Positions 1 to 59,248 of a DNA stretch of 59,248 bases are shown one piece after another. The notes under the pieces were generated by a model. It was not told the DNA's origin. It did not search any database and worked only from the letters and a program-made list of their open reading frames with translations. The DNA comes from a virus. The position numbers and the translations under genes were made by a program. Numbering within the stretch: the stretch's first letter is position 1; each line of letters begins with the position of its first letter. The stretch spans positions 1 through 59,248 of the IMG/VR virus record IMGVR_UViG_3300047471_000898; one strand, given 5' to 3'.

Positions 1-127
1 CCACGCTTCGGGGAGCGTCTTCGACGATACGATCGACTGGCGAAACCGCTTTGTCATGGCCTTCGTGAGCGGGTCGGGCAGCTTGGTCTACGCCCAGGAC
101 CCGGGCTACGTGAGCGGCAACAGCGCG
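1..127. repeat. Terminal redundancy, left copy
   Basis: These 127 bases are identical to 59122-59248. A tail-fibre reading frame runs through the join without interruption, so the molecule is circular or circularly permuted with a 59,121-bp unit. The length 127 equals a common maximum assembler k-mer, so the overlap is more likely an assembly footprint than a true direct terminal repeat. Confidence 0.95.
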
Positions 128-409
128 GTCCCGTACAAGAGCACCGACATCGCGATGGCGACGGCCAGCGGCGGCGGCCCTTACATCCAGATGAACAACA
201 CGTTCCAGACGAACAGCGATCTAAGCGCTGGCACGTCGACCGTGCTCATTCTGAACAACGCCCTCACCAACGGGCAGATCACCGCGCCGGGCGTCTTCGG
301 CCTCTACGTCGACCCGGCCGACGGGATCCTGCGCGTGAAGTCCACGGCGCCCATCGCGTTTCGCTTCTTCATCTGGCTGATGGCTTCGGCCCAGTTCCCG
401 AACCGCTGA
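1..409 (+). CDS. Tail fibre/appendage protein, C-terminal part (starts at 58163)
   Basis: C-terminal portion of the 455-aa fibre protein whose start lies at 58163. In this phase the frame is open from base 2 to the TGA at 409. The internal ATG at 56 is not a real start, because the frame is open upstream through the circular junction. The sequence is Gly/Ser/Asn-rich and ends in a hydrophobic, aromatic tail, typical of a compact beta-structured tip domain. It is followed after 13 bases by the next virion-type gene. Confidence 0.8.
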   Translation, partial: HASGSVFDDTIDWRNRFVMAFVSGSGSLVYAQDPGYVSGNSAVPYKSTDIAMATASGGGPYIQMNNTFQTNSDLSAGTSTVLILNNALTNGQITAPGVFGLYVDPADGILRVKSTAPIAFRFFIWLMASAQFPNR

Positions 410-422
410 GGAGACCGAGCGC

Positions 423-1325
423 ATGCCTGGTACCCCCGGACAGCCGCCGTCAAACATCACCCTTGCGCCGCCGCAGGTCGATGGCCCGATCGAGCAAGAT
501 GCGAACTACGAGTTCGACAGCTTCGACCGGGCGTACATCGATTCGCAGATTCGAGGGATCCAGCAGCTCATAACGAGCCTGGTCACCGGCGGCGTCAGCG
601 CGACGATCGTCCAGCTCGCGGGCAACTCCTCAGCGGCCGCCGTCGGCATGGCCGTTTGCTCGTCGCAGCAGACGTTGCCGAACCCGCAAGTCACTCTCGC
701 CAAAACGGCCGCGATGGCTGCGGCGAGCGTCATGGGCGTCGTCATCTCTGCGGCGGCGCCGGGCGGATACGTCGCAGTCGCAACGACGGGGCTTCTCACG
801 TCTGCAGTGACCGGCCTTCCTTCGGGCTCCGCGGGCTATGCCGTGGTGAACGGGGCGGACGGCACGCTTGCATTCTCTGCCTCTCCCGACGGCGCAATCG
901 GAACGGTCGACGGGGGTGGGAACCTCACGCTGACGCCAGGTGGCGCTGGGACCTCGAGCGGGGCCGGCACGTTCGCGACAGTGAACGTCAACGCCACCGG
1001 CACCGGCGGCCGCAGCGCGAGCCCCTACGTCGCGTCGGCGGGCCAGCGCGTCGTCGTCCGCATGACGGAAGGCGCCGTTACGGTGAAGCTGCCCGACGCG
1101 CTTGGGAAGGACCAGGCCGTCCAGATCGTCGTCGAAGACGGCCAGGCGACCGGCGGGACGCTCACGATCACCACGGTGACGGGCTCGAAGACGCTCGCGC
1201 AGCCATCCCCGAACAACGGAACCGCGATCACGTCGATCGCCATCGCGGCCGCCGCCGCGAACTCGGGTCTCACCCTCACTTGGTACAACGGAGGATCGTC
1301 GGATGGTCGGTACCTACTTGGCTAG
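423..1325 (+). CDS. Putative virion appendage protein (300 aa)
   Basis: The ATG at 423 follows the sequence GAGGAGACCGAGCGC, a good ribosome site. Residues ~1-55 are Pro-rich then acidic and may form a short helical attachment segment. The rest is Ala/Gly/Ser/Thr/Val-rich with alternating hydrophobic residues, as in beta-stranded fibre or decoration proteins. No family motif was recognised. It overlaps the next gene by 23 bases. Position between two fibre-like genes suggests a tail appendage subunit; a decoration role is also possible. Confidence 0.75.
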   Translation: MPGTPGQPPSNITLAPPQVDGPIEQDANYEFDSFDRAYIDSQIRGIQQLITSLVTGGVSATIVQLAGNSSAAAVGMAVCSSQQTLPNPQVTLAKTAAMAAASVMGVVISAAAPGGYVAVATTGLLTSAVTGLPSGSAGYAVVNGADGTLAFSASPDGAIGTVDGGGNLTLTPGGAGTSSGAGTFATVNVNATGTGGRSASPYVASAGQRVVVRMTEGAVTVKLPDALGKDQAVQIVVEDGQATGGTLTITTVTGSKTLAQPSPNNGTAITSIAIAAAAANSGLTLTWYNGGSSDGRYLLG

Positions 1326-2772
1326 GCTCCTCGCCGGCCTCGCGCTCTTCTGCGCGCTCTTCAGCGGTGGCGATGCGTTCGCGCAGTACGGCCAGAGCTG
1401 CCCGCACGCCAACCCTCACGATCCCTACTGCCAGGGCGACCCGCGCTGGGTCACGGCGACGCAGCGGCCGCCGATCGTGCAGGTTCCGCAGCGCCACCTG
1501 TACGGCGCGGTGATTCCGTGGTCAGGCGGAGACCTCTGCGCGGGCACGCCGACCGGTCCGCTCGCGTGCGCGATGACCGGCCGCGTCGGGGGCTCGCTCA
1601 CTGGCCAGATCCGGCTGGCGCAGTCCGACCAGATCAAGGTGCGGAACGCGGCCAACTCGGCAGACCTCAACCTCATAAGCACAGACGGCGCGAACGACGT
1701 GTTCGTCGGCGACACCGGCGTCCCCATCGTCGAACTGCTTGCTACGAGCGCCACGGCGCAGCTCACCAGCGGTACCTTCGCTTGGACCGGCGCATCGACC
1801 GTCGGCTGGGCGTCCGCGACGGATACCCCGTCGCTTATCCAGCTCCAGCAGGCCAACGGCTCCAACCCGCACAACATGACGATCGCGCCGCAGGCGCCGG
1901 GGGCGGGGGCGGCGAGCACGGCGACGGGAACGCCCGGCAGCCTTGTGGTGAACGTCGCCGCGCCCGTCAGCACTGGAACGGAGTCGCTTCTCGAGGTCAC
2001 GCGAGCAAACACGCTAAAGTTTGCGGCTGGCCCATCGTCGGGTACTGGCCTCGGGAACGTCGGGACGATCTATCTTGGCAGTGGGATTACACCATCTGCG
2101 AGCAACTACGCGTTGGCCAGCGACGGGAGCACGGTCCTTGTCAACGCGCTAACCGAGCTCGCGCTGTCCGCCGGTGGAGCTTTCACCGGCGGCGCCGTCA
2201 TGGCCGATATCGGAGCGGCGGGTGTCCAACTTGCCTCGCGCACGCAGAGCTTCGGCGGCGGCACCGGCGTTGTTGGTATTGCCAACGCCACCGGCGCCCC
2301 CTCGTCGAACCCCAGCGGAGGGGGCATACTCTACGAGGGCTCCGGAGAGCTATCCCACCGCGGCAGCGGCGGCGTCATCACTGAGCTCGCGGCGCCTGGC
2401 AGCGGTACGCAGAACACGCAGACCGGCGGGTTCCAGAAGCGCGTCGGGTTCCTGCGTACGACGTCCACGTCCACGGTGACCATCTACACGGTCACCAACC
2501 TTGCCGCATCGCACGTCGCGACCATCGAGGCTGTCGTGAACTCGATCGACACTACGTCGCTCGCATCGAGCGCGTCCGCCCGAATCGCCTGCTCCTTCGT
2601 GAATTCCGGCGGGACCGTCTCGCAAGTCGGCTCGACGACGACGGTCTACAACCACAACTACACGTCGGCACCATCCTGCGCGATCTCGGGCACCAGCGTG
2701 AACGTTCAGTTCACGCCGAAGACGACCGATACGACGGACAGCCAGGCAGACGTATACGTGTCGGTCAACTGA
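1303..2772 (+). CDS. Fibre-like protein with an N-terminal signal peptide (489 aa)
   Basis: The ATG at 1303 is preceded by GGAGG with eight-base spacing, so the start is well supported. Residues 1-27 form a textbook secretion signal: short positive n-region, hydrophobic core (LLAGLALFCALF) and an AFA cleavage motif before QYGQ. The remainder is a low-complexity beta-rich chain like tail-fibre shafts. A signal peptide is unexpected in a virion protein assembled in the cytoplasm. It could be a virion protein with a captured leader, or a secreted surface-binding protein. Neighbours on both sides are fibre-like. Confidence 0.75.
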   Translation: MVGTYLARLLAGLALFCALFSGGDAFAQYGQSCPHANPHDPYCQGDPRWVTATQRPPIVQVPQRHLYGAVIPWSGGDLCAGTPTGPLACAMTGRVGGSLTGQIRLAQSDQIKVRNAANSADLNLISTDGANDVFVGDTGVPIVELLATSATAQLTSGTFAWTGASTVGWASATDTPSLIQLQQANGSNPHNMTIAPQAPGAGAASTATGTPGSLVVNVAAPVSTGTESLLEVTRANTLKFAAGPSSGTGLGNVGTIYLGSGITPSASNYALASDGSTVLVNALTELALSAGGAFTGGAVMADIGAAGVQLASRTQSFGGGTGVVGIANATGAPSSNPSGGGILYEGSGELSHRGSGGVITELAAPGSGTQNTQTGGFQKRVGFLRTTSTSTVTIYTVTNLAASHVATIEAVVNSIDTTSLASSASARIACSFVNSGGTVSQVGSTTTVYNHNYTSAPSCAISGTSVNVQFTPKTTDTTDSQADVYVSVN

Positions 2773-2793
2773 GCTCGGACAAAGAGGACGACA

Positions 2794-4248
2794 ATGCCTA
2801 TTCTCACTCGAGATACTCGTCCGGAGATCTCGCGAGAGCCATTCACCAGAGCAAACCCTCTTGGGAATGGCACGCCTTACAAGATGTTGCCAACGGACAC
2901 GATCGTCTATGTGGCGGCGGGCGCGCTGGTGACGATGCCTGACCGGCCGATCCAGGGCCGCGAGTATCGTGTGAAGGTCGTTTCCGGAACCGCCGAAACC
3001 ACCGCCGTTCAGGTCTTCGCGCCCAAGGGGCGTTCGATCGAAGACCCCTCGGCCGGATCGCAGTACACGTTCCGCAGCGGAGCTACGCCCGCTACGATCA
3101 CGACGAGCGGCGCATGCTACGGCTGGCGCTTCGACGGCGCCGCCATGAACATCAGCATAGGTCGGCCCGATCCGACCCTGCTGAACTCGAATCAAACACT
3201 TACAATGCAGCAGGGCGGGACACTGGGCGCCCCGCAGCCAGAGCACTTCTTCTCGGTGCAGCCGACGGACCCAGCGAAGGCGCCATACAGCCTCTTCATC
3301 GGCGGCGCGACCTTCAATGGGCAGTTCGATACGGTCTTCTACCTCGGCTACAACGCCGACCACGCGAACGTCTCTGAGCCGATCTGCACGCTCAATATGG
3401 AGCAGAACTTCGAGACGGTCCCTGGGACCTTCTTCGTAGAGTGCTACTTCGAGACTGGGATCTCTTCCGCGTCCCTCGTGCGGCCGATCGGCTACGTGCT
3501 CAACAGGTCGACGGGCTCGGTCACGACGACGCTCAGCTACACGTCCCCATCGTTCTTTGCGATACAGGGAGGTGCTGCGGGCGCGACGCAGCAGATGCGT
3601 TGGACCGACGGGCAGTGTTTCATCGCTCCTACTGCGTATTCGATCCAGTCCAACAACGGGCTCACGCTGGCGAACCTTGCCGGAACGCTCACGCTGCAGA
3701 ACGCTGCGGGGCAGTTCAACGTCTGGGCGCTTGGGGCCGGAAGCCAGCTCTACACGGCGGCCGACTCGTGGGCCTTCTCGGACCACACGACGGCGCAGCA
3801 TGCGACGATGGACTTCGTCGGGTCGGTGGCTCGGTTCTACCCGTCGACCGACAACCAGGGGAGCCTGGGCATCTCGGGTGGAAGGTGGGCCTCCGTCAGC
3901 GCGGTCGCCGGTAACTTCTCGACGCTCACGGGAGGCGGCGTCGCTCTCGCGTCGAGCGTCGGGACGATCAACGTCGCGGCGGGGGGCACATTCACGCCTG
4001 CGGCCGCGGTCTACCAAAACCCATACATCACGCTCACCGGATCGCTTGCCGCAAACGTGACCGTAGTCCTTCCGGCGACGGCTGGGGCCACGTGGATCAT
4101 CGATGCGACAGCATGCACGCTGAACGCGCACACCATCACCTTGCAAGCCAACGGCGTGAACTGGGCAACAACGGTCGGCGTCACCAACCTCTACGAGGTC
4201 ACGTACGGAGGAGCCGGGAAGCTCTACGGCGTGGCGCTGACGCCGTGA
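2794..4248 (+). CDS. Tail fibre-like protein (484 aa)
   Basis: The ATG at 2794 follows an AAAGAGGACGACA ribosome site. The N-terminal ~120 residues resemble a compact beta domain. Residues ~130-330 are Asn/Thr/Gly-rich, and ~355-400 contain repeated strand-turn units (GSLGISGGRWASVSAV, NFSTLTGGGV) typical of trimeric fibre shafts that carry a C-terminal tip. No intramolecular chaperone motif was identified. It is the last gene of the fibre cluster, before the lysis region. A structural, host-contacting role is inferred from composition and position. Confidence 0.75.
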   Translation: MPILTRDTRPEISREPFTRANPLGNGTPYKMLPTDTIVYVAAGALVTMPDRPIQGREYRVKVVSGTAETTAVQVFAPKGRSIEDPSAGSQYTFRSGATPATITTSGACYGWRFDGAAMNISIGRPDPTLLNSNQTLTMQQGGTLGAPQPEHFFSVQPTDPAKAPYSLFIGGATFNGQFDTVFYLGYNADHANVSEPICTLNMEQNFETVPGTFFVECYFETGISSASLVRPIGYVLNRSTGSVTTTLSYTSPSFFAIQGGAAGATQQMRWTDGQCFIAPTAYSIQSNNGLTLANLAGTLTLQNAAGQFNVWALGAGSQLYTAADSWAFSDHTTAQHATMDFVGSVARFYPSTDNQGSLGISGGRWASVSAVAGNFSTLTGGGVALASSVGTINVAAGGTFTPAAAVYQNPYITLTGSLAANVTVVLPATAGATWIIDATACTLNAHTITLQANGVNWATTVGVTNLYEVTYGGAGKLYGVALTP

Positions 4249-4273
4249 CCCAAGCCCACCCGGAGCCGACCTG

Positions 4274-4981
4274 ATGGCCCTGCACGAAGCGAACGGCGCG
4301 TGGCCCGCTGGCCTTTCCGCGGAGGCCCCGCAGTTCCCCGAGCTGCCGCGCGATGCCAGCTGGCCGGACGCCGCGCGGCACTACGGCACGGTCACCGCGC
4401 ACCTTGCCGCGACGCTGCCGAAGATCGTCCAAGCGCTCGAGTTCCTGCGGGACGCGGGGCACCAGATGGCGTTCAGCATCGCGTCGCTACAGCGCGCTCC
4501 GAGCATCCCACCTTCTCGCCCGGAGTCAGCCAGCTACCACGACGCCGTGGCGCAGGCGAAGCAAGAGACCGAAGAGCGCGTCAGGGAAGAGGCGCGTCGA
4601 ACGCCGGGCCCCCTCGTCGATCCGGACGCCGCGGCGCGCATCGCCGCTGACGTCTTCGCTCAGAAGATGGCCGAGCGCGAGGCGGAGATCCTCGCGCGCG
4701 CGAATGCCGACAGGCTCGCTGCGATCGATGCAGCCGAGGAAAAGGCAACGCGTGACCGCGAGGACCTCGAGAGGCAACGTCGATCCGATCGGCGCGACAT
4801 TCGGCTGAAGTTCTGGGGGGCGCTCGTCGCTGCCATCGCTGCCGGCATCGTCGCCACCGTAACGACGGCCGCCACGTACGAAGCGAAGGCCGTACGGGAG
4901 CGCGCGCTCGGTCGAGCGGAGGGGATGCATGAGGCGCCGCAGGCGCCCGCAGCGCCTCCGTTGCCACCGCCGCACCCTTGA
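4274..4981 (+). CDS. Coiled-coil membrane-anchored protein (235 aa)
   Basis: Residues ~85-175 are highly charged with heptad-like Ala/Leu/Glu/Arg spacing, indicating a long coiled coil. One transmembrane segment follows at ~178-200 (around FWGALVAAIAAGIVATV), and a Pro-rich tail ends the protein. It sits at the start of the lysis region. Architecture fits a lysis-associated membrane protein (XhlA-like or spanin-like), but the order coiled coil then membrane is the reverse of a classical i-spanin. The function is not settled. Confidence 0.7.
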   Translation: MALHEANGAWPAGLSAEAPQFPELPRDASWPDAARHYGTVTAHLAATLPKIVQALEFLRDAGHQMAFSIASLQRAPSIPPSRPESASYHDAVAQAKQETEERVREEARRTPGPLVDPDAAARIAADVFAQKMAEREAEILARANADRLAAIDAAEEKATRDREDLERQRRSDRRDIRLKFWGALVAAIAAGIVATVTTAATYEAKAVRERALGRAEGMHEAPQAPAAPPLPPPHP

Positions 4982-5160
4982 TCTTCGTCGCGGCCGCGCT
5001 CTGGCTCTCGCAGCCGGTAGCGCCGCCGCCCCATCTGAATCTCCGTCGCGTCTTCACGAGCGACGCCGTGCACATCGGCATCGCTGCCAACGTTCTCGTC
5101 ACTCCCGACGAGCGAGCGGCCGCGGTGACCGTCCAGATCTCGTTTCTCCACATCCTTTAG
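4978..5160 (+). CDS. Small putative membrane/exported protein (60 aa)
   Basis: A TTG at 4978 overlaps the preceding stop by four bases, the coupling pattern seen throughout this genome. The first ~15 residues are hydrophobic (IFVAAALWLSQPVA) and may be a signal or membrane anchor. The rest has alternating Val/Ala strands and no Cys, so it is not a lipoprotein. No clear Shine-Dalgarno is seen and coding status is uncertain. Confidence 0.4.
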   Translation: MIFVAAALWLSQPVAPPPHLNLRRVFTSDAVHIGIAANVLVTPDERAAAVTVQISFLHIL

Positions 5161-5172
5161 GAGCACATCGCC

Positions 5173-5856
5173 ATGGATCTTCAGACCGTCCTTCAAGTCG
5201 TAGCCGACTTCCAAGCGCACCAGTGGTGGCCGCTGGCCCTCTTGCTCGTGCTCTGGGCTCGCAAGGTGCTCTCGGCCGACTCGAGCTTCAGGCTCAACGT
5301 CCCGCCGCGCGCGCTGCACCTGGTGACGGCGTCGCTCACGATGGTGACGGTCTTCGTGACGGCGATGGTCAACGCGACCCCGATCGGCACGGCCGCCCTG
5401 GGCGCGCTGGTCGCCGGCATCGGCGCAGGCTTCGCCGACGGCCTGCTGGCCGCCTTCTTTGCCGACCCGTCGAACGTGCCCCGCTGGGCCAAGACGATCG
5501 TCATGCTCGTCGATGAACTCGAGGGTCCGCCCCCGGCGCCCGTTGCGCAGTCGCGCGGGTTCTCGCGAGTGGGCCTGGTAGGTGCGCTCTCGCTGGTGTT
5601 CGTGATCGCCTGCGGGTTCTTGCAGTCGAAGGTGCCGTCGGACCTGGCCGACGACGCGAAGTGCGTCGCGACGCAGCTTCAAAACGGCAACACCGACCCG
5701 GTATCCGTCGGTCTCAACTGCGGCATCCAAGAGGGCGCCACCCTGACGGACCTCATCGCGTACGTGATCCAGAAGCTCGGCGACAAGGTGCCGTCGGGGA
5801 CGCGGACCGCGATGGGCCACTACGTCTCGGTGCGCCGCTCGGGCGGCGAGCAGTGA
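5173..5856 (+). CDS. Holin-like multi-pass membrane protein (227 aa)
   Basis: The ATG at 5173 follows TAGGAGCACATCGCC, a strong ribosome site. Hydrophobic segments occur at about residues 18-33, 47-66, 72-95 and 130-150, the last ending in ACGF. Two or three further Cys and an amphipathic region follow. A small multi-pass membrane protein beside cell-wall hydrolases is the usual holin arrangement, but 227 aa is long for a holin and the large C-terminal part has no recognised match. Holin is the best functional guess. Confidence 0.55.
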   Translation: MDLQTVLQVVADFQAHQWWPLALLLVLWARKVLSADSSFRLNVPPRALHLVTASLTMVTVFVTAMVNATPIGTAALGALVAGIGAGFADGLLAAFFADPSNVPRWAKTIVMLVDELEGPPPAPVAQSRGFSRVGLVGALSLVFVIACGFLQSKVPSDLADDAKCVATQLQNGNTDPVSVGLNCGIQEGATLTDLIAYVIQKLGDKVPSGTRTAMGHYVSVRRSGGEQ

Positions 5857-6704
5857 ACCGTAACGGCAAGGGCCTCCGGCCGCCGACGCCCTCGCGCGTC
5901 ATGCACCGGATGGGGGCCCTATCCCATCCCGCAGTCGCCGACGCGTACAAGGCTGGGATCCGGGGCGGCGCCGACCTGACTCGGTTCTGCCCCCCGCGAC
6001 CCGATCAGCGCCAGGCCGAGGTCTGCTTCTCGTTCTCGTTCGGTGGCTGCTACGCGACGGCGCGCGCGGCGGCAGGCAAGCCGCTCGGGTTCGTCCCGAG
6101 CCAGGCGACCCTGGCAGCGCTGGTCTACGCGAAGGAGCAGCGAAGTGGACAGCGTCCAGCGTCCGGGTGGCCGGGCCTGAACGATGTGGGGGCCGAGCTC
6201 CAGGACGTCGCCGACGTCGCCGCCGAGTGGGGACTCGCCCCGATGGGCGCCCCCGTTGGCGATTCGAACAGCGACACGCCGGACGGTCCGTTCGCCCCGA
6301 ACGGGTCCGGCACACCTTTCCCCGAGGCAGACGCGATCGAGGTCATCGAGGCTGGGGCCGACATCGTCTCGGGCGAGTACCAGATCCCGGTCGATGCGAA
6401 CGCGCCCGAGGTCATCGCCGCATCGCTCGATGCAAACATCCCGGTCTGGTGCGGGGGACTCGTCGGTCGCGACTACGAGGCCCTTGGCCCGAACGACGTC
6501 GCCGAGCCGACGCCCGCAAGCGACCCGACGGCGGGGGGCCATGCGCAATTTTTAGCCGGGTACCGCGTAGTCCCCGGCACGGGCGAGATTCAAGGACTCG
6601 TCGTCGGTTCGTGGGGGCCCCGCTTCGCGTTCAACGGGACGGTGTGGGTTTCGTCCGCGTGGATGCGCTCCCTCTGGCAAGCGTACCCCATGGTGACGCC
6701 GTGA
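5853..6704 (+). CDS. Papain-like (C1 fold) cysteine peptidase-like protein (283 aa)
   Basis: The GTG at 5853 overlaps the preceding stop by four bases. Residues 52-61 match the papain active-site pattern: Gln52, six residues later Cys58, then Phe-Ser-Phe. A GGHA motif supplies His230 followed by AGYRV, and VVGSWG (250-255) corresponds to the papain NSWG block, but the catalytic Asn is replaced by Gly252. The protein may be a peptidase with altered catalysis. Located between the holin-like gene and the lipoproteins, it may cut cell-wall peptides or act on host envelope proteins; this is inferred. Confidence 0.6.
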   Translation: MNRNGKGLRPPTPSRVMHRMGALSHPAVADAYKAGIRGGADLTRFCPPRPDQRQAEVCFSFSFGGCYATARAAAGKPLGFVPSQATLAALVYAKEQRSGQRPASGWPGLNDVGAELQDVADVAAEWGLAPMGAPVGDSNSDTPDGPFAPNGSGTPFPEADAIEVIEAGADIVSGEYQIPVDANAPEVIAASLDANIPVWCGGLVGRDYEALGPNDVAEPTPASDPTAGGHAQFLAGYRVVPGTGEIQGLVVGSWGPRFAFNGTVWVSSAWMRSLWQAYPMVTP

Positions 6705-7024
6705 GGGCGATCGGGCTCCTGCTCGCCCTCTGCGCGGTCGCCTGCCAGGCGCACCCCATATCCCCACCGCCCGACGCGGACGCCTCTCCTGCGGTCATCC
6801 AGGCACCCGATGGGGCTCTGTTGCCACCCTGCCAGGCGGCGTGCGACGCGCTCGACGCCGTGGGCTGCCATGCGCCCTTCGGCGACTGCGTGCGGACGAT
6901 GGCGCACCTCGATGGGAACCCAGAGGGAATCGTAGTCAGCGGCCAACCCATCACGTGCAACCAGGTCGCCGCGGTCCGAACGCTCGCCGAGGCGCGGGCC
7001 CTCCACTTCTGCCGGGAGCAATGA
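6701..7024 (+). CDS. Small lipoprotein with conserved Cys pattern (107 aa)
   Basis: The GTG at 6701 overlaps the previous stop. The N-terminus is a lipoprotein signal: hydrophobic core then AVAC, so Cys15 would be lipidated. Four or more further Cys (CQAACDALDAVGC, CHAPFGDC) resemble the Cys-rich extracellular lipoproteins common in Myxococcota. It sits between the peptidase-like gene and another lipoprotein in the lysis region. An outer-spanin role is possible; lysogenic conversion is an alternative. Confidence 0.65.
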   Translation: MRAIGLLLALCAVACQAHPISPPPDADASPAVIQAPDGALLPPCQAACDALDAVGCHAPFGDCVRTMAHLDGNPEGIVVSGQPITCNQVAAVRTLAEARALHFCREQ

Positions 7025-7320
7025 CAATGCGCCTCATCGAAGCCTTCGTCGTGATGCTGGCCACGTGCGGCACGGCCTGCAGCCCGGACACATGGGATTC
7101 AGCGAAGCCCCTCGAGGCGCCCCAGCCTGGGTACCCCTGCGGCACCGCGTGGCACGTGTGCGCGGTCCAGAAGACGTGCTGTCGTGACGGAACGGTCTGC
7201 GGCGGCGAGCCTTACGTCCTGAACTGCCCCGCCGGGTCGTGCTGCGACGAGGGCGACGTCGTCTTCGGCGGAGCTCGGGACGCGGGCGCCCGGATGACGC
7301 CGCAGAGGCCGCAACTGTGA
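7021..7320 (+). CDS. Cys-rich exported lipoprotein-like protein (99 aa)
   Basis: The ATG at 7021 overlaps the preceding stop by four bases. A hydrophobic signal runs to GTAC|SPD, a weak lipobox with Ala before the Cys. The mature part has about ten Cys in pairs (HVCAVQKTCC, CGGEPYVLNC, GSCCDEGD), suggesting a disulphide-knotted extracellular domain as in many myxobacterial surface proteins. Role unknown; being next to another lipoprotein and the hydrolases suggests an envelope function during lysis. Confidence 0.6.
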   Translation: MTMRLIEAFVVMLATCGTACSPDTWDSAKPLEAPQPGYPCGTAWHVCAVQKTCCRDGTVCGGEPYVLNCPAGSCCDEGDVVFGGARDAGARMTPQRPQL

Positions 7321-7424
7321 AGCTCGCCGCTCGCGCCTTCGTCTGGATGGCCGTTGGCGCCGCCCTCTGCTTCGGGGCCGTAGCCGCGGTCTTCTGGCTC
7401 TACAGCCCCGAGCCGGGATCGTGA
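7317..7424 (+). CDS. Single-pass membrane peptide (35 aa)
   Basis: The GTG at 7317 overlaps the previous stop by four bases and the TGA at 7424 overlaps the next GTG. Almost the whole peptide is one transmembrane helix (residues ~8-28, AVGAALCFGAVAAVFWLY) with two basic residues before it. Tight coupling to both neighbours supports translation. It could be a small holin or antiholin or an inner partner of the lipoproteins. Function is not established. Confidence 0.5.
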   Translation: MKLAARAFVWMAVGAALCFGAVAAVFWLYSPEPGS

Positions 7425-7639
7425 GCTTTCTTCGCTGCCCCGTTCGACCCGCGAAGCACCCGTGGCGCAAGTGCGGACGGTTCGCCTCGCACCTGCACGA
7501 GAGCGGAGAGATGCGCTGCGGTCTGCATGTGCGACAGGCCCGCGTCGACGTGCGGCGCGCGGTCAAGTCGCTCGGGCTCGCGAAGATCGTCCTTTGGCGT
7601 GAGGCGCTCCAGGCCCGCGGCCAGCAGGTGCAGCCGTGA
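7421..7639 (+). CDS. Small basic protein with Cys/His (72 aa)
   Basis: GTG start at 7421, coupled by a four-base overlap. The N-terminal half holds three Cys and three His (CPVRPAKHPW, KCGRFASHLH, MRCGLHV) that could bind one zinc. The C-terminal half is a basic amphipathic helix. No family was recognised and the gene is conserved only by arrangement. Confidence 0.5.
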   Translation: MSFLRCPVRPAKHPWRKCGRFASHLHESGEMRCGLHVRQARVDVRRAVKSLGLAKIVLWREALQARGQQVQP

Positions 7640-7651
7640 ACGGAGGCAGCC

Positions 7652-7915
7652 ATGTCCGAACCGCACGACACGGATCCGGAGATTCCGATTCCCGAGGAGG
7701 AGCCCACTCGGCCCGACCTTCGGGTGGGAACGCTGCAGGTCTGCCCCCGGTGTCGCGGCGACGGGCGCGTCCTCGAGGCGAGCGAGTGGGCGACGCAGCA
7801 CAAGGCGATCGCCAGAGTCTGCACGTTGTGCGAGGGCCGGAAGAGCGTCACGGCGCAGCAGATCGCGGAGCGGCACGCGACCAAGATGGGACGGCCGCCC
7901 TCCTCGCGGACATAG
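7652..7915 (+). CDS. DnaJ-type zinc-finger protein (87 aa)
   Basis: Two Cys pairs spaced as in the DnaJ central zinc domain are present: CPRCRGDGR at about residues 31-39 and CTLCEGRK at about 57-64, forming one zinc site. The N-terminus is acidic and Pro-rich. Its ATG at 7652 follows GGAGGCAGCC. Phages often carry such small zinc-binding proteins without known function. A second zinc-finger protein of this style is encoded at 16492-16794. Confidence 0.65.
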   Translation: MSEPHDTDPEIPIPEEEPTRPDLRVGTLQVCPRCRGDGRVLEASEWATQHKAIARVCTLCEGRKSVTAQQIAERHATKMGRPPSSRT

Positions 7916-8003
7916 CGAGGTTCCTGGTCACCGTCGCGCGCGAGCTCGCGATGGCCGCGCGGGGGCAGAAGCGGCGGTTCCAGGTGATCGATGGGGGACG
8001 ACG

Positions 8004-8243
8004 ATGACGCTGCCGATCGCATTCGAGGTCACCGGCGAGCCGTGCTCCGCCGTCGTCGAAGCGCTAGCGAACGCTCTCGCCGAGGCGCGCGCCGGGCGCA
8101 TCACCATGGTCGCGATCGCATGCGTCGCTGACGACGGCAAGGGCTTTCACACGATCGGATGGGGACCAGGGCACAACCCGCTCACGCTCGTCGGAGCCTG
8201 CGAGCGGGCGAAGGCCTGCGTCCTTAGGGAATTCGACAAGTGA
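8004..8243 (+). CDS. Hypothetical protein (79 aa)
   Basis: ATG at 8004 after GGGGGACGACG. The sequence is a compact alpha/beta pattern with three Cys and no recognised motif. Its stop overlaps the GTG of the lysozyme gene, so the two are probably translated together. The 88 bases before it (7916-8003) hold no convincing gene. Confidence 0.55.
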   Translation: MTLPIAFEVTGEPCSAVVEALANALAEARAGRITMVAIACVADDGKGFHTIGWGPGHNPLTLVGACERAKACVLREFDK

Positions 8244-8956
8244 CCACGCTCCGCGGCATCGACGTCTCCAGCTACCAGGGCGCCGTCCCGTGGCCCCAAG
8301 TCGCCACGCAGCTCGACTGCGCGTTCGCCTTCGTCAAGGTGACCGACGGCGTGCTTGCGGACACCCACGCCGTCAAGAACCTCGCTGGCGCCCGCGACGC
8401 GGGCCTCATCGTCGGCTCCTACGCGGTCGTGCGCCCGTCCGAAGCCTCCGACCCGGCCGCCCAGGCCCGCGCGCACTACGGGGCCGTGCAGGCGGCTGGC
8501 GGCCTGAAAGTGGGGGACCTGCCACACGTGGTCGACTTCGAGGAGCGGGGCACGCTCGGGGACGTCGCGCTGGCCGACTGGCTCGATCGGCACTGCGAGG
8601 AGTGGGAGCGGCTCATGGGCGCTCCGCCGATTGTCTACACATTCCCTTCCTTCTTTGCCCCGCTCGCGGCGATCGCGGGCCCCGCAACGGCCAGGACGTC
8701 GCTCTGGTGGGCGTCGTACTCGAGCGCCATGCTTCCGCCGACGCCGACGGCGTTCGCCCCGACGCACCGCGTACCGCTGCCGTGGGCGCGCGCGCGCTTC
8801 TGGCAGTGGACGGACCACGGCAAGCTCACCAACGGGACCGCCGTGGACTGCGACCTGTTCGATGGGTCGGTCGATGAGCTTCGCGCGATGTGCCTGACGG
8901 GCGACGTGGCCAGCCTGCGACCGCTCTTCGTGCCGCCGGACCCGGAGTCAGCATGA
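8240..8956 (+). CDS. Endolysin, glycoside hydrolase family 25 lysozyme (238 aa)
   Basis: This protein probably cleaves the MurNAc-GlcNAc glycan of peptidoglycan at lysis. The GH25 motifs appear in order: GIDVSSYQG at 6-14 (Asp8), FVKVTDG at 31-37, SYAVVRP at 60-66, the catalytic DFE at 99-101, and a C-terminal FWQWTDHG then DCDLFDG. Length is normal for a single-domain GH25 enzyme. No signal peptide is present, so release would need a holin. The GTG start overlaps the upstream stop by four bases. Confidence 0.9.
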   Translation: MTTLRGIDVSSYQGAVPWPQVATQLDCAFAFVKVTDGVLADTHAVKNLAGARDAGLIVGSYAVVRPSEASDPAAQARAHYGAVQAAGGLKVGDLPHVVDFEERGTLGDVALADWLDRHCEEWERLMGAPPIVYTFPSFFAPLAAIAGPATARTSLWWASYSSAMLPPTPTAFAPTHRVPLPWARARFWQWTDHGKLTNGTAVDCDLFDGSVDELRAMCLTGDVASLRPLFVPPDPESA

Positions 8957-9462
8957 CCGAGCGCATCACGTTCAAGGACACCGAACTGCTCTACGCGGCG
9001 ACCGCGCGCTGTCGGTGCGGGGCCGGCCTCGCCTATCCGCGCGAGCACAAACACGCGATGCAGCTGCGGGCATGGCTCTGTTCGGCCGTGCTCAAGGGCG
9101 AAGTCGAGGAGGTCGCAACGCGCGCGATCCCATTCGGCCTGAAGAGCGAGGAGTCGACACCGAAGCACGACGCGTTCGATTGGGCCTTCTACAAGGTCCG
9201 CGAGGAGACATCGGTGAACAACGCCGGGGGCTACACGACCCGCCCCGCTGGCACCGTCGCGCGGACGATCGGCATGGCGTCATGTCCGAAGTGCAAGCAC
9301 AGGTGGGAGTCCGAACCGTACGACGCGTCCACGACCGGCCATCACTGGCGGTCCGGTGCCTGCCCTGGGTGCGGCCTTGATCATGGTGCGGACGGCTGCA
9401 CCGACAGCAGGCGAGGTCCCAGCATCGACATGCGGTTCCGCGACGTCGTGATCCCAGCGTAG
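8953..9462 (+). CDS. Zinc-ribbon protein (169 aa)
   Basis: ATG at 8953 overlaps the lysozyme stop. Cys pairs at the N-terminus (CRCG) and the middle (CPKC, CPGCG), with nearby His residues, suggest one or two zinc ribbons. The rest has no recognised family. It is the last gene before the intrinsic terminator at 9487-9526. Confidence 0.6.
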   Translation: MTERITFKDTELLYAATARCRCGAGLAYPREHKHAMQLRAWLCSAVLKGEVEEVATRAIPFGLKSEESTPKHDAFDWAFYKVREETSVNNAGGYTTRPAGTVARTIGMASCPKCKHRWESEPYDASTTGHHWRSGACPGCGLDHGADGCTDSRRGPSIDMRFRDVVIPA

Positions 9463-9486
9463 CTACCACCCATTCCTGTCCCAACG

Positions 9487-9526
9487 CCCCGCCCGCGCGC
9501 CACCGAGCGCGTGTGGCGGGGCTTTT
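9487..9526 (+). terminator. Intrinsic terminator after the lysozyme operon
   Basis: Arms CCCCGCC (9487-9493) and GGCGGGG (9515-9521) with inner arms CGCGC (9494-9498) and GCGCG (9507-9511) form a stable hairpin followed by CTTTTC. It lies 25 bases after the stop at 9462 and 17 bases before the ATG at 9543. Confidence 0.8.
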
Positions 9527-9542
9527 CGCATTCGGAGTTCTC

Positions 9543-9953
9543 ATGCTGCACGCCATCCTCCTGCTCGTCGTCTTCTGGCTGCACGGCCAGACAACGCTCC
9601 CCCTGCGCGCCGTGGAGCGCTACGCCAGCGACGAGCTAGAAGCCGTGGAGACGGTCGTCTGGATGAAGCACGAGAGCGACTTTGGGCGCGTTCGGCACGG
9701 CAGTTACGCGCCATGCGATCATGGCCTGATGCAGCTCCACAACCGGCCCGACCTCGAGGGCCCCGAGCACGACGCGGAGAGCGTGCGCGTCTGGCTGGCC
9801 ATCAAGCACGCGAATGCGAGGCTATGCGGCGATGACGGCCTAGCCTCGCTCAGTTCTGGCCGATGCGACCGCGGGACGCGCCTGGCCGAGGCGAGGCGTC
9901 AGGAGGCCAAGGCACTTTGGATCCTGGCGGCCTATGCGGTGGGGCGGCCGTAG
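9543..9953 (+). CDS. Membrane-anchored lytic transglycosylase-like protein (136 aa)
   Basis: The first ~14 residues are a hydrophobic signal-anchor (LHAILLLVVFWLHG). The motif VVWMKHESDFG places Glu44 as the likely catalytic acid, and DHGLMQLH at 60-66 matches the GLMQ block of SLT/goose-type lysozymes. The fold would be a short lysozyme-like domain that cuts peptidoglycan glycan. The gene starts just past a terminator, so it would be expressed only by read-through or its own promoter; none is obvious. Two Cys in the C-terminal half could bond. Confidence 0.6.
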   Translation: MLHAILLLVVFWLHGQTTLPLRAVERYASDELEAVETVVWMKHESDFGRVRHGSYAPCDHGLMQLHNRPDLEGPEHDAESVRVWLAIKHANARLCGDDGLASLSSGRCDRGTRLAEARRQEAKALWILAAYAVGRP

Positions 9954-9966
9954 AGCGTAGCGCGCA

Positions 9967-10266
9967 TCAGTGCGGCGTTTCTTCCGACACATGCTCACCT
10001 CGTTCGAGGCAGTCCGCCGCGTCGCCGAGGTTCCACGGATTGTCGTATCGGCCCGTCTCGCGCAGCCACCGGAGAACATGCACTCGCTCTAAGCGTCGTC
10101 CGCTCTCGAACGATTCGGCGTGGTGGTACTCGGGCGCTTGGAACCCGCGCACCTTCTCGCGCTCGGCGTCCAGCATGTTCAGAAGTGAGCGGAGCACACC
10201 GCCGAGAGGGTCCCCCACCTCGGCAGCCATCTTACGCAATCCCGCTTCGGCTTCGGCTTCCGTCAT
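9967..10266 (-). CDS. Hypothetical acidic protein (99 aa), end of leftward operon
   Basis: The ATG at 10266 is chosen because GGAGG lies five bases upstream; ATG/TTG codons at 10287-10290 are worse placed. The chain is helical and rich in Glu, Arg and Ala, with a Trp-containing middle. No family recognised. It converges with the transglycosylase-like gene, whose stop is only 13 bases away. Confidence 0.55.
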   Translation of the reverse strand: MTEAEAEAGLRKMAAEVGDPLGGVLRSLLNMLDAEREKVRGFQAPEYHHAESFESGRRLERVHVLRWLRETGRYDNPWNLGDAADCLERGEHVSEETPH

Positions 10267-10299
10267 CTCGTCCTCCGTAGCGCGCATCAAGGCGCGCCG

Positions 10300-10518
10300 T
10301 TACTTCCCACCCGTGAATACGCAGCAACACTTGCCGGCTGTCGTGAGTGCAGAGGGTAGCCCATGCCGTCCAGGCGGCCAGGTGACGTCGCATGTCCCGA
10401 CGTGCTCAGGGTGCAGGCATTTCGGGCACCAGCCAGACACCGCCTTCGGCGTCGGGTCGCAGGTGACGCACTGCGGGTCGATGCTCCCCTTCGCTCCGTG
10501 ATTGCACTTCGGGTTCAT
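10300..10518 (-). CDS. Small Cys-rich zinc-binding protein (72 aa)
   Basis: ATG at 10518 with GAGGGG seven bases upstream. Eight or more Cys, several as CxxC (CVTC, CPKC) with His between, indicate a zinc ribbon. Function unknown; part of the leftward accessory operon. Confidence 0.55.
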   Translation of the reverse strand: MNPKCNHGAKGSIDPQCVTCDPTPKAVSGWCPKCLHPEHVGTCDVTWPPGRHGLPSALTTAGKCCCVFTGGK

Positions 10519-10539
10519 GTTGGCGCCCCTCGCGCGCAC

Positions 10540-10971
10540 TCAAGCGTCGATGTTGACTACATCCTCCGGCACGTCGAAGAGCCCGAGCATGCCCTTGCAC
10601 GGCACGAACGGGAGCGGCTCGACGTCGGCAAGGACGAACCCGAACTGGTCCCGCATGTGCCATCGACGGTCGACGCCATCCGGGTAGAGCGCCTCGGGTC
10701 GGTGCGGCGGCAGTACGTCCACGATGCGAGCGCGACCGACGATGCCGCCTCGCTGCATGGCCTTGAGGGCCGGGGCGTCCGACACGTGCCGAATCACGCC
10801 AGCGTTCTCCATCCACACGAGCGCGTCCTCGTACTCGTCTCGTGTACATCCCTTCGCAGCATGAAGGAGGAAGGTGCCTCGGAATCCAGTATTCCACACA
10901 CGGTTCTCAATGCGCTTCCCCGCATGCAGGATCGCCCACCACCACGGTTGCCGTCCGCTTAGAGCTTTCAT
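10540..10971 (-). CDS. ASCH-domain protein (143 aa)
   Basis: The N-terminus has the ASCH signature: SGRQPWWWAILHAGKR-IENR followed by a Trp and RGTFLLHAAK. ASCH domains are PUA-like beta barrels that bind RNA or modified nucleotides, and phage members are often of unknown role. A central insert has HPR/YPDG segments, and the C-terminus keeps a GLFDV strand. ATG at 10971 is preceded by GGAAGGGTGACGCG. A second, different ASCH-like protein lies at 25197-25868. Confidence 0.7.
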   Translation of the reverse strand: MKALSGRQPWWWAILHAGKRIENRVWNTGFRGTFLLHAAKGCTRDEYEDALVWMENAGVIRHVSDAPALKAMQRGGIVGRARIVDVLPPHRPEALYPDGVDRRWHMRDQFGFVLADVEPLPFVPCKGMLGLFDVPEDVVNIDA

Positions 10972-11022
10972 CGCGTCACCCTTCCTCCGTCCCGTAGCTT
11001 TCCGCGCGCAGAGCCGCGCCGA

Positions 11023-11262
11023 TCATCCCCACACCATCCCCGCGTACGCGCCAGCGGCGTACCCTGCGACGAATGCCGGCGCGACGTGCCAGTCCTTCAC
11101 CGATTCCCCGACGCCGACCACCATGGCAAGTGCCTGTAGCCCGGACACCAACGCCGTAGCCCACGCGGTGCCATGCGACACCTGGTGGACCCACACGACG
11201 GACAGCGCCTCGTAAGTAGCTCCTGATGCGAGCGCGAAGGCGAAAGGGAGAAGTCTCTTCAC
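11023..11262 (-). CDS. Small multi-pass membrane protein (79 aa)
   Basis: GTG start at 11262 after CAGAGGAAC. Three hydrophobic stretches (about residues 4-22, 33-52 and 60-78) give a holin-size membrane protein. It is far from the lysis genes and transcribed leftward, so a role in superinfection exclusion or as a second holin cannot be told apart. Confidence 0.55.
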   Translation of the reverse strand: MKRLLPFAFALASGATYEALSVVWVHQVSHGTAWATALVSGLQALAMVVGVGESVKDWHVAPAFVAGYAAGAYAGMVWG

Positions 11263-11310
11263 GGTTCCTCTGAGTCGTGGTCCTAGCGCGCAAAGATGCG
11301 CCGATGTTCC

Positions 11311-11556
11311 TCACCCGGGCCCACAACAGTCGATGCATCCTCGCCCGTAGCAGAGGCAGATGGGCCGTATCGGAGTGGTGGACTTGGCTTCCGCGCCGCA
11401 AAAACCGATGCCGGAGACGGTGAGCATCGAGCGCACGTCATCGGCCATCGCCCATGCAGCTATGTTATCTCCCCGCAAGTGAGGTACATGGCGACGCAGT
11501 GCATCGGCGATGCCTTCTAGCGCTTGTCGGTACCGTTCTGTCACCTCGTCAGCCAT
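11311..11556 (-). CDS. Hypothetical protein with Cys-rich tail (81 aa)
   Basis: ATG at 11556; the start overlaps the end of the next upstream gene by 16 bases. An N-terminal helix is followed by a tail with CLCYGRGCIDCCG, a likely metal-binding or redox patch. No family recognised. Confidence 0.5.
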   Translation of the reverse strand: MADEVTERYRQALEGIADALRRHVPHLRGDNIAAWAMADDVRSMLTVSGIGFCGAEAKSTTPIRPICLCYGRGCIDCCGPG

Positions 11557-11750
11557 GGCCTCTCACTTCCTGACCTAAGTGCCTCGATGAGAGGCTGTAG
11601 GTCGATTGGGTTCGTGGCGCTAACGCCGCAGGCCTGAACCCACAAGATGGCCTGCCGGGCCCTGATGTCCAGTGCGAGCCACACCTTGTCGTCGGACGCG
11701 GTGTTCAGTCGGCAGCATGCCGCGTACATGATCCACTCCACGACGTTCAC
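11541..11750 (-). CDS. Hypothetical protein (69 aa)
   Basis: GTG start at 11750 with GAGGAG upstream (11-base spacing). Contains a double Cys near residue 12 and a Trp-rich helix. No recognised motif. Translation overlaps that of the following gene. Confidence 0.5.
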   Translation of the reverse strand: MNVVEWIMYAACCRLNTASDDKVWLALDIRARQAILWVQACGVSATNPIDLQPLIEALRSGSERPWLTR

Positions 11751-11781
11751 GGCGATTCCAGTCTCCTCGCGCGCATCTGAG

Positions 11782-11916
11782 CTAGCTCGCCTTCCGTCGT
11801 TTCATTCGCTTTTCGAGTGCCTCGATCTTGTCGTGCCATCGCCACAACTCGGCCTGCGTCGCCTCAGCTTGGCGCTTGCAGCGTGCCAGCTCTCGCTCAA
11901 GCTCTTCGATGGTCAT
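11782..11916 (-). CDS. Short coiled-coil protein (44 aa)
   Basis: ATG at 11916. The whole peptide is a charged helix with heptad Leu/Ala positions and a Lys/Arg-rich end (MKRRKAS), likely a dimeric coiled coil able to bind nucleic acid or a partner. A longer in-frame extension to 12039 would overlap another gene and is rejected. Confidence 0.45.
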   Translation of the reverse strand: MTIEELERELARCKRQAEATQAELWRWHDKIEALEKRMKRRKAS

Positions 11917-11936
11917 GGGAGGTGCGCGCAGAGGAC

Positions 11937-12527
11937 TTAGTCCTTCTTCGTGCCTTTTGGCTCCGGGCTGGCAAACCCAAAAACGTCTTGCAGGTCGCAC
12001 CAGTACGAGCGCCCTTGCGTGGCGCCGTACCCCTCCCACGCCGCCTGAGCCTTCCTGAATCGCTCTTCCTGGTCGGCCATCGTCCTGTCAGCCGACGCGC
12101 GGTAGGAGCGGTCCGTCAGCGCGGCACCGCGGATGCACTGGAAGTGGTCATGCAGGTTCGACCACTCAGCCTCGCACCCAAGCTCGTACGCCGTCTCCTC
12201 TGCCCACTTCTCGTAGGCCCCCGCGCGCTCGTCAGCCTCGGCGAAGGCTTCCTCAGCGCTCATTGCTACGTGAGCAAGCTCGGTCTCGCGGACGCGCTTG
12301 AGATCTTCCAACTCCGCTCGTATCGGCTCGCATGGCGGGTCCTTGTATGCCCCGTGCGTGACGCCCTTGAGGTAGTAAACCGGGTAGTTGGGTGACGCCT
12401 GGCCGCCGCCGTGCGCGTAGTCGTGCTTCACCATGTCGCAGCGGCTGCATTGGCTGTAGGTGTCCTTCGACTGTCCGGGTGCGTCGTCACCATGCGAGGT
12501 GAGGAACTTCCAGTCGTGCTCACTCAC
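11937..12527 (-). CDS. Hypothetical protein with N-terminal zinc motif (196 aa)
   Basis: The GTG at 12527 overlaps the upstream stop by four bases and is preferred over an in-frame GTG five codons earlier. Near the N-terminus CSRCDMVKHDY suggests a zinc site. Residues ~70-190 are helical, acidic and Ala-rich. No family was recognised. It closes the row of small accessory genes. Confidence 0.55.
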   Translation of the reverse strand: MSEHDWKFLTSHGDDAPGQSKDTYSQCSRCDMVKHDYAHGGGQASPNYPVYYLKGVTHGAYKDPPCEPIRAELEDLKRVRETELAHVAMSAEEAFAEADERAGAYEKWAEETAYELGCEAEWSNLHDHFQCIRGAALTDRSYRASADRTMADQEERFRKAQAAWEGYGATQGRSYWCDLQDVFGFASPEPKGTKKD

Positions 12528-12730
12528 TGGAGCACCAGGCACACGAGCGCCAGCGCGGCGACCCGGTAGCGGTGCGTCCGGTAGGGGCTCGGCCCCGGCT
12601 CTCGCAGCTCACGCTGGACGGCCTCACTCGCCGCCTGGGCTGCCTCCTCGCGCGTCGCCACGGCCACGCCGGGCACCGGCAGCCAGCGGTTCCGCGTTGC
12701 CCTTTCGTCGCACTTCTCGATGGTCCACAT
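12524..12730 (-). CDS. Small hypothetical protein with hydrophobic C-terminus (68 aa)
   Basis: The ATG at 12730 has AAGGAG upstream at good spacing, and this decides the start over the in-frame ATG at 12802, which lies inside the neighbouring gene. The C-terminal ~15 residues (VAALALVCLVLQ) form a hydrophobic tail that may insert in a membrane. No known match. Confidence 0.5.
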   Translation of the reverse strand: MWTIEKCDERATRNRWLPVPGVAVATREEAAQAASEAVQRELREPGPSPYRTHRYRVAALALVCLVLQ

Positions 12731-12779
12731 GATGTCTCGACTCCTTACTTTTCCGTTTTCCGGCAGGTCATGGGTCTCC

Positions 12780-13232
12780 TCAAAACGGAATGTCTTCGTC
12801 ATCGCCGATGGCACCGCCGCTGTAGCCCCCGTCGGAGGGCGAGGACGACGTCGTCGGGCTTGATGTCGCGGCGGACGACGGTCCCCGCGCGCGAATGCGC
12901 CGCGCCCAGGACCGGCAGCGCGCCGCGTCCGACCGGTCGTACTGGGCGTACTTTTCTTTGCCCTCCTTCGGATGGTCAGCCATCCACGCGAGCGCCTCGG
13001 CGTAGGCATCGAGGAAGTCGGGGGAGCACTGCGATGCGTTCGAGCCCTTGAAGGGCTGTCCGCGCCATGCCTTGGGGTCGAACTTGATACGCGGGTCCCC
13101 GTTCCTCCCCTGCAGGTCCCGGTCGTCGGCGAAGAGGCCCGACGCGCGCTCGAGAAAGGCCATGCGGCTCTCGATCGCGTTGAACCGATCTTCGACCATG
13201 GCGGCGAAGCGCTGCTCGTCCGTCTCCGTCAC
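12780..13232 (-). CDS. Single-stranded DNA-binding-like protein with acidic SSB tail (150 aa)
   Basis: GTG start at 13232, overlapping the exonuclease stop by four bases. The C-terminus is a flexible Ser/Gly linker ending in DDEDIPF, the conserved acidic tip by which SSB proteins recruit partners. The body (~40-115) has WRGQPF and several aromatic residues but no clear OB-fold motif was identified. It is encoded directly after the recombinase and exonuclease, the usual trio of phage recombination modules. Probably coats ssDNA during annealing. Confidence 0.6.
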   Translation of the reverse strand: MTETDEQRFAAMVEDRFNAIESRMAFLERASGLFADDRDLQGRNGDPRIKFDPKAWRGQPFKGSNASQCSPDFLDAYAEALAWMADHPKEGKEKYAQYDRSDAARCRSWARRIRARGPSSAATSSPTTSSSPSDGGYSGGAIGDDEDIPF

Positions 13233-14320
13233 GTGGCCCTCTTCTTGCGCGCAGCCTTCGGCGCCTTGGGGTCGTTCGTCTCGCGCACGGGGTGCGTCGG
13301 CGTCGTCCTGTAGAGGGACGCGACCTGCTCGTCGGACGCGCCGAGGGCGCGCAGCATCGCGACCGACCCCTTCACGTTGAACGAGACCGACGACGACGTC
13401 GTTTCTCGGACGACCTTCCCCTCGCCGACGGGGAAGGGCCGCGTACGCGCCCGGAGCTTCAGCCCGTCGAGGACGATCCCGAGCGTCGTCTCGACCTGGC
13501 GGGCCGTCGTCCACGCCGCGCCGGCCTTGTCGTCGGGGAGGTTCGAGATCGCGCGCACGAGCGCGTCGGTCTCCCCCGCCACCGCCAGCGCGAGGCGGGT
13601 GTAGGCCGGGCACCAGTCGACCGAATCGCAGTGGCGGCAGTGCGCTCCGACCGTCACGTCGGGGCTTCCGCCCGAGTCGACGTGCGCCTCGAGGTCGCGC
13701 GCCTCGCGAAACCCGTCGCAAAGGTCGTCGATGTACGAGTCGATGTCGAACCGGGTGACCTCGTGCGAGTCGTAGCCCACTTGGCCTTCCGCGTTGATCC
13801 GGACGATCCGCACCTCGACGGCAGGCTTCCGGGTCACGGTCTGAAGGACGGACGCGAAGAAGAGCAGCTGGGGATTCTCCTTCGCCGGCGCGACGTCGCC
13901 CCACCCCGTCTTCAGGTCGATGACGACGGGGACGCCGTCGAGCCGCACCCCCATGATGTCGAGGGTGCCGGGGAGCTGGTGCTCGTTGACGACGTACGCG
14001 CGCCCGAGCTTGCGCCCTAGGCGCTGGACCGAGGCGTCGCGCATGTCGATCGCGAAGGCGACCTCGGTCTCGACCTCGCTCAGGTCGCCGCCGAGCTTGA
14101 CCCACTCGAGCCGGCTGCACACGAAGCGGTGGTCTTCTGGCACCTGGTCGAGCGCGACCTGCGGAGGAATCCCCGACAGCACGGCGTCGACGTAGGCGTG
14201 GATGGCCTGTCCGCGGTCGGCGTACTCGCTCGGCCGGTCGACCCGCGGCAGGGCTACGCTGGCCGCGCACGCGAACATCCGCTCGATGCCGCTGGCGGTG
14301 ACGAGGGGGAGGCGCCTCAC
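13229..14320 (-). CDS. Cas4/RecB-type PD-(D/E)XK exonuclease with Fe-S Cys (363 aa)
   Basis: Likely digests DNA ends to give ssDNA for the neighbouring annealing protein. Residues 119-121 (TLD) and 133-138 (VIDLKT) supply Asp121, Asp135 and Lys137 of the nuclease core, followed by a QLLFFASVL helix in the place of QxxxY. Cys18 and the C-x2-C-x5-C group at 228, 231 and 237 match the one-plus-three Fe-S cysteines of Cas4/AddB nucleases. The RGQAIHAYVD helix (36-45) is also typical. GTG start coupled by four bases. Confidence 0.8.
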   Translation of the reverse strand: MRRLPLVTASGIERMFACAASVALPRVDRPSEYADRGQAIHAYVDAVLSGIPPQVALDQVPEDHRFVCSRLEWVKLGGDLSEVETEVAFAIDMRDASVQRLGRKLGRAYVVNEHQLPGTLDIMGVRLDGVPVVIDLKTGWGDVAPAKENPQLLFFASVLQTVTRKPAVEVRIVRINAEGQVGYDSHEVTRFDIDSYIDDLCDGFREARDLEAHVDSGGSPDVTVGAHCRHCDSVDWCPAYTRLALAVAGETDALVRAISNLPDDKAGAAWTTARQVETTLGIVLDGLKLRARTRPFPVGEGKVVRETTSSSVSFNVKGSVAMLRALGASDEQVASLYRTTPTHPVRETNDPKAPKAARKKRAT

Positions 14321-15207
14321 GGCCGGGCCCCTTGGGCGGACGCCTGACTGTCTACCTTCTCGCCGATCGACACGTTGTAAAAGCGCTTCGCCTCATCGGC
14401 GAGGTTTGTGGGAGCCACATCGACGAACGCCGCCACCTCCCCACGCACGGCCTTGCGTGCCTCGGGTGTCTTGGCATCGAAGATCCGCTGCTTCATGGCG
14501 ACGAGCTCGGCCTCGAAGTCGCGCGCCGGAGCGGCCTGCGGCGGAGCGCCGTTGGCTGGCTTGGGCGGCGTCGATCCGCTATCGACCACCTCGCCGCGGA
14601 GCTCGCCCGGCTCCAAGTCGTCGACCTCCTCGCGCGCGGGCATTCCCATCGTCGCGTCGGGGAACAGGATGTCGGCCAGGCCGGAGCTCGCGCGAGCCCG
14701 GAGCATGGCGCCCGGATACCTGTTCCAGTTGTTCTTCTTCTGCGCGTCCGCGTCCTTGCCGCGGCCGAGCAAGCTGGCGCCCTCTGCCTCCTCGATCGTG
14801 AACGAGAACATCTGCTCGGCCCGACCCCGGCGCTTCGCCTTATAGGTAGCCTTGCGCGGGGTCGATTCGACGAGATCGAAATATTCGCACTCCGGGTGGC
14901 GCATCGCGAGCGCGACTTTGAGCTTCGCCGAGATGCTGGGCCGGCCCTCTACCTCGTACACCTGCTGCATCGCGACCATGGCGGGCAGGCCCAGCGCACG
15001 CCCCGTCATGATGCGTACGAGAGCGTCCTCTGGGCTCTTGATGCCGCAGATACCCGTCTTCGCCAGCGACGCGCAGAGCTTGTAAGTGTCGCTGACGTTG
15101 TTCGGTTCCAGGGCCAGGCGAAACGCGTCTTCGTCATTCGGGACCACGCGCGCAAGTGCGGCCGTTTGCGGTGCGGTCGCGGGCGCGGTCTGTTCTTCGG
15201 TGGGCAT
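14317..15207 (-). CDS. RecT-like single-strand annealing protein (296 aa)
   Basis: Probably pairs complementary ssDNA during phage recombination. Residues ~65-180 match the RecT/Redbeta pattern: GRALGLPAMVAMQQVYEVEGRPSISAKL, an R-rich strand region, the block NRYPGAMLRARA, and FPDATMG. A Pro-rich linker and helical C-terminus follow. ATG at 15207 follows AGAGGATTCGATC. The exonuclease and SSB-like genes follow with four-base overlaps, forming a classical recombination operon. Family assignment is by pattern, not by search. Confidence 0.75.
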   Translation of the reverse strand: MPTEEQTAPATAPQTAALARVVPNDEDAFRLALEPNNVSDTYKLCASLAKTGICGIKSPEDALVRIMTGRALGLPAMVAMQQVYEVEGRPSISAKLKVALAMRHPECEYFDLVESTPRKATYKAKRRGRAEQMFSFTIEEAEGASLLGRGKDADAQKKNNWNRYPGAMLRARASSGLADILFPDATMGMPAREEVDDLEPGELRGEVVDSGSTPPKPANGAPPQAAPARDFEAELVAMKQRIFDAKTPEARKAVRGEVAAFVDVAPTNLADEAKRFYNVSIGEKVDSQASAQGARP

Positions 15208-15228
15208 GATCGAATCCTCTCTTTTGGG

Positions 15229-15849
15229 TTATCGTTGTCGCGCGTCGTACTTGGCACACCGTGCTCGTTCGCAAGTCCGACACCTGCGGTGTCCTGATCT
15301 AGGCTCGATTCGCACGTTGCTTCCGGTCATGAGGTGGCCGCTGGGGCACGTCGCCGTCGGCTCGTACGTCTTGCTCCGCTCCTCGGCGGAGCGCCGTCCG
15401 GACTCCGCGCGAGTCATGGCGGGGTCGGAGACGGCACGCTCGGCGGGCCATCCGTAGGCAAGGCGACCACGGATCGTGTGCCAATCCAGACCGAACCGCT
15501 CCGCCCATGCAGCCTGCGTGAGCGTCTCGCCGAAAGCGGTTACGAGATTGTTCGCACTGGTGTTGCGTGCCTGCTCGATCTTCGTGGCCCAGCGCACGTT
15601 GCCAGGCTCGTAGTGACCGTTGTTGTCTATCCGGTCGAGCGAGTGCTTTGGAGACGGTCGCCGTCCTACGTCTGCAAGGAAGGCCAGGAACCCATCGTGG
15701 CCTAACCATCGGTCGCAAACACGGATGCCGCGGCCAACGTACCTAGCCGCTTTCGGATGTTTGGCGTTGCGGCAACGCTCGATCATCCGATGCCAGGTCA
15801 TGTACTCGACCGAACGTGCCCCGCGGCCAGCCTCACCATGTACGTTCAC
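15229..15849 (-). CDS. HNH homing-type endonuclease with HTH and zinc tail (206 aa)
   Basis: The core SLDRIDNNGHYEPGNVRWAT, then QARNT, is the HNH signature of phage intron-type nucleases. A helix-turn-helix (LTQAAWAERFGLDWHTIRGRL) gives DNA specificity. The C-terminus has a CPSGH...CRTCERAR zinc domain. GTG 15849 has GAGGAG six bases upstream; ATG 15990 in the same frame overlaps the previous stop but adds 47 low-complexity residues. It sits among recombination genes as a likely selfish insertion. Confidence 0.75.
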   Translation of the reverse strand: MNVHGEAGRGARSVEYMTWHRMIERCRNAKHPKAARYVGRGIRVCDRWLGHDGFLAFLADVGRRPSPKHSLDRIDNNGHYEPGNVRWATKIEQARNTSANNLVTAFGETLTQAAWAERFGLDWHTIRGRLAYGWPAERAVSDPAMTRAESGRRSAEERSKTYEPTATCPSGHLMTGSNVRIEPRSGHRRCRTCERARCAKYDARQR

Positions 15850-15986
15850 AGCGTGCTCCTCACGCGGAGGCCGAGGGCCAGCATGTCTCCTAGCGTTAGC
15901 GTCGCTGCGGTCTTGCGCAGTCCGACCAGCGCGAACCGAACGATCGACGGAATCTGCAGCCAGACGGCAATCTCGAGTCGCATCGC

Positions 15987-16190
15987 TCATCCCTCCTGAG
16001 CCCGCACGTCGGCGAGCGTTACGCGCCGCGGTCGCACCGTGACCGTGGCGATCGACAGCGTCGTCGAGCATCCCGGGCAGTTCACGAGCAGGTGAAACTG
16101 CGGCTTGCCGTTGTCGTCGACGTCGTCTTGGGCGCCGATGAAGCGACCGCCTTCGAGCGGGGAGCCGCAGCCGTGGCAGACGGTTTTCAT
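15987..16190 (-). CDS. Zinc-ribbon protein (67 aa)
   Basis: CHGCG near the N-terminus and CPGC in the middle make a two-knuckle zinc ribbon. ATG at 16190 is coupled to the upstream gene. Such small ribbons are common in phage early operons. Function unknown. Confidence 0.6.
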   Translation of the reverse strand: MKTVCHGCGSPLEGGRFIGAQDDVDDNGKPQFHLLVNCPGCSTTLSIATVTVRPRRVTLADVRAQEG

Positions 16191-16495
16191 CGGGCGATCC
16201 CCGCCGCCCGCTCGGCTCGCGCGGTAGCGATCGACACTTCAAGGGCCCGGGTCATCGCGGGCTCTTCGTTGTCCGCCCACGCCTCGAACCGCTCGCGAGC
16301 CTCACGAGCCGCCTTCTCGACGCTGATGGCGGTGGCCTCGGCGACGACCACGCCGGTGACGAGCACCGTGAACGTGTGCAGGCGGCCATGCACGTCGTAC
16401 TCGAAGCCGATGCGCGGGCCGGGGTGACCCTCGCTCGCGAGCTCGGCACGGTACTCGGCGATCGCGTCGACGAGCATGGCGACCGGGTCGCTCAC
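16187..16495 (-). CDS. Hypothetical protein (102 aa)
   Basis: GTG 16495 overlaps the upstream stop by four bases and sets the start. A helix, a small beta sheet (RIGFEYDVHGRLHTFTVLV) and two long helices rich in Ala, Glu and Arg follow. No family recognised. Confidence 0.55.
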   Translation of the reverse strand: MSDPVAMLVDAIAEYRAELASEGHPGPRIGFEYDVHGRLHTFTVLVTGVVVAEATAISVEKAAREARERFEAWADNEEPAMTRALEVSIATARAERAAGIAR

Positions 16496-16794
16496 GACGC
16501 CACCCGAAGCGCCGAGCACTCGCACACGACCCGCTCGCAGGCAGGGCACGGCTTGTCAGCCGCGGCGGCCGCGTCGAGGCAGAATTGACAGACCGCTAGA
16601 TCGTCCTCGAGGGCGACGGGCACGCCCTCCAAGCACACGTCGCAGCGCTTCGCGGGCACCTTCCCGGTGCCGTCGCAGGACAGGCACTCGTTGACCTCGA
16701 CGTCATCGGGCGGAGCGCCGAGGGGGGCGCGGCCGATGGCGTGGCAGCCGCCGCCAAGGCAGCGGGGGCAGTCGACGAGAATTGCGCTGCTCAT
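16492..16794 (-). CDS. Multi-zinc-finger protein, first gene of leftward operon (100 aa)
   Basis: ATG at 16794. Cys pairs CPRCLGGGC, CLSCDGTG, CDVC, CQFC and CPAC are spaced like DnaJ zinc domains, giving two or more zinc sites. It is the first gene after the regulatory gap and so is probably expressed earliest in the leftward transcript. The earlier in-frame ATG at 16830 lies inside the promoter region and is not used. Confidence 0.65.
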   Translation of the reverse strand: MSSAILVDCPRCLGGGCHAIGRAPLGAPPDDVEVNECLSCDGTGKVPAKRCDVCLEGVPVALEDDLAVCQFCLDAAAAADKPCPACERVVCECSALRVAS

Positions 16795-16797
16795 GTC

Positions 16798-16857
16798 TAT
16801 ACGTATACGTAATCGGAACGGTTTGCGCAAGCAAAAAGAATCCGGAAACGGATACGC
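16798..16857 (-). promoter_or_regulatory. Leftward early promoter/operator region
   Basis: On the minus strand TTGCGC and TATACG are separated by 17 bases, a weak sigma70-type promoter for the leftward operon. Overlapping dyads are visible: TATACGTATA (16798-16807), TTGCGCAA (16823-16830) and ATCCG-GAAA-CGGAT (16840-16853). The last shares its ATCCG/CGGAT arms with sequences near the repressor, so it is a probable repressor site. Confidence 0.55.
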
Positions 16858-16864
16858 CCCGGAT

Positions 16865-17335
16865 TCAGCCCGCGTTACAGAGGCTTATGACGTCGTACGT
16901 CCCGCTAGAGAACTGGCGATTGATATCGGCGAGGCGCCTCGTAGCGGCCGCGATGGGCACCACAAAGGCATTGGCCACGACTGAGGCCCGCGGGCCTTCT
17001 ACCGCTACCAGGGCGCGAACGGCAGCCTCCGGCATCACCACGGCCCGCGCGATCTCCCGAAGGATGGTGCTCGGCGGGAGGGGGGTTCCCATCATCGCAA
17101 ACCAGACCATGACGACGGCGATCCCCGTCGCCATGCAAAGTTCGCGGCTGTCGAGACCTGCCGGCAGCTGCACGCGCAGGAGTCGGCCCTCTCCGCTCGT
17201 CAGGAGCGTAGGACCGAAGGACACGCGGTCCCTGGGCACGATGGCCAGCAGCAGGGCACCGGGCCCCGGCGGCTCGAGCATCGACGCCTCCGCGCGCTCA
17301 TAAATAAGCCCCGCTACCCTATCCGCATCATGCAT
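16865..17335 (-). CDS. ImmA/IrrE-like protein with degenerate active site (156 aa)
   Basis: Next to the HTH repressor, as ImmA anti-repressor peptidases usually are. The layout is ImmA-like: N-terminal helix, GRLLRVQLPAGLDSRE before the place of HExxH, then ILREIARAVVMPEAAV (like the FAA-LLMP segment), and a VVANAFVVPIAAATRRL end (like LAxxFxVSxxAxxxRL). The metal motif HExxH is absent: the region reads RELCMATGIAVVM. If related, it cannot cleave. ATG 17335 is preferred to 17485, which overlaps the repressor gene. Confidence 0.5.
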   Translation of the reverse strand: MHDADRVAGLIYERAEASMLEPPGPGALLLAIVPRDRVSFGPTLLTSGEGRLLRVQLPAGLDSRELCMATGIAVVMVWFAMMGTPLPPSTILREIARAVVMPEAAVRALVAVEGPRASVVANAFVVPIAAATRRLADINRQFSSGTYDVISLCNAG

Positions 17336-17426
17336 CGACGCCCCCGAACAGCGCTCAGCCAGCCACCTTAGCGGGCGGGTCCGTAGGCGTACACCGTTCC
17401 GGATAGAGAACGCAACCGACAACGAA

Positions 17427-17963
17427 CTAAAATCTGCGTCTCCGTTTCGGATTCGCCGGGGCAGATTGCCCTGATTCGGGCACATCTTCGCCAGTAGTCA
17501 ATTGTGGGGGCTGTCGGCTGGGGGCCGTTGTAACGACCAGGTCGTCGACCGTGTCCGGACCTGCGCGCCCGATCATCTGTCCCATCTTCTTATATAGACG
17601 CGCGAAGTCAGGGCCGCTCAGGCGGCTCAACATCTCGTCGATGTCGTCCGGCTCGAGTCGCTGCGGCAGACTCAGAATGCGGTCGACCGACCAACCGAGA
17701 TACTCGCGCAGCGTGAGCACGAGCTCGATCGTCGGCTTCCGCTTCCCGCTGCGCCAAACGGAGACTGCGCTCTGATGCAGGCCCATGCGTTTAGCCGCAT
17801 GGGAGCTCCGCTTCTCGTCAGGATCCAAGATCGCGATTACGCGCTCAAGCGCATCTTGGATGCTTTTGGTAGCCGTGTCGAGCTGAGCGCGGCGACGACG
17901 CCTTCGCTCGTCTCCCCGCTTGGCCTCATCCGTAGGCATCAAAACAAGCGTAAACGTTGACAC
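17427..17963 (-). CDS. HTH (XRE/cI-like) repressor (178 aa)
   Basis: Residues ~50-95 form an XRE helix-turn-helix (SSHAAKRMGLHQSAVSVWRSGKRKP, TIELVLTLREYLGWSVDRIL). The N-terminus is very basic and the C-terminus is Pro/Gln-rich, with no LexA-type Ser-Lys peptidase, so induction would not be by self-cleavage. GTG 17963 or ATG 17939 may be used. It diverges from the Cro-like gene across a shared operator region, so it is the likely lysogeny repressor. Confidence 0.8.
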   Translation of the reverse strand: MSTFTLVLMPTDEAKRGDERRRRRRAQLDTATKSIQDALERVIAILDPDEKRSSHAAKRMGLHQSAVSVWRSGKRKPTIELVLTLREYLGWSVDRILSLPQRLEPDDIDEMLSRLSGPDFARLYKKMGQMIGRAGPDTVDDLVVTTAPSRQPPQLTTGEDVPESGQSAPANPKRRRRF

Positions 17964-17987
17964 TTATCCGTTCCCGTAAAAAAGCGG

Positions 17988-18015
17988 TTGACGTTCTGTT
18001 CCGTTTCCGTATACA
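17988..18015 (+). promoter_or_regulatory. Rightward promoter pR-like
   Basis: TTGACG (17988-17993) and TATACA (18010-18015) are 16 bases apart, a good sigma70-type promoter. Transcription would start near 18022, leaving about eight bases before the ATG at 18030, so the Cro-like message is nearly leaderless. A GTTCTGT...ACAGAAC dyad (17993-17999, 18013-18019) overlaps it. Confidence 0.7.
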
Positions 18016-18019
18016 GAAC
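17993..18019. promoter_or_regulatory. Operator candidate over the rightward promoter
   Basis: Inverted arms GTTCTGT and ACAGAAC flank a 13-base centre containing TTCCGTTTCCGTAT. A near copy, TATCCGTTCCCGTAA, lies at 17965-17979. Both positions would let a repressor block the promoter or the divergent transcript. Confidence 0.5.
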
Positions 18020-18029
18020 AACCGAGCGC

Positions 18030-18257
18030 ATGCATACTCACCAACGTTTGCGGGCGTGGCGAGGCGACCGGACGCAGAAGGACATCGCTGTCGCGGCCGG
18101 GCTCCATCAGAGCGCCCTTTGCCTGATTGAGCGGGGCGACAAGACCCCGAGCCTAGAGCAGGCCTTCAAGCTGCAGAAAGTCTCACGCGGGCGGATCCGC
18201 GCTGTCGACTGGCTCGACGGTTCGAAGCTCAAGAGTGTGCGCCCTCTCACCGCCTGA
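18030..18257 (+). CDS. Cro-like HTH protein (75 aa)
   Basis: A compact XRE helix-turn-helix (HQRLRAWRGDRTQKDIAVAAGLHQSAL, then LIERGDKTPSLEQAFKLQKV) fills almost the whole protein, as in Cro. The ATG at 18030 is chosen because the promoter spans the earlier in-frame start at 17988. Divergent to the repressor, it probably represses the repressor gene and supports the lytic choice. Its recognition helix (GLHQSA) is almost the same as in the repressor, which suggests that they share operators. Confidence 0.8.
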   Translation: MHTHQRLRAWRGDRTQKDIAVAAGLHQSALCLIERGDKTPSLEQAFKLQKVSRGRIRAVDWLDGSKLKSVRPLTA

Positions 18258-18303
18258 AAGATGCGGGGGAACGCGGTCATCCGCAATGGTGCGCAGACTT
18301 TCA

Positions 18304-18349
18304 GTATCCGGATACGTAACACATAGATGATCTCGGGGCCAGCGGCCCC
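18304..18349. promoter_or_regulatory. Palindromic operator and 5' hairpin before the early operon
   Basis: GTATCCGGATAC (18304-18315) is a perfect 12-bp palindrome sharing ATCCG/CGGAT with the other operator-like sites. GGGGCC-AGC-GGCCCC (18335-18349) can form a short RNA hairpin without a U tract, so it is not a typical terminator. No strong promoter was identified in this 124-base gap. Confidence 0.45.
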
Positions 18350-18381
18350 CATCGAGTGACTCGAGACGATCGGAGACCACC

Positions 18382-18753
18382 ATGTCGAACGAAGGCGAAC
18401 AGAGACTCTTTGCGGGGCTCGTAGGCAATCTAGAGGACGGCCAGCTGGCCAACGACCTCGGCGACGCGCTGCATCGGCTCAACCTGCAGATCCTCAAGCA
18501 GGCAGAGGCCGTCGGCAAAGCGAAGAGCGAGATCACGCTCAAGCTGAAGCTGAGTGCTGACAGCGGCGGCACCGTGCAGATCGACGCCGACTTCAAGGTC
18601 AAGGAGCCGCAGCCGGTGCGAGCTCGCTCGGTGCATTGGCTGAGCAAAGAAGGCCATCTCTGCACGAGCAATCCGAAGCAGACGAAGTTGCCGCTCCGCG
18701 AGGTGCCCAGGGCGCCGGCCGCGAAGCAACCGGGCCAGGCGACGGGCGAGTAA
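18382..18753 (+). CDS. Hypothetical early protein (123 aa)
   Basis: ATG at 18382 after GGAGACCACC. The N-terminal helix (~8-45) is followed by beta strands (SEITLKLKLSADSGGTVQIDADFKV), a small alpha/beta domain, and a basic Pro-rich tail with one Cys. It precedes the DUF2303 gene, as unknown genes of this layout often do. No function assigned. Confidence 0.65.
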   Translation: MSNEGEQRLFAGLVGNLEDGQLANDLGDALHRLNLQILKQAEAVGKAKSEITLKLKLSADSGGTVQIDADFKVKEPQPVRARSVHWLSKEGHLCTSNPKQTKLPLREVPRAPAAKQPGQATGE

Positions 18754-18786
18754 GGCGCGTCACGAACATCGAAAGGGATGACGACA

Positions 18787-19695
18787 ATGAGCGAGCACAA
18801 GACGAAGAGCGAGGCGGAGGCGGTCGAGTCGATCGTGAGGACGAGCGCGCTCGTTCCTACGTTCCACACGGTGACAGGAGACGCGGGGCAGCCTCCGACG
18901 CACTTGGCGACGGTTCCCAACGGAATGCAGCTGGTAAGCGTCGAGGACCACCTGCAAAAAGCTCGCAGCGCCCCGAAGAATCGCGGCGGTACGGCGAGCC
19001 TGACCGACCTTGACTCGTTCATCTCGCACGTGCGTCGGTTCTCCGACGACGACAGCGTGATCTTCCTCGACGAGAATCGCCAGGCGCCGAAGCTCGTCGC
19101 GGTCCTCGACTACAACCGGCAAGGCCCCGAGGGTGCGCCGCGCTTCGGGTGTCACAAGTCGTCCTATGCGTTCCCCGTCTCCGACGAGTGGCGCGCCTGG
19201 ACCTCGAAGAACAAGGCCTGGATGGGCGTCGAGGAGTTCGCCGCGTTCCTCGAGGAGCACCTGATCGACGTGGTCGCCACTCACGGCGAGACGGCCAAGG
19301 ACTTCGCCAAGCTCTTCGGTGTCGACCTGTCGTCGCCGGTCCGGCTGCTCGAACTGTCGAAGGGTCTGTCGATCCACGTCGGCGCTCGCGTCGAGAAGCA
19401 CGTCAACCTGTCGACGGGCGAGGGGCAGGTCCACTTCGCCGAGACGCACCAGGGAGCCGGAGGAACGCAGCTCAAGATTCCCGGCGCGTTCGCCATCGGC
19501 ATTCCAGTCTTTCGCAACGGCCACCCCTACGAGATTCCGGCGCGCCTTCGCTACCGCGTCGCCGGAGGCTCCATCACCTGGGCCTACGACCTGCACCGCT
19601 TCGATGCGGCGTTCGACGAGGCGATCCGGGACGCGGCCGAGAAAGCTGGCGAGGCTACCGGGCGCGCGGTGCTGTTCGGGACGCCTGAGGCATAA
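18787..19695 (+). CDS. DUF2303 family protein (302 aa)
   Basis: The pattern is characteristic of DUF2303/YfdQ phage proteins: NRGGTASLTDLDSFISHVRR, a DYNRQGPEGAPRFGCHKSSY block, SDEWRAW, FAAFLEEHLIDV, a central helical part, and the IPVFRNGHPYEIPARLRYRV block. ATG 18787 is chosen since AAAGGG sits nine bases upstream, while ATG 18778 directly abuts it. Family members are widespread in temperate phages and their role is unknown. Probably expressed early with its upstream neighbour. Confidence 0.8.
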   Translation: MSEHKTKSEAEAVESIVRTSALVPTFHTVTGDAGQPPTHLATVPNGMQLVSVEDHLQKARSAPKNRGGTASLTDLDSFISHVRRFSDDDSVIFLDENRQAPKLVAVLDYNRQGPEGAPRFGCHKSSYAFPVSDEWRAWTSKNKAWMGVEEFAAFLEEHLIDVVATHGETAKDFAKLFGVDLSSPVRLLELSKGLSIHVGARVEKHVNLSTGEGQVHFAETHQGAGGTQLKIPGAFAIGIPVFRNGHPYEIPARLRYRVAGGSITWAYDLHRFDAAFDEAIRDAAEKAGEATGRAVLFGTPEA

Positions 19696-19700
19696 GGCCC

Positions 19701-20030
19701 GTGCGACCCATCATCCTCGAGAGCCCCCTCGCCGGCAACGTCCGGCGAAACACCGCATACGCGCGCGCGGCCATGCGCCACGCCCTCGAGCAGGGCGACG
19801 CGCCGATGGTCTCGCACCTGCTGTACACGCAGTGCCTCGACGACGAGGTGCCCGAAGAGCGCGCCCTCGGCATCGAGGCCGGCCTTTGCTGGGGTCCGAA
19901 GGCGACGGCCACGGTCGTCTACGTCGACCTGGGCGTCAGCCCAGGCATGAAGTTCGGCATCGAGCGCGCGGAGAAAGAGAAGCGGCCCGTCGAGTTCCGG
20001 ACGGTGCCGGGGTGGAAGTGGCCGCAGTGA
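19701..20030 (+). CDS. DUF7768-like phage protein (109 aa)
   Basis: GTG at 19701. The sequence MRPIILESPLAGN, then NTAYARAAMRHALEQGDAP, HLLYTQCLDD, PEERALGIEAG and VVYVDLGVSPGM resembles small Rossmann-like phage proteins related in shape to nucleoside deoxyribosyltransferases. Enzyme activity cannot be claimed. It lies just before the excisionase and integrase genes. Confidence 0.6.
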   Translation: MRPIILESPLAGNVRRNTAYARAAMRHALEQGDAPMVSHLLYTQCLDDEVPEERALGIEAGLCWGPKATATVVYVDLGVSPGMKFGIERAEKEKRPVEFRTVPGWKWPQ

Positions 20031-20069
20031 GCAAGTCACACGAGTCTGCGGAGAGGACGAGGTAGCCCA

Positions 20070-20396
20070 ATGCGTCAGCGCGCCGCCCTTGAGCTGCTCG
20101 ACCGCGGCCTCGCGATGACCCGAGAGGCGGTCCGGCATCTCATCGACCTTCCCGACCCCGAGGAGTGGATCGACCAAAAACGATCCCCCCTCGGGGTGCG
20201 GCGGCACTGCGAGCTCGCGCGCGCCGGGTTGCTCGTGGGGGCGCGCAAGGACGGCGGGCGGTGGTTCGTGAAGCGAAAGCACCTCGACGCGTACCTCGAC
20301 GCGCAGGAAGCGCCGAACCCCGAGCACGCGGAGCAGGCGCAGATCATGGCGTTTCGCGCGCGCCCGTCTGGGCGAAGGAAGGAGGCCGCACGATGA
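20070..20396 (+). CDS. Excisionase-like DNA-binding protein (108 aa)
   Basis: Residues ~35-75 form a MerR/Xis-like winged helix (PLGVRRHCELARAGLLVGARKDGGRWFVKRKHLDAYL), in which the protein binds and bends DNA. It lies two genes upstream of the integrase in the same transcript, the usual place for a directionality factor. The tail is basic. The role is inferred from domain type and location. Confidence 0.65.
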   Translation: MRQRAALELLDRGLAMTREAVRHLIDLPDPEEWIDQKRSPLGVRRHCELARAGLLVGARKDGGRWFVKRKHLDAYLDAQEAPNPEHAEQAQIMAFRARPSGRRKEAAR

Positions 20397-20614
20397 AACA
20401 GGGAACGATGGGACGCCGCGTGATGATCGTGTTCGAGGAGACCGGCGGCGCTGGCTTCAACGTGTACCTCGAGGGCCAGACCAAAGGCATCCGCGTCGAC
20501 GCTCCCGGAGACGACCTGTCCCCAGCGGACTTCTACGCAAGCAGGATGCTCGTTGTCGTCGTCGCCCGCCTTGCCGAGGTCGGGGCATTCCGATCCGCGG
20601 GGCAGCGATCGTGA
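20393..20614 (+). CDS. Hypothetical protein between xis and int (73 aa)
   Basis: ATG 20393 overlaps the previous stop, and the stop overlaps the integrase GTG. Beta-rich N-terminal half (RRVMIVFEETGGAGFNVYLEG) then a helix (ADFYASRMLVVVVARLAEV). Tightly coupled to integrase; no family recognised. Confidence 0.6.
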   Translation: MKQGTMGRRVMIVFEETGGAGFNVYLEGQTKGIRVDAPGDDLSPADFYASRMLVVVVARLAEVGAFRSAGQRS

Positions 20615-22140
20615 GCGCCCGTCGCCCCGGCTCCGCCCAGGTCGTGCGCGGCCGCGTCTACGGCCGCTTCTGGTTCGGCGAGGAGCGCGAGAGCGTTCCC
20701 ATGCCTGGCGTGCGCGCCTCCGATCCCGACGCCGTGCGCGCCCGCTGCGAGCTCGTGGCCGACACGATCGCGCGCCTGGCCGCGGCGGGCCGGGTTGACC
20801 GCGCGCGCGACTTCGCCGTGCAGCTCGGCGCCGCCACGAGCCAGAAGGGCCTGACCGCCATCGACCGCACGATCGAGACGTTCCTGAAAGAGAGCGGGCC
20901 GGTCGGCGATGGCATCACGGTCCGCCAGTTCGGCGAGCGCTGGACGGGGGGCGAGCTCGCTCGGATGTACCCCGACCATGTGCGCAAGAAGGCTACCGCC
21001 GACGACGACCGGTGCCTTCTCGAGCAGTACGTCTACCCGCTCATCGGGTCGACGCCCGTGCGCGCCGTGGAGCTTTCCGACGGCGAGAAGGTAATGCAGG
21101 CCGTCCCGCACACGCTCTCCCGGGCCCGCCGACGGCACGTCGCCCAGGCGATGCACCGGCTTCTCGCGCTCGCCGTGTACCCGGCGAAGCTCCTGAGGGC
21201 CCACCCCTTCCCCCGTGGCTTCCTGCCGAAGCTGGGGGGCGAGAAGGCGAAGCAGTACCTCTACCCCGACGAAGACGCGAAGCTGATGGGATGCGTGCAC
21301 ATCCCGATCGACTACCGGCTCTTCTACGGGATGCTCGACCGTGAGGGGATGCGCCTGAGCGAAGGGCGCCTGCTCGAGTGGGCCGACATCGACCTTCTCC
21401 GCGGCGTCGTGCGCCTGGACGAGAACAAGACCGACGAGCCCCGCTCGTGGGTACTCGACCCGGGCGTGGTCGCCGCCCTGAAGCGCTGGCGCGAGGCCCG
21501 TCCTGACCTGCTGCGGCCCTTCGACGGCGTCGACGACCACCATCCGGCCGCCCGCTTCCGGGACGAGCACCTGACCCGCGCCGGCATCGACCGGCCCGAG
21601 CTCTTCGAGTCGACCGAGGCCCGCAAGCGCATCCGCGTGCACGACCTGCGGGCGACGTTCGTGACGGTGTCGCTGGCGAACGGCAAGACCGAGACGTGGG
21701 TGCAGGACCGGACCGGGCACAAGTCGACCCTGATGATCGCCCGCTACCGCCGGGCGGCGCGGACACTGGCAGAGCTCGCCCTCGGGCCGCTACAGCCGCT
21801 CGGCGACGTCCTGGTGTGGGAGTACGTGCCGCCGCCGGCTGGGCAAACAGGTGTCAAACGGGACGGGTCGAAAGTGGTGGCCCCTGCGGGATTTGAACCC
21901 GCACGCCGCAAAGCGGCCACGGATTTTAAATCGGCGGTGGCGTCGTCGGGCGGTGCGCCACGTCGTGAATCGCAGTCAGAGACGACGTCCGACGACGTGC
22001 CATTAGGATCGTTTGCAGGTCGTTTGACAGATCAGCTCCTCGACCGGGGCGCACGCGACCTGCACCAGATTCGCACGGACTGGAGCGCCTTCGAAGTCGC
22101 TGGCGAGGCCATGGATCCGGAGCACGGAGGGTCGTCGTGA
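20611..22140 (+). CDS. int: Tyrosine integrase, attP inside the 3' end (509 aa)
   Basis: Catalyses site-specific recombination between attP and a host tRNA gene. Catalytic residues are visible: Arg248 (GMRLSEGR), Lys273, His344 and Arg347 (HDLR), His370 (TGHKS) and nucleophile Tyr379 (ARYRRAAR). An N-terminal SAM-like core-binding domain spans ~95-200. The region after residue ~421 is translated antisense tRNA (APAGFEPARRKAATDFKSA) and beyond; it is not a conserved domain. Integration at attP would replace this tail with host sequence. Confidence 0.92.
   Translation: MSARRPGSAQVVRGRVYGRFWFGEERESVPMPGVRASDPDAVRARCELVADTIARLAAAGRVDRARDFAVQLGAATSQKGLTAIDRTIETFLKESGPVGDGITVRQFGERWTGGELARMYPDHVRKKATADDDRCLLEQYVYPLIGSTPVRAVELSDGEKVMQAVPHTLSRARRRHVAQAMHRLLALAVYPAKLLRAHPFPRGFLPKLGGEKAKQYLYPDEDAKLMGCVHIPIDYRLFYGMLDREGMRLSEGRLLEWADIDLLRGVVRLDENKTDEPRSWVLDPGVVAALKRWREARPDLLRPFDGVDDHHPAARFRDEHLTRAGIDRPELFESTEARKRIRVHDLRATFVTVSLANGKTETWVQDRTGHKSTLMIARYRRAARTLAELALGPLQPLGDVLVWEYVPPPAGQTGVKRDGSKVVAPAGFEPARRKAATDFKSAVASSGGAPRRESQSETTSDDVPLGSFAGRLTDQLLDRGARDLHQIRTDWSAFEVAGEAMDPEHGGSS
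21852..22029. other. attP region: tRNA-Leu 3' core with flanking arm-type repeats
   Basis: The core at 21875-21933 is the reverse complement of a tRNA 3' half. TGTCAAACG (21852-21860) and its inverse CGTTTGACA (22021-22029) flank it, with extra CAAACAG and CGTTTG copies next to them. This is the arrangement of integrase arm sites around a core. Strand exchange is expected in the tRNA anticodon or T-loop region. Confidence 0.7.
21875..21933 (-). other. Partial tRNA-Leu(TAA) sequence (attachment core, not a functional tRNA)
   Basis: Read on the minus strand: anticodon loop TTTAAAA (anticodon TAA), a long class II variable arm, T-arm GCGGG-TTCAAAT-CCCGC, acceptor strand AGGGGCC, A, and encoded CCA. 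The 5' half of the tRNA is missing: matching to an anticodon stem stops after two bases. It restores the host gene on integration. Confidence 0.8.
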
Positions 22141-22544
22141 CGGCCGCCCAATGCACCGGCGCGGCGTCGTTCCAAGGCGGTCGTACGTCCGAGGGACGCC
22201 CATTGTGGCTCTGCTCCCACTGCCACCGCGTGGCGGTGTGGGACGACGGGTGGAGCTACTTCGGCCGACTCGCCTGCAAGCGAGACCACGAGCCGTGCAT
22301 CGAGTTCGTCGCGTGCTCGGAAGCGTGCCGTGTCGCCATCGAGGCGTCCAAGGGACTTCGAAAGCCGAGCGGGGAGGCACCCAAGGCCAAAGCGCGCCGA
22401 GGGGCCGTCGATCCGCGTGAGGAAGAAACCGCGGGGACGTCCGCGGGGGCCACGTCCGGGGGTCTGTCGGCCTCCCCGGCGGCCCTTTGGTCACCCCGAG
22501 CGGCCGCGATGGTCGCCGGTCTGCTCGCAGCGGGGTCGTCGTGA
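22137..22544 (+). CDS. Zinc-finger protein (135 aa)
   Basis: GTG 22137 overlaps the integrase stop. CSHCH and later CSEACR, with nearby Trp and His, indicate a treble-clef-like zinc site in the N-terminal half. The C-terminal half is Ala/Gly/Pro-rich and probably disordered, ending in a hydrophobic stretch. Function unknown. Confidence 0.55.
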   Translation: MTAAQCTGAASFQGGRTSEGRPLWLCSHCHRVAVWDDGWSYFGRLACKRDHEPCIEFVACSEACRVAIEASKGLRKPSGEAPKAKARRGAVDPREEETAGTSAGATSGGLSASPAALWSPRAAAMVAGLLAAGSS

Positions 22545-22900
22545 CCGGCCCCCGACGCGGCCGCGTGGCCATGCTGGCGGCCCTCGCGGCGATGCTGCTG
22601 CCGCCGATCCGCGACGAGCGGCTCGAGCCCGTCGCACTGGTGCCCGAGCCGGAGCCGCGGCGCCATCCGCCGCGCGACGTGGTGGGCCCGATCGTGCTCG
22701 GCCCTGACGACACTGTCACCTACTTGCAACTTGCCGGTGAGCCGGCCCCACTCTTCCCTCCGCCCCAGCCCCGCTTCGTGATGGCGCCGCCGCGTGACTG
22801 CACCTGCGGCGCGTCCGGTGACCCCGCCTGCAAGTACCACGGGCCGCAGCTGCGGAAGCTCGCACGACGGGCGGCGCGGGCACGGAAGGGGGGTGCCTGA
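22541..22900 (+). CDS. Hypothetical protein with C-terminal zinc motif (119 aa)
   Basis: GTG 22541, four-base overlap with the previous stop. A short hydrophobic N-terminus (AMLAALAAMLLPP) is followed by a Pro-rich linker and a C-terminal CTCGASGDPACKYH metal motif with a basic tail. No family recognised. Confidence 0.5.
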   Translation: MTGPRRGRVAMLAALAAMLLPPIRDERLEPVALVPEPEPRRHPPRDVVGPIVLGPDDTVTYLQLAGEPAPLFPPPQPRFVMAPPRDCTCGASGDPACKYHGPQLRKLARRAARARKGGA

Positions 22901-23385
22901 TGGTCGCCGATGTCACCCCGCAGGCCGCCCCCTTCGAGGCGGCGAACACGTACCGCGGCTGGCTCCCGACCGAGCGCCGGATCATCGCACCACTGCTCCA
23001 GTCGAAGCACGAGATCGACGCAATCGTCGACGGGTCTCTCGACGACCTGCGCGCGCACATCCGCCGACGCGTGGCCGAGCTGCGGATCGACGCGACGGCG
23101 CTCCCCTTCGACGACCTGGTCTTCGAGGAGTGCTCCGACGGCGTCGCCATCTCGGCGCGCATGCTCGTCCCCGACCGCGACGTGCTCGACCACCTCGAGT
23201 GGTCGCAGATCTGGCGGACCGTCGTCATCGTTTGGCCCGCGCTGAAGATGAACGGCCCAGACTACCTGATTCGCGCGATGCGCGAACTGATGGCGTCGAT
23301 CCTCGCGCACGAGGTCGACGAGAGCATCGCCGACGGCGGCGAGCGCGTGTTCGACCCGCACCGGCCCCTGAGGTCCTCGCCATGA
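22900..23385 (+). CDS. Hypothetical alpha/beta protein (161 aa)
   Basis: ATG 22900 overlaps the upstream stop by one base. Acidic, with helices RRIIAPLLQSKHEIDAIVDG and DYLIRAMRELMASILAHEV, and a central strand pair. No motif recognised. It belongs to the rightward early operon and is coupled to the J-domain gene. Confidence 0.6.
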   Translation: MVADVTPQAAPFEAANTYRGWLPTERRIIAPLLQSKHEIDAIVDGSLDDLRAHIRRRVAELRIDATALPFDDLVFEECSDGVAISARMLVPDRDVLDHLEWSQIWRTVVIVWPALKMNGPDYLIRAMRELMASILAHEVDESIADGGERVFDPHRPLRSSP

Positions 23386-23987
23386 CCCTCGAAGCCTACC
23401 CGCTCACCTGGCCCGCCGGGCAACCCCGCTTGCCTGGCCACCGCCGCACCGACGCGGCGTTCAAGGTCCAGATCGGCCGGACCCGCGACGAGCTCCTGGC
23501 CGAGCTCCGGCTGCTCGGCGCCACGGGCGTCGTCATCTCGAGCAACCTGCCGGTGCGTCGCGACGGCATCCCTTACGCCGACGCGCGCGAACCCGGCGAC
23601 CCCGGCGTGGCCGTCTACTTCGATAGGCGCGTGAACGGCGAGCGGCGGCCGTTCGTCATCGCCTGCGACTCGTACCGGAAGCTCGTGTGGAATATGCGGG
23701 CGATCGGGATGACGGTCGAGGCGCTGCGCACGATCGCTCGGCACGGCGCGAACTCGATGCTCGAGCAGGCGTTCACCGGGTTCGCGGCGCTGCCGCCCGC
23801 GCAGCAGGCGAAGTCGTGGTGGGAGACGCTAGGCGTCTCGCGCGACGCCACGGTCACGCAGGCGCGCGAAGCCTGGTGCGCGCTGTCGCTCGTCCACCAC
23901 CCGGACGTCGGTGGCTCGCACGATCGGATGTCCGAGATCAACGCGGCGTTTGACCGCGCGAAGGCGGAGGCTCGCAGGGACGCATGA
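23382..23987 (+). CDS. J-domain protein (201 aa)
   Basis: The last ~55 residues are a J domain: WWETLGVSRDATVTQAREAW, the invariant HPD in LVHHPDVGG, and INAAFDRAK. J domains stimulate Hsp70 ATPase. The first ~140 residues contain a separate alpha/beta region with RRPFVIACDSYRKLVWN, found with C-terminal J domains in many phages. It may link host DnaK to phage replication complexes; that is inferred. ATG 23382 overlaps the previous stop. Confidence 0.75.
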   Translation: MTLEAYPLTWPAGQPRLPGHRRTDAAFKVQIGRTRDELLAELRLLGATGVVISSNLPVRRDGIPYADAREPGDPGVAVYFDRRVNGERRPFVIACDSYRKLVWNMRAIGMTVEALRTIARHGANSMLEQAFTGFAALPPAQQAKSWWETLGVSRDATVTQAREAWCALSLVHHPDVGGSHDRMSEINAAFDRAKAEARRDA

Positions 23988-24595
23988 CCAACCCCAGTGC
24001 CACCTACGACGATCTGATCGCCACGGTCCGACCGTGGATCCTGCGAGCTCGCGGCGTCGGGACCGTGGACGCTCTCGAGATCCGCCGCACTCTGAACGAG
24101 CTCGCCGCCGAGATGCGCGACGGCAAGACGTTCGAGGCAGCCCTGGCGCTTGCCTGCCGGCCCGTCGACGGGCTCGGCCCCGAGGATCCTCCGGTCGCGT
24201 CGAGCAGGCCGAACGCAGGCAAGCCCAGGCCGGTCCTGCTGAGCGCAACGGTCTCAGATGAGGACCGTCACGCGCGGCAGCGCCAGATCTTCGAGACGCA
24301 GCGTCGTCGCGCTGATGCGGCCCGCCCGGCACCGAAGCCGATGCCACCGAAGGCGCCGATCTCCCATCCGAACGCCGTAGCCACCACGCTTGAGCAGCTC
24401 GCGACGACCGTGATCGAGGTCCTTCGCGGCGGACCGCGGTCCACCTATGACATCGCGTTTCGGCTCATCGACGACCCGTCTCCGCACGAGGTCGGAGCCG
24501 CGCTCATGGTCTTGCGTGCTCGGCATCTCGTCGAGCGCATCGGCCGGGGGCGCGTCGCCCTCTGGCGTCTCGTCGCGAAAGGAGCCCAGGCGTGA
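23984..24595 (+). CDS. Winged-helix protein (203 aa)
   Basis: Residues ~130-195 form a winged helix (EVLRGGPRSTYDIAFRLIDD, HEVGAALMVLRARHLVERIGRGRVALWRL). The N-terminal ~70 residues are helical, joined by a basic Pro-rich linker. Overlaps its neighbours by four bases. Likely DNA-binding and possibly regulatory. Confidence 0.65.
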   Translation: MTNPSATYDDLIATVRPWILRARGVGTVDALEIRRTLNELAAEMRDGKTFEAALALACRPVDGLGPEDPPVASSRPNAGKPRPVLLSATVSDEDRHARQRQIFETQRRRADAARPAPKPMPPKAPISHPNAVATTLEQLATTVIEVLRGGPRSTYDIAFRLIDDPSPHEVGAALMVLRARHLVERIGRGRVALWRLVAKGAQA

Positions 24596-25197
24596 AGCAA
24601 AGAACGACGACCACCGGCGCCAATCAGGCCACGATCCTTGCGTTGCTCGGCGAGCAGCCGCGAAGCTCGCGCGAGCTAGCGAAGGCCCTCGGGGTCACGA
24701 ACGCAAAGCTCACGCCCGTTCTTGCCGATCTGAAGCGGCAGGGGAAGATCGCGAGCTCCGGCGAGCGTAACGCGCCCTACCGCATTCACGGCCACGGATT
24801 CTCGAGTCCGCGCGAGGAGGACGACCCCACACCCGACACGCCCAAGCCCACGAAGCTCGGTCCAAACCTCCGGAGCATCATCCTCGATGCGCTGCGCGGG
24901 GGGCCGCTTTCCCGCGGCGACATCGTCGAGCAGGTACGCCCGCACCTCAATGGCCGCAACGAGGCCGGGGTCGACGCCGCGCTGGGAGGTCTTGCGCGCG
25001 CCCAGCTCGTGCACCGCGACGGCGGGATGTACCGGCTTGGCGCCGGCGCCTCGCGCGACGAGGATCGCCGTGCGACCCGAGCATCGAGACGACTTGCCGC
25101 ACGCGCCAAGGAGCCGACCGCGGGCGCGCTTGGCCTTCTATACGCCGAGCGGGATCGCATCGACCGCGCGATCGCCGTGCTCGAGGGGCGGGCCTGA
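24592..25197 (+). CDS. Tandem winged-helix protein (201 aa)
   Basis: Two wHTH units are visible: ILALLGEQPRSSRELAKALGVTNAKLTPVLADLKRQGKI (~17-55) and ILDALRGGPLSRGDIVEQVRPHLNG...ALGGLARAQLVHRDGGMYRL (~96-150). A helical basic tail follows. GTG 24592 is coupled to the preceding winged-helix gene, so both probably arose by duplication and may act as DNA-binding regulators or in replication. Confidence 0.65.
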   Translation: MKQRTTTTGANQATILALLGEQPRSSRELAKALGVTNAKLTPVLADLKRQGKIASSGERNAPYRIHGHGFSSPREEDDPTPDTPKPTKLGPNLRSIILDALRGGPLSRGDIVEQVRPHLNGRNEAGVDAALGGLARAQLVHRDGGMYRLGAGASRDEDRRATRASRRLAARAKEPTAGALGLLYAERDRIDRAIAVLEGRA

Positions 25198-25868
25198 TGA
25201 AAGAGCGTGGGATCCTGTTCTCCGGCGAGATGGTGCGAGCCATCCTCGACGGACGGAAGACGCAGACGCGCCGCACGGTCAGGCGACAGCCCGACGGCAC
25301 CGAGCGATGGGAGCGGCAGATCGCCGCCGCCACGTGCATCGACGCCGAACCGGGGACGCACTTCTGGCGCCCGCTCTACCGCGGCGGCGTCGGCGCGGGC
25401 ATCGTCTGTCCGTACGGCCAGCCTGGTGACCGCCTCTGGGTACGCGAGACGTGGAGCCCGTGGGCGGACCATATGACGCGGGACTACTGCATCGACCAAC
25501 GCGATCCGAACGCGCATCTCCCCGCGGTGTACGCGGCAAATCACCCCGGGTGCTCTTCGCTCGACGCCGGCGGGGACAAGCGCTGGCACCCGTCGATTCA
25601 CATGCCGCGCGCTCTTGCGCGGCTCGTCCTCGATGTGACCGAGGTTCGCGTCGAGCGGCTGCAAGGCATCTCCGATGCCGATGCGCGCGCCGAGGGCATC
25701 GGGGCCGACCCAGCGCACGGCGAGATCCCACCCAGCTTCGAGCACGCGCCCCGCGAGATGTTCCGGCACCTGTGGGACAGCATCAACGGCGAGCGCGCGC
25801 CATGGACGGCGAACCCGTGGGTCTGGGTCGTCACGTTCAAGCGCATCGAAGTTGCGAGGGCCGAATGA
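25197..25868 (+). CDS. ASCH/PUA-like phage protein (223 aa)
   Basis: The start ILFSGEMVRAILDGRKTQTRR and then GDRLWVRETWSP, MPRALARLVLDVTEVRVERLQGISDADARAEGI and WDSINGERAPWTANPWVWVVTFKRI are the full signature of a widespread phage protein with an ASCH-like fold. The fold suggests nucleic-acid or modified-base binding; the role is unknown. It is distinct from the shorter ASCH protein at 10540-10971. Confidence 0.75.
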   Translation: MKERGILFSGEMVRAILDGRKTQTRRTVRRQPDGTERWERQIAAATCIDAEPGTHFWRPLYRGGVGAGIVCPYGQPGDRLWVRETWSPWADHMTRDYCIDQRDPNAHLPAVYAANHPGCSSLDAGGDKRWHPSIHMPRALARLVLDVTEVRVERLQGISDADARAEGIGADPAHGEIPPSFEHAPREMFRHLWDSINGERAPWTANPWVWVVTFKRIEVARAE

Positions 25869-26140
25869 ACCTCGTCGCCCGCCGCGCAGCCGAGATCCGC
25901 GCCGAGCTCGCCGTCGGCAACGACGTCATCGCCACGATCACGGATGACGCCGGCGCGATGATCCGCATTCGGATTCACCAGGTCACCGAGGCACGTTGGT
26001 ACGTGCTCGTGTCGGACATCGCGTCGCGCGACGTCTGGTCATCTTCGAACGTGGCGCCGAAGGACTTCCTCGAAAACCTCGAGGCGTTCATTCGGCACGC
26101 GCTAGGCGGACAGCTGATGGCACCGGAGGCGGCGCTTTGA
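25865..26140 (+). CDS. Hypothetical protein (91 aa)
   Basis: ATG 25865 overlaps the previous stop by four bases. Helix-strand-strand-helix pattern with VLVSDIASRDVW. No recognised family; coupled to both neighbours. Confidence 0.5.
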   Translation: MNLVARRAAEIRAELAVGNDVIATITDDAGAMIRIRIHQVTEARWYVLVSDIASRDVWSSSNVAPKDFLENLEAFIRHALGGQLMAPEAAL

Positions 26141-26331
26141 TCGCCATGGCCATCGAGCCCGAGGCAGCGGCTACCCAGCCTACCGATCTAGAGCTCGCAC
26201 GCTCCGATCATGCCACCGCGCTGGCGCGAAAGGACCGCAACGCCATCGCGTCGGCTGCCTGGCGCATCTGGTCGATCCTTCGAAACCAGCCTCGTTACGC
26301 GTGGCTCAACAACCCCGTGGGGAGACTATGA
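26137..26331 (+). CDS. Small hypothetical protein (64 aa)
   Basis: TTG 26137 has GGAGG seven bases upstream and overlaps the preceding stop, so it is preferred to ATG 26146. Helical, with a conserved-looking IWSILRNQPRYAWLN segment. No family recognised. Confidence 0.5.
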   Translation: MIAMAIEPEAAATQPTDLELARSDHATALARKDRNAIASAAWRIWSILRNQPRYAWLNNPVGRL

Positions 26332-26702
26332 CCGATCGTTCCGCCCTCTCGAATCTCAACCCGTTCCTCGACACGCACCAGGAGAGCGCGCGCAAGAAGC
26401 TCCCTACGGCGGACACCGTGATCGGGCGCCTGAAAGAGATGGGCATCGAGCGAGCTGCTCGAGCCGTATGCCGCGAGCACGGGCACAACCTCGAGGCGGT
26501 GATGGCCCACAAGTCGTCGCGCAGCAGGGCGAAGAGCATCGCCAGGCGTCGTGTCTGGAAGCTAACGAGCGACACGTTCCCAGACCTCAGCGCGGGGGAG
26601 CTTGGCGACATCTTCGGGCGAGACCACTCGTCGATCCTGTACGGGCTCAGGAAGGCCGAGGCCGAGGCCGAGGCGCGCGTAGGGCGGGGGTGGGCAGCGT
26701 GA
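26328..26702 (+). CDS. Stand-alone DnaA domain IV-like protein A (124 aa)
   Basis: Residues ~75-112 match the DNA-binding domain of DnaA: ARRRVWKLTSDTFPDLSAGELGDIFGRDHSSILYGLRKA, including the GRDHS signature that reads DnaA boxes. The N-terminal half is another helical region. DnaA's AAA+ ATPase is absent, so it cannot act as a full initiator. ATG 26328 follows GGGGAGACT. With a second such protein at 29267 it may compete with or recruit host DnaA. Confidence 0.7.
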   Translation: MTDRSALSNLNPFLDTHQESARKKLPTADTVIGRLKEMGIERAARAVCREHGHNLEAVMAHKSSRSRAKSIARRRVWKLTSDTFPDLSAGELGDIFGRDHSSILYGLRKAEAEAEARVGRGWAA

Positions 26703-26920
26703 GGGCGGTAACCGTCCCGCACTACGTGCCGCAAGTCGGCACGCGCATCGGAGATCGGACCGTGATCGGCCATCTCCGAGGCGGAGAGTGGAAGCTGACC
26801 ATGCGATGCGTCTGCGGCGGCACGGACACGATCGCAGTCAGCAACGCGAAGATCTCGGCACGGTGCCGACGCTGCCGGCCGCGTCACGCTTTCATCGTGA
26901 AAGGGCCCGCCTCGTCGTGA
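26699..26920 (+). CDS. Small zinc-binding protein (73 aa)
   Basis: GTG 26699 coupled by four bases. Motifs CVCGG and CRRC around a short beta hairpin suggest a zinc ribbon, preceded by a strand-rich GTRIGDRTVIGHLRGGEWKL segment. No known function. Confidence 0.55.
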   Translation: MRAVTVPHYVPQVGTRIGDRTVIGHLRGGEWKLTMRCVCGGTDTIAVSNAKISARCRRCRPRHAFIVKGPASS

Positions 26921-27399
26921 CCCAAGCCGGCGTCCGTCCCCGCAACCATCCGAAGTGGCTCAAGCCGCTACGAGAGCGATTCGCGGACAAGTTCTGCCCG
27001 GAGCCAAACACGGGCTACTGGTTGTGGACGGGACACTGCGACGAGAATGGGTATGGCCTAGTCAACGTGGCGGGCAAGAACTACAAGGCCCACCGCGTAG
27101 CCTTCTACTTGGCATACGGGCGATGGCCGACGCCTTGCGCTCTGCACCGATGCGACAACCCGGCTTGCGTGAACCCGGCTCACCTCTTCGAGGGAACGAA
27201 GAGGGACAACACGAACGACATGCTCGCAAAGGGCCGCGGGTTCGAGCCACCCAATGCGGCGCTCGGCCGTTCCCGGACTAGTTGCCCTCGTGGGCACGCA
27301 TACGACGAGTCCAACACCCGCAGGCATGCGGGCCGGCGCATCTGCCGGACGTGTGAGCGTCTCCGAATGCGGGCGAATCGCGCGAAGGCAAGGCCATGA
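26917..27399 (+). CDS. HNH endonuclease with zinc tail (160 aa)
   Basis: HNH signature: GYWLWTGHCDENGYG, YKAHRVAFYL, LHRCDNPACVNPAHLFEGTKRDN. The C-terminus CPRGHAYDESNT...CRTCERLR is a zinc domain nearly the same as that of the HNH protein at 15229. Likely a homing or nicking enzyme. It lies within the early operon and is coupled at both ends. Confidence 0.8.
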   Translation: MTQAGVRPRNHPKWLKPLRERFADKFCPEPNTGYWLWTGHCDENGYGLVNVAGKNYKAHRVAFYLAYGRWPTPCALHRCDNPACVNPAHLFEGTKRDNTNDMLAKGRGFEPPNAALGRSRTSCPRGHAYDESNTRRHAGRRICRTCERLRMRANRAKARP

Positions 27400-28139
27400 G
27401 CCAAGCCGGGATACGCTGTCGCAACCACATCCAGCAGGTGCGCACGCGCCAGTCGGAACTGTTCCATGAGTCGGGCGGCCTCGACTCGGTCGACGACAGG
27501 CGCACGCCGGTGCGATTCTTCAACCTGCTTCACGCCGCGTACGACTTCACCGTGGATGCCGCGGCGTCCCCCGAAAACACACTGCTCCATCGCTTCTGGA
27601 CGCGCGACGACGACGCCCTCGAGAAGTCATGGGCCGGCGAGCGCGTGTGGTGCAATCCGCCCTATAGCGCGATTCCCGAGTTCATCGAGAAGGCAGACTT
27701 CGAGCGCCGCAACGGCTGTCCCCTCTCGCTCTTCCTTCTGCCCGCGGACCGCTGCGAGCAGCCGTGGTGGCAGGACTACATCGAAGCGGTGCGCGACCGG
27801 GGCCTCGGCGTGCGCGCACGCTTCATCCGCAAGCGCATCAAGTTCGGGCTCCCGCCCGACCACCCCGACGCCGACAAGGGCCTAGCTGGGGGCAAGCGCG
27901 GGGGCGGCTACCTATACCCGCCGTTCGGGTGCGTGCTCGTGCTCTTCGAGCCGCCCCCCGCGAACGAGCTCGCCGACGTCCTCGGCGGTCGCCTCGCGCG
28001 ACTCGGCCACACGCAACCCGTCTCCGAAGTCGATGACCCGGAGACGGCTGCCGCTGACGAAGTAGGCAGTCTCCATGACGCAAACAGTAACACCGAGACC
28101 GTTACGGTCAACGGTACGGAGGCCGTTACCGATGGCTGA
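27396..28139 (+). CDS. Phage DNA N6-adenine methyltransferase (247 aa)
   Basis: Motif IV is CNPPYS at 86-91, within the typical phage Dam layout: RRTPVRFFNLLHAAYDFTVDAAASPEN (SAM-binding region), WAGERVWCNPPYSAIPEFIEKA, and a C-terminal FGCVLVLFEPP strand. It would methylate adenine in the phage DNA, perhaps at GATC, to evade restriction or control replication; site specificity cannot be read. Its last ~65 bases overlap or adjoin the start of the replication gene and contain iteron-like repeats. Confidence 0.8.
   Translation: MSQAGIRCRNHIQQVRTRQSELFHESGGLDSVDDRRTPVRFFNLLHAAYDFTVDAAASPENTLLHRFWTRDDDALEKSWAGERVWCNPPYSAIPEFIEKADFERRNGCPLSLFLLPADRCEQPWWQDYIEAVRDRGLGVRARFIRKRIKFGLPPDHPDADKGLAGGKRGGGYLYPPFGCVLVLFEPPPANELADVLGGRLARLGHTQPVSEVDDPETAAADEVGSLHDANSNTETVTVNGTEAVTDG
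28075..28131. repeat. Iteron-like 12-bp periodic repeats, upstream cluster
   Basis: CCGTTACG (28099), ACGGTACG (28111) and CCGTTACC (28123) recur every 12 bases. They are inverted relative to the CGTAACGG copies inside the following gene. They lie just before the Shine-Dalgarno GGAGG (28118-28122) of the replication gene. Confidence 0.5.
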
Positions 28140-28995
28140 TTGGGTGCGTTTCCACCGCGAGCTAACCGTGCCTGCGAAGCGCGGGATCCCCCGCGCCGTG
28201 CGGTTCATCTACATGGAGATCTCGCTCGAGGCGAAGCGAAAGCGGGGGTACGTCGTGCTTACTCCGGGGCTCGACGACGTCGCCGCCGTCGCCGAGTGCA
28301 TCGGGGGAGACAGGAGGGAGGTCGCCGCGGCGGTCAAGCTCCTCACGGCTGGATCCGTACCCATGTGGAGGTTCGTAACTGAGGAAGAAGAAAGGCGATT
28401 GTACGTTCACGAGTGGCGCACTTGGAATCCGAGCGACCCTACCGGCTCCGAGCGTCAAGCCAAGTTTCGTAACGGCCACCGTAACGGTACTCATAACGGC
28501 GACAGTCACGATCCCGATCGTAACTGTTCTTCTGGTGTCACGGGGCCTAGCGCGCGCGCGCGCGCTAATCTCCTCTCCTCTCCCTCTAGCTCTGATCTTC
28601 CTCTCGAGAGGGAGAGTCAGAGAGGGTCGGAACCGCTCGAGGCCGACGGCTCCCGGTACGTCCGGCTCACCGACACACTGACCGACGAGTTCCGAGCGAC
28701 CGCGGAGATGGAGCGCGTTCAGGACATCGCCGGCTGCTGGAAGAAATTCCGTGGTCACTACGCCGACCAGTGGATCCACGTAGCCGGCAAGTGGCAATTC
28801 TGGTGCGTCAACGAGGCGAAGCGGGAGCGCGCCGAGAGGGACCGAGCGCGAACCGGGAAGCCAGGCGGCGCTGTCGACCGGGACACCGTCCGTGAGGCGG
28901 CCGAAGCCCGCGACAAGCGCCTGGCTCGCGAACGAGAGATCGAAGAGCGTGCCCGTAAGGCGCTCGAATCCGAACCTACCACGGAGGCCCCATGA
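28132..28995 (+). CDS. Replication organiser candidate (O-like, 287 aa)
   Basis: ATG 28132 has GGAGG nine bases upstream; ATG 28075 in frame is weaker. An N-terminal winged-helix-like region (ADWVRFHRELTV, IYMEISLEAKR, GLDDVAAVAECIGGDRREVAAAVKLL) precedes RLYVHEWRTWN, then a low-complexity linker that carries the DNA repeats, and a helical C-terminus rich in Arg/Glu. Replication genes of lambda-like phages have origin iterons in the same place. No helicase motif is present, so it would load the host helicase. Confidence 0.6.
   Translation: MADWVRFHRELTVPAKRGIPRAVRFIYMEISLEAKRKRGYVVLTPGLDDVAAVAECIGGDRREVAAAVKLLTAGSVPMWRFVTEEEERRLYVHEWRTWNPSDPTGSERQAKFRNGHRNGTHNGDSHDPDRNCSSGVTGPSARARANLLSSPSSSDLPLERESQRGSEPLEADGSRYVRLTDTLTDEFRATAEMERVQDIAGCWKKFRGHYADQWIHVAGKWQFWCVNEAKRERAERDRARTGKPGGAVDRDTVREAAEARDKRLAREREIEERARKALESEPTTEAP
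28468..28612. other. Putative replication origin region
   Basis: Direct iterons CGTAACGG at 28468 and 28480 and CATAACGG at 28492 (12-base period), with CGTAACTG at 28519. Next is a perfect 20-bp palindrome of alternating G and C (28548-28567), then a C/T-rich tract and an imperfect inverted repeat centred on CCTCTCGAGAGG (28607-28618). This density of repeats and secondary structure in a replication gene fits an origin. Confidence 0.5.
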
Positions 28996-29270
28996 GCCAG
29001 CCTGAGCGCGTCTCGTTCCCCTTCAAGCTACCTGAGGGTGTACAGGCACCCGAAAACGCGTCTAGGCCCAACTGGTGCGGAGGAAACGGGTGCGGCAAGC
29101 CGGCCGAGCCACGTACCGCCAGGTGCGCTGCGTGTCGCGACAAGGAATTCACGGCCAACATCCTCGCTAGGCGCGAGAGGGCGGCTGAGGAAAACGACGG
29201 CCGGGCGCTAGCTGCGATCGCAAGCGAAGTCGCTGCTTGGAAGCTCCGGGGAAGGAGGTTTTTCGGATGA
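28992..29270 (+). CDS. Zinc-binding small protein (92 aa)
   Basis: CGGNGCGKP and CAACR give a four-Cys zinc site in the middle, followed by a helical basic end. ATG 28992 overlaps the preceding stop and its stop overlaps the next ATG. It is sandwiched between the replication gene and a DnaA-like gene. Confidence 0.55.
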   Translation: MSQPERVSFPFKLPEGVQAPENASRPNWCGGNGCGKPAEPRTARCAACRDKEFTANILARRERAAEENDGRALAAIASEVAAWKLRGRRFFG

Positions 29271-29587
29271 GCGCCACCGAGTGGACCCCCGAGGAACTCG
29301 ACGCGCGACTCGCCGTCAGGCCCGCACTGCCGCCGGAGGCGCCAGCGTTCGACCCCGCCGCGGTGGCTCGCGACATCGCCCGAGCGCACGGCGTCACTGT
29401 CGACGAGCTCCTCGGCCCGCTGCGCGTCGCCCACATCGTCCGGGCCCGGAAGGAACTCTACGCGACCCTGCGCGCCCGAGGCTGGAGCTACCCGGCGATC
29501 GGGAACTTCGTCGGGGGGCGAGACCATTCGACCGTGATGGCGGGCCTCGGCAAGGCCAAGGGAGCCCGGAAGCAGGTGGCAGCGTGA
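29267..29587 (+). CDS. Stand-alone DnaA domain IV-like protein B (106 aa)
   Basis: The C-terminal ~65 residues copy the DnaA DNA-binding domain: VARDIARAHGVTVDELLGPLRVAHIVRARKELYATLRARGWSYPAIGNFVGGRDHSTVM, with RDHSTV for DnaA-box contact. The match is closer to true DnaA than that of the protein at 26328. No ATPase is present. It may bind DnaA boxes in host or phage DNA to alter replication timing. Confidence 0.75.
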   Translation: MSATEWTPEELDARLAVRPALPPEAPAFDPAAVARDIARAHGVTVDELLGPLRVAHIVRARKELYATLRARGWSYPAIGNFVGGRDHSTVMAGLGKAKGARKQVAA

Positions 29588-29982
29588 CCGGCGTCCTTCT
29601 GCACCTGCCCCTGCGCACCCGCAACCCACTCAACGGCCAGATGGGAAACAGCCGGCTCGCCGCCGTCATTCGCTCGCGAGAGCGCGCCAAGCACCGCGAG
29701 GTGACGCGGCTCCTCGTCGTGGCCCGTCACGCTTCCCCCGAGTTCCCCGGCGAGCCGTACGTCGTCACCCTTACCCGCGTCTCGGCCGGAAGCATGGACG
29801 ACGACGGGCTCGCGGCCTCGATGAAGGGCGTCCGCGACGGCATCGCCGAGGCGCTCGGCATCGACGACGGGGAGCGTGCGCGGCTGCTCTTCAGGTACCG
29901 ACAAAGGAAGGGCAAGCAGCGGCACCACGAGGTCGAGGTGCTCATCGAGACGCGGGTGGCGAAGGAAGGAGCCGCGCAATGA
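29584..29982 (+). CDS. RusA-like Holliday junction resolvase (132 aa)
   Basis: RusA proteins cut Holliday junctions. The acidic motif SMDDDGLAASMKGVRDGIAEALGIDD (70-95) gives Asp72-74, Asp85 and Asp94/95 in the order and spacing of RusA. Length matches. GTG 29584 overlaps the previous stop. It would resolve recombination intermediates from the RecT-like system before packaging. Confidence 0.8.
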   Translation: MTGVLLHLPLRTRNPLNGQMGNSRLAAVIRSRERAKHREVTRLLVVARHASPEFPGEPYVVTLTRVSAGSMDDDGLAASMKGVRDGIAEALGIDDGERARLLFRYRQRKGKQRHHEVEVLIETRVAKEGAAQ

Positions 29983-30086
29983 CCAAGATCGGCAAGACCC
30001 GCACGTCCCACGGCATCAGCCGAACGCCCAGCGTCTGCGGCGGCCGTCCGACGGTCGAGGGCACCGGGGTCGAGACGCGCGGGTGA
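29979..30086 (+). CDS. DUF433-like fragment (35 aa)
   Basis: ATG 29979 overlaps the RusA-like stop. GISRTPSVCGGRPTVEGTGV matches the start of DUF433 antitoxin-type proteins (ItsdPgvcGGkPvirGT), but the reading frame stops right after this motif and the rest of the domain is missing. It is either a small functional peptide or a truncated remnant. Confidence 0.4.
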   Translation: MTKIGKTRTSHGISRTPSVCGGRPTVEGTGVETRG

Positions 30087-30136
30087 GCGCAAGGCGGCTC
30101 GCTCAGATGGTGGCCGTGGAAGAGCAGGGGCAGGAA

Positions 30137-30379
30137 TCACCTGGGCGGCATGACCCCGAGCTGGTAGGTGCGCTTGGCCTCGAGGGTGCTCCCGATGCTC
30201 AGGCCGACGCCGATGGTGTCGAGCGTGCAGAGCACCACGAGCACGATGGCCAGACCGGAGCCGAAGGCGAGGCCAAGCCGAGCGCCGCGCCCACCGCCAT
30301 CGGGGAGCGCGCGAAGGATGAAGCTCGCCAGGCGCACGACCACGTAGGCCGCGACGATGAGCGTCAGATTCGGAATCAT
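30137..30379 (-). CDS. Opposite-strand membrane protein, possible moron (80 aa)
   Basis: The only leftward gene within the rightward early operon. Two hydrophobic segments (~6-25 and ~38-62) separated by a basic loop. Facing against its neighbours suggests an independently expressed gene such as a superinfection-exclusion protein active in the prophage. No strong ribosome site or promoter was found, so coding confidence is moderate. Confidence 0.45.
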   Translation of the reverse strand: MIPNLTLIVAAYVVVRLASFILRALPDGGGRGARLGLAFGSGLAIVLVVLCTLDTIGVGLSIGSTLEAKRTYQLGVMPPR

Positions 30380-30448
30380 GCGCCGAGGGGAACCCCGACG
30401 CGCCGGTAAGTCAACGGTCCGGGCTGGTCCCGGGCAGGGAGGACGACG

Positions 30449-31117
30449 ATGGCGACATCAGAAAGCGTGAGACGGACGCTCTGGCGCGGGTCGGCCGAGT
30501 GGAACGAGTGGGAAGCACGGTTGCGCGCAGAAGGTCTCGCGGTCATTCGACCGGACAATCCGGCGCACACGGCCGGCACATACGACCGGCGCGAGGACAA
30601 TTTCGCCAGGGACGCCGACCGGTTCGAGGAGTTCTGCGACATCCAGGACGTGGTCGACGAAGGCGCCGGAATGGGGCCCACGCTGGAGCGCGACCATTAC
30701 GAGCAAACGATCAGGTGCGGCGCGCCTGGTTTCGAACGGCCCCTACCACGAGGGGCGTGCGCGCAGCGGTTCGATGTTATGCACGACCAGCGCGCGCAGC
30801 GCTACGGCGTCGTAAGCACTCTGACTGAGGTCGAGTGGTACGCGCTCATCGATGCGTCGGACGGACGGTGCGCCTACTGCGGCGGAACCACGGCGACGCC
30901 GAGCCCGGACCACGTCCGGCCGATGTGCAACGGCGGGGCGAATACGGTCTGGAATCTCGCCTGCGCATGCCTCCCATGCAATCTGTCGAAGGGCGCGAAG
31001 AGTCTCGACCGATGGCTGACGGCGCCTGGCGCCAAGGCCGCTCTCGCCAGGATCAAGGCGTCGCATGAAAGGCTCGCGGAGAAACTCGGCGTCGGCCTTC
31101 CCACGGAGGCGTTATGA
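30449..31117 (+). CDS. HNH nuclease-like protein (222 aa)
   Basis: ATG 30449 follows AGGGAGGACGACG. The C-terminal half has CAYCGGTTATPSPDHVRPMCNGG, then NLACACLPCNLSKGAKS, the HNH motif with a structural zinc (Cys pairs). The first ~110 residues are charged and unrelated to known domains. Third HNH-type gene of the phage; it lies shortly before the terminase genes, where HNH proteins often aid packaging, and may serve that role. Confidence 0.75.
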   Translation: MATSESVRRTLWRGSAEWNEWEARLRAEGLAVIRPDNPAHTAGTYDRREDNFARDADRFEEFCDIQDVVDEGAGMGPTLERDHYEQTIRCGAPGFERPLPRGACAQRFDVMHDQRAQRYGVVSTLTEVEWYALIDASDGRCAYCGGTTATPSPDHVRPMCNGGANTVWNLACACLPCNLSKGAKSLDRWLTAPGAKAALARIKASHERLAEKLGVGLPTEAL

Positions 31118-32022
31118 ACGCAGCATCAAGGCATGTCGATGTGCTGGCTCCGCGCACCTCGCGGGGTGCCGTCGAGAGCTTCGGCCGCGAGCGAGACGCC
31201 GTCGCCGAACCCCCGCGAGGTCGTCTGAGCGAGAGTGAAGCCGAGGACCTGCGATACCTCTGGCTAAGCTATGGCGCGGACATGGGAATCCATAGTTCGC
31301 ATGCACTAATCGAGCGGGCCCTACTGATGCTGGCGCCGCCGCGAGACCTGCAGCGCCACGTACTGATCGAACTCGGGAAAAAGGATGGAGGTCGAGCTCC
31401 AGAAGAGCGCATCGTGAAGCTGGTAGCGCTGTCGCAAGTCGGAACGCGTCACGAGGTGCGGCTAGCAATCGCATATCTTTGCCGGAGGAGCCGACGCGGC
31501 CCTCGCATCGAGCGGATCCAGACCGAGCGCCCAGCGGTCAACGTGATCGAGAAGGATCGGACCTTCCAAGAGCAGGATCGGCTCGACGAGTGGACCGGCT
31601 TCGACCTGAAGCTAACCGAGCGCGGCGAGATTCGAATGGGGCTATCGCTTCGTAGTGTGCCGATGACGCGGGAGGAGCGGAAGGCCGCAATCTGGCGTGC
31701 GGAGGACGAGGCCCTAGAGCGCGAACTGCACACGATCTCTTGTGGCCACGGGTCTGATGGTGGGAGCATCCCAGATGACTTCTACGGCGACTTCCTCGGC
31801 GGGAAGCAGAGGCTGCAGGTGGAGCGCGCGACGCTCTGCCTCTCCCGCATGACGGCCAAGGATGTAACCATCTTGCAGGTCGTCTACGGCCGAGCACATG
31901 GCAAGTGGTCGGATGCCATCGACGCCGTTCGAGCCATCGTCGGGGGCAAGCAGGCCGATGCCGATGCCGCGGTCGCGAGGGCGTGCAACGCCTACCGCAA
32001 AGCACAGCAGGCCGTCTCGTGA
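31114..32022 (+). CDS. Putative late regulator, sigma-region-4-like end (302 aa)
   Basis: Coupled to the HNH gene by four bases. Residues ~225-265 (QRLQVERATLCLSRMTAKDVTILQVVYGR) resemble the helix before the HTH in sigma70 region 4 and in ArpU/RinA-type late activators. The central part is charged with no known motif. It sits immediately before the packaging genes, the standard position of late regulators. Functional assignment is an inference only. Confidence 0.45.
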   Translation: MNAASRHVDVLAPRTSRGAVESFGRERDAVAEPPRGRLSESEAEDLRYLWLSYGADMGIHSSHALIERALLMLAPPRDLQRHVLIELGKKDGGRAPEERIVKLVALSQVGTRHEVRLAIAYLCRRSRRGPRIERIQTERPAVNVIEKDRTFQEQDRLDEWTGFDLKLTERGEIRMGLSLRSVPMTREERKAAIWRAEDEALERELHTISCGHGSDGGSIPDDFYGDFLGGKQRLQVERATLCLSRMTAKDVTILQVVYGRAHGKWSDAIDAVRAIVGGKQADADAAVARACNAYRKAQQAVS

Positions 32023-32285
32023 TGCTCACCGTCCAGGACGTGGCGAACGTACGCCGCGTCGGCCGCGTGGCTGCCTACCGTTGGCTACTACGCAACGCAT
32101 CTCGCTACCTCAAACGACGTGGTCGGTTCGTTGTCATCTCGGCGAAGGACTACCGGCGCCTCGACAACCCCCCAATGGACGACCGCGTCGCGGCCCGCCT
32201 GGTCGCGATCGAGAGCCGGATTGCCGACGCAGAAGCCAGGCTCGACGTGCAGCACAAGGCGCTCCGGAACCTGCACGCGGTCTAA
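32022..32285 (+). CDS. Small HTH protein with coiled-coil tail (87 aa)
   Basis: ATG 32022 overlaps the previous stop by one base. VQDVANVRRVGRVAAYRWLL...RFVVISAKDYRRL is a MerR/excisionase-style winged helix; residues ~52-87 form a coiled coil (VAARLVAIESRIADAEARLDV). Probably a dimeric DNA-binding protein; role unknown. Confidence 0.6.
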   Translation: MLTVQDVANVRRVGRVAAYRWLLRNASRYLKRRGRFVVISAKDYRRLDNPPMDDRVAARLVAIESRIADAEARLDVQHKALRNLHAV

Positions 32286-32290
32286 TTCGC

Positions 32291-32310
32291 GTTCGTTGCC
32301 GTTCGTTGCC
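32291..32310. repeat. Tandem repeat of a 10-bp unit
   Basis: The unit GTTCGTTGCC occurs twice without a spacer in the gap after the stop at 32285. Too short for a CRISPR or iteron array; may be part of a regulatory site ahead of the late genes. Confidence 0.5.
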
Positions 32311-32331
32311 GGCTGCTGCATCAACAGGGTG

Positions 32332-32490
32332 ATGAGCGTCCCCGAACGGTGGGCCGCGCTCGTCCGTGCCGCCGAAGCGCACCGAGCGCTCGGCCCGCGG
32401 ACCGGCGCCCCGCTCGAGGACCACCTCGAAGCCAAAGACCAACGCGACAGGCAGCACGAGAGCGACAGGCCGGCCAGAGCGCGCCGGTAG
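32332..32490 (+). CDS. Small hypothetical protein (52 aa)
   Basis: ATG 32332 after AGGGTG. Helical, with PERWAALVRAAEAHRALG and an Arg-rich tail. The only reading frame of note in the 286-base stretch before the terminase. Coding is plausible but unproven. Confidence 0.4.
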   Translation: MSVPERWAALVRAAEAHRALGPRTGAPLEDHLEAKDQRDRQHESDRPARARR

Positions 32491-32519
32491 CGACGACATA
32501 GCCGCGGCGACAGGCCGCA

Positions 32520-32560
32520 CTTCCACCACGCGACGCCGGCGGACCATCGGGCGTAGGAAG
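32520..32560 (+). promoter_or_regulatory. Repeated 5' hairpin element, copy 1 (before small terminase)
   Basis: Twenty-three bases here (32520-32542) recur exactly at 39482-39504. CTTCC (32520-32524) can pair with GGAAG (32556-32560), which contains the Shine-Dalgarno of the next gene. The shared sequence is intergenic in both places, so it is probably a regulatory RNA or DNA element. Confidence 0.65.
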
Positions 32561-32571
32561 AGACCCGAGCC

Positions 32572-33093
32572 GTGCAGACCGGCCCAGCAATGGCCGACGA
32601 GGGGCCGAAGAAGCCGCTCGCGCGGCGCCCGGCAGCCGGCGACGCCCGCGCGCGCGCCAGGCCGTCGAAGGCCGAGCGCATCCAGATCCTCGTCCGGATG
32701 CTAGCGAACGGGGAGTACCACTCCCGGGCCACCTGCATCGAGCTAGGCTCGCAGTGGTCGCTCGACTGGCGGACGGTGAAGGACAACGCCTGCGAGGCGG
32801 CGCGGCTGCTCAAGTACGACCCGGAAGAACTCGAGGTGGAGCGCCAGAAGATGGCGCACAACGTCGAGCGCATCGCCGTCCTCGCCGAGGCGATGGTCAA
32901 CCGGCAAACCGGCCTCCCCGACTTTCACGCGGTGCTCAAGGCCCGCGAGCTCGAAGCGAAGTTCAAGGGCATCGACATCTCGACGCTCCCGGAGACTTCT
33001 CAGAAGGTCCCCGAGCTCCGCGTCGTCGTCGTCGAGGAGCCCGAGCCGGCGCCCGAGCCCGACCCGGTGCCTGTCGAGGCGAAGCCAGGGTGA
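32572..33093 (+). CDS. terS: Terminase small subunit (173 aa)
   Basis: Binds the packaging site and regulates the large subunit. Identified by position directly before the large terminase and by layout: basic N-terminus, HTH-like region (AERIQILVRMLANGEYHSRATCIELGSQWSLDWRTVKDNACEAARLL), coiled coil, then an acidic Pro-rich tail. GTG 32572 has AGGAAG 11 bases upstream; ATG 32590 is an alternative. A repeated hairpin precedes it. Confidence 0.7.
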   Translation: MQTGPAMADEGPKKPLARRPAAGDARARARPSKAERIQILVRMLANGEYHSRATCIELGSQWSLDWRTVKDNACEAARLLKYDPEELEVERQKMAHNVERIAVLAEAMVNRQTGLPDFHAVLKARELEAKFKGIDISTLPETSQKVPELRVVVVEEPEPAPEPDPVPVEAKPG

Positions 33094-34472
33094 GCGACTC
33101 GCGCGTCGCCCTCGAGGGCGGGCAACCGACAATCCGGCTGGACCGGCTTCAGTCGAAGGCCCGCCGGCTCATTCGGCCGGGCCGCATCATCACGTTCCCG
33201 TGGGGTCGCGGCTCCGGCAAGACGTACTTCGACGGCGCTTACATCCACGAGCGAGCGCTGCTCGCGCCGAATCGGCACATCGGCCTCTTGATGCCGACGC
33301 TGAAGCAGGCGCGCGCGGTCTTCTGGCCCGGCCTGCTGCAGGACTACTACGGGCCGCTGAAGCCGTTTCTCCGGAAGCGGCCGAACCTGACCGAGCTCGT
33401 CGCCGAGTACGCGAACGGTTCCCGCCTCACGACGTGGGGCGCCGAGAACGCGAACGCGATGCGAGGGCAGCGCTTCGACGACCTCGTTCAGGACGAGACC
33501 GACGACATCGACCCTGACATCGACCGGGCGATCGTCGAGCCGACCTTCTCGAAGTCGGGCCTCCGCGCGACGTGGCTCAAGACGGGCACGCCGAAGCGGG
33601 GCCGCTACGGCTCGCTCTACCTCGGCTACCGCCGAGGGCAGGCCGGCACGCCGGAGCGCGCAGCGCTCGAAGGCGCCGGGCTAGACCCGAACCGCTACGT
33701 CTCGCTGCTCTTCCGGTCCAACGAGAGCCCGCAGGTCGACCAGAAGTGGCTCGACCTGGTCCGGCGCGACCTCATCGCCTCTGGGCGTATCACGACGTAC
33801 CTGCGCGAGTACGAGTGCGACTTCGACGCGGCCGAGGGCCTCGTCTACTCGATGTTCGAGCAGGGGCTCCACGTTGCGGAGCCCGACTACGGCGTGCCGT
33901 GGAACGAGATCCTGGTCGGCGTCGACCACGGATTCAGCGACCCTGGCGTCATCCTCCCCGCCGGCGTCACCGGCAACGGCCGCGATGCGACGGTGCACGT
34001 CCTCGAGGAGGTCTACCAGACCGAGAAGGACACGACGTGGTGGTGCGACCGAGCTGCCGAGATTGCGTGGAAGTACCGCGCGTTTCGACAGCGCTGGTAC
34101 GCGGACCCGTCGCGGCCTGACCGCATCGCCGACTTCCGGCGCGTGATTCGCGAGCGGCATTCCGAGATCGCCGACCGCATCTCGATCCAGCAGGCCGAGA
34201 ACGACATCGACCAGGGCATCTCGGCGGTCGCCGACCGGCTGATGCCGCGCGAGGACGAAGACGGCCGACGCTACGCGCGCCTGTACATCTCGCCACGCTG
34301 CACGAACACGCTGGCCGAGCAGGCGAAGTACCGGCGCAGGCAAGACCCTGCCAACCCCGAGCGCTTCCTCGACGAGATCATCGACAAGGACAACCACGGT
34401 ATGGACGCCTTGCGATACCTCGTCTTCACGCGGTTCGGCGGTCCCGACCGCATCCGCCACGAGATCGACTGA
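33090..34472 (+). CDS. terL: Terminase large subunit (460 aa)
   Basis: ATP-driven DNA packaging motor and nuclease. Walker A GRGSGKT at 39-45, Walker B FDDLVQDE at 129-136 and a TGTPKRG coupling motif near 165-171. The RNase H-like nuclease has Asp279 (GVDHGFSD), Asp339 (WYADPS) and a late Asp (NHGMDALRY). Length is normal. GTG 33090 overlaps the small-subunit stop by four bases. A longer upstream open frame is a shadow of the small terminase gene. Confidence 0.92.
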   Translation: MSDSRVALEGGQPTIRLDRLQSKARRLIRPGRIITFPWGRGSGKTYFDGAYIHERALLAPNRHIGLLMPTLKQARAVFWPGLLQDYYGPLKPFLRKRPNLTELVAEYANGSRLTTWGAENANAMRGQRFDDLVQDETDDIDPDIDRAIVEPTFSKSGLRATWLKTGTPKRGRYGSLYLGYRRGQAGTPERAALEGAGLDPNRYVSLLFRSNESPQVDQKWLDLVRRDLIASGRITTYLREYECDFDAAEGLVYSMFEQGLHVAEPDYGVPWNEILVGVDHGFSDPGVILPAGVTGNGRDATVHVLEEVYQTEKDTTWWCDRAAEIAWKYRAFRQRWYADPSRPDRIADFRRVIRERHSEIADRISIQQAENDIDQGISAVADRLMPREDEDGRRYARLYISPRCTNTLAEQAKYRRRQDPANPERFLDEIIDKDNHGMDALRYLVFTRFGGPDRIRHEID

Positions 34473-34478
34473 GGCATC

Positions 34479-36761
34479 GTGGCAGGGACCGAGTACACCA
34501 ACGCCGCCGAGGCGGGGAAGACCGCTCGCGCGAACCTGTCGCCCAGGCAGATCGAGCTCGAGAATCTCGAGCGCTTCGCCAAGGGCACGCAGTACGAGGG
34601 CCGGAAAAGCTGGTTCGATCCGTCGGTGCCGCTCTGGGAGCGCGCGCCGTGCATCGTCTACCCGATCGTCCAGATCGCCATCGAGAGCAATCGCGACCTG
34701 GTGCTGGGCGAGGGGCGATTCCCCATCGTCACGAGCAACCCGGGCGAGGACGACTCCGAGGTCGAGGGGGGCCTCGACGAAGAGGCCAGCCAGCGCGTCG
34801 ACCGCGGCATCGCGGAGCTGCAGCGCCGAGTGCGGTTCAAGACGGTATCGCGTCAGGCGCTCGTCCACGCGCAGCAGGCCAAGAGCGTCGCCGTCATCGT
34901 CGGGGCGCGCAACGGACGCGCGTTCGCGGAGCTCGTCCGGTCCCGCTGGTGCGAGCCTACGTTCGACGCCGACGGCAAGGTCTCGCGCCTCGAGATCCGT
35001 TACCCGTACCTGCAGCCAGAGAAGCAGCCGGACGGGACCTGGAAGCTCAAGCCGCTTCTATACCGTCGCGTCATCGACGCGCAGACGGACACGACGTTCT
35101 TGCCGATCGAAGCGCGCCAGGACGGCAGCGAGCCGCTGGCGGACGCGTGGAAGGCGGACCCCGAGAAGACCGTCGATCACAAGCTCGGCTTCTGCCCGGT
35201 CCACTGGTACGCGCACCAGCGCGAGTGCTCGACCGTCGCGGACTTCGACGGCGAGGCGATCCACGAGACGATCCTCGACGAGATCCAGGGACTCGACTTC
35301 ACGATCTCGCAGCGCCACCGCGCCGCGCTCTTCTGCGGTGACCCGCAGATCATCGAGGCGGGCGTCGACCCGGGCACGAACCCGAGCGGACAGACCGGCA
35401 AGGTCGGCATCCCAGCGTCGACGGGCGGCGGCAAGATCTCGAGCGCGAACCCCGCGACGGGTTCGTACCAGGCCGGAGGCGATCAGCAATCGGCCCGGGT
35501 GAAGAGTCCTGGCGTCGTCTGGCAGTACCAGGACCCGAACACCAAGGTCACGTACCTGGTGCTTCCCCCCGAGGCGCTGCAGGCGCTCGACAACCACCAA
35601 GCGGACCTTCGCAACAAGCTCGCCGAGACGCTCGCGGTCGTCCTCATCGACCCGCAGAACGCGAAGTTCACGAGCGACATGAGCGGTCGCGCGATCGAGC
35701 AGATACGCGCGCGGCAGTTCGACCGGTGCGACATCATCCGCGACGACTTCGCGGACAACTGGTGCGTCCCGGTGACGCTGCTGCTCGCGCGCGTGGCGCT
35801 CGTGCTGAATCTGCGGATTCCCGCGGTCCAGGCCTGCGCCAAAGACCTGCAGAAGTTCATCGAGGACGACGAAGCGCGTCCGATGCTCACGTGCAAGTGG
35901 CCCGGCCGCTACATCAAGCCGACCGCGAAGGACGAGAGCGACACGGTCGCGGCGACCGCCGCGGCGCGCACCGCGAAGATCGTTCCGCGCCGGGCAGCCG
36001 TCGAGAAGGTCGCCCCGATCTTCGGCATCACGAACGTCGACCAGGCGGTCGAGCAGCTCGAGCAGGAAGACGACGAGGGAGCCGCCGCGCTGCACGCGGC
36101 CATGGGCGGACTCGGCGGCGACCCGGACGACGCCGGCGGCGAAGGCGGCGACACGGACAATGCTGGCGGCGGCGCGAAAGCGCCGGGTGCTGGCGACCAA
36201 TCGAACGACGGAGGCTCATCGGCCCCCGCGCAAGGATCACCCAAAAAGGCCGGGGCGGTCCGGCCCTCCTCCCCCACCGGATCGCCTCGGCCTGCTTCTT
36301 CGCCCTCGGGAGCGAGCGACCCGGCGACCATCTCGCAGGCTGGAAGCTCCACGTCCGGCGTCACGCAGTCGCTCTACGACCAGCTCGCCGAGGACTTCCC
36401 CCCCGAGTCGATCGCCTGGATTCGAGCAGCGAAGGTCGAGGGGCCCATCGAGGTTCCGATCGACCAGATCGACTTTTCGAACCGCGACGACTGGGCCGCG
36501 AGCGACGAGCCCGACCGCGTCGACTTCTTCGCCGACCGGATCAAGGACGGCAAGCGCAAGCCCGTCGTCCTGGTCAACGAGCCGAACAACGAGAAGCTCA
36601 TCGTCATCGACGGGCACCACCGGACCCTGGCCTACGAGAAGCTCGGCCAGCCCGTCTATGCGTACGTGGTCCACGTCTCCGCCGTGACCGGCCCATGGGA
36701 CGTCATGCACAACAGCCAGCGCAAGGGCGGCGCGCCGAAGCCGAGCAGGGCCGCGGCGTGA
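34479..36761 (+). CDS. Portal protein with C-terminal ParB-like domain (760 aa)
   Basis: Residues ~1-520 are the portal: the dodecameric gate for DNA, with clip/stem-like helices (DNHQADLRNKLAETLAVVLIDP) and a pore region. An acidic Gly/Pro/Ser linker (~530-630) joins a ParB/sulfiredoxin-like domain at ~655-735: VPIDQIDFSNRDDW, DFFADRIKDGKRKPVVLV, then IDGHHRTLAYEKLG (Asp711-Arg715). Such domains can have nuclease, CTPase or kinase-like activity. A portal fused to one is unusual; the domain may be ejected or exposed on the head. Confidence 0.8.
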   Translation: MAGTEYTNAAEAGKTARANLSPRQIELENLERFAKGTQYEGRKSWFDPSVPLWERAPCIVYPIVQIAIESNRDLVLGEGRFPIVTSNPGEDDSEVEGGLDEEASQRVDRGIAELQRRVRFKTVSRQALVHAQQAKSVAVIVGARNGRAFAELVRSRWCEPTFDADGKVSRLEIRYPYLQPEKQPDGTWKLKPLLYRRVIDAQTDTTFLPIEARQDGSEPLADAWKADPEKTVDHKLGFCPVHWYAHQRECSTVADFDGEAIHETILDEIQGLDFTISQRHRAALFCGDPQIIEAGVDPGTNPSGQTGKVGIPASTGGGKISSANPATGSYQAGGDQQSARVKSPGVVWQYQDPNTKVTYLVLPPEALQALDNHQADLRNKLAETLAVVLIDPQNAKFTSDMSGRAIEQIRARQFDRCDIIRDDFADNWCVPVTLLLARVALVLNLRIPAVQACAKDLQKFIEDDEARPMLTCKWPGRYIKPTAKDESDTVAATAAARTAKIVPRRAAVEKVAPIFGITNVDQAVEQLEQEDDEGAAALHAAMGGLGGDPDDAGGEGGDTDNAGGGAKAPGAGDQSNDGGSSAPAQGSPKKAGAVRPSSPTGSPRPASSPSGASDPATISQAGSSTSGVTQSLYDQLAEDFPPESIAWIRAAKVEGPIEVPIDQIDFSNRDDWAASDEPDRVDFFADRIKDGKRKPVVLVNEPNNEKLIVIDGHHRTLAYEKLGQPVYAYVVHVSAVTGPWDVMHNSQRKGGAPKPSRAAA

Positions 36762-37435
36762 GTCCTGACGACGAGAAGGACCGCCGCAGGGCGGCGCTCG
36801 CCGTCGCAGCGTTGCTCCTGCTGCAAGAGCGGCGGGCGCGCCGCGCGCTGCGCAAGGCACTGCGGGTGCCCCTGCGGCTCCTCGATCTCGGCGGTCACCA
36901 GGTGCACGTCGACTTCGCGCTGCGCGAGGTCGGGCACCGGCAGATCGTCGACCTCCGCACGCAGGCTCGCTCGGCCTCACGAAAGGGATGGCGCAAGACG
37001 ACCCGCCAGCCCGTCCTTCAAGTCATCCGCGGCGGCATCGACGAGCAGCGGGCAGTCTCCGCGGCCGCTGGCCTCGCCGACCTCTGGTCGAAGCAGCGCG
37101 CGAAGCTAGAGCAGTCGGGCGAGGTGGCAGACCCGGAGACCCAGGCCCTCGTCGATATCGAGTATGCGATCGAGCGGACCGCGGTGACCGAGACGGTCGA
37201 CGCGTTCAACGACGAAGCCGAGGCCATGGCGGGGGAAGCCGCGGCGCGCGGCCTGATCGTCGTGCAGACCTGGGAAGGCATCCTCGACACGCGGACCTGT
37301 CCCGAGTGCGAGGCCCTCGAGGGCGTCACCAAGGCGCGGCCGGACCGGTTCGACGAGCTCCCCCCGCTTCATCCTCTCTGCCGGTGCTTCCTGTCCACCT
37401 GGCTCACCGAATCGGTCGCTGCGGCGGCCGCCTGA
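36758..37435 (+). CDS. MuF-like head morphogenesis protein (225 aa)
   Basis: GTG 36758 overlaps the portal stop by four bases. The C-terminal half matches the Phage Mu protein F domain: AVTETVDAFNDEAEAMAG, TWEGILDTRTCPECEALEG, LPPLHPLCRCF, with CPEC and HPLCRC Cys. The N-terminal ~60 residues are basic and Leu/Ala-rich. MuF proteins are minor capsid proteins, sometimes carrying toxins; none is fused here, but the portal carries the ParB domain instead. Confidence 0.8.
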   Translation: MSPDDEKDRRRAALAVAALLLLQERRARRALRKALRVPLRLLDLGGHQVHVDFALREVGHRQIVDLRTQARSASRKGWRKTTRQPVLQVIRGGIDEQRAVSAAAGLADLWSKQRAKLEQSGEVADPETQALVDIEYAIERTAVTETVDAFNDEAEAMAGEAAARGLIVVQTWEGILDTRTCPECEALEGVTKARPDRFDELPPLHPLCRCFLSTWLTESVAAAAA

Positions 37436-37451
37436 ACCCCGACGAGGCCGC

Positions 37452-37916
37452 GTGAAGACTTGCGCCGTTTGCCAGACCCAGTGCGAGCCGGGGCAGGACA
37501 CCTGCCACGCGTGCGGGGAAGCGTCCTGGCATCCCGGCTCCGCGTCCGAGGTCCCGGCGCCTGAGGCATCCTCGGACCCTTCGGCCCTGGCATCCCTCCC
37601 CGCGATCGCTTTGGGCCCCGGCGACGCGGTTCCGGCGGCCGAGGTGGTGATCGTCGCCGACGAGCCCGATGGTGCCCCCGAGGTCACCGAGACCGCGCCC
37701 GTCACCGAGCCGGCTAGCGAGGACGCCCCCCAGCTGAGCGAGCCCGTCGCGGACGAGCCGATCGCTCCGGCCGAAACGGCGCCCGAGGCCGCCCCCGAAG
37801 CCGAACCGCCCTCTGACGCGCCCGCCGCGTCCCCCGAGGTCACCGAGACCATCGACCTCGCGGACGCGGCCACGCCCGTCGCCGAGGCGCCCGCGTCGGA
37901 AGGTCAGCCCCAATGA
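37452..37916 (+). CDS. Zinc-ribbon protein with long acidic disordered tail (154 aa)
   Basis: GTG 37452. CAVCQTQC and CHACG make an N-terminal zinc ribbon. The remaining ~120 residues are Pro/Ala/Glu-rich with no structure. In the head module this could act as a scaffold-associated or packaged internal protein. No family recognised. Confidence 0.55.
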   Translation: MKTCAVCQTQCEPGQDTCHACGEASWHPGSASEVPAPEASSDPSALASLPAIALGPGDAVPAAEVVIVADEPDGAPEVTETAPVTEPASEDAPQLSEPVADEPIAPAETAPEAAPEAEPPSDAPAASPEVTETIDLADAATPVAEAPASEGQPQ

Positions 37917-38383
37917 TGCGCACATCGGAGGCGAGGTCGCTCGTCCTGTCGGGCACCAGCCCGGCCGCGCCAGGCAAAGCCGAACTCGCGCGAATCCGTG
38001 GTCTCGCGCGCTACGAAGCCCTGCGCATCGACGCCCTCATCCAGGGCGCGACCGGGGGGGTCCTCGACCTCTACCTGCAGCGCCGCATCATGAACGGCGC
38101 CACTCCGATCTGGCTGGACTGGCTGCACTTCACGCAGCTGTCGGCCGGCGGCGCCGCCATCGTCTACAGCACGTGGACCGGTGACAACGCCCCAAACGTC
38201 TCGCTCGTCACGGTCGGGCAGATGAGCGACGACCTGAGCACCGGCGCCTTTGCGCTGGCTGCGAACACCTTCATCGGGGGTCTCCCCGGCGACGAGCTCC
38301 GGCTCGTGGCCAACGCCGGCGCCAGCACCTCGGCCGGGGCAGTCCAGAGCGTCTACCTCACGGGGTTCGAGCGCTACACGTGA
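37913..38383 (+). CDS. Putative head structural protein (156 aa)
   Basis: ATG 37913 overlaps the previous stop. A helical N-terminal part (LARIRGLARYEALRIDALIQG) and a beta-rich C-terminal part with GNNAPN/TGDNAP-style turns suggest a virion or decoration protein. No family motif seen. Confidence 0.55.
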   Translation: MMRTSEARSLVLSGTSPAAPGKAELARIRGLARYEALRIDALIQGATGGVLDLYLQRRIMNGATPIWLDWLHFTQLSAGGAAIVYSTWTGDNAPNVSLVTVGQMSDDLSTGAFALAANTFIGGLPGDELRLVANAGASTSAGAVQSVYLTGFERYT

Positions 38384-38751
38384 GCGAGGGGCACGGGTTC
38401 CAGTTCACGCCCTTCGGCATTATCCCGCTCGGCGAGACGCCTCCCAACGTCGGCGACGACGTCGTACCCGGAACCGCGCGCGTGACGCGTCCTGAGCCGA
38501 CGAGAGAGGTCGCGGCCGCGCGCCAAGACTTCCCGCCCGTCCCGCCCGTGACCGCCGCGGCGATCTCCCGAGGGACCCCGCTCAAAGGCCGCGACCTGGT
38601 CGCCGCCGCTCGCGCCCGGGTGCGCGAGATCACCAAGGCCCTTCGCGCGGTCCCGGCCCTCGAGGCCGAGCGCGCATCGCTGAAACGGCTCATCGACGCC
38701 GCCGCGCCACGCAAGCGCGCCACGGTCGTCGCACTGAAACAGAAGGCGTAG
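38380..38751 (+). CDS. Hypothetical head-module protein (123 aa)
   Basis: GTG 38380 overlaps the previous stop by four bases. Pro-rich N-terminal half, then a helix with basic and hydrophobic heptads (LVAAARARVREITKALRAVPALEAERASLKRLI), indicating a coiled coil. A role in scaffold or capsid assembly is possible. Confidence 0.55.
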   Translation: MSEGHGFQFTPFGIIPLGETPPNVGDDVVPGTARVTRPEPTREVAAARQDFPPVPPVTAAAISRGTPLKGRDLVAAARARVREITKALRAVPALEAERASLKRLIDAAAPRKRATVVALKQKA

Positions 38752-38760
38752 GAGACCACC

Positions 38761-39192
38761 ATGACGGTTCAGAACGGGACGATCGACGCAGTCACCCTGC
38801 TCACTGGCAACCCCGACGGGCTCACCAATACCGTCTCGAGCGTGGTCTATACGCGCAAGGCGTACCTCTGCTCGGCGCACTTCCCGGCCTACACCGGGTC
38901 GACCGACACCGCGACGATCACCGGCATCCTGACGGCCATCAATGCGGCGGCTCGGGACGGTCGCACGCGCACGCTGATCGCCGTCGTCCCGGCGCACCCG
39001 GGCGCCGACACCGCGTCGCCGCCGGTGACCAGCCACTTCACCGGGACTGCGGTCGCCGCCGGAACTCTCTCGAACACGACCACGACCGGCGACGCCGCTG
39101 GCCAGCTGTCCGACTCGAGCGGCACCGAGACCACGTCGACCACGGGCGTCACGACCGGGGTCCAGGTCATCGCGGTCGTCGACGAGCAGTAA
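38761..39192 (+). CDS. Capsid decoration-like protein (143 aa)
   Basis: ATG 38761 after GGAGACCACC. Thr/Ser/Gly/Val-rich beta chain with strings such as TTTTGDAAGQ and TTGVTTGV, one Cys. The type and place fit a small outer capsid decoration protein, but no family is recognised. Confidence 0.55.
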   Translation: MTVQNGTIDAVTLLTGNPDGLTNTVSSVVYTRKAYLCSAHFPAYTGSTDTATITGILTAINAAARDGRTRTLIAVVPAHPGADTASPPVTSHFTGTAVAAGTLSNTTTTGDAAGQLSDSSGTETTSTTGVTTGVQVIAVVDEQ

Positions 39193-39196
39193 GCCA

Positions 39197-39466
39197 GTGG
39201 ACCTCGAGGGCGTGGACATCAAGCCCGCCGAGGGCAAGGTCGTCCTGAAGTTCATCGACGACGTCGATGACGAGGCCTACGACGGGCTCCCGTCGGTGTC
39301 GTACGAGGGCATGCTCGCCATCGTCGTCGCCGTGGGAGCCAAGGTCACGAGCGCCCGCAAGGGCGACACCGTCATCACCACGCCGTGGGCGCGCGACGGG
39401 CTGAAGCTCGGCGACAACACGTACATCTGCGACTCATACTGCATTCAAGGGACCGTTTCGAAATAG
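39197..39466 (+). CDS. GroES-like co-chaperonin (89 aa)
   Basis: Aligned by eye to GroES: IKPAEGKVVLKFIDD (IRPLhDRVIVK), a Gly/Ser mobile loop (YDGLPSVSYEG), MLAIVVAVGAKV (GEVLAVG), KGDTVITT (VGDIVIF) and YICDSYCIQGTV. Length fits (95-100 aa). Phage GroES-like proteins such as T4 gp31 change the host chaperonin so that the capsid protein can fold. It directly precedes the scaffold and capsid genes, which supports that role. GTG 39197. Confidence 0.6.
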   Translation: MDLEGVDIKPAEGKVVLKFIDDVDDEAYDGLPSVSYEGMLAIVVAVGAKVTSARKGDTVITTPWARDGLKLGDNTYICDSYCIQGTVSK

Positions 39467-39481
39467 CCGCGAAAGAGCGGC

Positions 39482-39522
39482 CTTCCACCACGCGACGCCG
39501 GCGGTAACTGGGCGAAGGAAGG
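39482..39522 (+). promoter_or_regulatory. Repeated 5' hairpin element, copy 2 (before scaffold gene)
   Basis: Second copy of the 23-base element found at 32520-32542. CCTTCC (39481-39486) can pair with GGAAGG (39517-39522), which is part of the Shine-Dalgarno (AAGGAAGGG) seven bases before the ATG at 39529. This could hide the ribosome site and so control the scaffold/capsid expression level. Confidence 0.65.
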
Positions 39523-39528
39523 GACACG

Positions 39529-40191
39529 ATGACGACCGAGAACACTTCGGCCGGCGGGGCAGCTCCGCCCGCCGCCCCCCCCGTAGCTCCTGCCGGCGCC
39601 GGTGCGCCCCCCGCGGCACCTCCGGCGCCGCCTACGCCCCCGCCCGCCAGCGGCGGCGAGGTCGATCCGCAGTGGCTCCCCAAGCGTCTCGAGCGCGAGA
39701 GAGCGGCGGCCCTCAAGGCCGCAGGCTTCGACTCGCCCGAGGCTGCCCGCGCCGCCGCCGATGCCATCAAGGCGAAGGCCGACGCCGACAAGAGCGCCGA
39801 GCAGCGCGCGAACGAGGCCGCCGCCCTCGCAGCGTCCGAGAAGGCTCGCGCCGACTCCCTGCTGGCTGTCACGAAGGAGCACGCCGCGCGGATGATGGTC
39901 GGGCTCACCCCCGAGCAGAAAGCCGCCGTCGACGCCCTCGCTGGTGACGACCCGGCGAAGCAGCTGCAGGCGATCACGACGCTCGCGCCCACCTGGGCGA
40001 AGAACGCGCCGCCCGCGCCCCCTGCCCCGCAGCCTGGCGCCACCACGGCGCCGCCCGCGGGAGCGCCCAACGGCAACACGCCGCCCCCGAGCGATGAGCG
40101 CGGACAGTACGAGTCCGCGCGCAGCAGCAACCCGTTCGCCGCAGCCTCGTTCGGGCTCTCACACCCGAAAATCTACGACCAGAAGAAGTAA
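39529..40191 (+). CDS. Capsid scaffolding protein (220 aa)
   Basis: Pro/Ala-rich N-terminus (~1-45), a long helical coiled-coil section (WLPKRLERERAAALKAAGFDSPEAARAAADAIKAKADADKSA), and a disordered Pro/Asn-rich C-terminus ending in SHPKIYDQKK. The layout and place immediately before the major capsid gene are those of scaffold proteins. No protease was identified in the module. Confidence 0.7.
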   Translation: MTTENTSAGGAAPPAAPPVAPAGAGAPPAAPPAPPTPPPASGGEVDPQWLPKRLERERAAALKAAGFDSPEAARAAADAIKAKADADKSAEQRANEAAALAASEKARADSLLAVTKEHAARMMVGLTPEQKAAVDALAGDDPAKQLQAITTLAPTWAKNAPPAPPAPQPGATTAPPAGAPNGNTPPPSDERGQYESARSSNPFAAASFGLSHPKIYDQKK

Positions 40192-40245
40192 ATCACCCCA
40201 CGCGTGCGCCAGTCGGCGGCCGTGGATTGAAAGAGAGATCCGCCC

Positions 40246-41367
40246 ATGTCCGTCTCGCGCGTCACCCTTCCGCAGGAGTTCTACGACAAGACCGACGACA
40301 TGCTGCTCGTCCAGCCCGAGCCGCAGTACCTCTACGCGGTCATGTTCATGGGAGCGATGGCAGCATCGCTCGATACGAGCGGCGAGCTCGCGCTCCCCTG
40401 GCGCAACGCGTCGGTCGGCAGCCCCCTGGTGAGCGCCTACGGCACGCCGGCGGAGCGCGACCGGCTCGTGCTGTCGGCCCCGATCATGACGGACGTCATC
40501 GCGGCGAAGGTCGACTTCAACGGGGCGCCGGGCAGCACGCTCCGCATCAACCGGCCCGCGTACACGAACACCACGTACACGGAGGCCTCGCGCCGCATCC
40601 CGAGCGGCACGAGCATCTCGACCACGCCGGTCGGGGCGTCCGCGGGTGGTCCCAAGAGCGAGCAGAACAACCTGACGCTCTACCGCTACGGCGGTCCGTA
40701 CGACCAGGACAACAGCCGCGTCGCCCCCATCGCGATCGAGTCGTTCGACGCGAACATGGGTGTGCACAAGCTGACCGAGATCTCCAAGAACACGATCGTC
40801 CGCGACTACCACCGCTTCATCGACGCGGTGAACAGCACCCTGCTCGACCTCGCGTCGACCACCGTCTACCCCGAGGGCATGACGGCGGACAACGACGCCA
40901 CGGCTAAGGGCTCGTTTCCCTTCACGTGGGAGCAGTTCGTGCGCATGGAGCGCAAGGCCGACGACGCGAACCTGCCGACCTTCTCGGACGGCTACCGCAT
41001 CGCGGTGCTGACCCCCACGCAGGTCGCCGACCTCGGTCTCGACCCCGTGTACTCGCGGCAGAGCGCGTTCCACCCGCTCTACAACCAGCTCTTCCCGCAG
41101 TACGTGAAGAGCGTCTCGAAGACCCACATCTTCAAGTCGACGACGCTGACGACGAAGTCGAACAGCTCGTCGGTCAACATCCACTACGGCCACTACATCG
41201 CCCCGGGCGCCCTGCTCGGCGGCATGGGTCGCCGGCCGCGCACCGCGCTGAGCACGGACGACAACTACGGCGAGACCGCGAAGGTCATCTGGCTCGGCGA
41301 CCTCGCCTTCGGCCTGGCCGACAACCGCTTCGTCCTCTCGGTCCGCTCGACCGAGGCCTCCGCCTGA
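40246..41367 (+). CDS. Major capsid protein (373 aa)
   Basis: Forms the head shell. Follows the scaffold gene and is followed by decoration and connector genes. Sequence has the features of an HK97-fold major capsid protein: N-terminal arm helix, a loop region (GGPKSEQNNLTLYRYGGPYDQDN), spine helix (LTEISKNTIVRDYHRFIDAVNSTLLDLA), and a beta-rich P/A domain (IYYGHYIAPGALLGGMGRRPR-like). Similarity to a named family was not verified. Two RNA hairpins follow the gene. Confidence 0.75.
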   Translation: MSVSRVTLPQEFYDKTDDMLLVQPEPQYLYAVMFMGAMAASLDTSGELALPWRNASVGSPLVSAYGTPAERDRLVLSAPIMTDVIAAKVDFNGAPGSTLRINRPAYTNTTYTEASRRIPSGTSISTTPVGASAGGPKSEQNNLTLYRYGGPYDQDNSRVAPIAIESFDANMGVHKLTEISKNTIVRDYHRFIDAVNSTLLDLASTTVYPEGMTADNDATAKGSFPFTWEQFVRMERKADDANLPTFSDGYRIAVLTPTQVADLGLDPVYSRQSAFHPLYNQLFPQYVKSVSKTHIFKSTTLTTKSNSSSVNIHYGHYIAPGALLGGMGRRPRTALSTDDNYGETAKVIWLGDLAFGLADNRFVLSVRSTEASA

Positions 41368-41373
41368 TCCGGT

Positions 41374-41432
41374 CCCGCTCTCTGAGCGGGGTCGATGAAA
41401 CCTGAGCGCAGGGGGATGCCACTGGGCATCCC
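41374..41432 (+). other. Two mRNA hairpins after the capsid gene
   Basis: CCCGCTC-TCT-GAGCGGG (41374-41390) and GGGATGCC-ACTG-GGCATCCC (41413-41432) are perfect stems without a U tract. They may stabilise the capsid mRNA or reduce read-through into the next gene, giving capsid protein in excess. Confidence 0.65.
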
Positions 41433-41455
41433 GCCGGCGAAGGAGAAAGACAACG

Positions 41456-41869
41456 ATGGGCCTCAAGTACAACGTATCGGCCGTCACCGGAAACGCGAAC
41501 ACGCTGGCCTCCGGCAGCACCATCGCCGGAAACTCGGTGATGATGGGGCAGAACGCACGAAAGGTGCGAAGCCTCATCGCGCTCGTGTCCTTCACGGCGG
41601 CGACGTCGACGCTCACCGCCACCGGCGTGTGGCAGGTGAGCAACGACGGCTCGACGTGGGTCAATGCCGTTCCGTCGAACAACGCCGCGAACGTGACCTT
41701 CACGACGGGTACGGCGGCCATCAAGACCGCCTCGATCGAGGCGCCGCAGGGCGTCTACGGGTGGAAATACGCCCGCTTCACGTTCCTCACGGGCGTGACG
41801 ACCGGCGCAGCGGGCGACCTCTACTCGATCGCGTACTCGTACTGGCAGAACGAACCCGGCCCCACCTGA
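41456..41869 (+). CDS. Capsid decoration-like protein (137 aa)
   Basis: ATG 41456 after GAAGGAGAAAGACAACG, a strong ribosome site. Ser/Thr/Ala/Gly-rich beta chain with GVWQVSNDGSTWVN and PQGVYGWKYARFTF blocks. Fits an outer head or head-tail surface protein; family unknown. Confidence 0.6.
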   Translation: MGLKYNVSAVTGNANTLASGSTIAGNSVMMGQNARKVRSLIALVSFTAATSTLTATGVWQVSNDGSTWVNAVPSNNAANVTFTTGTAAIKTASIEAPQGVYGWKYARFTFLTGVTTGAAGDLYSIAYSYWQNEPGPT

Positions 41870-41881
41870 TAGGGGGCGCCC

Positions 41882-42505
41882 ATGGCGGACGTTCTCTCGC
41901 AGGCCGACGTTCAGCGCATCAAGCAGGAGCTGGGGTTCAACCAGCTCACGCTTGGGGCGGAACCGTACATCGGGGTCACCAGGTTCTTCGAACAGGTGGC
42001 CATTCCGTCGCTGAACGCCGGTGCGCTGACGACGTCATCGACGGCGGTCACGGCGGCGAGCGCACCGACCCCGGTCGCGCTCACCCTGGCGAGCGTCACC
42101 GGCCTGGCCATGTTCGACCAGGTCTACATCGACGTCGACGCGGCGATGGAGCGAGCGACGATTCAGTCGGTCAGCGGCTCAACGATCACCGTCCTTCTCT
42201 CCAAGGCGCACGCGGGTACCTACCCCGTGTCGCAAGAGGGCGGGACGGCGCTCGTCCGCTGGTACCTCTCTCGCCTGCGCATGATCTCGGACAAGATCGT
42301 TTCGTCGGTCTCGCGCGCGGGCGTGAAGAAAGTCGACGAGATCGAGCTGTTCGGCGGGACGTCGAAGGGCGCCCGCGAGATGAACACCTTTCAATCACTC
42401 GAGCAGATCCAGGGCTACTTCCGCGGCGAGCTCTGTAAGCTGCTGTTCGGCGTGGGGGATATCGGGCAGTTCGGCAGCGCGGGCGCGCGAATCGGGGTGT
42501 ACTAA
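41882..42505 (+). CDS. Head-tail connector/adaptor candidate (207 aa)
   Basis: ATG 41882 follows GGGGGCGCCC. N-terminal helices (LSQADVQRIKQELGF), a beta-rich middle (ALTLASVTGLAMFDQVYIDVD) and a helical end (IRMISDKIVSSVSRAG, EQIQGYFRGELCKLL). Position between capsid and tail-completion genes suggests an adaptor or neck protein. No family confirmed. Confidence 0.6.
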   Translation: MADVLSQADVQRIKQELGFNQLTLGAEPYIGVTRFFEQVAIPSLNAGALTTSSTAVTAASAPTPVALTLASVTGLAMFDQVYIDVDAAMERATIQSVSGSTITVLLSKAHAGTYPVSQEGGTALVRWYLSRLRMISDKIVSSVSRAGVKKVDEIELFGGTSKGAREMNTFQSLEQIQGYFRGELCKLLFGVGDIGQFGSAGARIGVY

Positions 42506-42568
42506 CCACACACATCGACATCTGTTCACCCGTAGCGGTCTGTCCGCTCCGGCCGTACGCTTCCAATT

Positions 42569-43234
42569 GTGCGCTGGTCGATCCTGTTCGTGCTCGGGCT
42601 CATTGGGTGCGGAGGAGCAACGGCCAGCGCGGACCCGCCTGGGCTCGACGCGAACGCCGACGTCACGCCCGAGGACGCAGCAACGGGTGCGGCGATGCAC
42701 GACGCGGCCGCCGAAGCCGCCAAAGAGACGGGACCCGCGCCGAGCTCCGAAGCGGGCCACGACGCGGCAGACCCGCCCGCCGATGCCGCGAAGGCCGATG
42801 CGGGACAGTCTGACGCCGCCCCCGAGGCGGCCGCCGACGCCGGCGACGACGCGCCCCTCGAGGCCTGCGTGCCAATCAACGCCCACACGTGCGGCAGCAT
42901 GTGCGGCATGGTCTCGGACGGCTGCGGCGGCACGGTGCAGTGCGAATGCGCCGACCAGGGAGACGCAGGGCACGCGGTCTGCGTCGCCCATCACTGCGAG
43001 ATGTTCGCGACGCCGGCGTGCACGCCGACCGTCGCCACTTGCCCCGCCAGCGGCGTCTCGAATCAGTGCGAGATCGACGTGTGCGGCCAGCAAGCCGACG
43101 CGGGCAACACGTGCGTGTGCGTGTCGCACCAGTCAGCCCCCGACACGTGCTTCGGCTGCCCGATGGGCGTCGATACAGCCCAGCTGAGCTCGTGCGGCAT
43201 CTCCGCCGGGCACTACGCCTGCCGAACCTACTGA
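42569..43234 (+). CDS. Host-type Cys-rich lipoprotein inside the head module (221 aa)
   Basis: GTG 42569. Lipobox GLIGC gives a lipidated Cys14. Residues ~20-95 are an Asp/Ala/Pro-rich disordered segment, and the C-terminal ~120 residues hold about 20 Cys (SMCGMVSDGCGGTVQCECADQG etc.), like myxobacterial surface lipoproteins. No virion motif. It interrupts structural genes, as morons do, and may change the lysogen's surface or block superinfection. A 63-base gap precedes it. Confidence 0.7.
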   Translation: MRWSILFVLGLIGCGGATASADPPGLDANADVTPEDAATGAAMHDAAAEAAKETGPAPSSEAGHDAADPPADAAKADAGQSDAAPEAAADAGDDAPLEACVPINAHTCGSMCGMVSDGCGGTVQCECADQGDAGHAVCVAHHCEMFATPACTPTVATCPASGVSNQCEIDVCGQQADAGNTCVCVSHQSAPDTCFGCPMGVDTAQLSSCGISAGHYACRTY

Positions 43235-43268
43235 CCCCGCGGCGACGCCGCGGCACCGCGGAGCGCCC

Positions 43269-43631
43269 ATGTCTTCCTCGACTCCCCCGCCGGTGGCGAA
43301 GCCGTCAGCGCCATCGTGCGCTTACTGCAGCGCCGAGCTCGGACCGACCACGAAGGTCCAGCCGTTCACGGTTGACGACAAGACGTTCTGCCCGACGTGC
43401 ATGCAGTGGCACCGCAGCCACCGGGAGCCCGAGCGGTTCTCTGGGGCGGCCAGCATGGAGACCGTGCAATGCGGCTCCTGCGGCTGGGAGTCGCTGTCGT
43501 TCGCCACGGTCGCCGGCAACCGCCGCGCCTGCGGGCACTGCGGCCGCCATGCGGTACCTGTTCGAGTCGACGCCGCGCGCATGGCCTCGATCAACGCGGT
43601 CGGCGCCGCGATCCGCGACAAGGCGAGCTGA
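43269..43631 (+). CDS. Zinc-ribbon protein in head module (120 aa)
   Basis: CAYC/CPTC and CGSC/CGHC Cys pairs suggest two zinc sites separated by a helical segment. ATG 43269 after GAGCGCCC. Function unknown; possibly inserted with the preceding lipoprotein gene. Confidence 0.55.
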   Translation: MSSSTPPPVAKPSAPSCAYCSAELGPTTKVQPFTVDDKTFCPTCMQWHRSHREPERFSGAASMETVQCGSCGWESLSFATVAGNRRACGHCGRHAVPVRVDAARMASINAVGAAIRDKAS

Positions 43632-44138
43632 GTGCCGAGCGACTTCGTCAACGACATGCGGGAGATCGCCGCGTCGATGCGCGAGCTCCGCGGGTCGGGC
43701 GGCCTCGATGTCGTTCCGACGAACGTGACGATCCAGGTGCGCAGATACCCCTACGGGTATCGGAGCGTCTCAGAGGCGTACACCCTCGTCTCGTCGCTGC
43801 AGCTGGTCGCCTATCCGGCCCGCCACGTCTCGACGCGTGAGATCGCCGACTCGGGCGGCAGGTACACGGCCGACGACGTCAAGATCCAAGGGATCGACCT
43901 TCCCTTCACCAACTCGGCCACCGGTGAATCCGGCGGCTACTCGGTTGCGCAGCTCGACCCCGCGCCCACCGCGACCCAGAACACCACGACGCACCAGGGG
44001 ACCGACGTCGTCTACGTGCTCTCGGCGGAGAACGCGAACGATACGGGGATCGTCGGGGAGTACACGCTGGTCGAGTGCAAGAGGGACCGGCAGTTTCACG
44101 TCGATCTCGTGGTGCGCAGGAGACTGACCACGCCATGA
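43632..44138 (+). CDS. Neck/head-tail connector candidate (168 aa)
   Basis: GTG 43632 directly follows the previous stop. Beta-rich with NVTIQVRRYPYGYRSVSEAYTLVSSLQLVAYPARH. Place between the connector and the HK97 gp10-like gene fits a stopper or neck protein. No family confirmed. Confidence 0.55.
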   Translation: MPSDFVNDMREIAASMRELRGSGGLDVVPTNVTIQVRRYPYGYRSVSEAYTLVSSLQLVAYPARHVSTREIADSGGRYTADDVKIQGIDLPFTNSATGESGGYSVAQLDPAPTATQNTTTHQGTDVVYVLSAENANDTGIVGEYTLVECKRDRQFHVDLVVRRRLTTP

Positions 44139-44743
44139 GTGAGCAGATCTTCGACAGCATCGACCTGGCCGCCAAGGCGATCGTGCGCGATATGCGCAGC
44201 CGTGAGGGCCGACTCGGCGTCGCGGTTCGAAAGGCGTCACGGCTGACGCGAAACTACGTCATCGCAGAGCGCGTGCCAGTCGCTTTCGGCGCGCTCCGCA
44301 ACAGCATCGAGGCGATCGACGAGGGTCCGGGCGTCTCCTCGGTAGTCGCGCGCGGAGCGTACGCGGCGGCGGTCGAAAAGGGCTCGCGCCCGCACATGCC
44401 GCCGGTCGACGCGATCGAGGCATGGGTCAAGCTGCGCGGCATGCAGGGGCTTACCCGCGGCGGCGCGGTGACCAAGGCTGCGACGTTCGGGCCCTACAAC
44501 AAGTCGGGCACGCCTCGAGACTGGCGCCGAGCTCCCGCTCGGGCCATCGCCGGGTCACTCGCGAAGATGGTGCGCGGCGGCGCCCTGAGCGTCGATGCGC
44601 CTCGGCAGCTCGCGTGGGCCATCGCGAAGAAGATTTCGATCGCCGGCACGAAGGCGCAGCCGTACATGCAGAGCAGCGTCCCTTTCGCGACGCAGGCGCT
44701 CGACCGCTTCGTCGTCGAGGCGCTTCCTGATCAAGGCGGCTGA
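44135..44743 (+). CDS. HK97 gp10-like tail/neck completion protein (202 aa)
   Basis: The segment VRDMRSREGRLGVAVRKASRLTRNYVIAERVPVAFGALRNSIEAID and then RGAYAAAVEKGSRPH is the HK97 gp10 pattern of tail-joining proteins. A helical insert and basic end follow. ATG 44135 overlaps the upstream stop by four bases. The next gene is the tail-terminator candidate. Confidence 0.65.
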   Translation: MSEQIFDSIDLAAKAIVRDMRSREGRLGVAVRKASRLTRNYVIAERVPVAFGALRNSIEAIDEGPGVSSVVARGAYAAAVEKGSRPHMPPVDAIEAWVKLRGMQGLTRGGAVTKAATFGPYNKSGTPRDWRRAPARAIAGSLAKMVRGGALSVDAPRQLAWAIAKKISIAGTKAQPYMQSSVPFATQALDRFVVEALPDQGG

Positions 44744-45405
44744 TGACGGTCGTTCGAACGAGCATCGGCCAGGCGTGCTCAAACGCTCTGGCCAAGTGGC
44801 TCGCGTCGCAGCTGCCGGCCTCGATCCTGGTCCAGGCTCGGTGGCCTGAGGCTTCCGTAGTTGCCCCAGGCGCCGCGAGCGGGAAAACCGCCGTTGTCAC
44901 CGTCCACCGACAGGGGAAGCGCACGGGGCACGACCTGCTCGGGCGCGGGACGATGGCGAGCAGCCAGCCGATCCCCAACACGATCCCGCAGCAATACTAC
45001 TTGCTGATCGAGTTCGGTCAGATCACGCAGCCGCTACAGCTCGACGTGTGGTGCGCTACCGACGTCGACCGCGACCAGACGATCGACTTCCTCGACGACG
45101 CGCTCAACGTCGGTTGGGAGGAGACCCTAGGCCCCGTCGGGACCAGCGGCGTCGGCTGGTCGGTCACGGCCAGCGACGACCCGGTTCGCGATGGCCTGCT
45201 TTTGCCGCTCGACCCGAATGATGGGTATGCGGGACTTGCGACTGTCCTGTTGGAATCGCCCGAGATTCAGGACGACGCCGAAAGCGTAGCGGCCTCGAAC
45301 TATCGGGCCTTTTACTCCGGAAACGCGACGGGGGTCTTCTCGCGCGTGACCACCGGATACCTCATCACCCAACCGAAGTTTTCGCCGACCACCCAGGGAG
45401 GCTGA
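44743..45405 (+). CDS. Tail terminator/completion candidate (220 aa)
   Basis: ATG 44743 overlaps the upstream stop by one base. Alpha/beta protein with QARWPEASVV, YYLLIEFGQITQPLQLDVWCATD and a long C-terminal extension. It directly precedes the sheath gene, the usual place for the tail terminator. Identity rests on synteny. Confidence 0.55.
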   Translation: MTVVRTSIGQACSNALAKWLASQLPASILVQARWPEASVVAPGAASGKTAVVTVHRQGKRTGHDLLGRGTMASSQPIPNTIPQQYYLLIEFGQITQPLQLDVWCATDVDRDQTIDFLDDALNVGWEETLGPVGTSGVGWSVTASDDPVRDGLLLPLDPNDGYAGLATVLLESPEIQDDAESVAASNYRAFYSGNATGVFSRVTTGYLITQPKFSPTTQGG

Positions 45406-45414
45406 GCGTAGACG

Positions 45415-46986
45415 ATGGCCCTTTTCACGAACAACCCCAGCGGTAGCGGAGTCTTCGCCCAGAAGGTCCCCGCGCAAGCCGTCATCACCCCCGCGAACAG
45501 CGCGGTCGCAGTCGGCGTCGCCCAGTTCCCCTGGGGACCGACCGGAGGCGTCAGCGGCACGGTCACCGGCGTCGAGGTCTATCCCGACACATACCAAGAC
45601 CTCGTCCAGATGTACGCGCCCGCGGGCGCTCCGCGGAGCAGCAGCGCCTACCTATCCCTGATCCGCAACCAGTGGTCGCCGACGCTGGGCATCGTGCGCG
45701 TCGTCGGCCCGACGGCGACGAATGCGGCCTGCACGATCTCGAGCGTCACGCCGACGCAGCTGTTCACGGTCACGGCCGCGTACGTAGGCACGCTCGGAAA
45801 CTCGATCGTCATCACGATCGGGCCCGCCAGCGACGGCAACACCAACCACTTCAACCTGACGGCGACGCTCAGCGGCGCCAGCGGGACGACGACCGAGGTC
45901 TACCCGAACCTCAACGTCTCCGGCACCGGCGCGGACGTCCTGCCGCCGAGCATCACTGGCGCGGGCAACAATGCGACGATCGGCCAGGTCGGATCGACGA
46001 CGGCTACGAGCGTCCTGATCCAGAAGATCACGAAGCTCGCCTCGGGCATCCCTGTTCAGGGAAGCACGACGATGAGCACCGGCACGAACGGCACCGTCGC
46101 GGCGCTCGAGTACATCGGCACGCAGGGCACCGGCGGCTCGTGGGGCTTCGCCCTCCTCGAGGGCGACACGCTCTGCGACTACATCTGGACCGACGACCCG
46201 GGCAACTCGATTCGCGCCGCCGTCAACGCCGGTCTTCTGGCGCACGTCGCATACATGGGCGGCACGCACATCGGCTTTATCAACGGCAACTCGGGTCAGA
46301 CCCTCTCGGCGGCGCAAACCGACGTCCAGAGCTACCGCAGCCCGTACCTCGTCTACTGCGACGCGTGGCGATACATCTACGACGACGTTACGGGCAGCCT
46401 GCAGCTCGTGCCGAGCGGTCCGGCAGTCGCCGCCATGGCAACGCAGATGAACCCCGCGCTCTCGCTCGCGTGGCGCTCGGTCGGCGGGGAACTGCTCAGC
46501 ACGGGCACCGTGGCCCTCGAGCAGAACCGAGGACAGGCCGCCGCGACGAACACGGCGGCCGGAATCACGACCCTCGACCAGGCGCCCGGGGGACCAGGGT
46601 CCGGCACGGGGCCAAAGTTCTACCTCGAGCAGGACGTCTGCACCGACGGTTCCGATCTTTGCGTGAACCGGATGGACCAGTTCATCGCGAAGAGCGTCGC
46701 CGCTGCGTGGGCGCCGTACGTCAACGCTCCGCAGGTCGCGCTGTACCAGCAAGACCTGCTCAACAGCCTTCAGATCTTCCTGCAGCAGCTCGTCACCAAC
46801 GGCGAGACCAACCCCTCGGCGAACGCGTTTATCTCGGGGTTCTCGACGCCGGTGATCCAGAGCACGCAGGCGCAGATCCGGCAGGGCCAGTTCGTCGTGG
46901 CCTCCCAGGTCAACTACGCGGGCTCGATGAAGCAGATCATCTTCGCGCTGCAGAGCGGCGTCGGCATCACCATCACGTCGAAGTGA
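45415..46986 (+). CDS. Contractile tail sheath protein (523 aa)
   Basis: Forms the contracting sheath. The start MALFTNNPSGSGVFAQKVPAQ and PWGPTG, then a variable beta-rich insert (~95-190), and the conserved C-terminal block (NPSANAFISGFSTPVIQSTQAQIRQGQFVVASQVNYAGSMKQIIF) match phage tail sheath proteins. Size is typical. The sheath fixes the virion type as myovirus-like. The tube gene follows after 19 bases. Confidence 0.8.
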   Translation: MALFTNNPSGSGVFAQKVPAQAVITPANSAVAVGVAQFPWGPTGGVSGTVTGVEVYPDTYQDLVQMYAPAGAPRSSSAYLSLIRNQWSPTLGIVRVVGPTATNAACTISSVTPTQLFTVTAAYVGTLGNSIVITIGPASDGNTNHFNLTATLSGASGTTTEVYPNLNVSGTGADVLPPSITGAGNNATIGQVGSTTATSVLIQKITKLASGIPVQGSTTMSTGTNGTVAALEYIGTQGTGGSWGFALLEGDTLCDYIWTDDPGNSIRAAVNAGLLAHVAYMGGTHIGFINGNSGQTLSAAQTDVQSYRSPYLVYCDAWRYIYDDVTGSLQLVPSGPAVAAMATQMNPALSLAWRSVGGELLSTGTVALEQNRGQAAATNTAAGITTLDQAPGGPGSGTGPKFYLEQDVCTDGSDLCVNRMDQFIAKSVAAAWAPYVNAPQVALYQQDLLNSLQIFLQQLVTNGETNPSANAFISGFSTPVIQSTQAQIRQGQFVVASQVNYAGSMKQIIFALQSGVGITITSK

Positions 46987-47005
46987 AGGAGACGGGTCCA
47001 AGGCG

Positions 47006-47455
47006 ATGGCAAATCCGTTCATTTACGGCCGCGACAGCTTCGCGAAGTGCTACATCGGCAATCCGCCGAAGCCCTTCAACATCTGGGCGAAGAAGATCCA
47101 CGTCCAAGAGAAGGCGTCGGTCCAGTGGGACGGGGTGTGCGGCGAGAACCGCGGACGTCCCATCAAGATCACCGACGGCTTCATCGTCACGATCGACACC
47201 TACGACGATGGCTCGACGAAGTACCTCGAGAACTACATCGCGGCGCAGTCGAACGACGACGCAGGCAACCCGCCGATCGGCTTCGGCTCCGGTCTCGTCT
47301 TCCGCAGCGCGGGCGGCGTGAGCGTCGTCGTCTTCGGAGGGATCACGGTGCTCGACCCGCTCGACTACTCGGTCGAGGGCCGGATGGCGGCGAACACCGG
47401 CGTCGTGAAGTTCAACTCGCAGTACATGAACAAGGGGCCCGGCGTCGCGATCTAA
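47006..47455 (+). CDS. Tail tube protein (149 aa)
   Basis: ATG 47006 follows AGGAGACGGGTCCAAGGCG. A small beta-sandwich-like sequence (WAKKIHVQEKASVQWDG, KITDGFIVTIDTYDDGSTKYLENYI, VEGRMAANTGVVKFNSQYMNKG) of the size of contractile-tail tubes. Its place after the sheath and before the frameshifted chaperones is diagnostic. Confidence 0.75.
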   Translation: MANPFIYGRDSFAKCYIGNPPKPFNIWAKKIHVQEKASVQWDGVCGENRGRPIKITDGFIVTIDTYDDGSTKYLENYIAAQSNDDAGNPPIGFGSGLVFRSAGGVSVVVFGGITVLDPLDYSVEGRMAANTGVVKFNSQYMNKGPGVAI

Positions 47456-47489
47456 CCCGACACCTTCCCCACCCTTCGATCGTCCCAAG

Positions 47490-47523
47490 ACGCCCCCAGG
47501 TCTCGCGCCTGCGGGGCGTTTTT
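47490..47523 (+). terminator. Intrinsic terminator between tube and chaperone genes
   Basis: ACGCCCC (47490-47496) and GGGGCGT (47513-47519) with an inner AGG/CCT pair form a hairpin, followed by TTTT(T). It would reduce transcription of the chaperone, tape-measure and baseplate genes relative to sheath and tube, which are needed in greater number. Confidence 0.8.
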
Positions 47524-47535
47524 GCTTGAGGCACC

Positions 47536-47943
47536 ATGACCGACCCGCTCCGACAGTACCTTCTTCCATCCGGCCGCGGCGTGCGGCTTCGCGAGCTCAC
47601 CTACGACCAGGTCGACGCCGTCGAGGCGCAGGTCGCCGGCTCCGACAAGCTGCAGACGGGCCAGGGCATCGTCTCGCGCATGCAGTTCTCCCGGCTCGTG
47701 TCGGCCGAGTGCGTCGCGCTCATGGTCGCGGAGATGACCGAGGAGAAAGGCATCGCGTTCGAGAAGCTCGCCGAGGCGAAGTGGCGCAAGTGCGAGCCGT
47801 CCATGTTCGACGGGAAGCTCAGCGAGTTCTTTTCGGCGAAGGACATGGTCGTCCTTCGAAACCGGTACGCGGTCGAGCACGACGTCTCGGACATCGAACT
47901 GGCAGGCGTCCTCGAAAAAAAAGCGGACGTCTTGCCGGGCTAA
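47536..47943 (+). CDS. Tail assembly chaperone, short form (G-like, 135 aa)
   Basis: ATG 47536 after GCTTGAGGCACC. Helical, acidic, with FDGKLSEFFSAKDMVVLRNRYAV near the end. It lies between tube and tape measure, the invariant site of tail chaperones. Eight A residues (47915-47922) near its end form a slippery site; normal reading ends in LEKKADVLPG. Confidence 0.75.
   Translation: MTDPLRQYLLPSGRGVRLRELTYDQVDAVEAQVAGSDKLQTGQGIVSRMQFSRLVSAECVALMVAEMTEEKGIAFEKLAEAKWRKCEPSMFDGKLSEFFSAKDMVVLRNRYAVEHDVSDIELAGVLEKKADVLPG
47915..47922 (+). other. Programmed -1 frameshift site
   Basis: The run GAA AAA AAA in the chaperone frame allows tRNA-Lys slippage by one base back. The -1 frame is then open to 48188, giving the long chaperone form. 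Position and distance from the stop match known tail-chaperone shifts. Confidence 0.75.
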
Positions 47944-48188
47944 GCGTCTTTTGGTGGCAGACGAAGGTAGGCCGGTTTCGGCCGCTCGCGTTCCTCTGCC
48001 GCTACGCCTCGCAAGACGTCTATCGGCTGCTCGGGCGTGACCCGATGAAGCGTCCCCTCACCAGGCAGGAGCGCGCCGTGTTGGAGTTCTGCGTGCTGGA
48101 GCTCGTACAGGCTGAGCGCGGCACCGGAGACGCCGGCGCGCCGCCGGGAACTGATCCCATGTCGAGCGTTCTCGGGGCGGGACGCTGA
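47922..48188 (+). CDS. Tail chaperone long-form extension (GT-like), -1 frame
   Basis: After slippage the product is about 217 aa: 129 aa of the short form plus 88 aa starting SGRLAGLSVFWWQTKV. The extension has PLAFLCRYASQDVYRLLG and a helical end. As in lambda gpGT, it should bind both tape measure and tube subunits. It has no own start of quality, which supports frameshifting; its stop overlaps the next ATG. Confidence 0.75.
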   Translation, partial: SGRLAGLSVFWWQTKVGRFRPLAFLCRYASQDVYRLLGRDPMKRPLTRQERAVLEFCVLELVQAERGTGDAGAPPGTDPMSSVLGAGR

Positions 48189-49717
48189 TGGCCGACCCGA
48201 TCGTCCCGCCGACCAGCGAGATCGTGACGACAGCCATCCAGGCAATCGTCGCCGCGCGTCCGGAGGCGCGTCCCTTCATCGAGGGTGACGGCAATTGGTC
48301 CGCGATCCCGAAGATCATCGAGGCGCACACCGACGTCGCCCTGGCGCGCGTCGTCGACGAGGTGCAGAGCGCGCGGCTCCGCTTCGCGAAGGGCGCGGGC
48401 CTGCGGACGCTCGTATCGAGCGAGTCAAACCTCTCGATCCAGCCAGCGCCCCAGACCGCGCTGGCGACGCTCATTCTCGCGCGCGGCGCCGGCGTATCGG
48501 CCGGGCTGCCGGTCGGAAGCTCCCCCGCGGGCGTCATCAAGGCGGGCCAGACCTTCACGAAGGCGGCCGACCCGAACGCCTTCCCGATTCCCATCGCCGG
48601 CGCGACGTACACGGCGCTTCAGACGGTGTACGTGCCTTCGGGCGCTCAGATCGCCATGGTCCCGTGCGTCGCGGCGACGGCGGGACCCGAGGCGAACGTC
48701 CCGACGTTCTCGAACACGACGGCCACGGTCGCGACGATCACGGGCGGCAGCGTTACGACCGCAGTCGGCGGCGTCCCGGTCTGGGGCTTCGCCAACGACA
48801 TGACCGTCGACAACGGCAACCCGTTCACGGTCGGCGTCGTCTTCAAGATCGCCTCGCTCGGCTACTTCTGGGTCGCCAGCCTGTCCGGCGGAATCCAGAT
48901 ACAGCTATGCGTCCCGAACGTGGCGGCCCCGTCGTTCGCGCTCAACGCCCTACCGGGCACGCCGATCCCGACGAGCTCGACGATCACCTTCGGGAACACG
49001 CAGATCCAGCCGGCGACGCCGCTGTTCGACTCGAACCTGAAGGTCTTCGACTGCGAGGCCGCCGGCGGCTCGACAGGCATCGACGATCCGCGACTCGTGG
49101 CCGCGGCTCGCGCGTACGCTCGAGGGCAGTACGGCCCGACGGACGCGGCCCTTGTGTCGGGCGCCCTGCAGCAGCAGAGCGTCGGGCACTTCGCCTTTTT
49201 CAGGGCGAACGCGCTCACCCCGTACGCGCAGGGGTACGTAGCCGATCCGTCGTGGGCGTCCTCGGGTCTCGGGCTGGGCTCCGGAACGTCGTGGACCGAC
49301 AGCATCGCCGGTGCCATCGCCCAGAGCTCCCTCGGCTTCGGGGCGCGCGTCCGATGGGGTCAGGTCGTAAACCGACTCACGTCCGTGAGCGCGACGATCC
49401 ACCTCAAGAGCACGGCCGCGCTGGCGTCGACGTCGGCGATCGACGCCAACGTTCGCGCGGCGATCCGCAGCTACTTCGATGACAGGGTCGACTGGTACCT
49501 CTTCCGCCTGAAGGGGCTCGGGGCCGCCATCACCAATGCGGACCCGAACATTCAGCAGGCGGTCGCCATCGCGGTGAGCGACGCGGTCACCGGCGCGGCG
49601 ATCGCGGAACCTGCGGTGCCCGGACAATCGACCTGGTCGCCGAGTCTGACGCACTACTACATCGGCACCGACACCGACGACAACACGGTGACCCTGACCT
49701 ACTTGCCGCCGATCTGA
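48188..49717 (+). CDS. Baseplate J-like protein 1 (509 aa)
   Basis: ATG 48188 overlaps the chaperone extension stop by one base. Blocks typical of baseplate J wedge proteins: DRARVVDEVQSARL-like helix, the IKAGQTFTKAADPNAFPIPIAGATYTALQTVYVPSGAQIAMVPC beta hairpin region, and the C-terminal SATIHLKSTAALASTSAIDANVRAAIRSYFDDR. An extra ~80-residue insert (~195-280) contains FKIASLGYFWVASLSGGIQIQLC. Being located before the tape measure is unusual; a second J-like gene sits in the normal place. Confidence 0.6.
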   Translation: MADPIVPPTSEIVTTAIQAIVAARPEARPFIEGDGNWSAIPKIIEAHTDVALARVVDEVQSARLRFAKGAGLRTLVSSESNLSIQPAPQTALATLILARGAGVSAGLPVGSSPAGVIKAGQTFTKAADPNAFPIPIAGATYTALQTVYVPSGAQIAMVPCVAATAGPEANVPTFSNTTATVATITGGSVTTAVGGVPVWGFANDMTVDNGNPFTVGVVFKIASLGYFWVASLSGGIQIQLCVPNVAAPSFALNALPGTPIPTSSTITFGNTQIQPATPLFDSNLKVFDCEAAGGSTGIDDPRLVAAARAYARGQYGPTDAALVSGALQQQSVGHFAFFRANALTPYAQGYVADPSWASSGLGLGSGTSWTDSIAGAIAQSSLGFGARVRWGQVVNRLTSVSATIHLKSTAALASTSAIDANVRAAIRSYFDDRVDWYLFRLKGLGAAITNADPNIQQAVAIAVSDAVTGAAIAEPAVPGQSTWSPSLTHYYIGTDTDDNTVTLTYLPPI

Positions 49718-49727
49718 GCGAGGTCCC

Positions 49728-51518
49728 GTGGAAGGTTCGACTTACAACGTCGTGCTGCGCCTCAGCACGCAGGGGTCGCTCTCGGGCGGCCTCGACGTGG
49801 TCGGCGTCCGCGCGGCCGAGGCCTCGAAGGCGGTCGACCACGTGCGCGAGTCGACGTCGCACGCGCGCGACGCTGTGATTGACCTGGGCTCTCGCGCGGG
49901 CGAGACGCTGTCGCGGATGGCCGACCGCGCGATCGACGTCGGCCTCGAGCTCGCGAAGTGGGGCGGCGCGGCCGTCGCCGGCGTGGCGACCTACGGCGTC
50001 GCGCACCTGAACAACGAGCTCGAACAGACCCAGATCTCCATCGCGGCGATCGGTCAGGCGCAGGGATACGTCAGCACCTTCGAACGCGGCATGGGCCTCG
50101 CGGCCGACCAGGTCTCGAAGATGAAGCAGGACGTCAAGTCGCTCCCGGGCGACCTCGGCCAGCTCTCCGACATCATGAAGACGATCGCGACGCCCGCCGC
50201 GCAGGCGCACGCGTCGATGGATCAGATTCGGCAGCTCGCCGGGAAGACGATGCTGACGTCCGCCATCCTGGGCGTGCCTCAGGAAGTTGCATCACGCGAG
50301 ATGGCGCAGCTCCTCGCGGGTCGCGCGGGCAGTCACAACATCCTGGGCAGCCGCCTCGGGCTCATCGGCGAAGACGCGAAGGCCTTCAACGCCTCTGGCC
50401 CCGAAGCGAGGCTCGCGCGCATCACGACCGAACTCGGGAAGTACCAGGGCGCGACGGACCGTTTCTCGCAGTCGTTCGTGGCCAACTGGACGACGCTCAA
50501 GGACAACGTCAAGTACGGCCTCATCTCCGAATCGACCGCGCCGCTATTCGAGCGGGTGAAGCAGTCGCTCGCCGAGATCAACGACTACTTCGACACGCAC
50601 AAGGCCAAGATCCACGACGTCACGGTGCTCGTCGGGCAGAAGCTCGTCGGCGGCTGGAATGAGGTCGAGGCAGTCTTCAAGCGGGTAGCCCCCATCGTTG
50701 GTCAGCTCGCGGACCATGTGCTTCGGATGTCCGGCAAGGACGTCACCGAGGGTCTCAAGCATGCGGCGGAGACCGCGCTTGCGATGAAGGTCGCGGGCGC
50801 CGGCATATCGGCAGGCTTCAGTATTGCGGGCTCGATGGGGGGCGGCGGGCTCCTGGCCGGCGGCCTCGGAGGAGAGGCAATCGCCGGAGCCGCTGGCGCC
50901 CTCGCTACCGCTGCAGCCGTTGCTGCGCCCTTCGTCCTAATGGCTGGCAGCGCGCTCGACGTCCTGACCAACAAGACGTCGATCTACCATGACCGTGCCG
51001 TCACGATGGCCGAGGACCTCGCGACGACGGCGACGCAGACCCTAACCGAAGTCGCCCAAGCGACGGAACCGGCCCGGTCCTCCCTGCGGGCATTCGCTGA
51101 CTACCTCGGCGCGGAGTTCATCGAGGGGCTCGATTACGACCTGCACGCGCTCAAGTCGATGGGCGAGGGTATCGCCGGGTTCTTCAGGAGCCTACCAAGA
51201 CCTGGGCAGAGCTTCGATGCCGCGAATGCGTGGGATAAATTCGACAGATCCGTCGACACGATGGGGCCCGTCAAGGAGCACGACATCGAGACGGTGTGGT
51301 CGCGCTTCGCGGGTATCGGCGCCGAGCAGAAGGACGGCGCCAAGGGCCCCGTGAAGGTCCCGCCCGTCCACGTGAACATCGGCCAGATCTCGATCAACGT
51401 GCAGAGCAATCAGGACCCGGGCCGCATCGCGCGCATGGTCCACACCGAATTCAAGCGGCAGGCGCTCTACCCGACGATGTCGCCGCACGTGCCCGACTAT
51501 GGGCGTGGTGGTGGCTGA
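49728..51518 (+). CDS. Tail tape measure protein (596 aa)
   Basis: GTG 49728. Sets tail length. Long Ala-rich helical chain with heptads, a hydrophobic central region (~355-410, GAGISAGFSIAGSMGGGGLLAGG and LGGEAIAGAAGALATAAAVAAPFVLMAG) that may cross the host membrane, and a C-terminal helical end. At 596 aa it predicts a fairly short tail. It follows the chaperones and a J-like gene. Confidence 0.75.
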   Translation: MEGSTYNVVLRLSTQGSLSGGLDVVGVRAAEASKAVDHVRESTSHARDAVIDLGSRAGETLSRMADRAIDVGLELAKWGGAAVAGVATYGVAHLNNELEQTQISIAAIGQAQGYVSTFERGMGLAADQVSKMKQDVKSLPGDLGQLSDIMKTIATPAAQAHASMDQIRQLAGKTMLTSAILGVPQEVASREMAQLLAGRAGSHNILGSRLGLIGEDAKAFNASGPEARLARITTELGKYQGATDRFSQSFVANWTTLKDNVKYGLISESTAPLFERVKQSLAEINDYFDTHKAKIHDVTVLVGQKLVGGWNEVEAVFKRVAPIVGQLADHVLRMSGKDVTEGLKHAAETALAMKVAGAGISAGFSIAGSMGGGGLLAGGLGGEAIAGAAGALATAAAVAAPFVLMAGSALDVLTNKTSIYHDRAVTMAEDLATTATQTLTEVAQATEPARSSLRAFADYLGAEFIEGLDYDLHALKSMGEGIAGFFRSLPRPGQSFDAANAWDKFDRSVDTMGPVKEHDIETVWSRFAGIGAEQKDGAKGPVKVPPVHVNIGQISINVQSNQDPGRIARMVHTEFKRQALYPTMSPHVPDYGRGGG

Positions 51519-52672
51519 TGGCCTGGACGTTCACGCAGGAGGGGCCCGCCCCGAAGGTACTGACGCTCACCGGATGGGCCCAGCCGTTCGGCCGCCCTCG
51601 TAACGGTGCGGTGGTCGACATCGGGCGCGAGGTTCTTCGAACGGTGACGCGGCTGCCTGGCAACGTCGATCCCATCGTGAACGCCTTCACGGGCAAGTCG
51701 AACGACTGGCAGATGCACGGGCGCTGGATGGATCGCGTGATGGGCGCGGGACCTGGCGCAGCGATGCGCATGGCGCAGCAGTGGAAGCAGTTTGTCGAAG
51801 ACAAGCGGATCGTGCTCGCGTCGTGGGACAACCTCATCGCTTACCGGATCTTCATCCACAAGTTTTCGGCCGGCGTCGAGGGCAACAACACGAGCTCAGC
51901 TTCGGGCGCCGACAAGCTCGGCTTCGTCAAGATCCCCGGCACGTACAACGAGATCGCCTGGCAGCTCGAGGCCGACGTCATCACCGACCTTTCGATGTCG
52001 GCGCCGTCGCTGATCCCGCCGGTTCAGACGCCCTCAGTGCAGGCCGCGGCGATGGCGGGGCTCATCCCGGCCGCGGTGAAGCCGTGGACCGACCCGCTCG
52101 GGCCGCTGGCCTGGGCGCTCGCGCTCTTTCCGACGCTCGCGCAAGCGCTCAGCGTCATCGAGCACGAGCTGATGGTGCCGTTCAACCTCGTGTATCAGAT
52201 CGCTTCGCAGATCAGCGACTTCGAGTCGGCTCTGCAAGCCGACCTGATGGGGATGGCATCTGGCGTCGGCCAGGTGCAGACGGCCGTGTACAACCTGCGG
52301 CAGACGACCGACCAGTTCTCGGTAGCGGTGGCCTCGATGCAGGCGCAGTACGCAGACCAGCCGGCCTTTGGGCTGCAGCCCATCTTTAGCGCCGGCGACG
52401 TGATCAACTTCCAGGCGTCGAAGGTCCAGAGCGACCGAGCCAGCGCCGCCCTGCTCGCGGTGATGGCCTACCTGCAGTCGCAAGTGCGGTTCTATCTCCG
52501 GGGCGCGACCCGCACCGCGTATACCGCGGTCGCCGGGGACACGTGGGAGACCATCGCGCTCGCAACGCTCGGGGCGATCGACGCTGCACAAGCCATTCGG
52601 GACGCGAACGGTGTGACCTTCGGGCAGCAGCCGGTCGGCGGGAAGAACTACCAGATCCCCGCTGGGGGATGA
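51518..52672 (+). CDS. Baseplate-proximal protein with C-terminal LysM (384 aa)
   Basis: ATG 51518 overlaps the tape-measure stop by one base; a longer upstream frame is a shadow. Beta-rich start (WTFTQEGPAPKVLTLTGWAQPFGRP) and helical middle resemble Mu gpN/DNA-circularisation type tail proteins. The last ~55 residues (YTAVAGDTWETIALATLG, IRDANG, YQIPAGG) are a LysM, a peptidoglycan-binding domain that could hold the tail tip to the wall. Role is inferred. Confidence 0.65.
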   Translation: MAWTFTQEGPAPKVLTLTGWAQPFGRPRNGAVVDIGREVLRTVTRLPGNVDPIVNAFTGKSNDWQMHGRWMDRVMGAGPGAAMRMAQQWKQFVEDKRIVLASWDNLIAYRIFIHKFSAGVEGNNTSSASGADKLGFVKIPGTYNEIAWQLEADVITDLSMSAPSLIPPVQTPSVQAAAMAGLIPAAVKPWTDPLGPLAWALALFPTLAQALSVIEHELMVPFNLVYQIASQISDFESALQADLMGMASGVGQVQTAVYNLRQTTDQFSVAVASMQAQYADQPAFGLQPIFSAGDVINFQASKVQSDRASAALLAVMAYLQSQVRFYLRGATRTAYTAVAGDTWETIALATLGAIDAAQAIRDANGVTFGQQPVGGKNYQIPAGG

Positions 52673-52675
52673 GCC

Positions 52676-54226
52676 ATGCCCGCGCAGAACCCCCGCGTCG
52701 CGGTCGAGCTGAAGGTGCCCAACGTGGGCACGCCCGGTGAGCGGGAAGCAGAGGAGCTCGTCGACAACGTCACGACGCTGAGCGTCCGGGCCTACAAGGT
52801 TCGGATCGAATACAACAATCACAACGCGGCCGACGAGTGCTCGATCGAGTGCTCCATCGATGACGCCGGCATCGACCCGCGCTTCCTGCGCAACGCCGAG
52901 GTGTACGTCTACCTCGACGACATCGGTACCTCCCCGTTCGACATCGTGCCGACGGTGGGGCGCGGCGACCTTCGCACCGGCAACCTACGTTTCCTCGGCA
53001 TCGTCACCGCCGTCGAGCGCATGCTCAGCGAGCAGTCGAAGCACGTCGTCATCCGCGCGCAGGACTACACGTGCCTTTTCCTGCAGCACAAGAGCGGGTT
53101 TTCTCCGAAGCACCTGCCAAGCTACTCCGACACGCTCGCGTCAGCGTGGGCCAAGATCTGCGACGGCACGGGTTACCTGACGTTCGACACGCTGCCGCCG
53201 AGCATCGTCAGCACCGTTTCGGAGCTACGCAACCGGATCGTCTTCGAGCCCCCGACGCTCGCGGTCCTCACGCTCGGGTCGGCGGTGTCCCCTCGAGCGT
53301 CGCTCTCGAGCGCCAAGGTCCAGATCCCGCATACCGAGGGATGCGACGCGTGGGCCGTGTGGCAGCACATCGTCGGCGCGCTCGGGCTGATTACGTTCAT
53401 CCGCGGCTCGCAGTGCGTCGTGACGACGGCGACCGACTTCTACTCTGGCGACGACCCTCCCCGGATGATCTGGGGCCTGAACATCGCCGAGATCCACGAG
53501 ACGCGAGACCAGCACGCGGTCAGCGCCAAGAACATTTGCATCTACAGTTTCAACCCGTTCACGGGCACGCACCTCGAGTCGTTCTACCCGCCGAAAGGCG
53601 ACATCACGCCGAAGGGGCGCGGGAAGAAGAAGATCGGCGCGTCGGCGCTCGGGCCCGGCATCACGCTGCGCGCGCAGGACTACGAAGTTTTCCAATGCCC
53701 GATGGCGATCAGCGACCAGGCGGCCCTGGACAAGTACGCAGAGCGCGTGTGGCAGGAGCACGGGCGCCAAGAGCTGAAGGGCACCCTCAAGACTCCCGTC
53801 GCCGCGGCGTGGACGAACGACGACTTCGCGATCGGCGTCACGACGGGCAACGTCAGCGCGCTGCCGGCGCTGCCGCCGAGCTTCTCGCTACTCGGGCTGC
53901 AGGCGGGCGACCGCATCCGCATCGAGATCGATCAGGCCGCGTTCACCCTCGTGCAGGCGATGCCGAGCCTGCAGGGACGGATCGGCGCCCTCATCCAGCG
54001 CGGCTACAGCCCGACGATGGCGCAGTTCATCTGCAAGAACCTGAGCGCGATCCAGTCGGTCTCACCTGAGTACCAGGTGCACTCGTCGACGATCGACTTC
54101 GAGGTCTCGAGCGACGGTGGCAAGTTTGAGGTCACGATCGACTACCTGAACCGCGTGTACGTGAGCGGCAGCGCGAAGCCCGGCGATGGCGTCCGCATTC
54201 CGGCGATCGAGGGGGTGCCGCTTTGA
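52676..54226 (+). CDS. Baseplate hub protein, gp27/gpD-like (516 aa)
   Basis: ATG 52676. N-terminal beta-barrel domain (AYKVRIEYNNHNAADECSIECSIDD, then VYVYLDD), insertion domain, and a long C-terminal part with IRIEIDQAAFTLVQAMPSLQGRIG and FEVTIDYLNRVYVSG. Located between the LysM protein and spike, where the gp27-like hub is found. It would connect tube and spike. Confidence 0.65.
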   Translation: MPAQNPRVAVELKVPNVGTPGEREAEELVDNVTTLSVRAYKVRIEYNNHNAADECSIECSIDDAGIDPRFLRNAEVYVYLDDIGTSPFDIVPTVGRGDLRTGNLRFLGIVTAVERMLSEQSKHVVIRAQDYTCLFLQHKSGFSPKHLPSYSDTLASAWAKICDGTGYLTFDTLPPSIVSTVSELRNRIVFEPPTLAVLTLGSAVSPRASLSSAKVQIPHTEGCDAWAVWQHIVGALGLITFIRGSQCVVTTATDFYSGDDPPRMIWGLNIAEIHETRDQHAVSAKNICIYSFNPFTGTHLESFYPPKGDITPKGRGKKKIGASALGPGITLRAQDYEVFQCPMAISDQAALDKYAERVWQEHGRQELKGTLKTPVAAAWTNDDFAIGVTTGNVSALPALPPSFSLLGLQAGDRIRIEIDQAAFTLVQAMPSLQGRIGALIQRGYSPTMAQFICKNLSAIQSVSPEYQVHSSTIDFEVSSDGGKFEVTIDYLNRVYVSGSAKPGDGVRIPAIEGVPL

Positions 54227-54861
54227 AGGGCGGCCGGCTCGGCGGCGCGATGCCGTTCGTCGGCTGGGGAACGGCTGGCCGCGACGTCGATACGCCGCTC
54301 AACTACTACACGCTCGGAGACGGTTCCCCGACGGACACCGGCATCACGACGGTGCACGTCCAGCTCTTCGACGGGCGCGACCCCACGGTCCCCCTCGAGG
54401 CGGCTACGGGGCAAGGCCGGTACGTCATGTGCCAGCTCGCCCAGGGCATCGTGACGCTACCCCCCTTCGGGGCACGCGTTCTCGTCGTGTCGCCGTCGAG
54501 CCACGGCACGGCGCCTGGAAACAGCGTCATCGTCTACGTGGTCGATCCGTCGGCGCCGGCGCTGCAGCCGGGCGAGACGTGCTTCATCCCGACCATCGGC
54601 GGCACGCGAGGCATCGCGCGCAAGGATGGGACCGTGGAACTCGGCGCCATCCTGCCGCAGTTTCATGCGGCCGTGTCGGAGCTCGTCGATCAGGCTGTGA
54701 CAACGATCGTCGAGGCCTTCAACACCCATACCCACGTTGTCGCGGGCGCGTGCCCACCGGGCGGGGGCGCTCTCACGGGAGGCACCGCCGCGCCGCCGAC
54801 GCCAGGGATCACGCCGGCCCCAGGAAGCACCGCCAGCAAGATCTTGAAGCTCTCAGGCTGA
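54223..54861 (+). CDS. Baseplate spike protein, gpV/gp45-like (212 aa)
   Basis: TTG 54223 overlaps the hub stop by four bases. An OB-fold part (LGDGSPTDTGITTVHVQLFDG, QLAQGIVTLPPFGARVLVVSPSS) is followed by a beta-helix-type region with the metal-binding HTHVV sequence (NTHTHVVAG), typical of spike tips. A Gly/Pro linker ends in SKILKLSG. This is the membrane-piercing spike. Confidence 0.75.
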   Translation: MKGGRLGGAMPFVGWGTAGRDVDTPLNYYTLGDGSPTDTGITTVHVQLFDGRDPTVPLEAATGQGRYVMCQLAQGIVTLPPFGARVLVVSPSSHGTAPGNSVIVYVVDPSAPALQPGETCFIPTIGGTRGIARKDGTVELGAILPQFHAAVSELVDQAVTTIVEAFNTHTHVVAGACPPGGGALTGGTAAPPTPGITPAPGSTASKILKLSG

Positions 54862-54876
54862 CGCGAGGGAAGCCCC

Positions 54877-55635
54877 ATGACCAACGCACTCACCACGATT
54901 CTTTTCAACGGGTCGCGGCGGGTGCGCGTCCTCTGCACGGCAGCTCTTGGCGCGGGCGCGTTCACCAGCCTCGCGTACTACGCGATCACGAACCTCGACG
55001 GCCTCGGCGCATCGCCGAACGTGAACGCCGTCTTCGCGGTGTCGACCGACGCGACCGCCTTCGAGCTCTCACTCGACTCGGACCTGGTCGCCGGTGCGAT
55101 GTACCAGGTCACGGTCACCGCCCTGCCCTTCGTGTCGGGCGGCCCGCTGACGGCGAGCCTCTCGTCACTGGTCGCACCACGGCCGAACACGCCGGACCCG
55201 CAGGACGAGCCCGCGACCGGGGACCTCGCGCTCTACTACTACGGGCGAGACCTGCTTCAGGCCGACAGCGGCGACTTTGCCCAGGCGCCGACCGGCGACC
55301 TCGCCACGATCGCGGGCCGGCCAAACTGGACCGGGGCGCTCCTGCGGCGCGCGCTGAGCGATGGCATCCCGTGGGATGGCGCCTACGGCGCGAAGCCTGA
55401 CGACTACGTGAACGCGCCGCCGACGATGCAGCTACCGCTAAGCGCACGGCTCGTGCAGCAATGCCGCGCCGACGACCGCACCCTCTCGGCCCAGGTGCAT
55501 CTCGTGGCCAACCAGGGCCAGACCGTCTCGAACCCGAGCGGCGCGACGGGCGGCTACTCGTTCCAGATGGTCGCCCAGGGCCGCGACGGTCTCGACCGCG
55601 CGACGATCCCCGTCCCCGCCCCGGCCTCGGCGTAA
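54877..55635 (+). CDS. Baseplate wedge gp25/W-like with N-terminal Ig-like domain (252 aa)
   Basis: ATG 54877 after GAGGGAAGCCCC. Residues ~1-110 form an Ig-like beta domain (FAVSTDATAFELSLDSDL, YQVTVTALPFVSGG). Residues ~130-230 have the gp25/W layout: DLALYYYGRDLLQADSGDFAQAPTGDLATIAGRPNWTGALLRRALSDGIPWDGAYG, then LSARLVQQCRADDRTLSAQVHL. It gives the sheath-initiating wedge. The N-terminal fusion is an addition to the short family core. Confidence 0.7.
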   Translation: MTNALTTILFNGSRRVRVLCTAALGAGAFTSLAYYAITNLDGLGASPNVNAVFAVSTDATAFELSLDSDLVAGAMYQVTVTALPFVSGGPLTASLSSLVAPRPNTPDPQDEPATGDLALYYYGRDLLQADSGDFAQAPTGDLATIAGRPNWTGALLRRALSDGIPWDGAYGAKPDDYVNAPPTMQLPLSARLVQQCRADDRTLSAQVHLVANQGQTVSNPSGATGGYSFQMVAQGRDGLDRATIPVPAPASA

Positions 55636-55639
55636 GCAC

Positions 55640-56830
55640 ATGCCCAGCCCGCAGCCGCTACCCACCGTCCGCGACTTCATCACGGCCGGCAAGCAAGCCA
55701 TCACGGGGCAGCTCGACGACTACGGCGACGTTCGGTCCGGGTCGATGTACGACCACCTGAACGGGCCGTATGCGACGCTGATGGCGCGCGAGGCCGCCGC
55801 GGACCGCGACAAGTTCCGCGCCATCTACATCTCGTCCGCGCAGGGCAAGACGCTCTCGGCCGTGGTGTCCGGGCGGCTCGGGGTCGACAGGATCGCCGGC
55901 ACCTACGGCCTCGGCTCGCTGCTCGTGCAGCGTGCGAGCTCGGCCGGTGGCGCTGGGAAGTTCTGGACGGGCACGCGAATCCAGGTGCCCGGGAGCCCGC
56001 CGGGCATCTACGAGGTCGCGCAGGACACGACCGAGGCTGCATCCTCGCTGTCGGCCACGGTGCCGATCCAGGCGACTGCGACGGGACCAGGGAGCGCCGT
56101 ACAGGGTGCCACGGGCGGCGCCTTCCTCGACCCGATCTGGGATGCGACGTGGTCGCCGGTCTCGCTCTCGTGCGCCGCGGGCACCGACTTCGAGAAGGCG
56201 ACCGACTACGTCGCGCGCGCGCGCACGTCCCTGCTGGCGAACCGAAACGGATACCTCGCGAAGCTGCAGACCGCCTGCGCGTCGATCGGCGCGGTCAACG
56301 CCATCGCGTTCGACTCGAGCACCGGGTTTGCCGCGGACGACGTGACCGACGACTACGGCCTAAACGCCATCTACGTCGGCGATGCGAACTTCGGCGCGAC
56401 GTCGGCGCTCGTGGACGCCGCCGCGGTCGCGCTCGAGTCGTGCCGGACGCTGGGCGCCGAGCTCTGGGTCGGCGGCATCACGCAGTCGGTGCAGAGCGTC
56501 GTCGGAACGGTCTACCTCACCGACTCGCCCGGCAACCTTCCGAGCGTCGTGATCGCGCGTGCATGCATGCAAGCCGTGCTCGCGTCGTTCCCGGCGTACG
56601 CGGTGAAGGTCAAGGCCCTCGAGGCGCGGGTCGCGGCCGCTTCCCCGTACATCCAACAGGTCACGATCACGACGCCAGGCGCCGACACCTCGGTCCCGAC
56701 GATCAAGTTCTCCGACGAGGGCGGCAAGTTCCCGAACCCGCAATTCATTAGCGAGACGTGGCCCTCGACGCTGACGGTCTACACGACCAGCGCCCAACGA
56801 GTGAGCCTCACGCTCACCGGCCCGAGCTAA
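55640..56830 (+). CDS. Baseplate J-like protein 2 (396 aa)
   Basis: ATG 55640 is four bases after the gp25-like stop. J-like order: DRDKFRAIYISSAQGKTLSAVVSGRLG, the GTRIQVPGSPPGIYEVAQDTTEAASSLSATVPIQATATGPGSAVQG hairpin region, TDYVARARTSLLANRNGYLAKLQTACASIGAVNA, and a C-terminal YIQQVTITTPGADTS strand. It sits in the standard position after gp25. With the protein at 48188 the phage has two J-like proteins. Confidence 0.7.
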   Translation: MPSPQPLPTVRDFITAGKQAITGQLDDYGDVRSGSMYDHLNGPYATLMAREAAADRDKFRAIYISSAQGKTLSAVVSGRLGVDRIAGTYGLGSLLVQRASSAGGAGKFWTGTRIQVPGSPPGIYEVAQDTTEAASSLSATVPIQATATGPGSAVQGATGGAFLDPIWDATWSPVSLSCAAGTDFEKATDYVARARTSLLANRNGYLAKLQTACASIGAVNAIAFDSSTGFAADDVTDDYGLNAIYVGDANFGATSALVDAAAVALESCRTLGAELWVGGITQSVQSVVGTVYLTDSPGNLPSVVIARACMQAVLASFPAYAVKVKALEARVAAASPYIQQVTITTPGADTSVPTIKFSDEGGKFPNPQFISETWPSTLTVYTTSAQRVSLTLTGPS

Positions 56831-56836
56831 GGCCCG

Positions 56837-58156
56837 ATGCCCAAGCTGCCCATCACGCTGCCGTGTCGCCTCGACTCCGGGGCTCTCCCCGTCAGCGACA
56901 CCGACGACGTGCTGGCCGCATGGAGCGGGGACATCGCCGGGCTATCGACGGCCAAGCTCCGCGACGCCATCGTCGCGGGCCAGCTCGCGGCGCTGAAGGC
57001 GTACCAGCAGGCGTCAGGCTACGCGGCCGCGCAGTCGGACCCGCTGCGAGCGACGGGCGAGTACCTCGACGAGATCGGCGCGTTCGAACGCGACATCAAG
57101 CGCGGCGCGGGCGAGGCTGACGCAACGTACCGAGCTCGGGTCAACGCCCAGCCGACCCTGGTGTCCCCCGAGGACGTGCTAGCAGCCGCAAACGCGGCGC
57201 TCGCGCCTTACACCGACGTGCAGTGCCGGTACGCAGAGCGGTGCGACGGCATCTTCCCAGGCTCGCCGGACGTTGAAACGGTGTACGGGGGAACGAGCTA
57301 CCAGCGGAGCACCGCGTTCACTACGTTCAGCTCGCACGCTTACGGAGACTACCGCTCCGCCGCCCTGGTCACCGGGTCAGGTCGGAACATTGACGACGGC
57401 GGCGCCAACTCGACGCCGAACTACCCCGACCGACGCTACGGCCTGATCACGAGTCGCCGCCCCGCAGGCACGACGGCACTCGGCGTTGGGCTCGGGCCCT
57501 CGTCTTGGCCCGTCGAAGTCGTTCCCACCATCGGGCTTACGCCGCTCTCGGGCACCGTCAGCGGGCTGCTCGGCCCGAGGCTGCCGATCCTGCTTGGCAG
57601 CGGCACCTCGTTCCTACAGCTGCAGCGCGGCCCGCAGCAGGGCGTCGACGGCACCAACGGGACGCTGCTGGCCATATCGGACGGCGTCGGCTTCGTCATC
57701 ATCTACGTCACGCAGGTTCTCACCGACACGCAGCTGAAGTTTGCGCTCTGGAACCCCGACGACCCGTTCGGCATCGGCTTCGCCGTGTGGACCGGCGAGC
57801 TCCCGATCACCTTCGTGGGTGCGCCGATCTACCCGGTGACGCTCTCGACCCAGGCGATCAGCGACGAGTACGGCCGTTATTTTCACCTGCGCGTGCCCGA
57901 CATCTCGGCGATCGACAGCACGGTGAATGCGGCCTACCAGCTCGGGGACCCGCTGCCTCCGGAGACGCCCGCGGGCGGGGGCGGATGCTTCCCTGGCATC
58001 CCTGCCGATGGGGTGAGCGCTCAGAACGGCGTCTTCCCATTCGGGATCACGAAGACATCCGATGGCGTCTACGAGGCGCTGATCGACAGCGTCGAGGCTG
58101 TACGCGGCCAGAGCACCCGCTGGTCGATGCTGTCGGATCCAACCTTGGCGCAATGA
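56837..58156 (+). CDS. Baseplate-fibre connecting protein candidate (439 aa)
   Basis: ATG 56837 after GGCCCG. A helical N-terminal part (LDEIGAFERDIKRGAGEADATYRARVNAQPTLVSPEDVLAAANAALAPY) resembles DUF2313/gp48-type connectors next to J, though the long C-terminal beta part (~140-400) is different. A Gly-rich loop with GGGGCFPG lies near 370. It probably links the wedge to the fibre gene that starts at 58163. Confidence 0.6.
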   Translation: MPKLPITLPCRLDSGALPVSDTDDVLAAWSGDIAGLSTAKLRDAIVAGQLAALKAYQQASGYAAAQSDPLRATGEYLDEIGAFERDIKRGAGEADATYRARVNAQPTLVSPEDVLAAANAALAPYTDVQCRYAERCDGIFPGSPDVETVYGGTSYQRSTAFTTFSSHAYGDYRSAALVTGSGRNIDDGGANSTPNYPDRRYGLITSRRPAGTTALGVGLGPSSWPVEVVPTIGLTPLSGTVSGLLGPRLPILLGSGTSFLQLQRGPQQGVDGTNGTLLAISDGVGFVIIYVTQVLTDTQLKFALWNPDDPFGIGFAVWTGELPITFVGAPIYPVTLSTQAISDEYGRYFHLRVPDISAIDSTVNAAYQLGDPLPPETPAGGGGCFPGIPADGVSAQNGVFPFGITKTSDGVYEALIDSVEAVRGQSTRWSMLSDPTLAQ

Positions 58157-58162
58157 GGACAC

Positions 58163-59248
58163 ATGGCTGAACAGCAAGGGTTCCTACTGACCGTCGATGG
58201 GCAGGAGGTCGCGGTTGCGGACTACGTGAACGTGGGCCGCACCGCTGGCCTCGCGACCGACCGCGCGCTCGCCGAGCTGCTGCGGTTCCCGCCCTACGAC
58301 GGGTCGAACGTCTACAAGTCGATCCTGCCTTCGTACCTCGAGGTAGTCGAGGGTGGCGGCGGAGCGACGGCAACGAACCCAGGCGTCGTGACTCCGGGTC
58401 CAGGCAGCAACGGCAGCGTCCAGATCAACCCGTTCACCGCGATCGTCGGGTCGCGCGCTGCGCCCGGTGCCGCTGCGCAGGATCCCACGTGGCCGGGGGC
58501 GAGGCAAAACCTCAGCGACATTCGGACTGCGGTCTATACCGGGGCCGCGACGCTAGCGACGTCGCTTGCGCTTGCTGCCAACGGCAGCGGCAACCCGCGG
58601 CAAGACCTCATCTACGCGACGATGAGCGTCGATTCCCAGGCGGGCAGCACCGTCCGCCGCGTGAAGAACGCCACGTCGGGAGCTCTGTCGACGCAGAACC
58701 TGCCGACGCTCGTCGCGAACACGGTGACCGTGGGCGTCGTGACCGGGACGCCCGCAGGGAGCCCGACGCTCCCGGCGTTGCCCGCCGACTCGGCCGGAAA
58801 CTACAACATTCTGATCGGGTCGGTGTGGGTCCCCAACGGGTTCAACTCCAGCTCGACGGTGCTGACGACGCAGATTCGCTCTCTCGTCGGCGTCGCGAAG
58901 ACGGGCACGGTCGCCGGCTCGGCGGGGCAGACGATCGCGCAGCTCGCCCCATCGAGCGGCGCGCACGCGGGGCCCTTCTCTGCAAGCGGGAACAACGACC
59001 GCGCCGGCACCTACGCAACGAACTTCCCATGGGGATCGTCGCGCTCGAAGATGTTCCTCCCGCCGACCATGATGGGCGGCGTCCAATGCTTCGGCGAAGT
59101 CGACCTCGTGGCGAGCGCGAGCCACGCTTCGGGGAGCGTCTTCGACGATACGATCGACTGGCGAAACCGCTTTGTCATGGCCTTCGTGAGCGGGTCGGGC
59201 AGCTTGGTCTACGCCCAGGACCCGGGCTACGTGAGCGGCAACAGCGCG
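58163..59248 (+). CDS. Tail fibre/appendage protein, N-terminal part (continues at base 1)
   Basis: The ATG at 58163 opens a frame that stays open to the window end and, across the 127-bp overlap, continues in the same phase to the TGA at 409. The whole product is 455 aa. The first ~60 residues look like a baseplate-attachment region. After a Gly/Pro-rich linker the protein is rich in Ser, Thr, Gly and Asn, as in beta-rich phage fibres. It follows the last baseplate gene directly and opens the fibre cluster. Receptor binding is inferred from position and composition; no family was recognised. Confidence 0.8.
   Translation, partial: MAEQQGFLLTVDGQEVAVADYVNVGRTAGLATDRALAELLRFPPYDGSNVYKSILPSYLEVVEGGGGATATNPGVVTPGPGSNGSVQINPFTAIVGSRAAPGAAAQDPTWPGARQNLSDIRTAVYTGAATLATSLALAANGSGNPRQDLIYATMSVDSQAGSTVRRVKNATSGALSTQNLPTLVANTVTVGVVTGTPAGSPTLPALPADSAGNYNILIGSVWVPNGFNSSSTVLTTQIRSLVGVAKTGTVAGSAGQTIAQLAPSSGAHAGPFSASGNNDRAGTYATNFPWGSSRSKMFLPPTMMGGVQCFGEVDLVASASHASGSVFDDTIDWRNRFVMAFVSGSGSLVYAQDPGYVSGNSA
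59122..59248. repeat. Terminal redundancy, right copy
   Basis: Exact copy of bases 1-127. It should be removed once when the genome is closed. It lies inside the fibre gene that starts at 58163 and ends at 409. Confidence 0.95.

Follow-up and report, generated by a model that had tools for sequence, protein, structure and literature searches.

A probable iteron-type replication origin inside and just upstream of a putative DnaD/lambda-O-like initiator gene of a temperate phage

The window, which is the whole 59,248-nucleotide stretch analyzed here (virus record IMGVR_UViG_3300047471_000898), encodes an integrase, RecT, an exonuclease, an endolysin, a terminase, and head, tail sheath, and baseplate proteins, a gene set that identifies a temperate tailed phage, in this case one of high GC content. 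On its plus strand, a gene for a Dam-type DNA N6-adenine methyltransferase (27396-28139; PF05869, E=8.9e-21) overlaps the start of a replication initiator (replisome organiser) gene of 287 aa (28132-28995). The reading frame of the latter is open from 28075, which the earlier note had taken as its start; we replaced this with the ATG at 28132, because a Shine-Dalgarno sequence (GGAGG, 28118-28122) precedes it and the early Trp conserved in the family then falls at residue 4. A methylase gene upstream of the initiator gene was also found in the phages Murp, DumpsterDude, GMA1, Zucker, and Vasanti, either adjacent or separated from it by one or two small genes. Downstream, the open reading frame at 29584-29982 resembles a RusA-type resolvase by eye, its PHROG match being weak only, and RusA genes lie downstream of the initiator in several actinophages.

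Homology of the protein to known phage initiators was established through its relatives only, as the window protein itself yielded no direct Pfam or PHROG match at E<=0.01. The relatives match the PHROGs 'replication initiation', 'O-like', 'DnaD-like helicase loader', and 'replisome organizer', and an hhalign comparison of the window protein with 28 phage initiators gave E=5.8e-8. The protein carries the family motif, with an early Trp in the winged-helix part followed by W..x..DPTxxERQ..R, and in the family alignment that includes it W4, E107, R108, and Q109 are invariant. Its plan comprises a winged-helix N-terminus (residues ~1-118), a disordered linker (~125-200) whose coding DNA carries repeat sites (iterons), and a helical C-terminus. 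The AF2 model (pLDDT 67.8, residues 130-197 below 50) displayed a winged-helix-like N-terminus and a helical C-terminus; a fold search of the whole model against the PDB revealed nothing significant, while its fold neighbors in BFVD were DUF1376 proteins and replication initiators. In the nearest relative (L445; BLASTP 1e-8), the initiator gene directly follows a DnaB-like helicase gene (8e-69). We regard the gene product as a putative divergent DnaD/lambda-O-like initiator.

Six iterons fit [CG]GTAAC[GT]G: a pair in inverted orientation ahead of the gene, a lone copy in the wing-coding part, and a group of three in linker-coding DNA. The left cluster (28099-28130, minus strand) comprises CGTAACGG (28099-28106) and, 24 bp from it, GGTAACGG (28123-28130), with the degenerate copy CGTACCGT (28111-28118) in register between them; it lies in the 3' end of the methylase gene and covers the organiser Shine-Dalgarno sequence. 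A single plus-strand iteron, CGTAACTG (28374-28381), falls in the wing-coding part, where it encodes Val-Thr. The right cluster (28468-28526, plus strand) occupies linker-coding DNA and opens with two copies of CGTAACGG (28468-28475 and 28480-28487); CATAACGG (28492-28499) and the degenerate AGTCACGA (28504-28511) continue the 12-bp register, and a last copy of CGTAACTG (28519-28526) follows 15 bp further on, off register. As for inverted symmetry within the iterons, nothing longer than the near-palindromic ACCGTWACGGT was found, at 28098-28108 and 28479-28489. Repeats on both sides of the N-terminal half of the gene had been claimed previously; they do flank it, with the correction that those on the left precede the initiator gene and belong to the final part of the methylase gene.

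This clustering exceeds what chance would produce. Half of the 12 [CG]GTAAC[GT]G sites in the 59-kb window crowd into 430 bp, compared with at most two per 480 bp in Markov simulations (300 runs, scored in 480-bp windows); the 8-mer was defined after the sites had been seen, which renders its significance optimistic but leaves the excess of the GTAAC 5-mer unaffected. For that 5-mer, seven GTAAC/GTTAC words fall within 440 bp, and the maximum across the 300 simulations was four per 480 bp. The peak of site density at the initiator region is the sole such peak in the window, and the previously reported 12-bp-period repeats in opposite orientation at the two ends are thus real.

Could these repeats be a by-product of a disordered linker that tolerates low-complexity peptides and microsatellite slippage, with no function at the DNA level? 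The linker is indeed predicted to be disordered, and tail-fiber proteins with VTGNVTG repeats illustrate that the same word can arise from amino-acid repeats. We nonetheless consider this explanation very improbable, as one word occurs in two orientations, several frames, and two genes. It is read as Arg-Asn at 28468, 28480, and 28519, as Val-Thr at 28375, and as antisense Val-Thr in the methylase gene (28101 and 28125), and a peptide repeat cannot account for a word in differing frames and strands. In shuffles that preserve the encoded protein, the methylase gene held two GTAACG words against 0.15 expected (p=0.006). For the window initiator gene alone, the strict GTAACG displayed no excess over such shuffles (p=0.15), GTAAC was marginal (p=0.026), and the flanked 8-mer, defined post hoc, gave p=0.001.

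The weight of the argument lies in the family. Relatives were reached only through patterns and small alignments: tblastn with the single window protein found none in viral contigs, phage, or genome contig sets, and a further search of genome contigs also returned none. They were gathered by the protein motif W..x..DPTxxERQ..R, which is blind to DNA repeats, in a search restricted to CGN arginine codons, so that the sample is biased toward high GC. A scan by iteron pattern mixes initiators with the VTGNVTG tail fibers, and the statistics were therefore redone on motif-selected sets; the pattern GAYCCNACNGGNWSN... was discarded after its two matches both proved to be chance. In 22 non-redundant relatives among the matches listed, GTAACG/CGTTAC was counted 93 times versus 18.3 expected from synonymous shuffles, a 5-fold excess, while 28 control proteins that also carry the motif gave 18 GTAACG versus 12.4 expected. 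De novo hexamer counts in the motif-selected relatives ranked CGTTAC first (z=19) and CGTAAC second, and the enriched hexamer was present in five of the six frame and strand classes. The earlier note had conceded that the iterons might merely reflect RNGH-type amino-acid repeats, a reading that fails on these frames, strands, and counts.

The arrangement of the sites is likewise shared. Spacing in the family peaks at 12 bp (22 cases), 11 bp (12), and 24 bp (6), and 30 of 40 family members carry at least two GTAACG words in the linker, downstream of the AERQ motif; an upstream cluster like that of the window was found in 7 of 40 relatives. The exact word GTAACG is not overrepresented in five of the 22 relatives selected by motif. 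Variant repeats (CGTGAC or GTAGACG) occur in L179, L192, and L135, no iteron-like repeats were found in L120 and L165, and the actinobacterial-type initiator genes that were compared mostly carry GTCACG/CGTGAC. The nearest relative places AGTAACGG-type sites in both wing and linker and then GCGTGCGCGCGCCAAGGCGCGCACGC, in the same order as in the window, and its wing iterons fall at about the same protein position as the window site at 28374-28381.

Directly after the iterons, the window displays a second set of unusual features. The palindrome TAGCGCGCGCGCGCGCGCTA (28548-28567, no strand), of the form TA(GC)8TA and prone to Z-DNA or cruciform formation, is exact, as had been claimed, but its G/C alternation is limited to the inner 16 bases and does not span all 20. 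In the window, no other perfect palindrome and no other CG alternation is as long (16-base CG alternation anywhere in the window, Markov P=0.025; synonymous gene shuffle, p=0.003). Next to it lies the homopyrimidine tract (TCTCC)3CTCT (28569-28587, plus strand), a candidate opening or strand-capture element with a 5-nt period. No other purine/pyrimidine run of the window is as long (19 nt), and the (TCTCC)3 part of the tract (28569-28583) is the single lag-5 repeat run of at least 10 in 59 kb. The window-wide maxima of these three measures (palindrome/CG alternation, purine/pyrimidine run, and lag-5 run) thus lie 20-60 bp past the last iteron. The C/T tract and the inverted repeat noted before both exist, although the latter, TCTTCCTCTCGAG/CTCGAGAGGGAGA (28596-28615, no strand), is imperfect (92% over 13 nt). 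The AT fraction across 28520-28600 is 0.35-0.45.

Short-period tracts directly after the iterons were found in many relatives, with pentamer units CCCGA, CCCGT, CCCAT, CCCAA, AGAGA, CAGAG, or ACCAG and, in others, hexamer units CAGATA or GACAGG. Of 52 family linkers, 24 contained lag-5 runs of at least 10, whereas the N- and C-terminal parts were free of them; the density of these runs in linkers was 11.0 per 10 kb versus 0.13 in all loci (84-fold), compared with 0.8 versus 0.24 for lag-3 runs. Within a coding frame, period-5 DNA yields peptide periods of five codons (PDPTR, PVPSR, REEKR), which indicates that the DNA and not the peptide is repeated. Runs whose period is not a multiple of three, at one place, in unrelated phages, and with differing units further count against a by-product of linker disorder. 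Inverted repeats are also more frequent in the linkers (28 of 56 genes, versus 7 and 3 for the other parts). The window tract is T-rich on the coding strand, and the relatives' tracts average 7% T. A text search for CCCGACCCGACCCGACC, the sequence of the tract, gave no match in open phage papers, and in the open literature we found no earlier description of a short-period tract beside iterons, which we therefore report as new.

The Z-prone palindrome is no general feature of the family. (CG)n recurs in L135, L430, and L440, but it was rejected as a general origin element, since p<=0.05 was reached in only 3 of the 41 relatives. In L445, a GC hairpin (2836-2861) follows the iterons as an analog of the window palindrome, and this recurrence, the sole hint of function, suggests that the palindrome, proposed earlier as an origin part, could act as one in these two phages. 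A G-quadruplex was likewise rejected as a general principle: no such motif is present in the window initiator gene, and AGAGA and CAGATA units are incapable of forming one. Of the 14 actinobacterial-type initiator genes that were checked, 12 contain G-quadruplex motifs, and the (CCCGA, CCCAA, CCCAT)n tracts of L426, L427, L430, L431, L435, L434, and L437, C-rich pentanucleotide tracts that all lie in actinophage initiator genes, display canonical template-strand motifs beside the iterons. Separately, perfect hairpins with the loop CTAACG or TAGC were observed in the organiser linkers of the unrelated L428, L389, L327, L385, and L153 (e.g. TGAATCACCTAACGGTGATTCA); these could represent an additional element, of either origin or RNA type.

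Two small proteins that consist of DnaA domain IV only (PF08299) flank the organiser, at 26301-26702 (E=6e-6) and 29267-29587 (E=7e-12); a hexanucleotide repeat (AGGCCG x3.7, 26653-26674) marks the end of the first of these genes. Their proximity would fit an arrangement in which they drive the main origin and the organiser acts as a loader. This arrangement appears to us highly unlikely: the window displays no excess of DnaA boxes (two one-mismatch matches versus 1.9 expected, none near 28 kb), the flanking proteins lack an AAA+ part, and the iterons belong to the organiser family. The GC-skew check suggested earlier gave no support either, as the global cumulative skew has no minimum at the candidate origin. 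Among the subset of window ORFs scanned, no match to a polymerase, helicase, helicase loader, or second initiator was found, and with neither loader nor helicase in that subset, a host helicase is probably recruited.

Taken together, we consider it very likely that 28.09-28.62 kb constitutes the theta-type origin of this temperate phage, spanning part of the gene that encodes its own DnaD/lambda-O-like initiator and the DNA immediately before it. The comparative evidence thus strongly supports the iteron-containing origin first proposed in the earlier note. Reading the sequence in mechanistic terms, the winged helix of the initiator would bind the CGTAACGG iterons at their 12-bp spacing, about one helical turn, occupying the inverted left cluster before the gene, the single wing site, and the right linker cluster. 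The phased iterons flank the DNA that encodes the initiator's own DNA-binding part, and the complex would wrap or loop this DNA. The assembled complex may then stress the adjacent strand-asymmetric tract, made up of the GC palindrome and the (TCTCC)n pyrimidines, which would open or be captured as a single strand, with the initiator or its helical tail holding the exposed strand and the helical C-terminus recruiting the host replicative helicase. Through the left cluster, the initiator would probably also limit its own synthesis; feedback on organiser expression is likely because this cluster covers the organiser Shine-Dalgarno sequence.

The same overlap of the left cluster with the organiser start and Shine-Dalgarno sequence is what one would expect if the protein were solely a winged-helix autoregulator, its iterons controlling the dam-organiser transcript and replication beginning elsewhere, and winged-helix proteins are frequently repressors. 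We judge this possibility unlikely, given that the relatives are annotated and profiled as initiators and that the majority of sites fall within the gene, in its linker-coding part, with repeat tracts after them, as in the lambda and SPP1 origins.

The layout, repeat tract included, recurs in dozens of unrelated phage genomes. We tentatively propose, as a generalization that may or may not hold, a large and so far unrecognized class of phage origins whose initiator gene contains a DNA code in two parts. A helically phased CGTWACG (or CGTGACG) array would come first, and a strand-asymmetric, often GC-rich tract with a short period of 5 or 6 nt would follow it in place of an AT-rich unwinding element; in the window and in L445, a GC hairpin would belong to the opening element. 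The peptide encoded by the linker (RN/VT/RY, then PDPTR, REEKR, DTDT...) would be mere translation of this code. If so, sequence could be used to predict the origin in many temperate phages for which it has yet to be mapped, actinophages included, and mini-replicon designs would be at hand for vector-poor hosts. Textbook origins carry AT-rich DNA, and the question would become how a GC-rich short-period tract serves in its place.

Among known systems, a DnaA-dependent, oriC-type origin was rejected for want of a DnaA-box cluster. DnaD acts with DnaA at oriC, and we know of no iteron binding by DnaD. Bacillus DnaD binds single strands at paired 5'-TnnT-3' elements (DRE; PMC10201434). The family matches DnaD-like PHROGs, and the window tract contains TCCT twice in (TCTCC)3 as well as other TnnT words, whereas TnnT is not present in the CCCGA or CAGATA tracts of relatives. 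One study of mycobacterial RepA phages reported no repeats and suspected the origin in or next to repA (PMC7157519); the validated Miko RepA replicon was discarded as a test case, being a different kind of protein without such repeats. By eye, the 'RepA-like' gene L442 628-1557 (Mycobacterium phage prophiGD13-2), which has a different N-terminus, displays the same order as the window family in other words, with repeats AACCCTGACGGCACCGTG followed by the G-rich tract GGGTAAGGGTAGGGGTAGGGG.

Closer likenesses are offered by SPP1, lambda, and the actinophages. In SPP1, the replisome organiser gene 38 holds the direct repeats of oriL, to which gp38 binds (PMC6316719), and the window likewise places origin repeats inside the organiser gene; SPP1 differs in its AT-rich DUE, a distant second origin (oriR), and a loader (gp39) and helicase (gp40) of its own. 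In lambda and Stx phages, the origin lies inside the initiator gene O, with iterons in mid-gene and a strand-asymmetric tract adjoining (PMC7466680; PMC5043065), the lambda tract being AT-rich and carrying almost all of its purines on the same strand (PMC5043065). The window shares with ori-lambda the iterons inside the initiator gene and the concentration of purines on one strand of the tract. In lambda, however, O dimers bind iterons that consist of 19-bp inverted repeats, in contrast to an 8-bp core with a 12-bp period, and a 40-bp A+T-rich region lies beside the lambda iterons where the window has a GC/pyrimidine tract that is not A+T-rich. Also unlike lambda, the window has sites upstream of the gene; the subset of ORFs scanned gave no match to a P-like loader. 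The origin is lambda-like in layout and would work in the manner of ori-lambda, but judged on the features tested it falls outside the lambda O family. The actinophage initiators (Gordonia Murp, DumpsterDude, and Zipp; Microbacterium Appa) resemble the window in their winged helix and linker and in repeats followed by a short-period tract, and further in the methylase upstream and, in some, RusA downstream; their iterons are GTCACG/CGTGAC and their tracts G-quadruplex-capable (CCCGA)n, where the window employs CGTAACGG and a TCTCC tract free of G4 motifs.
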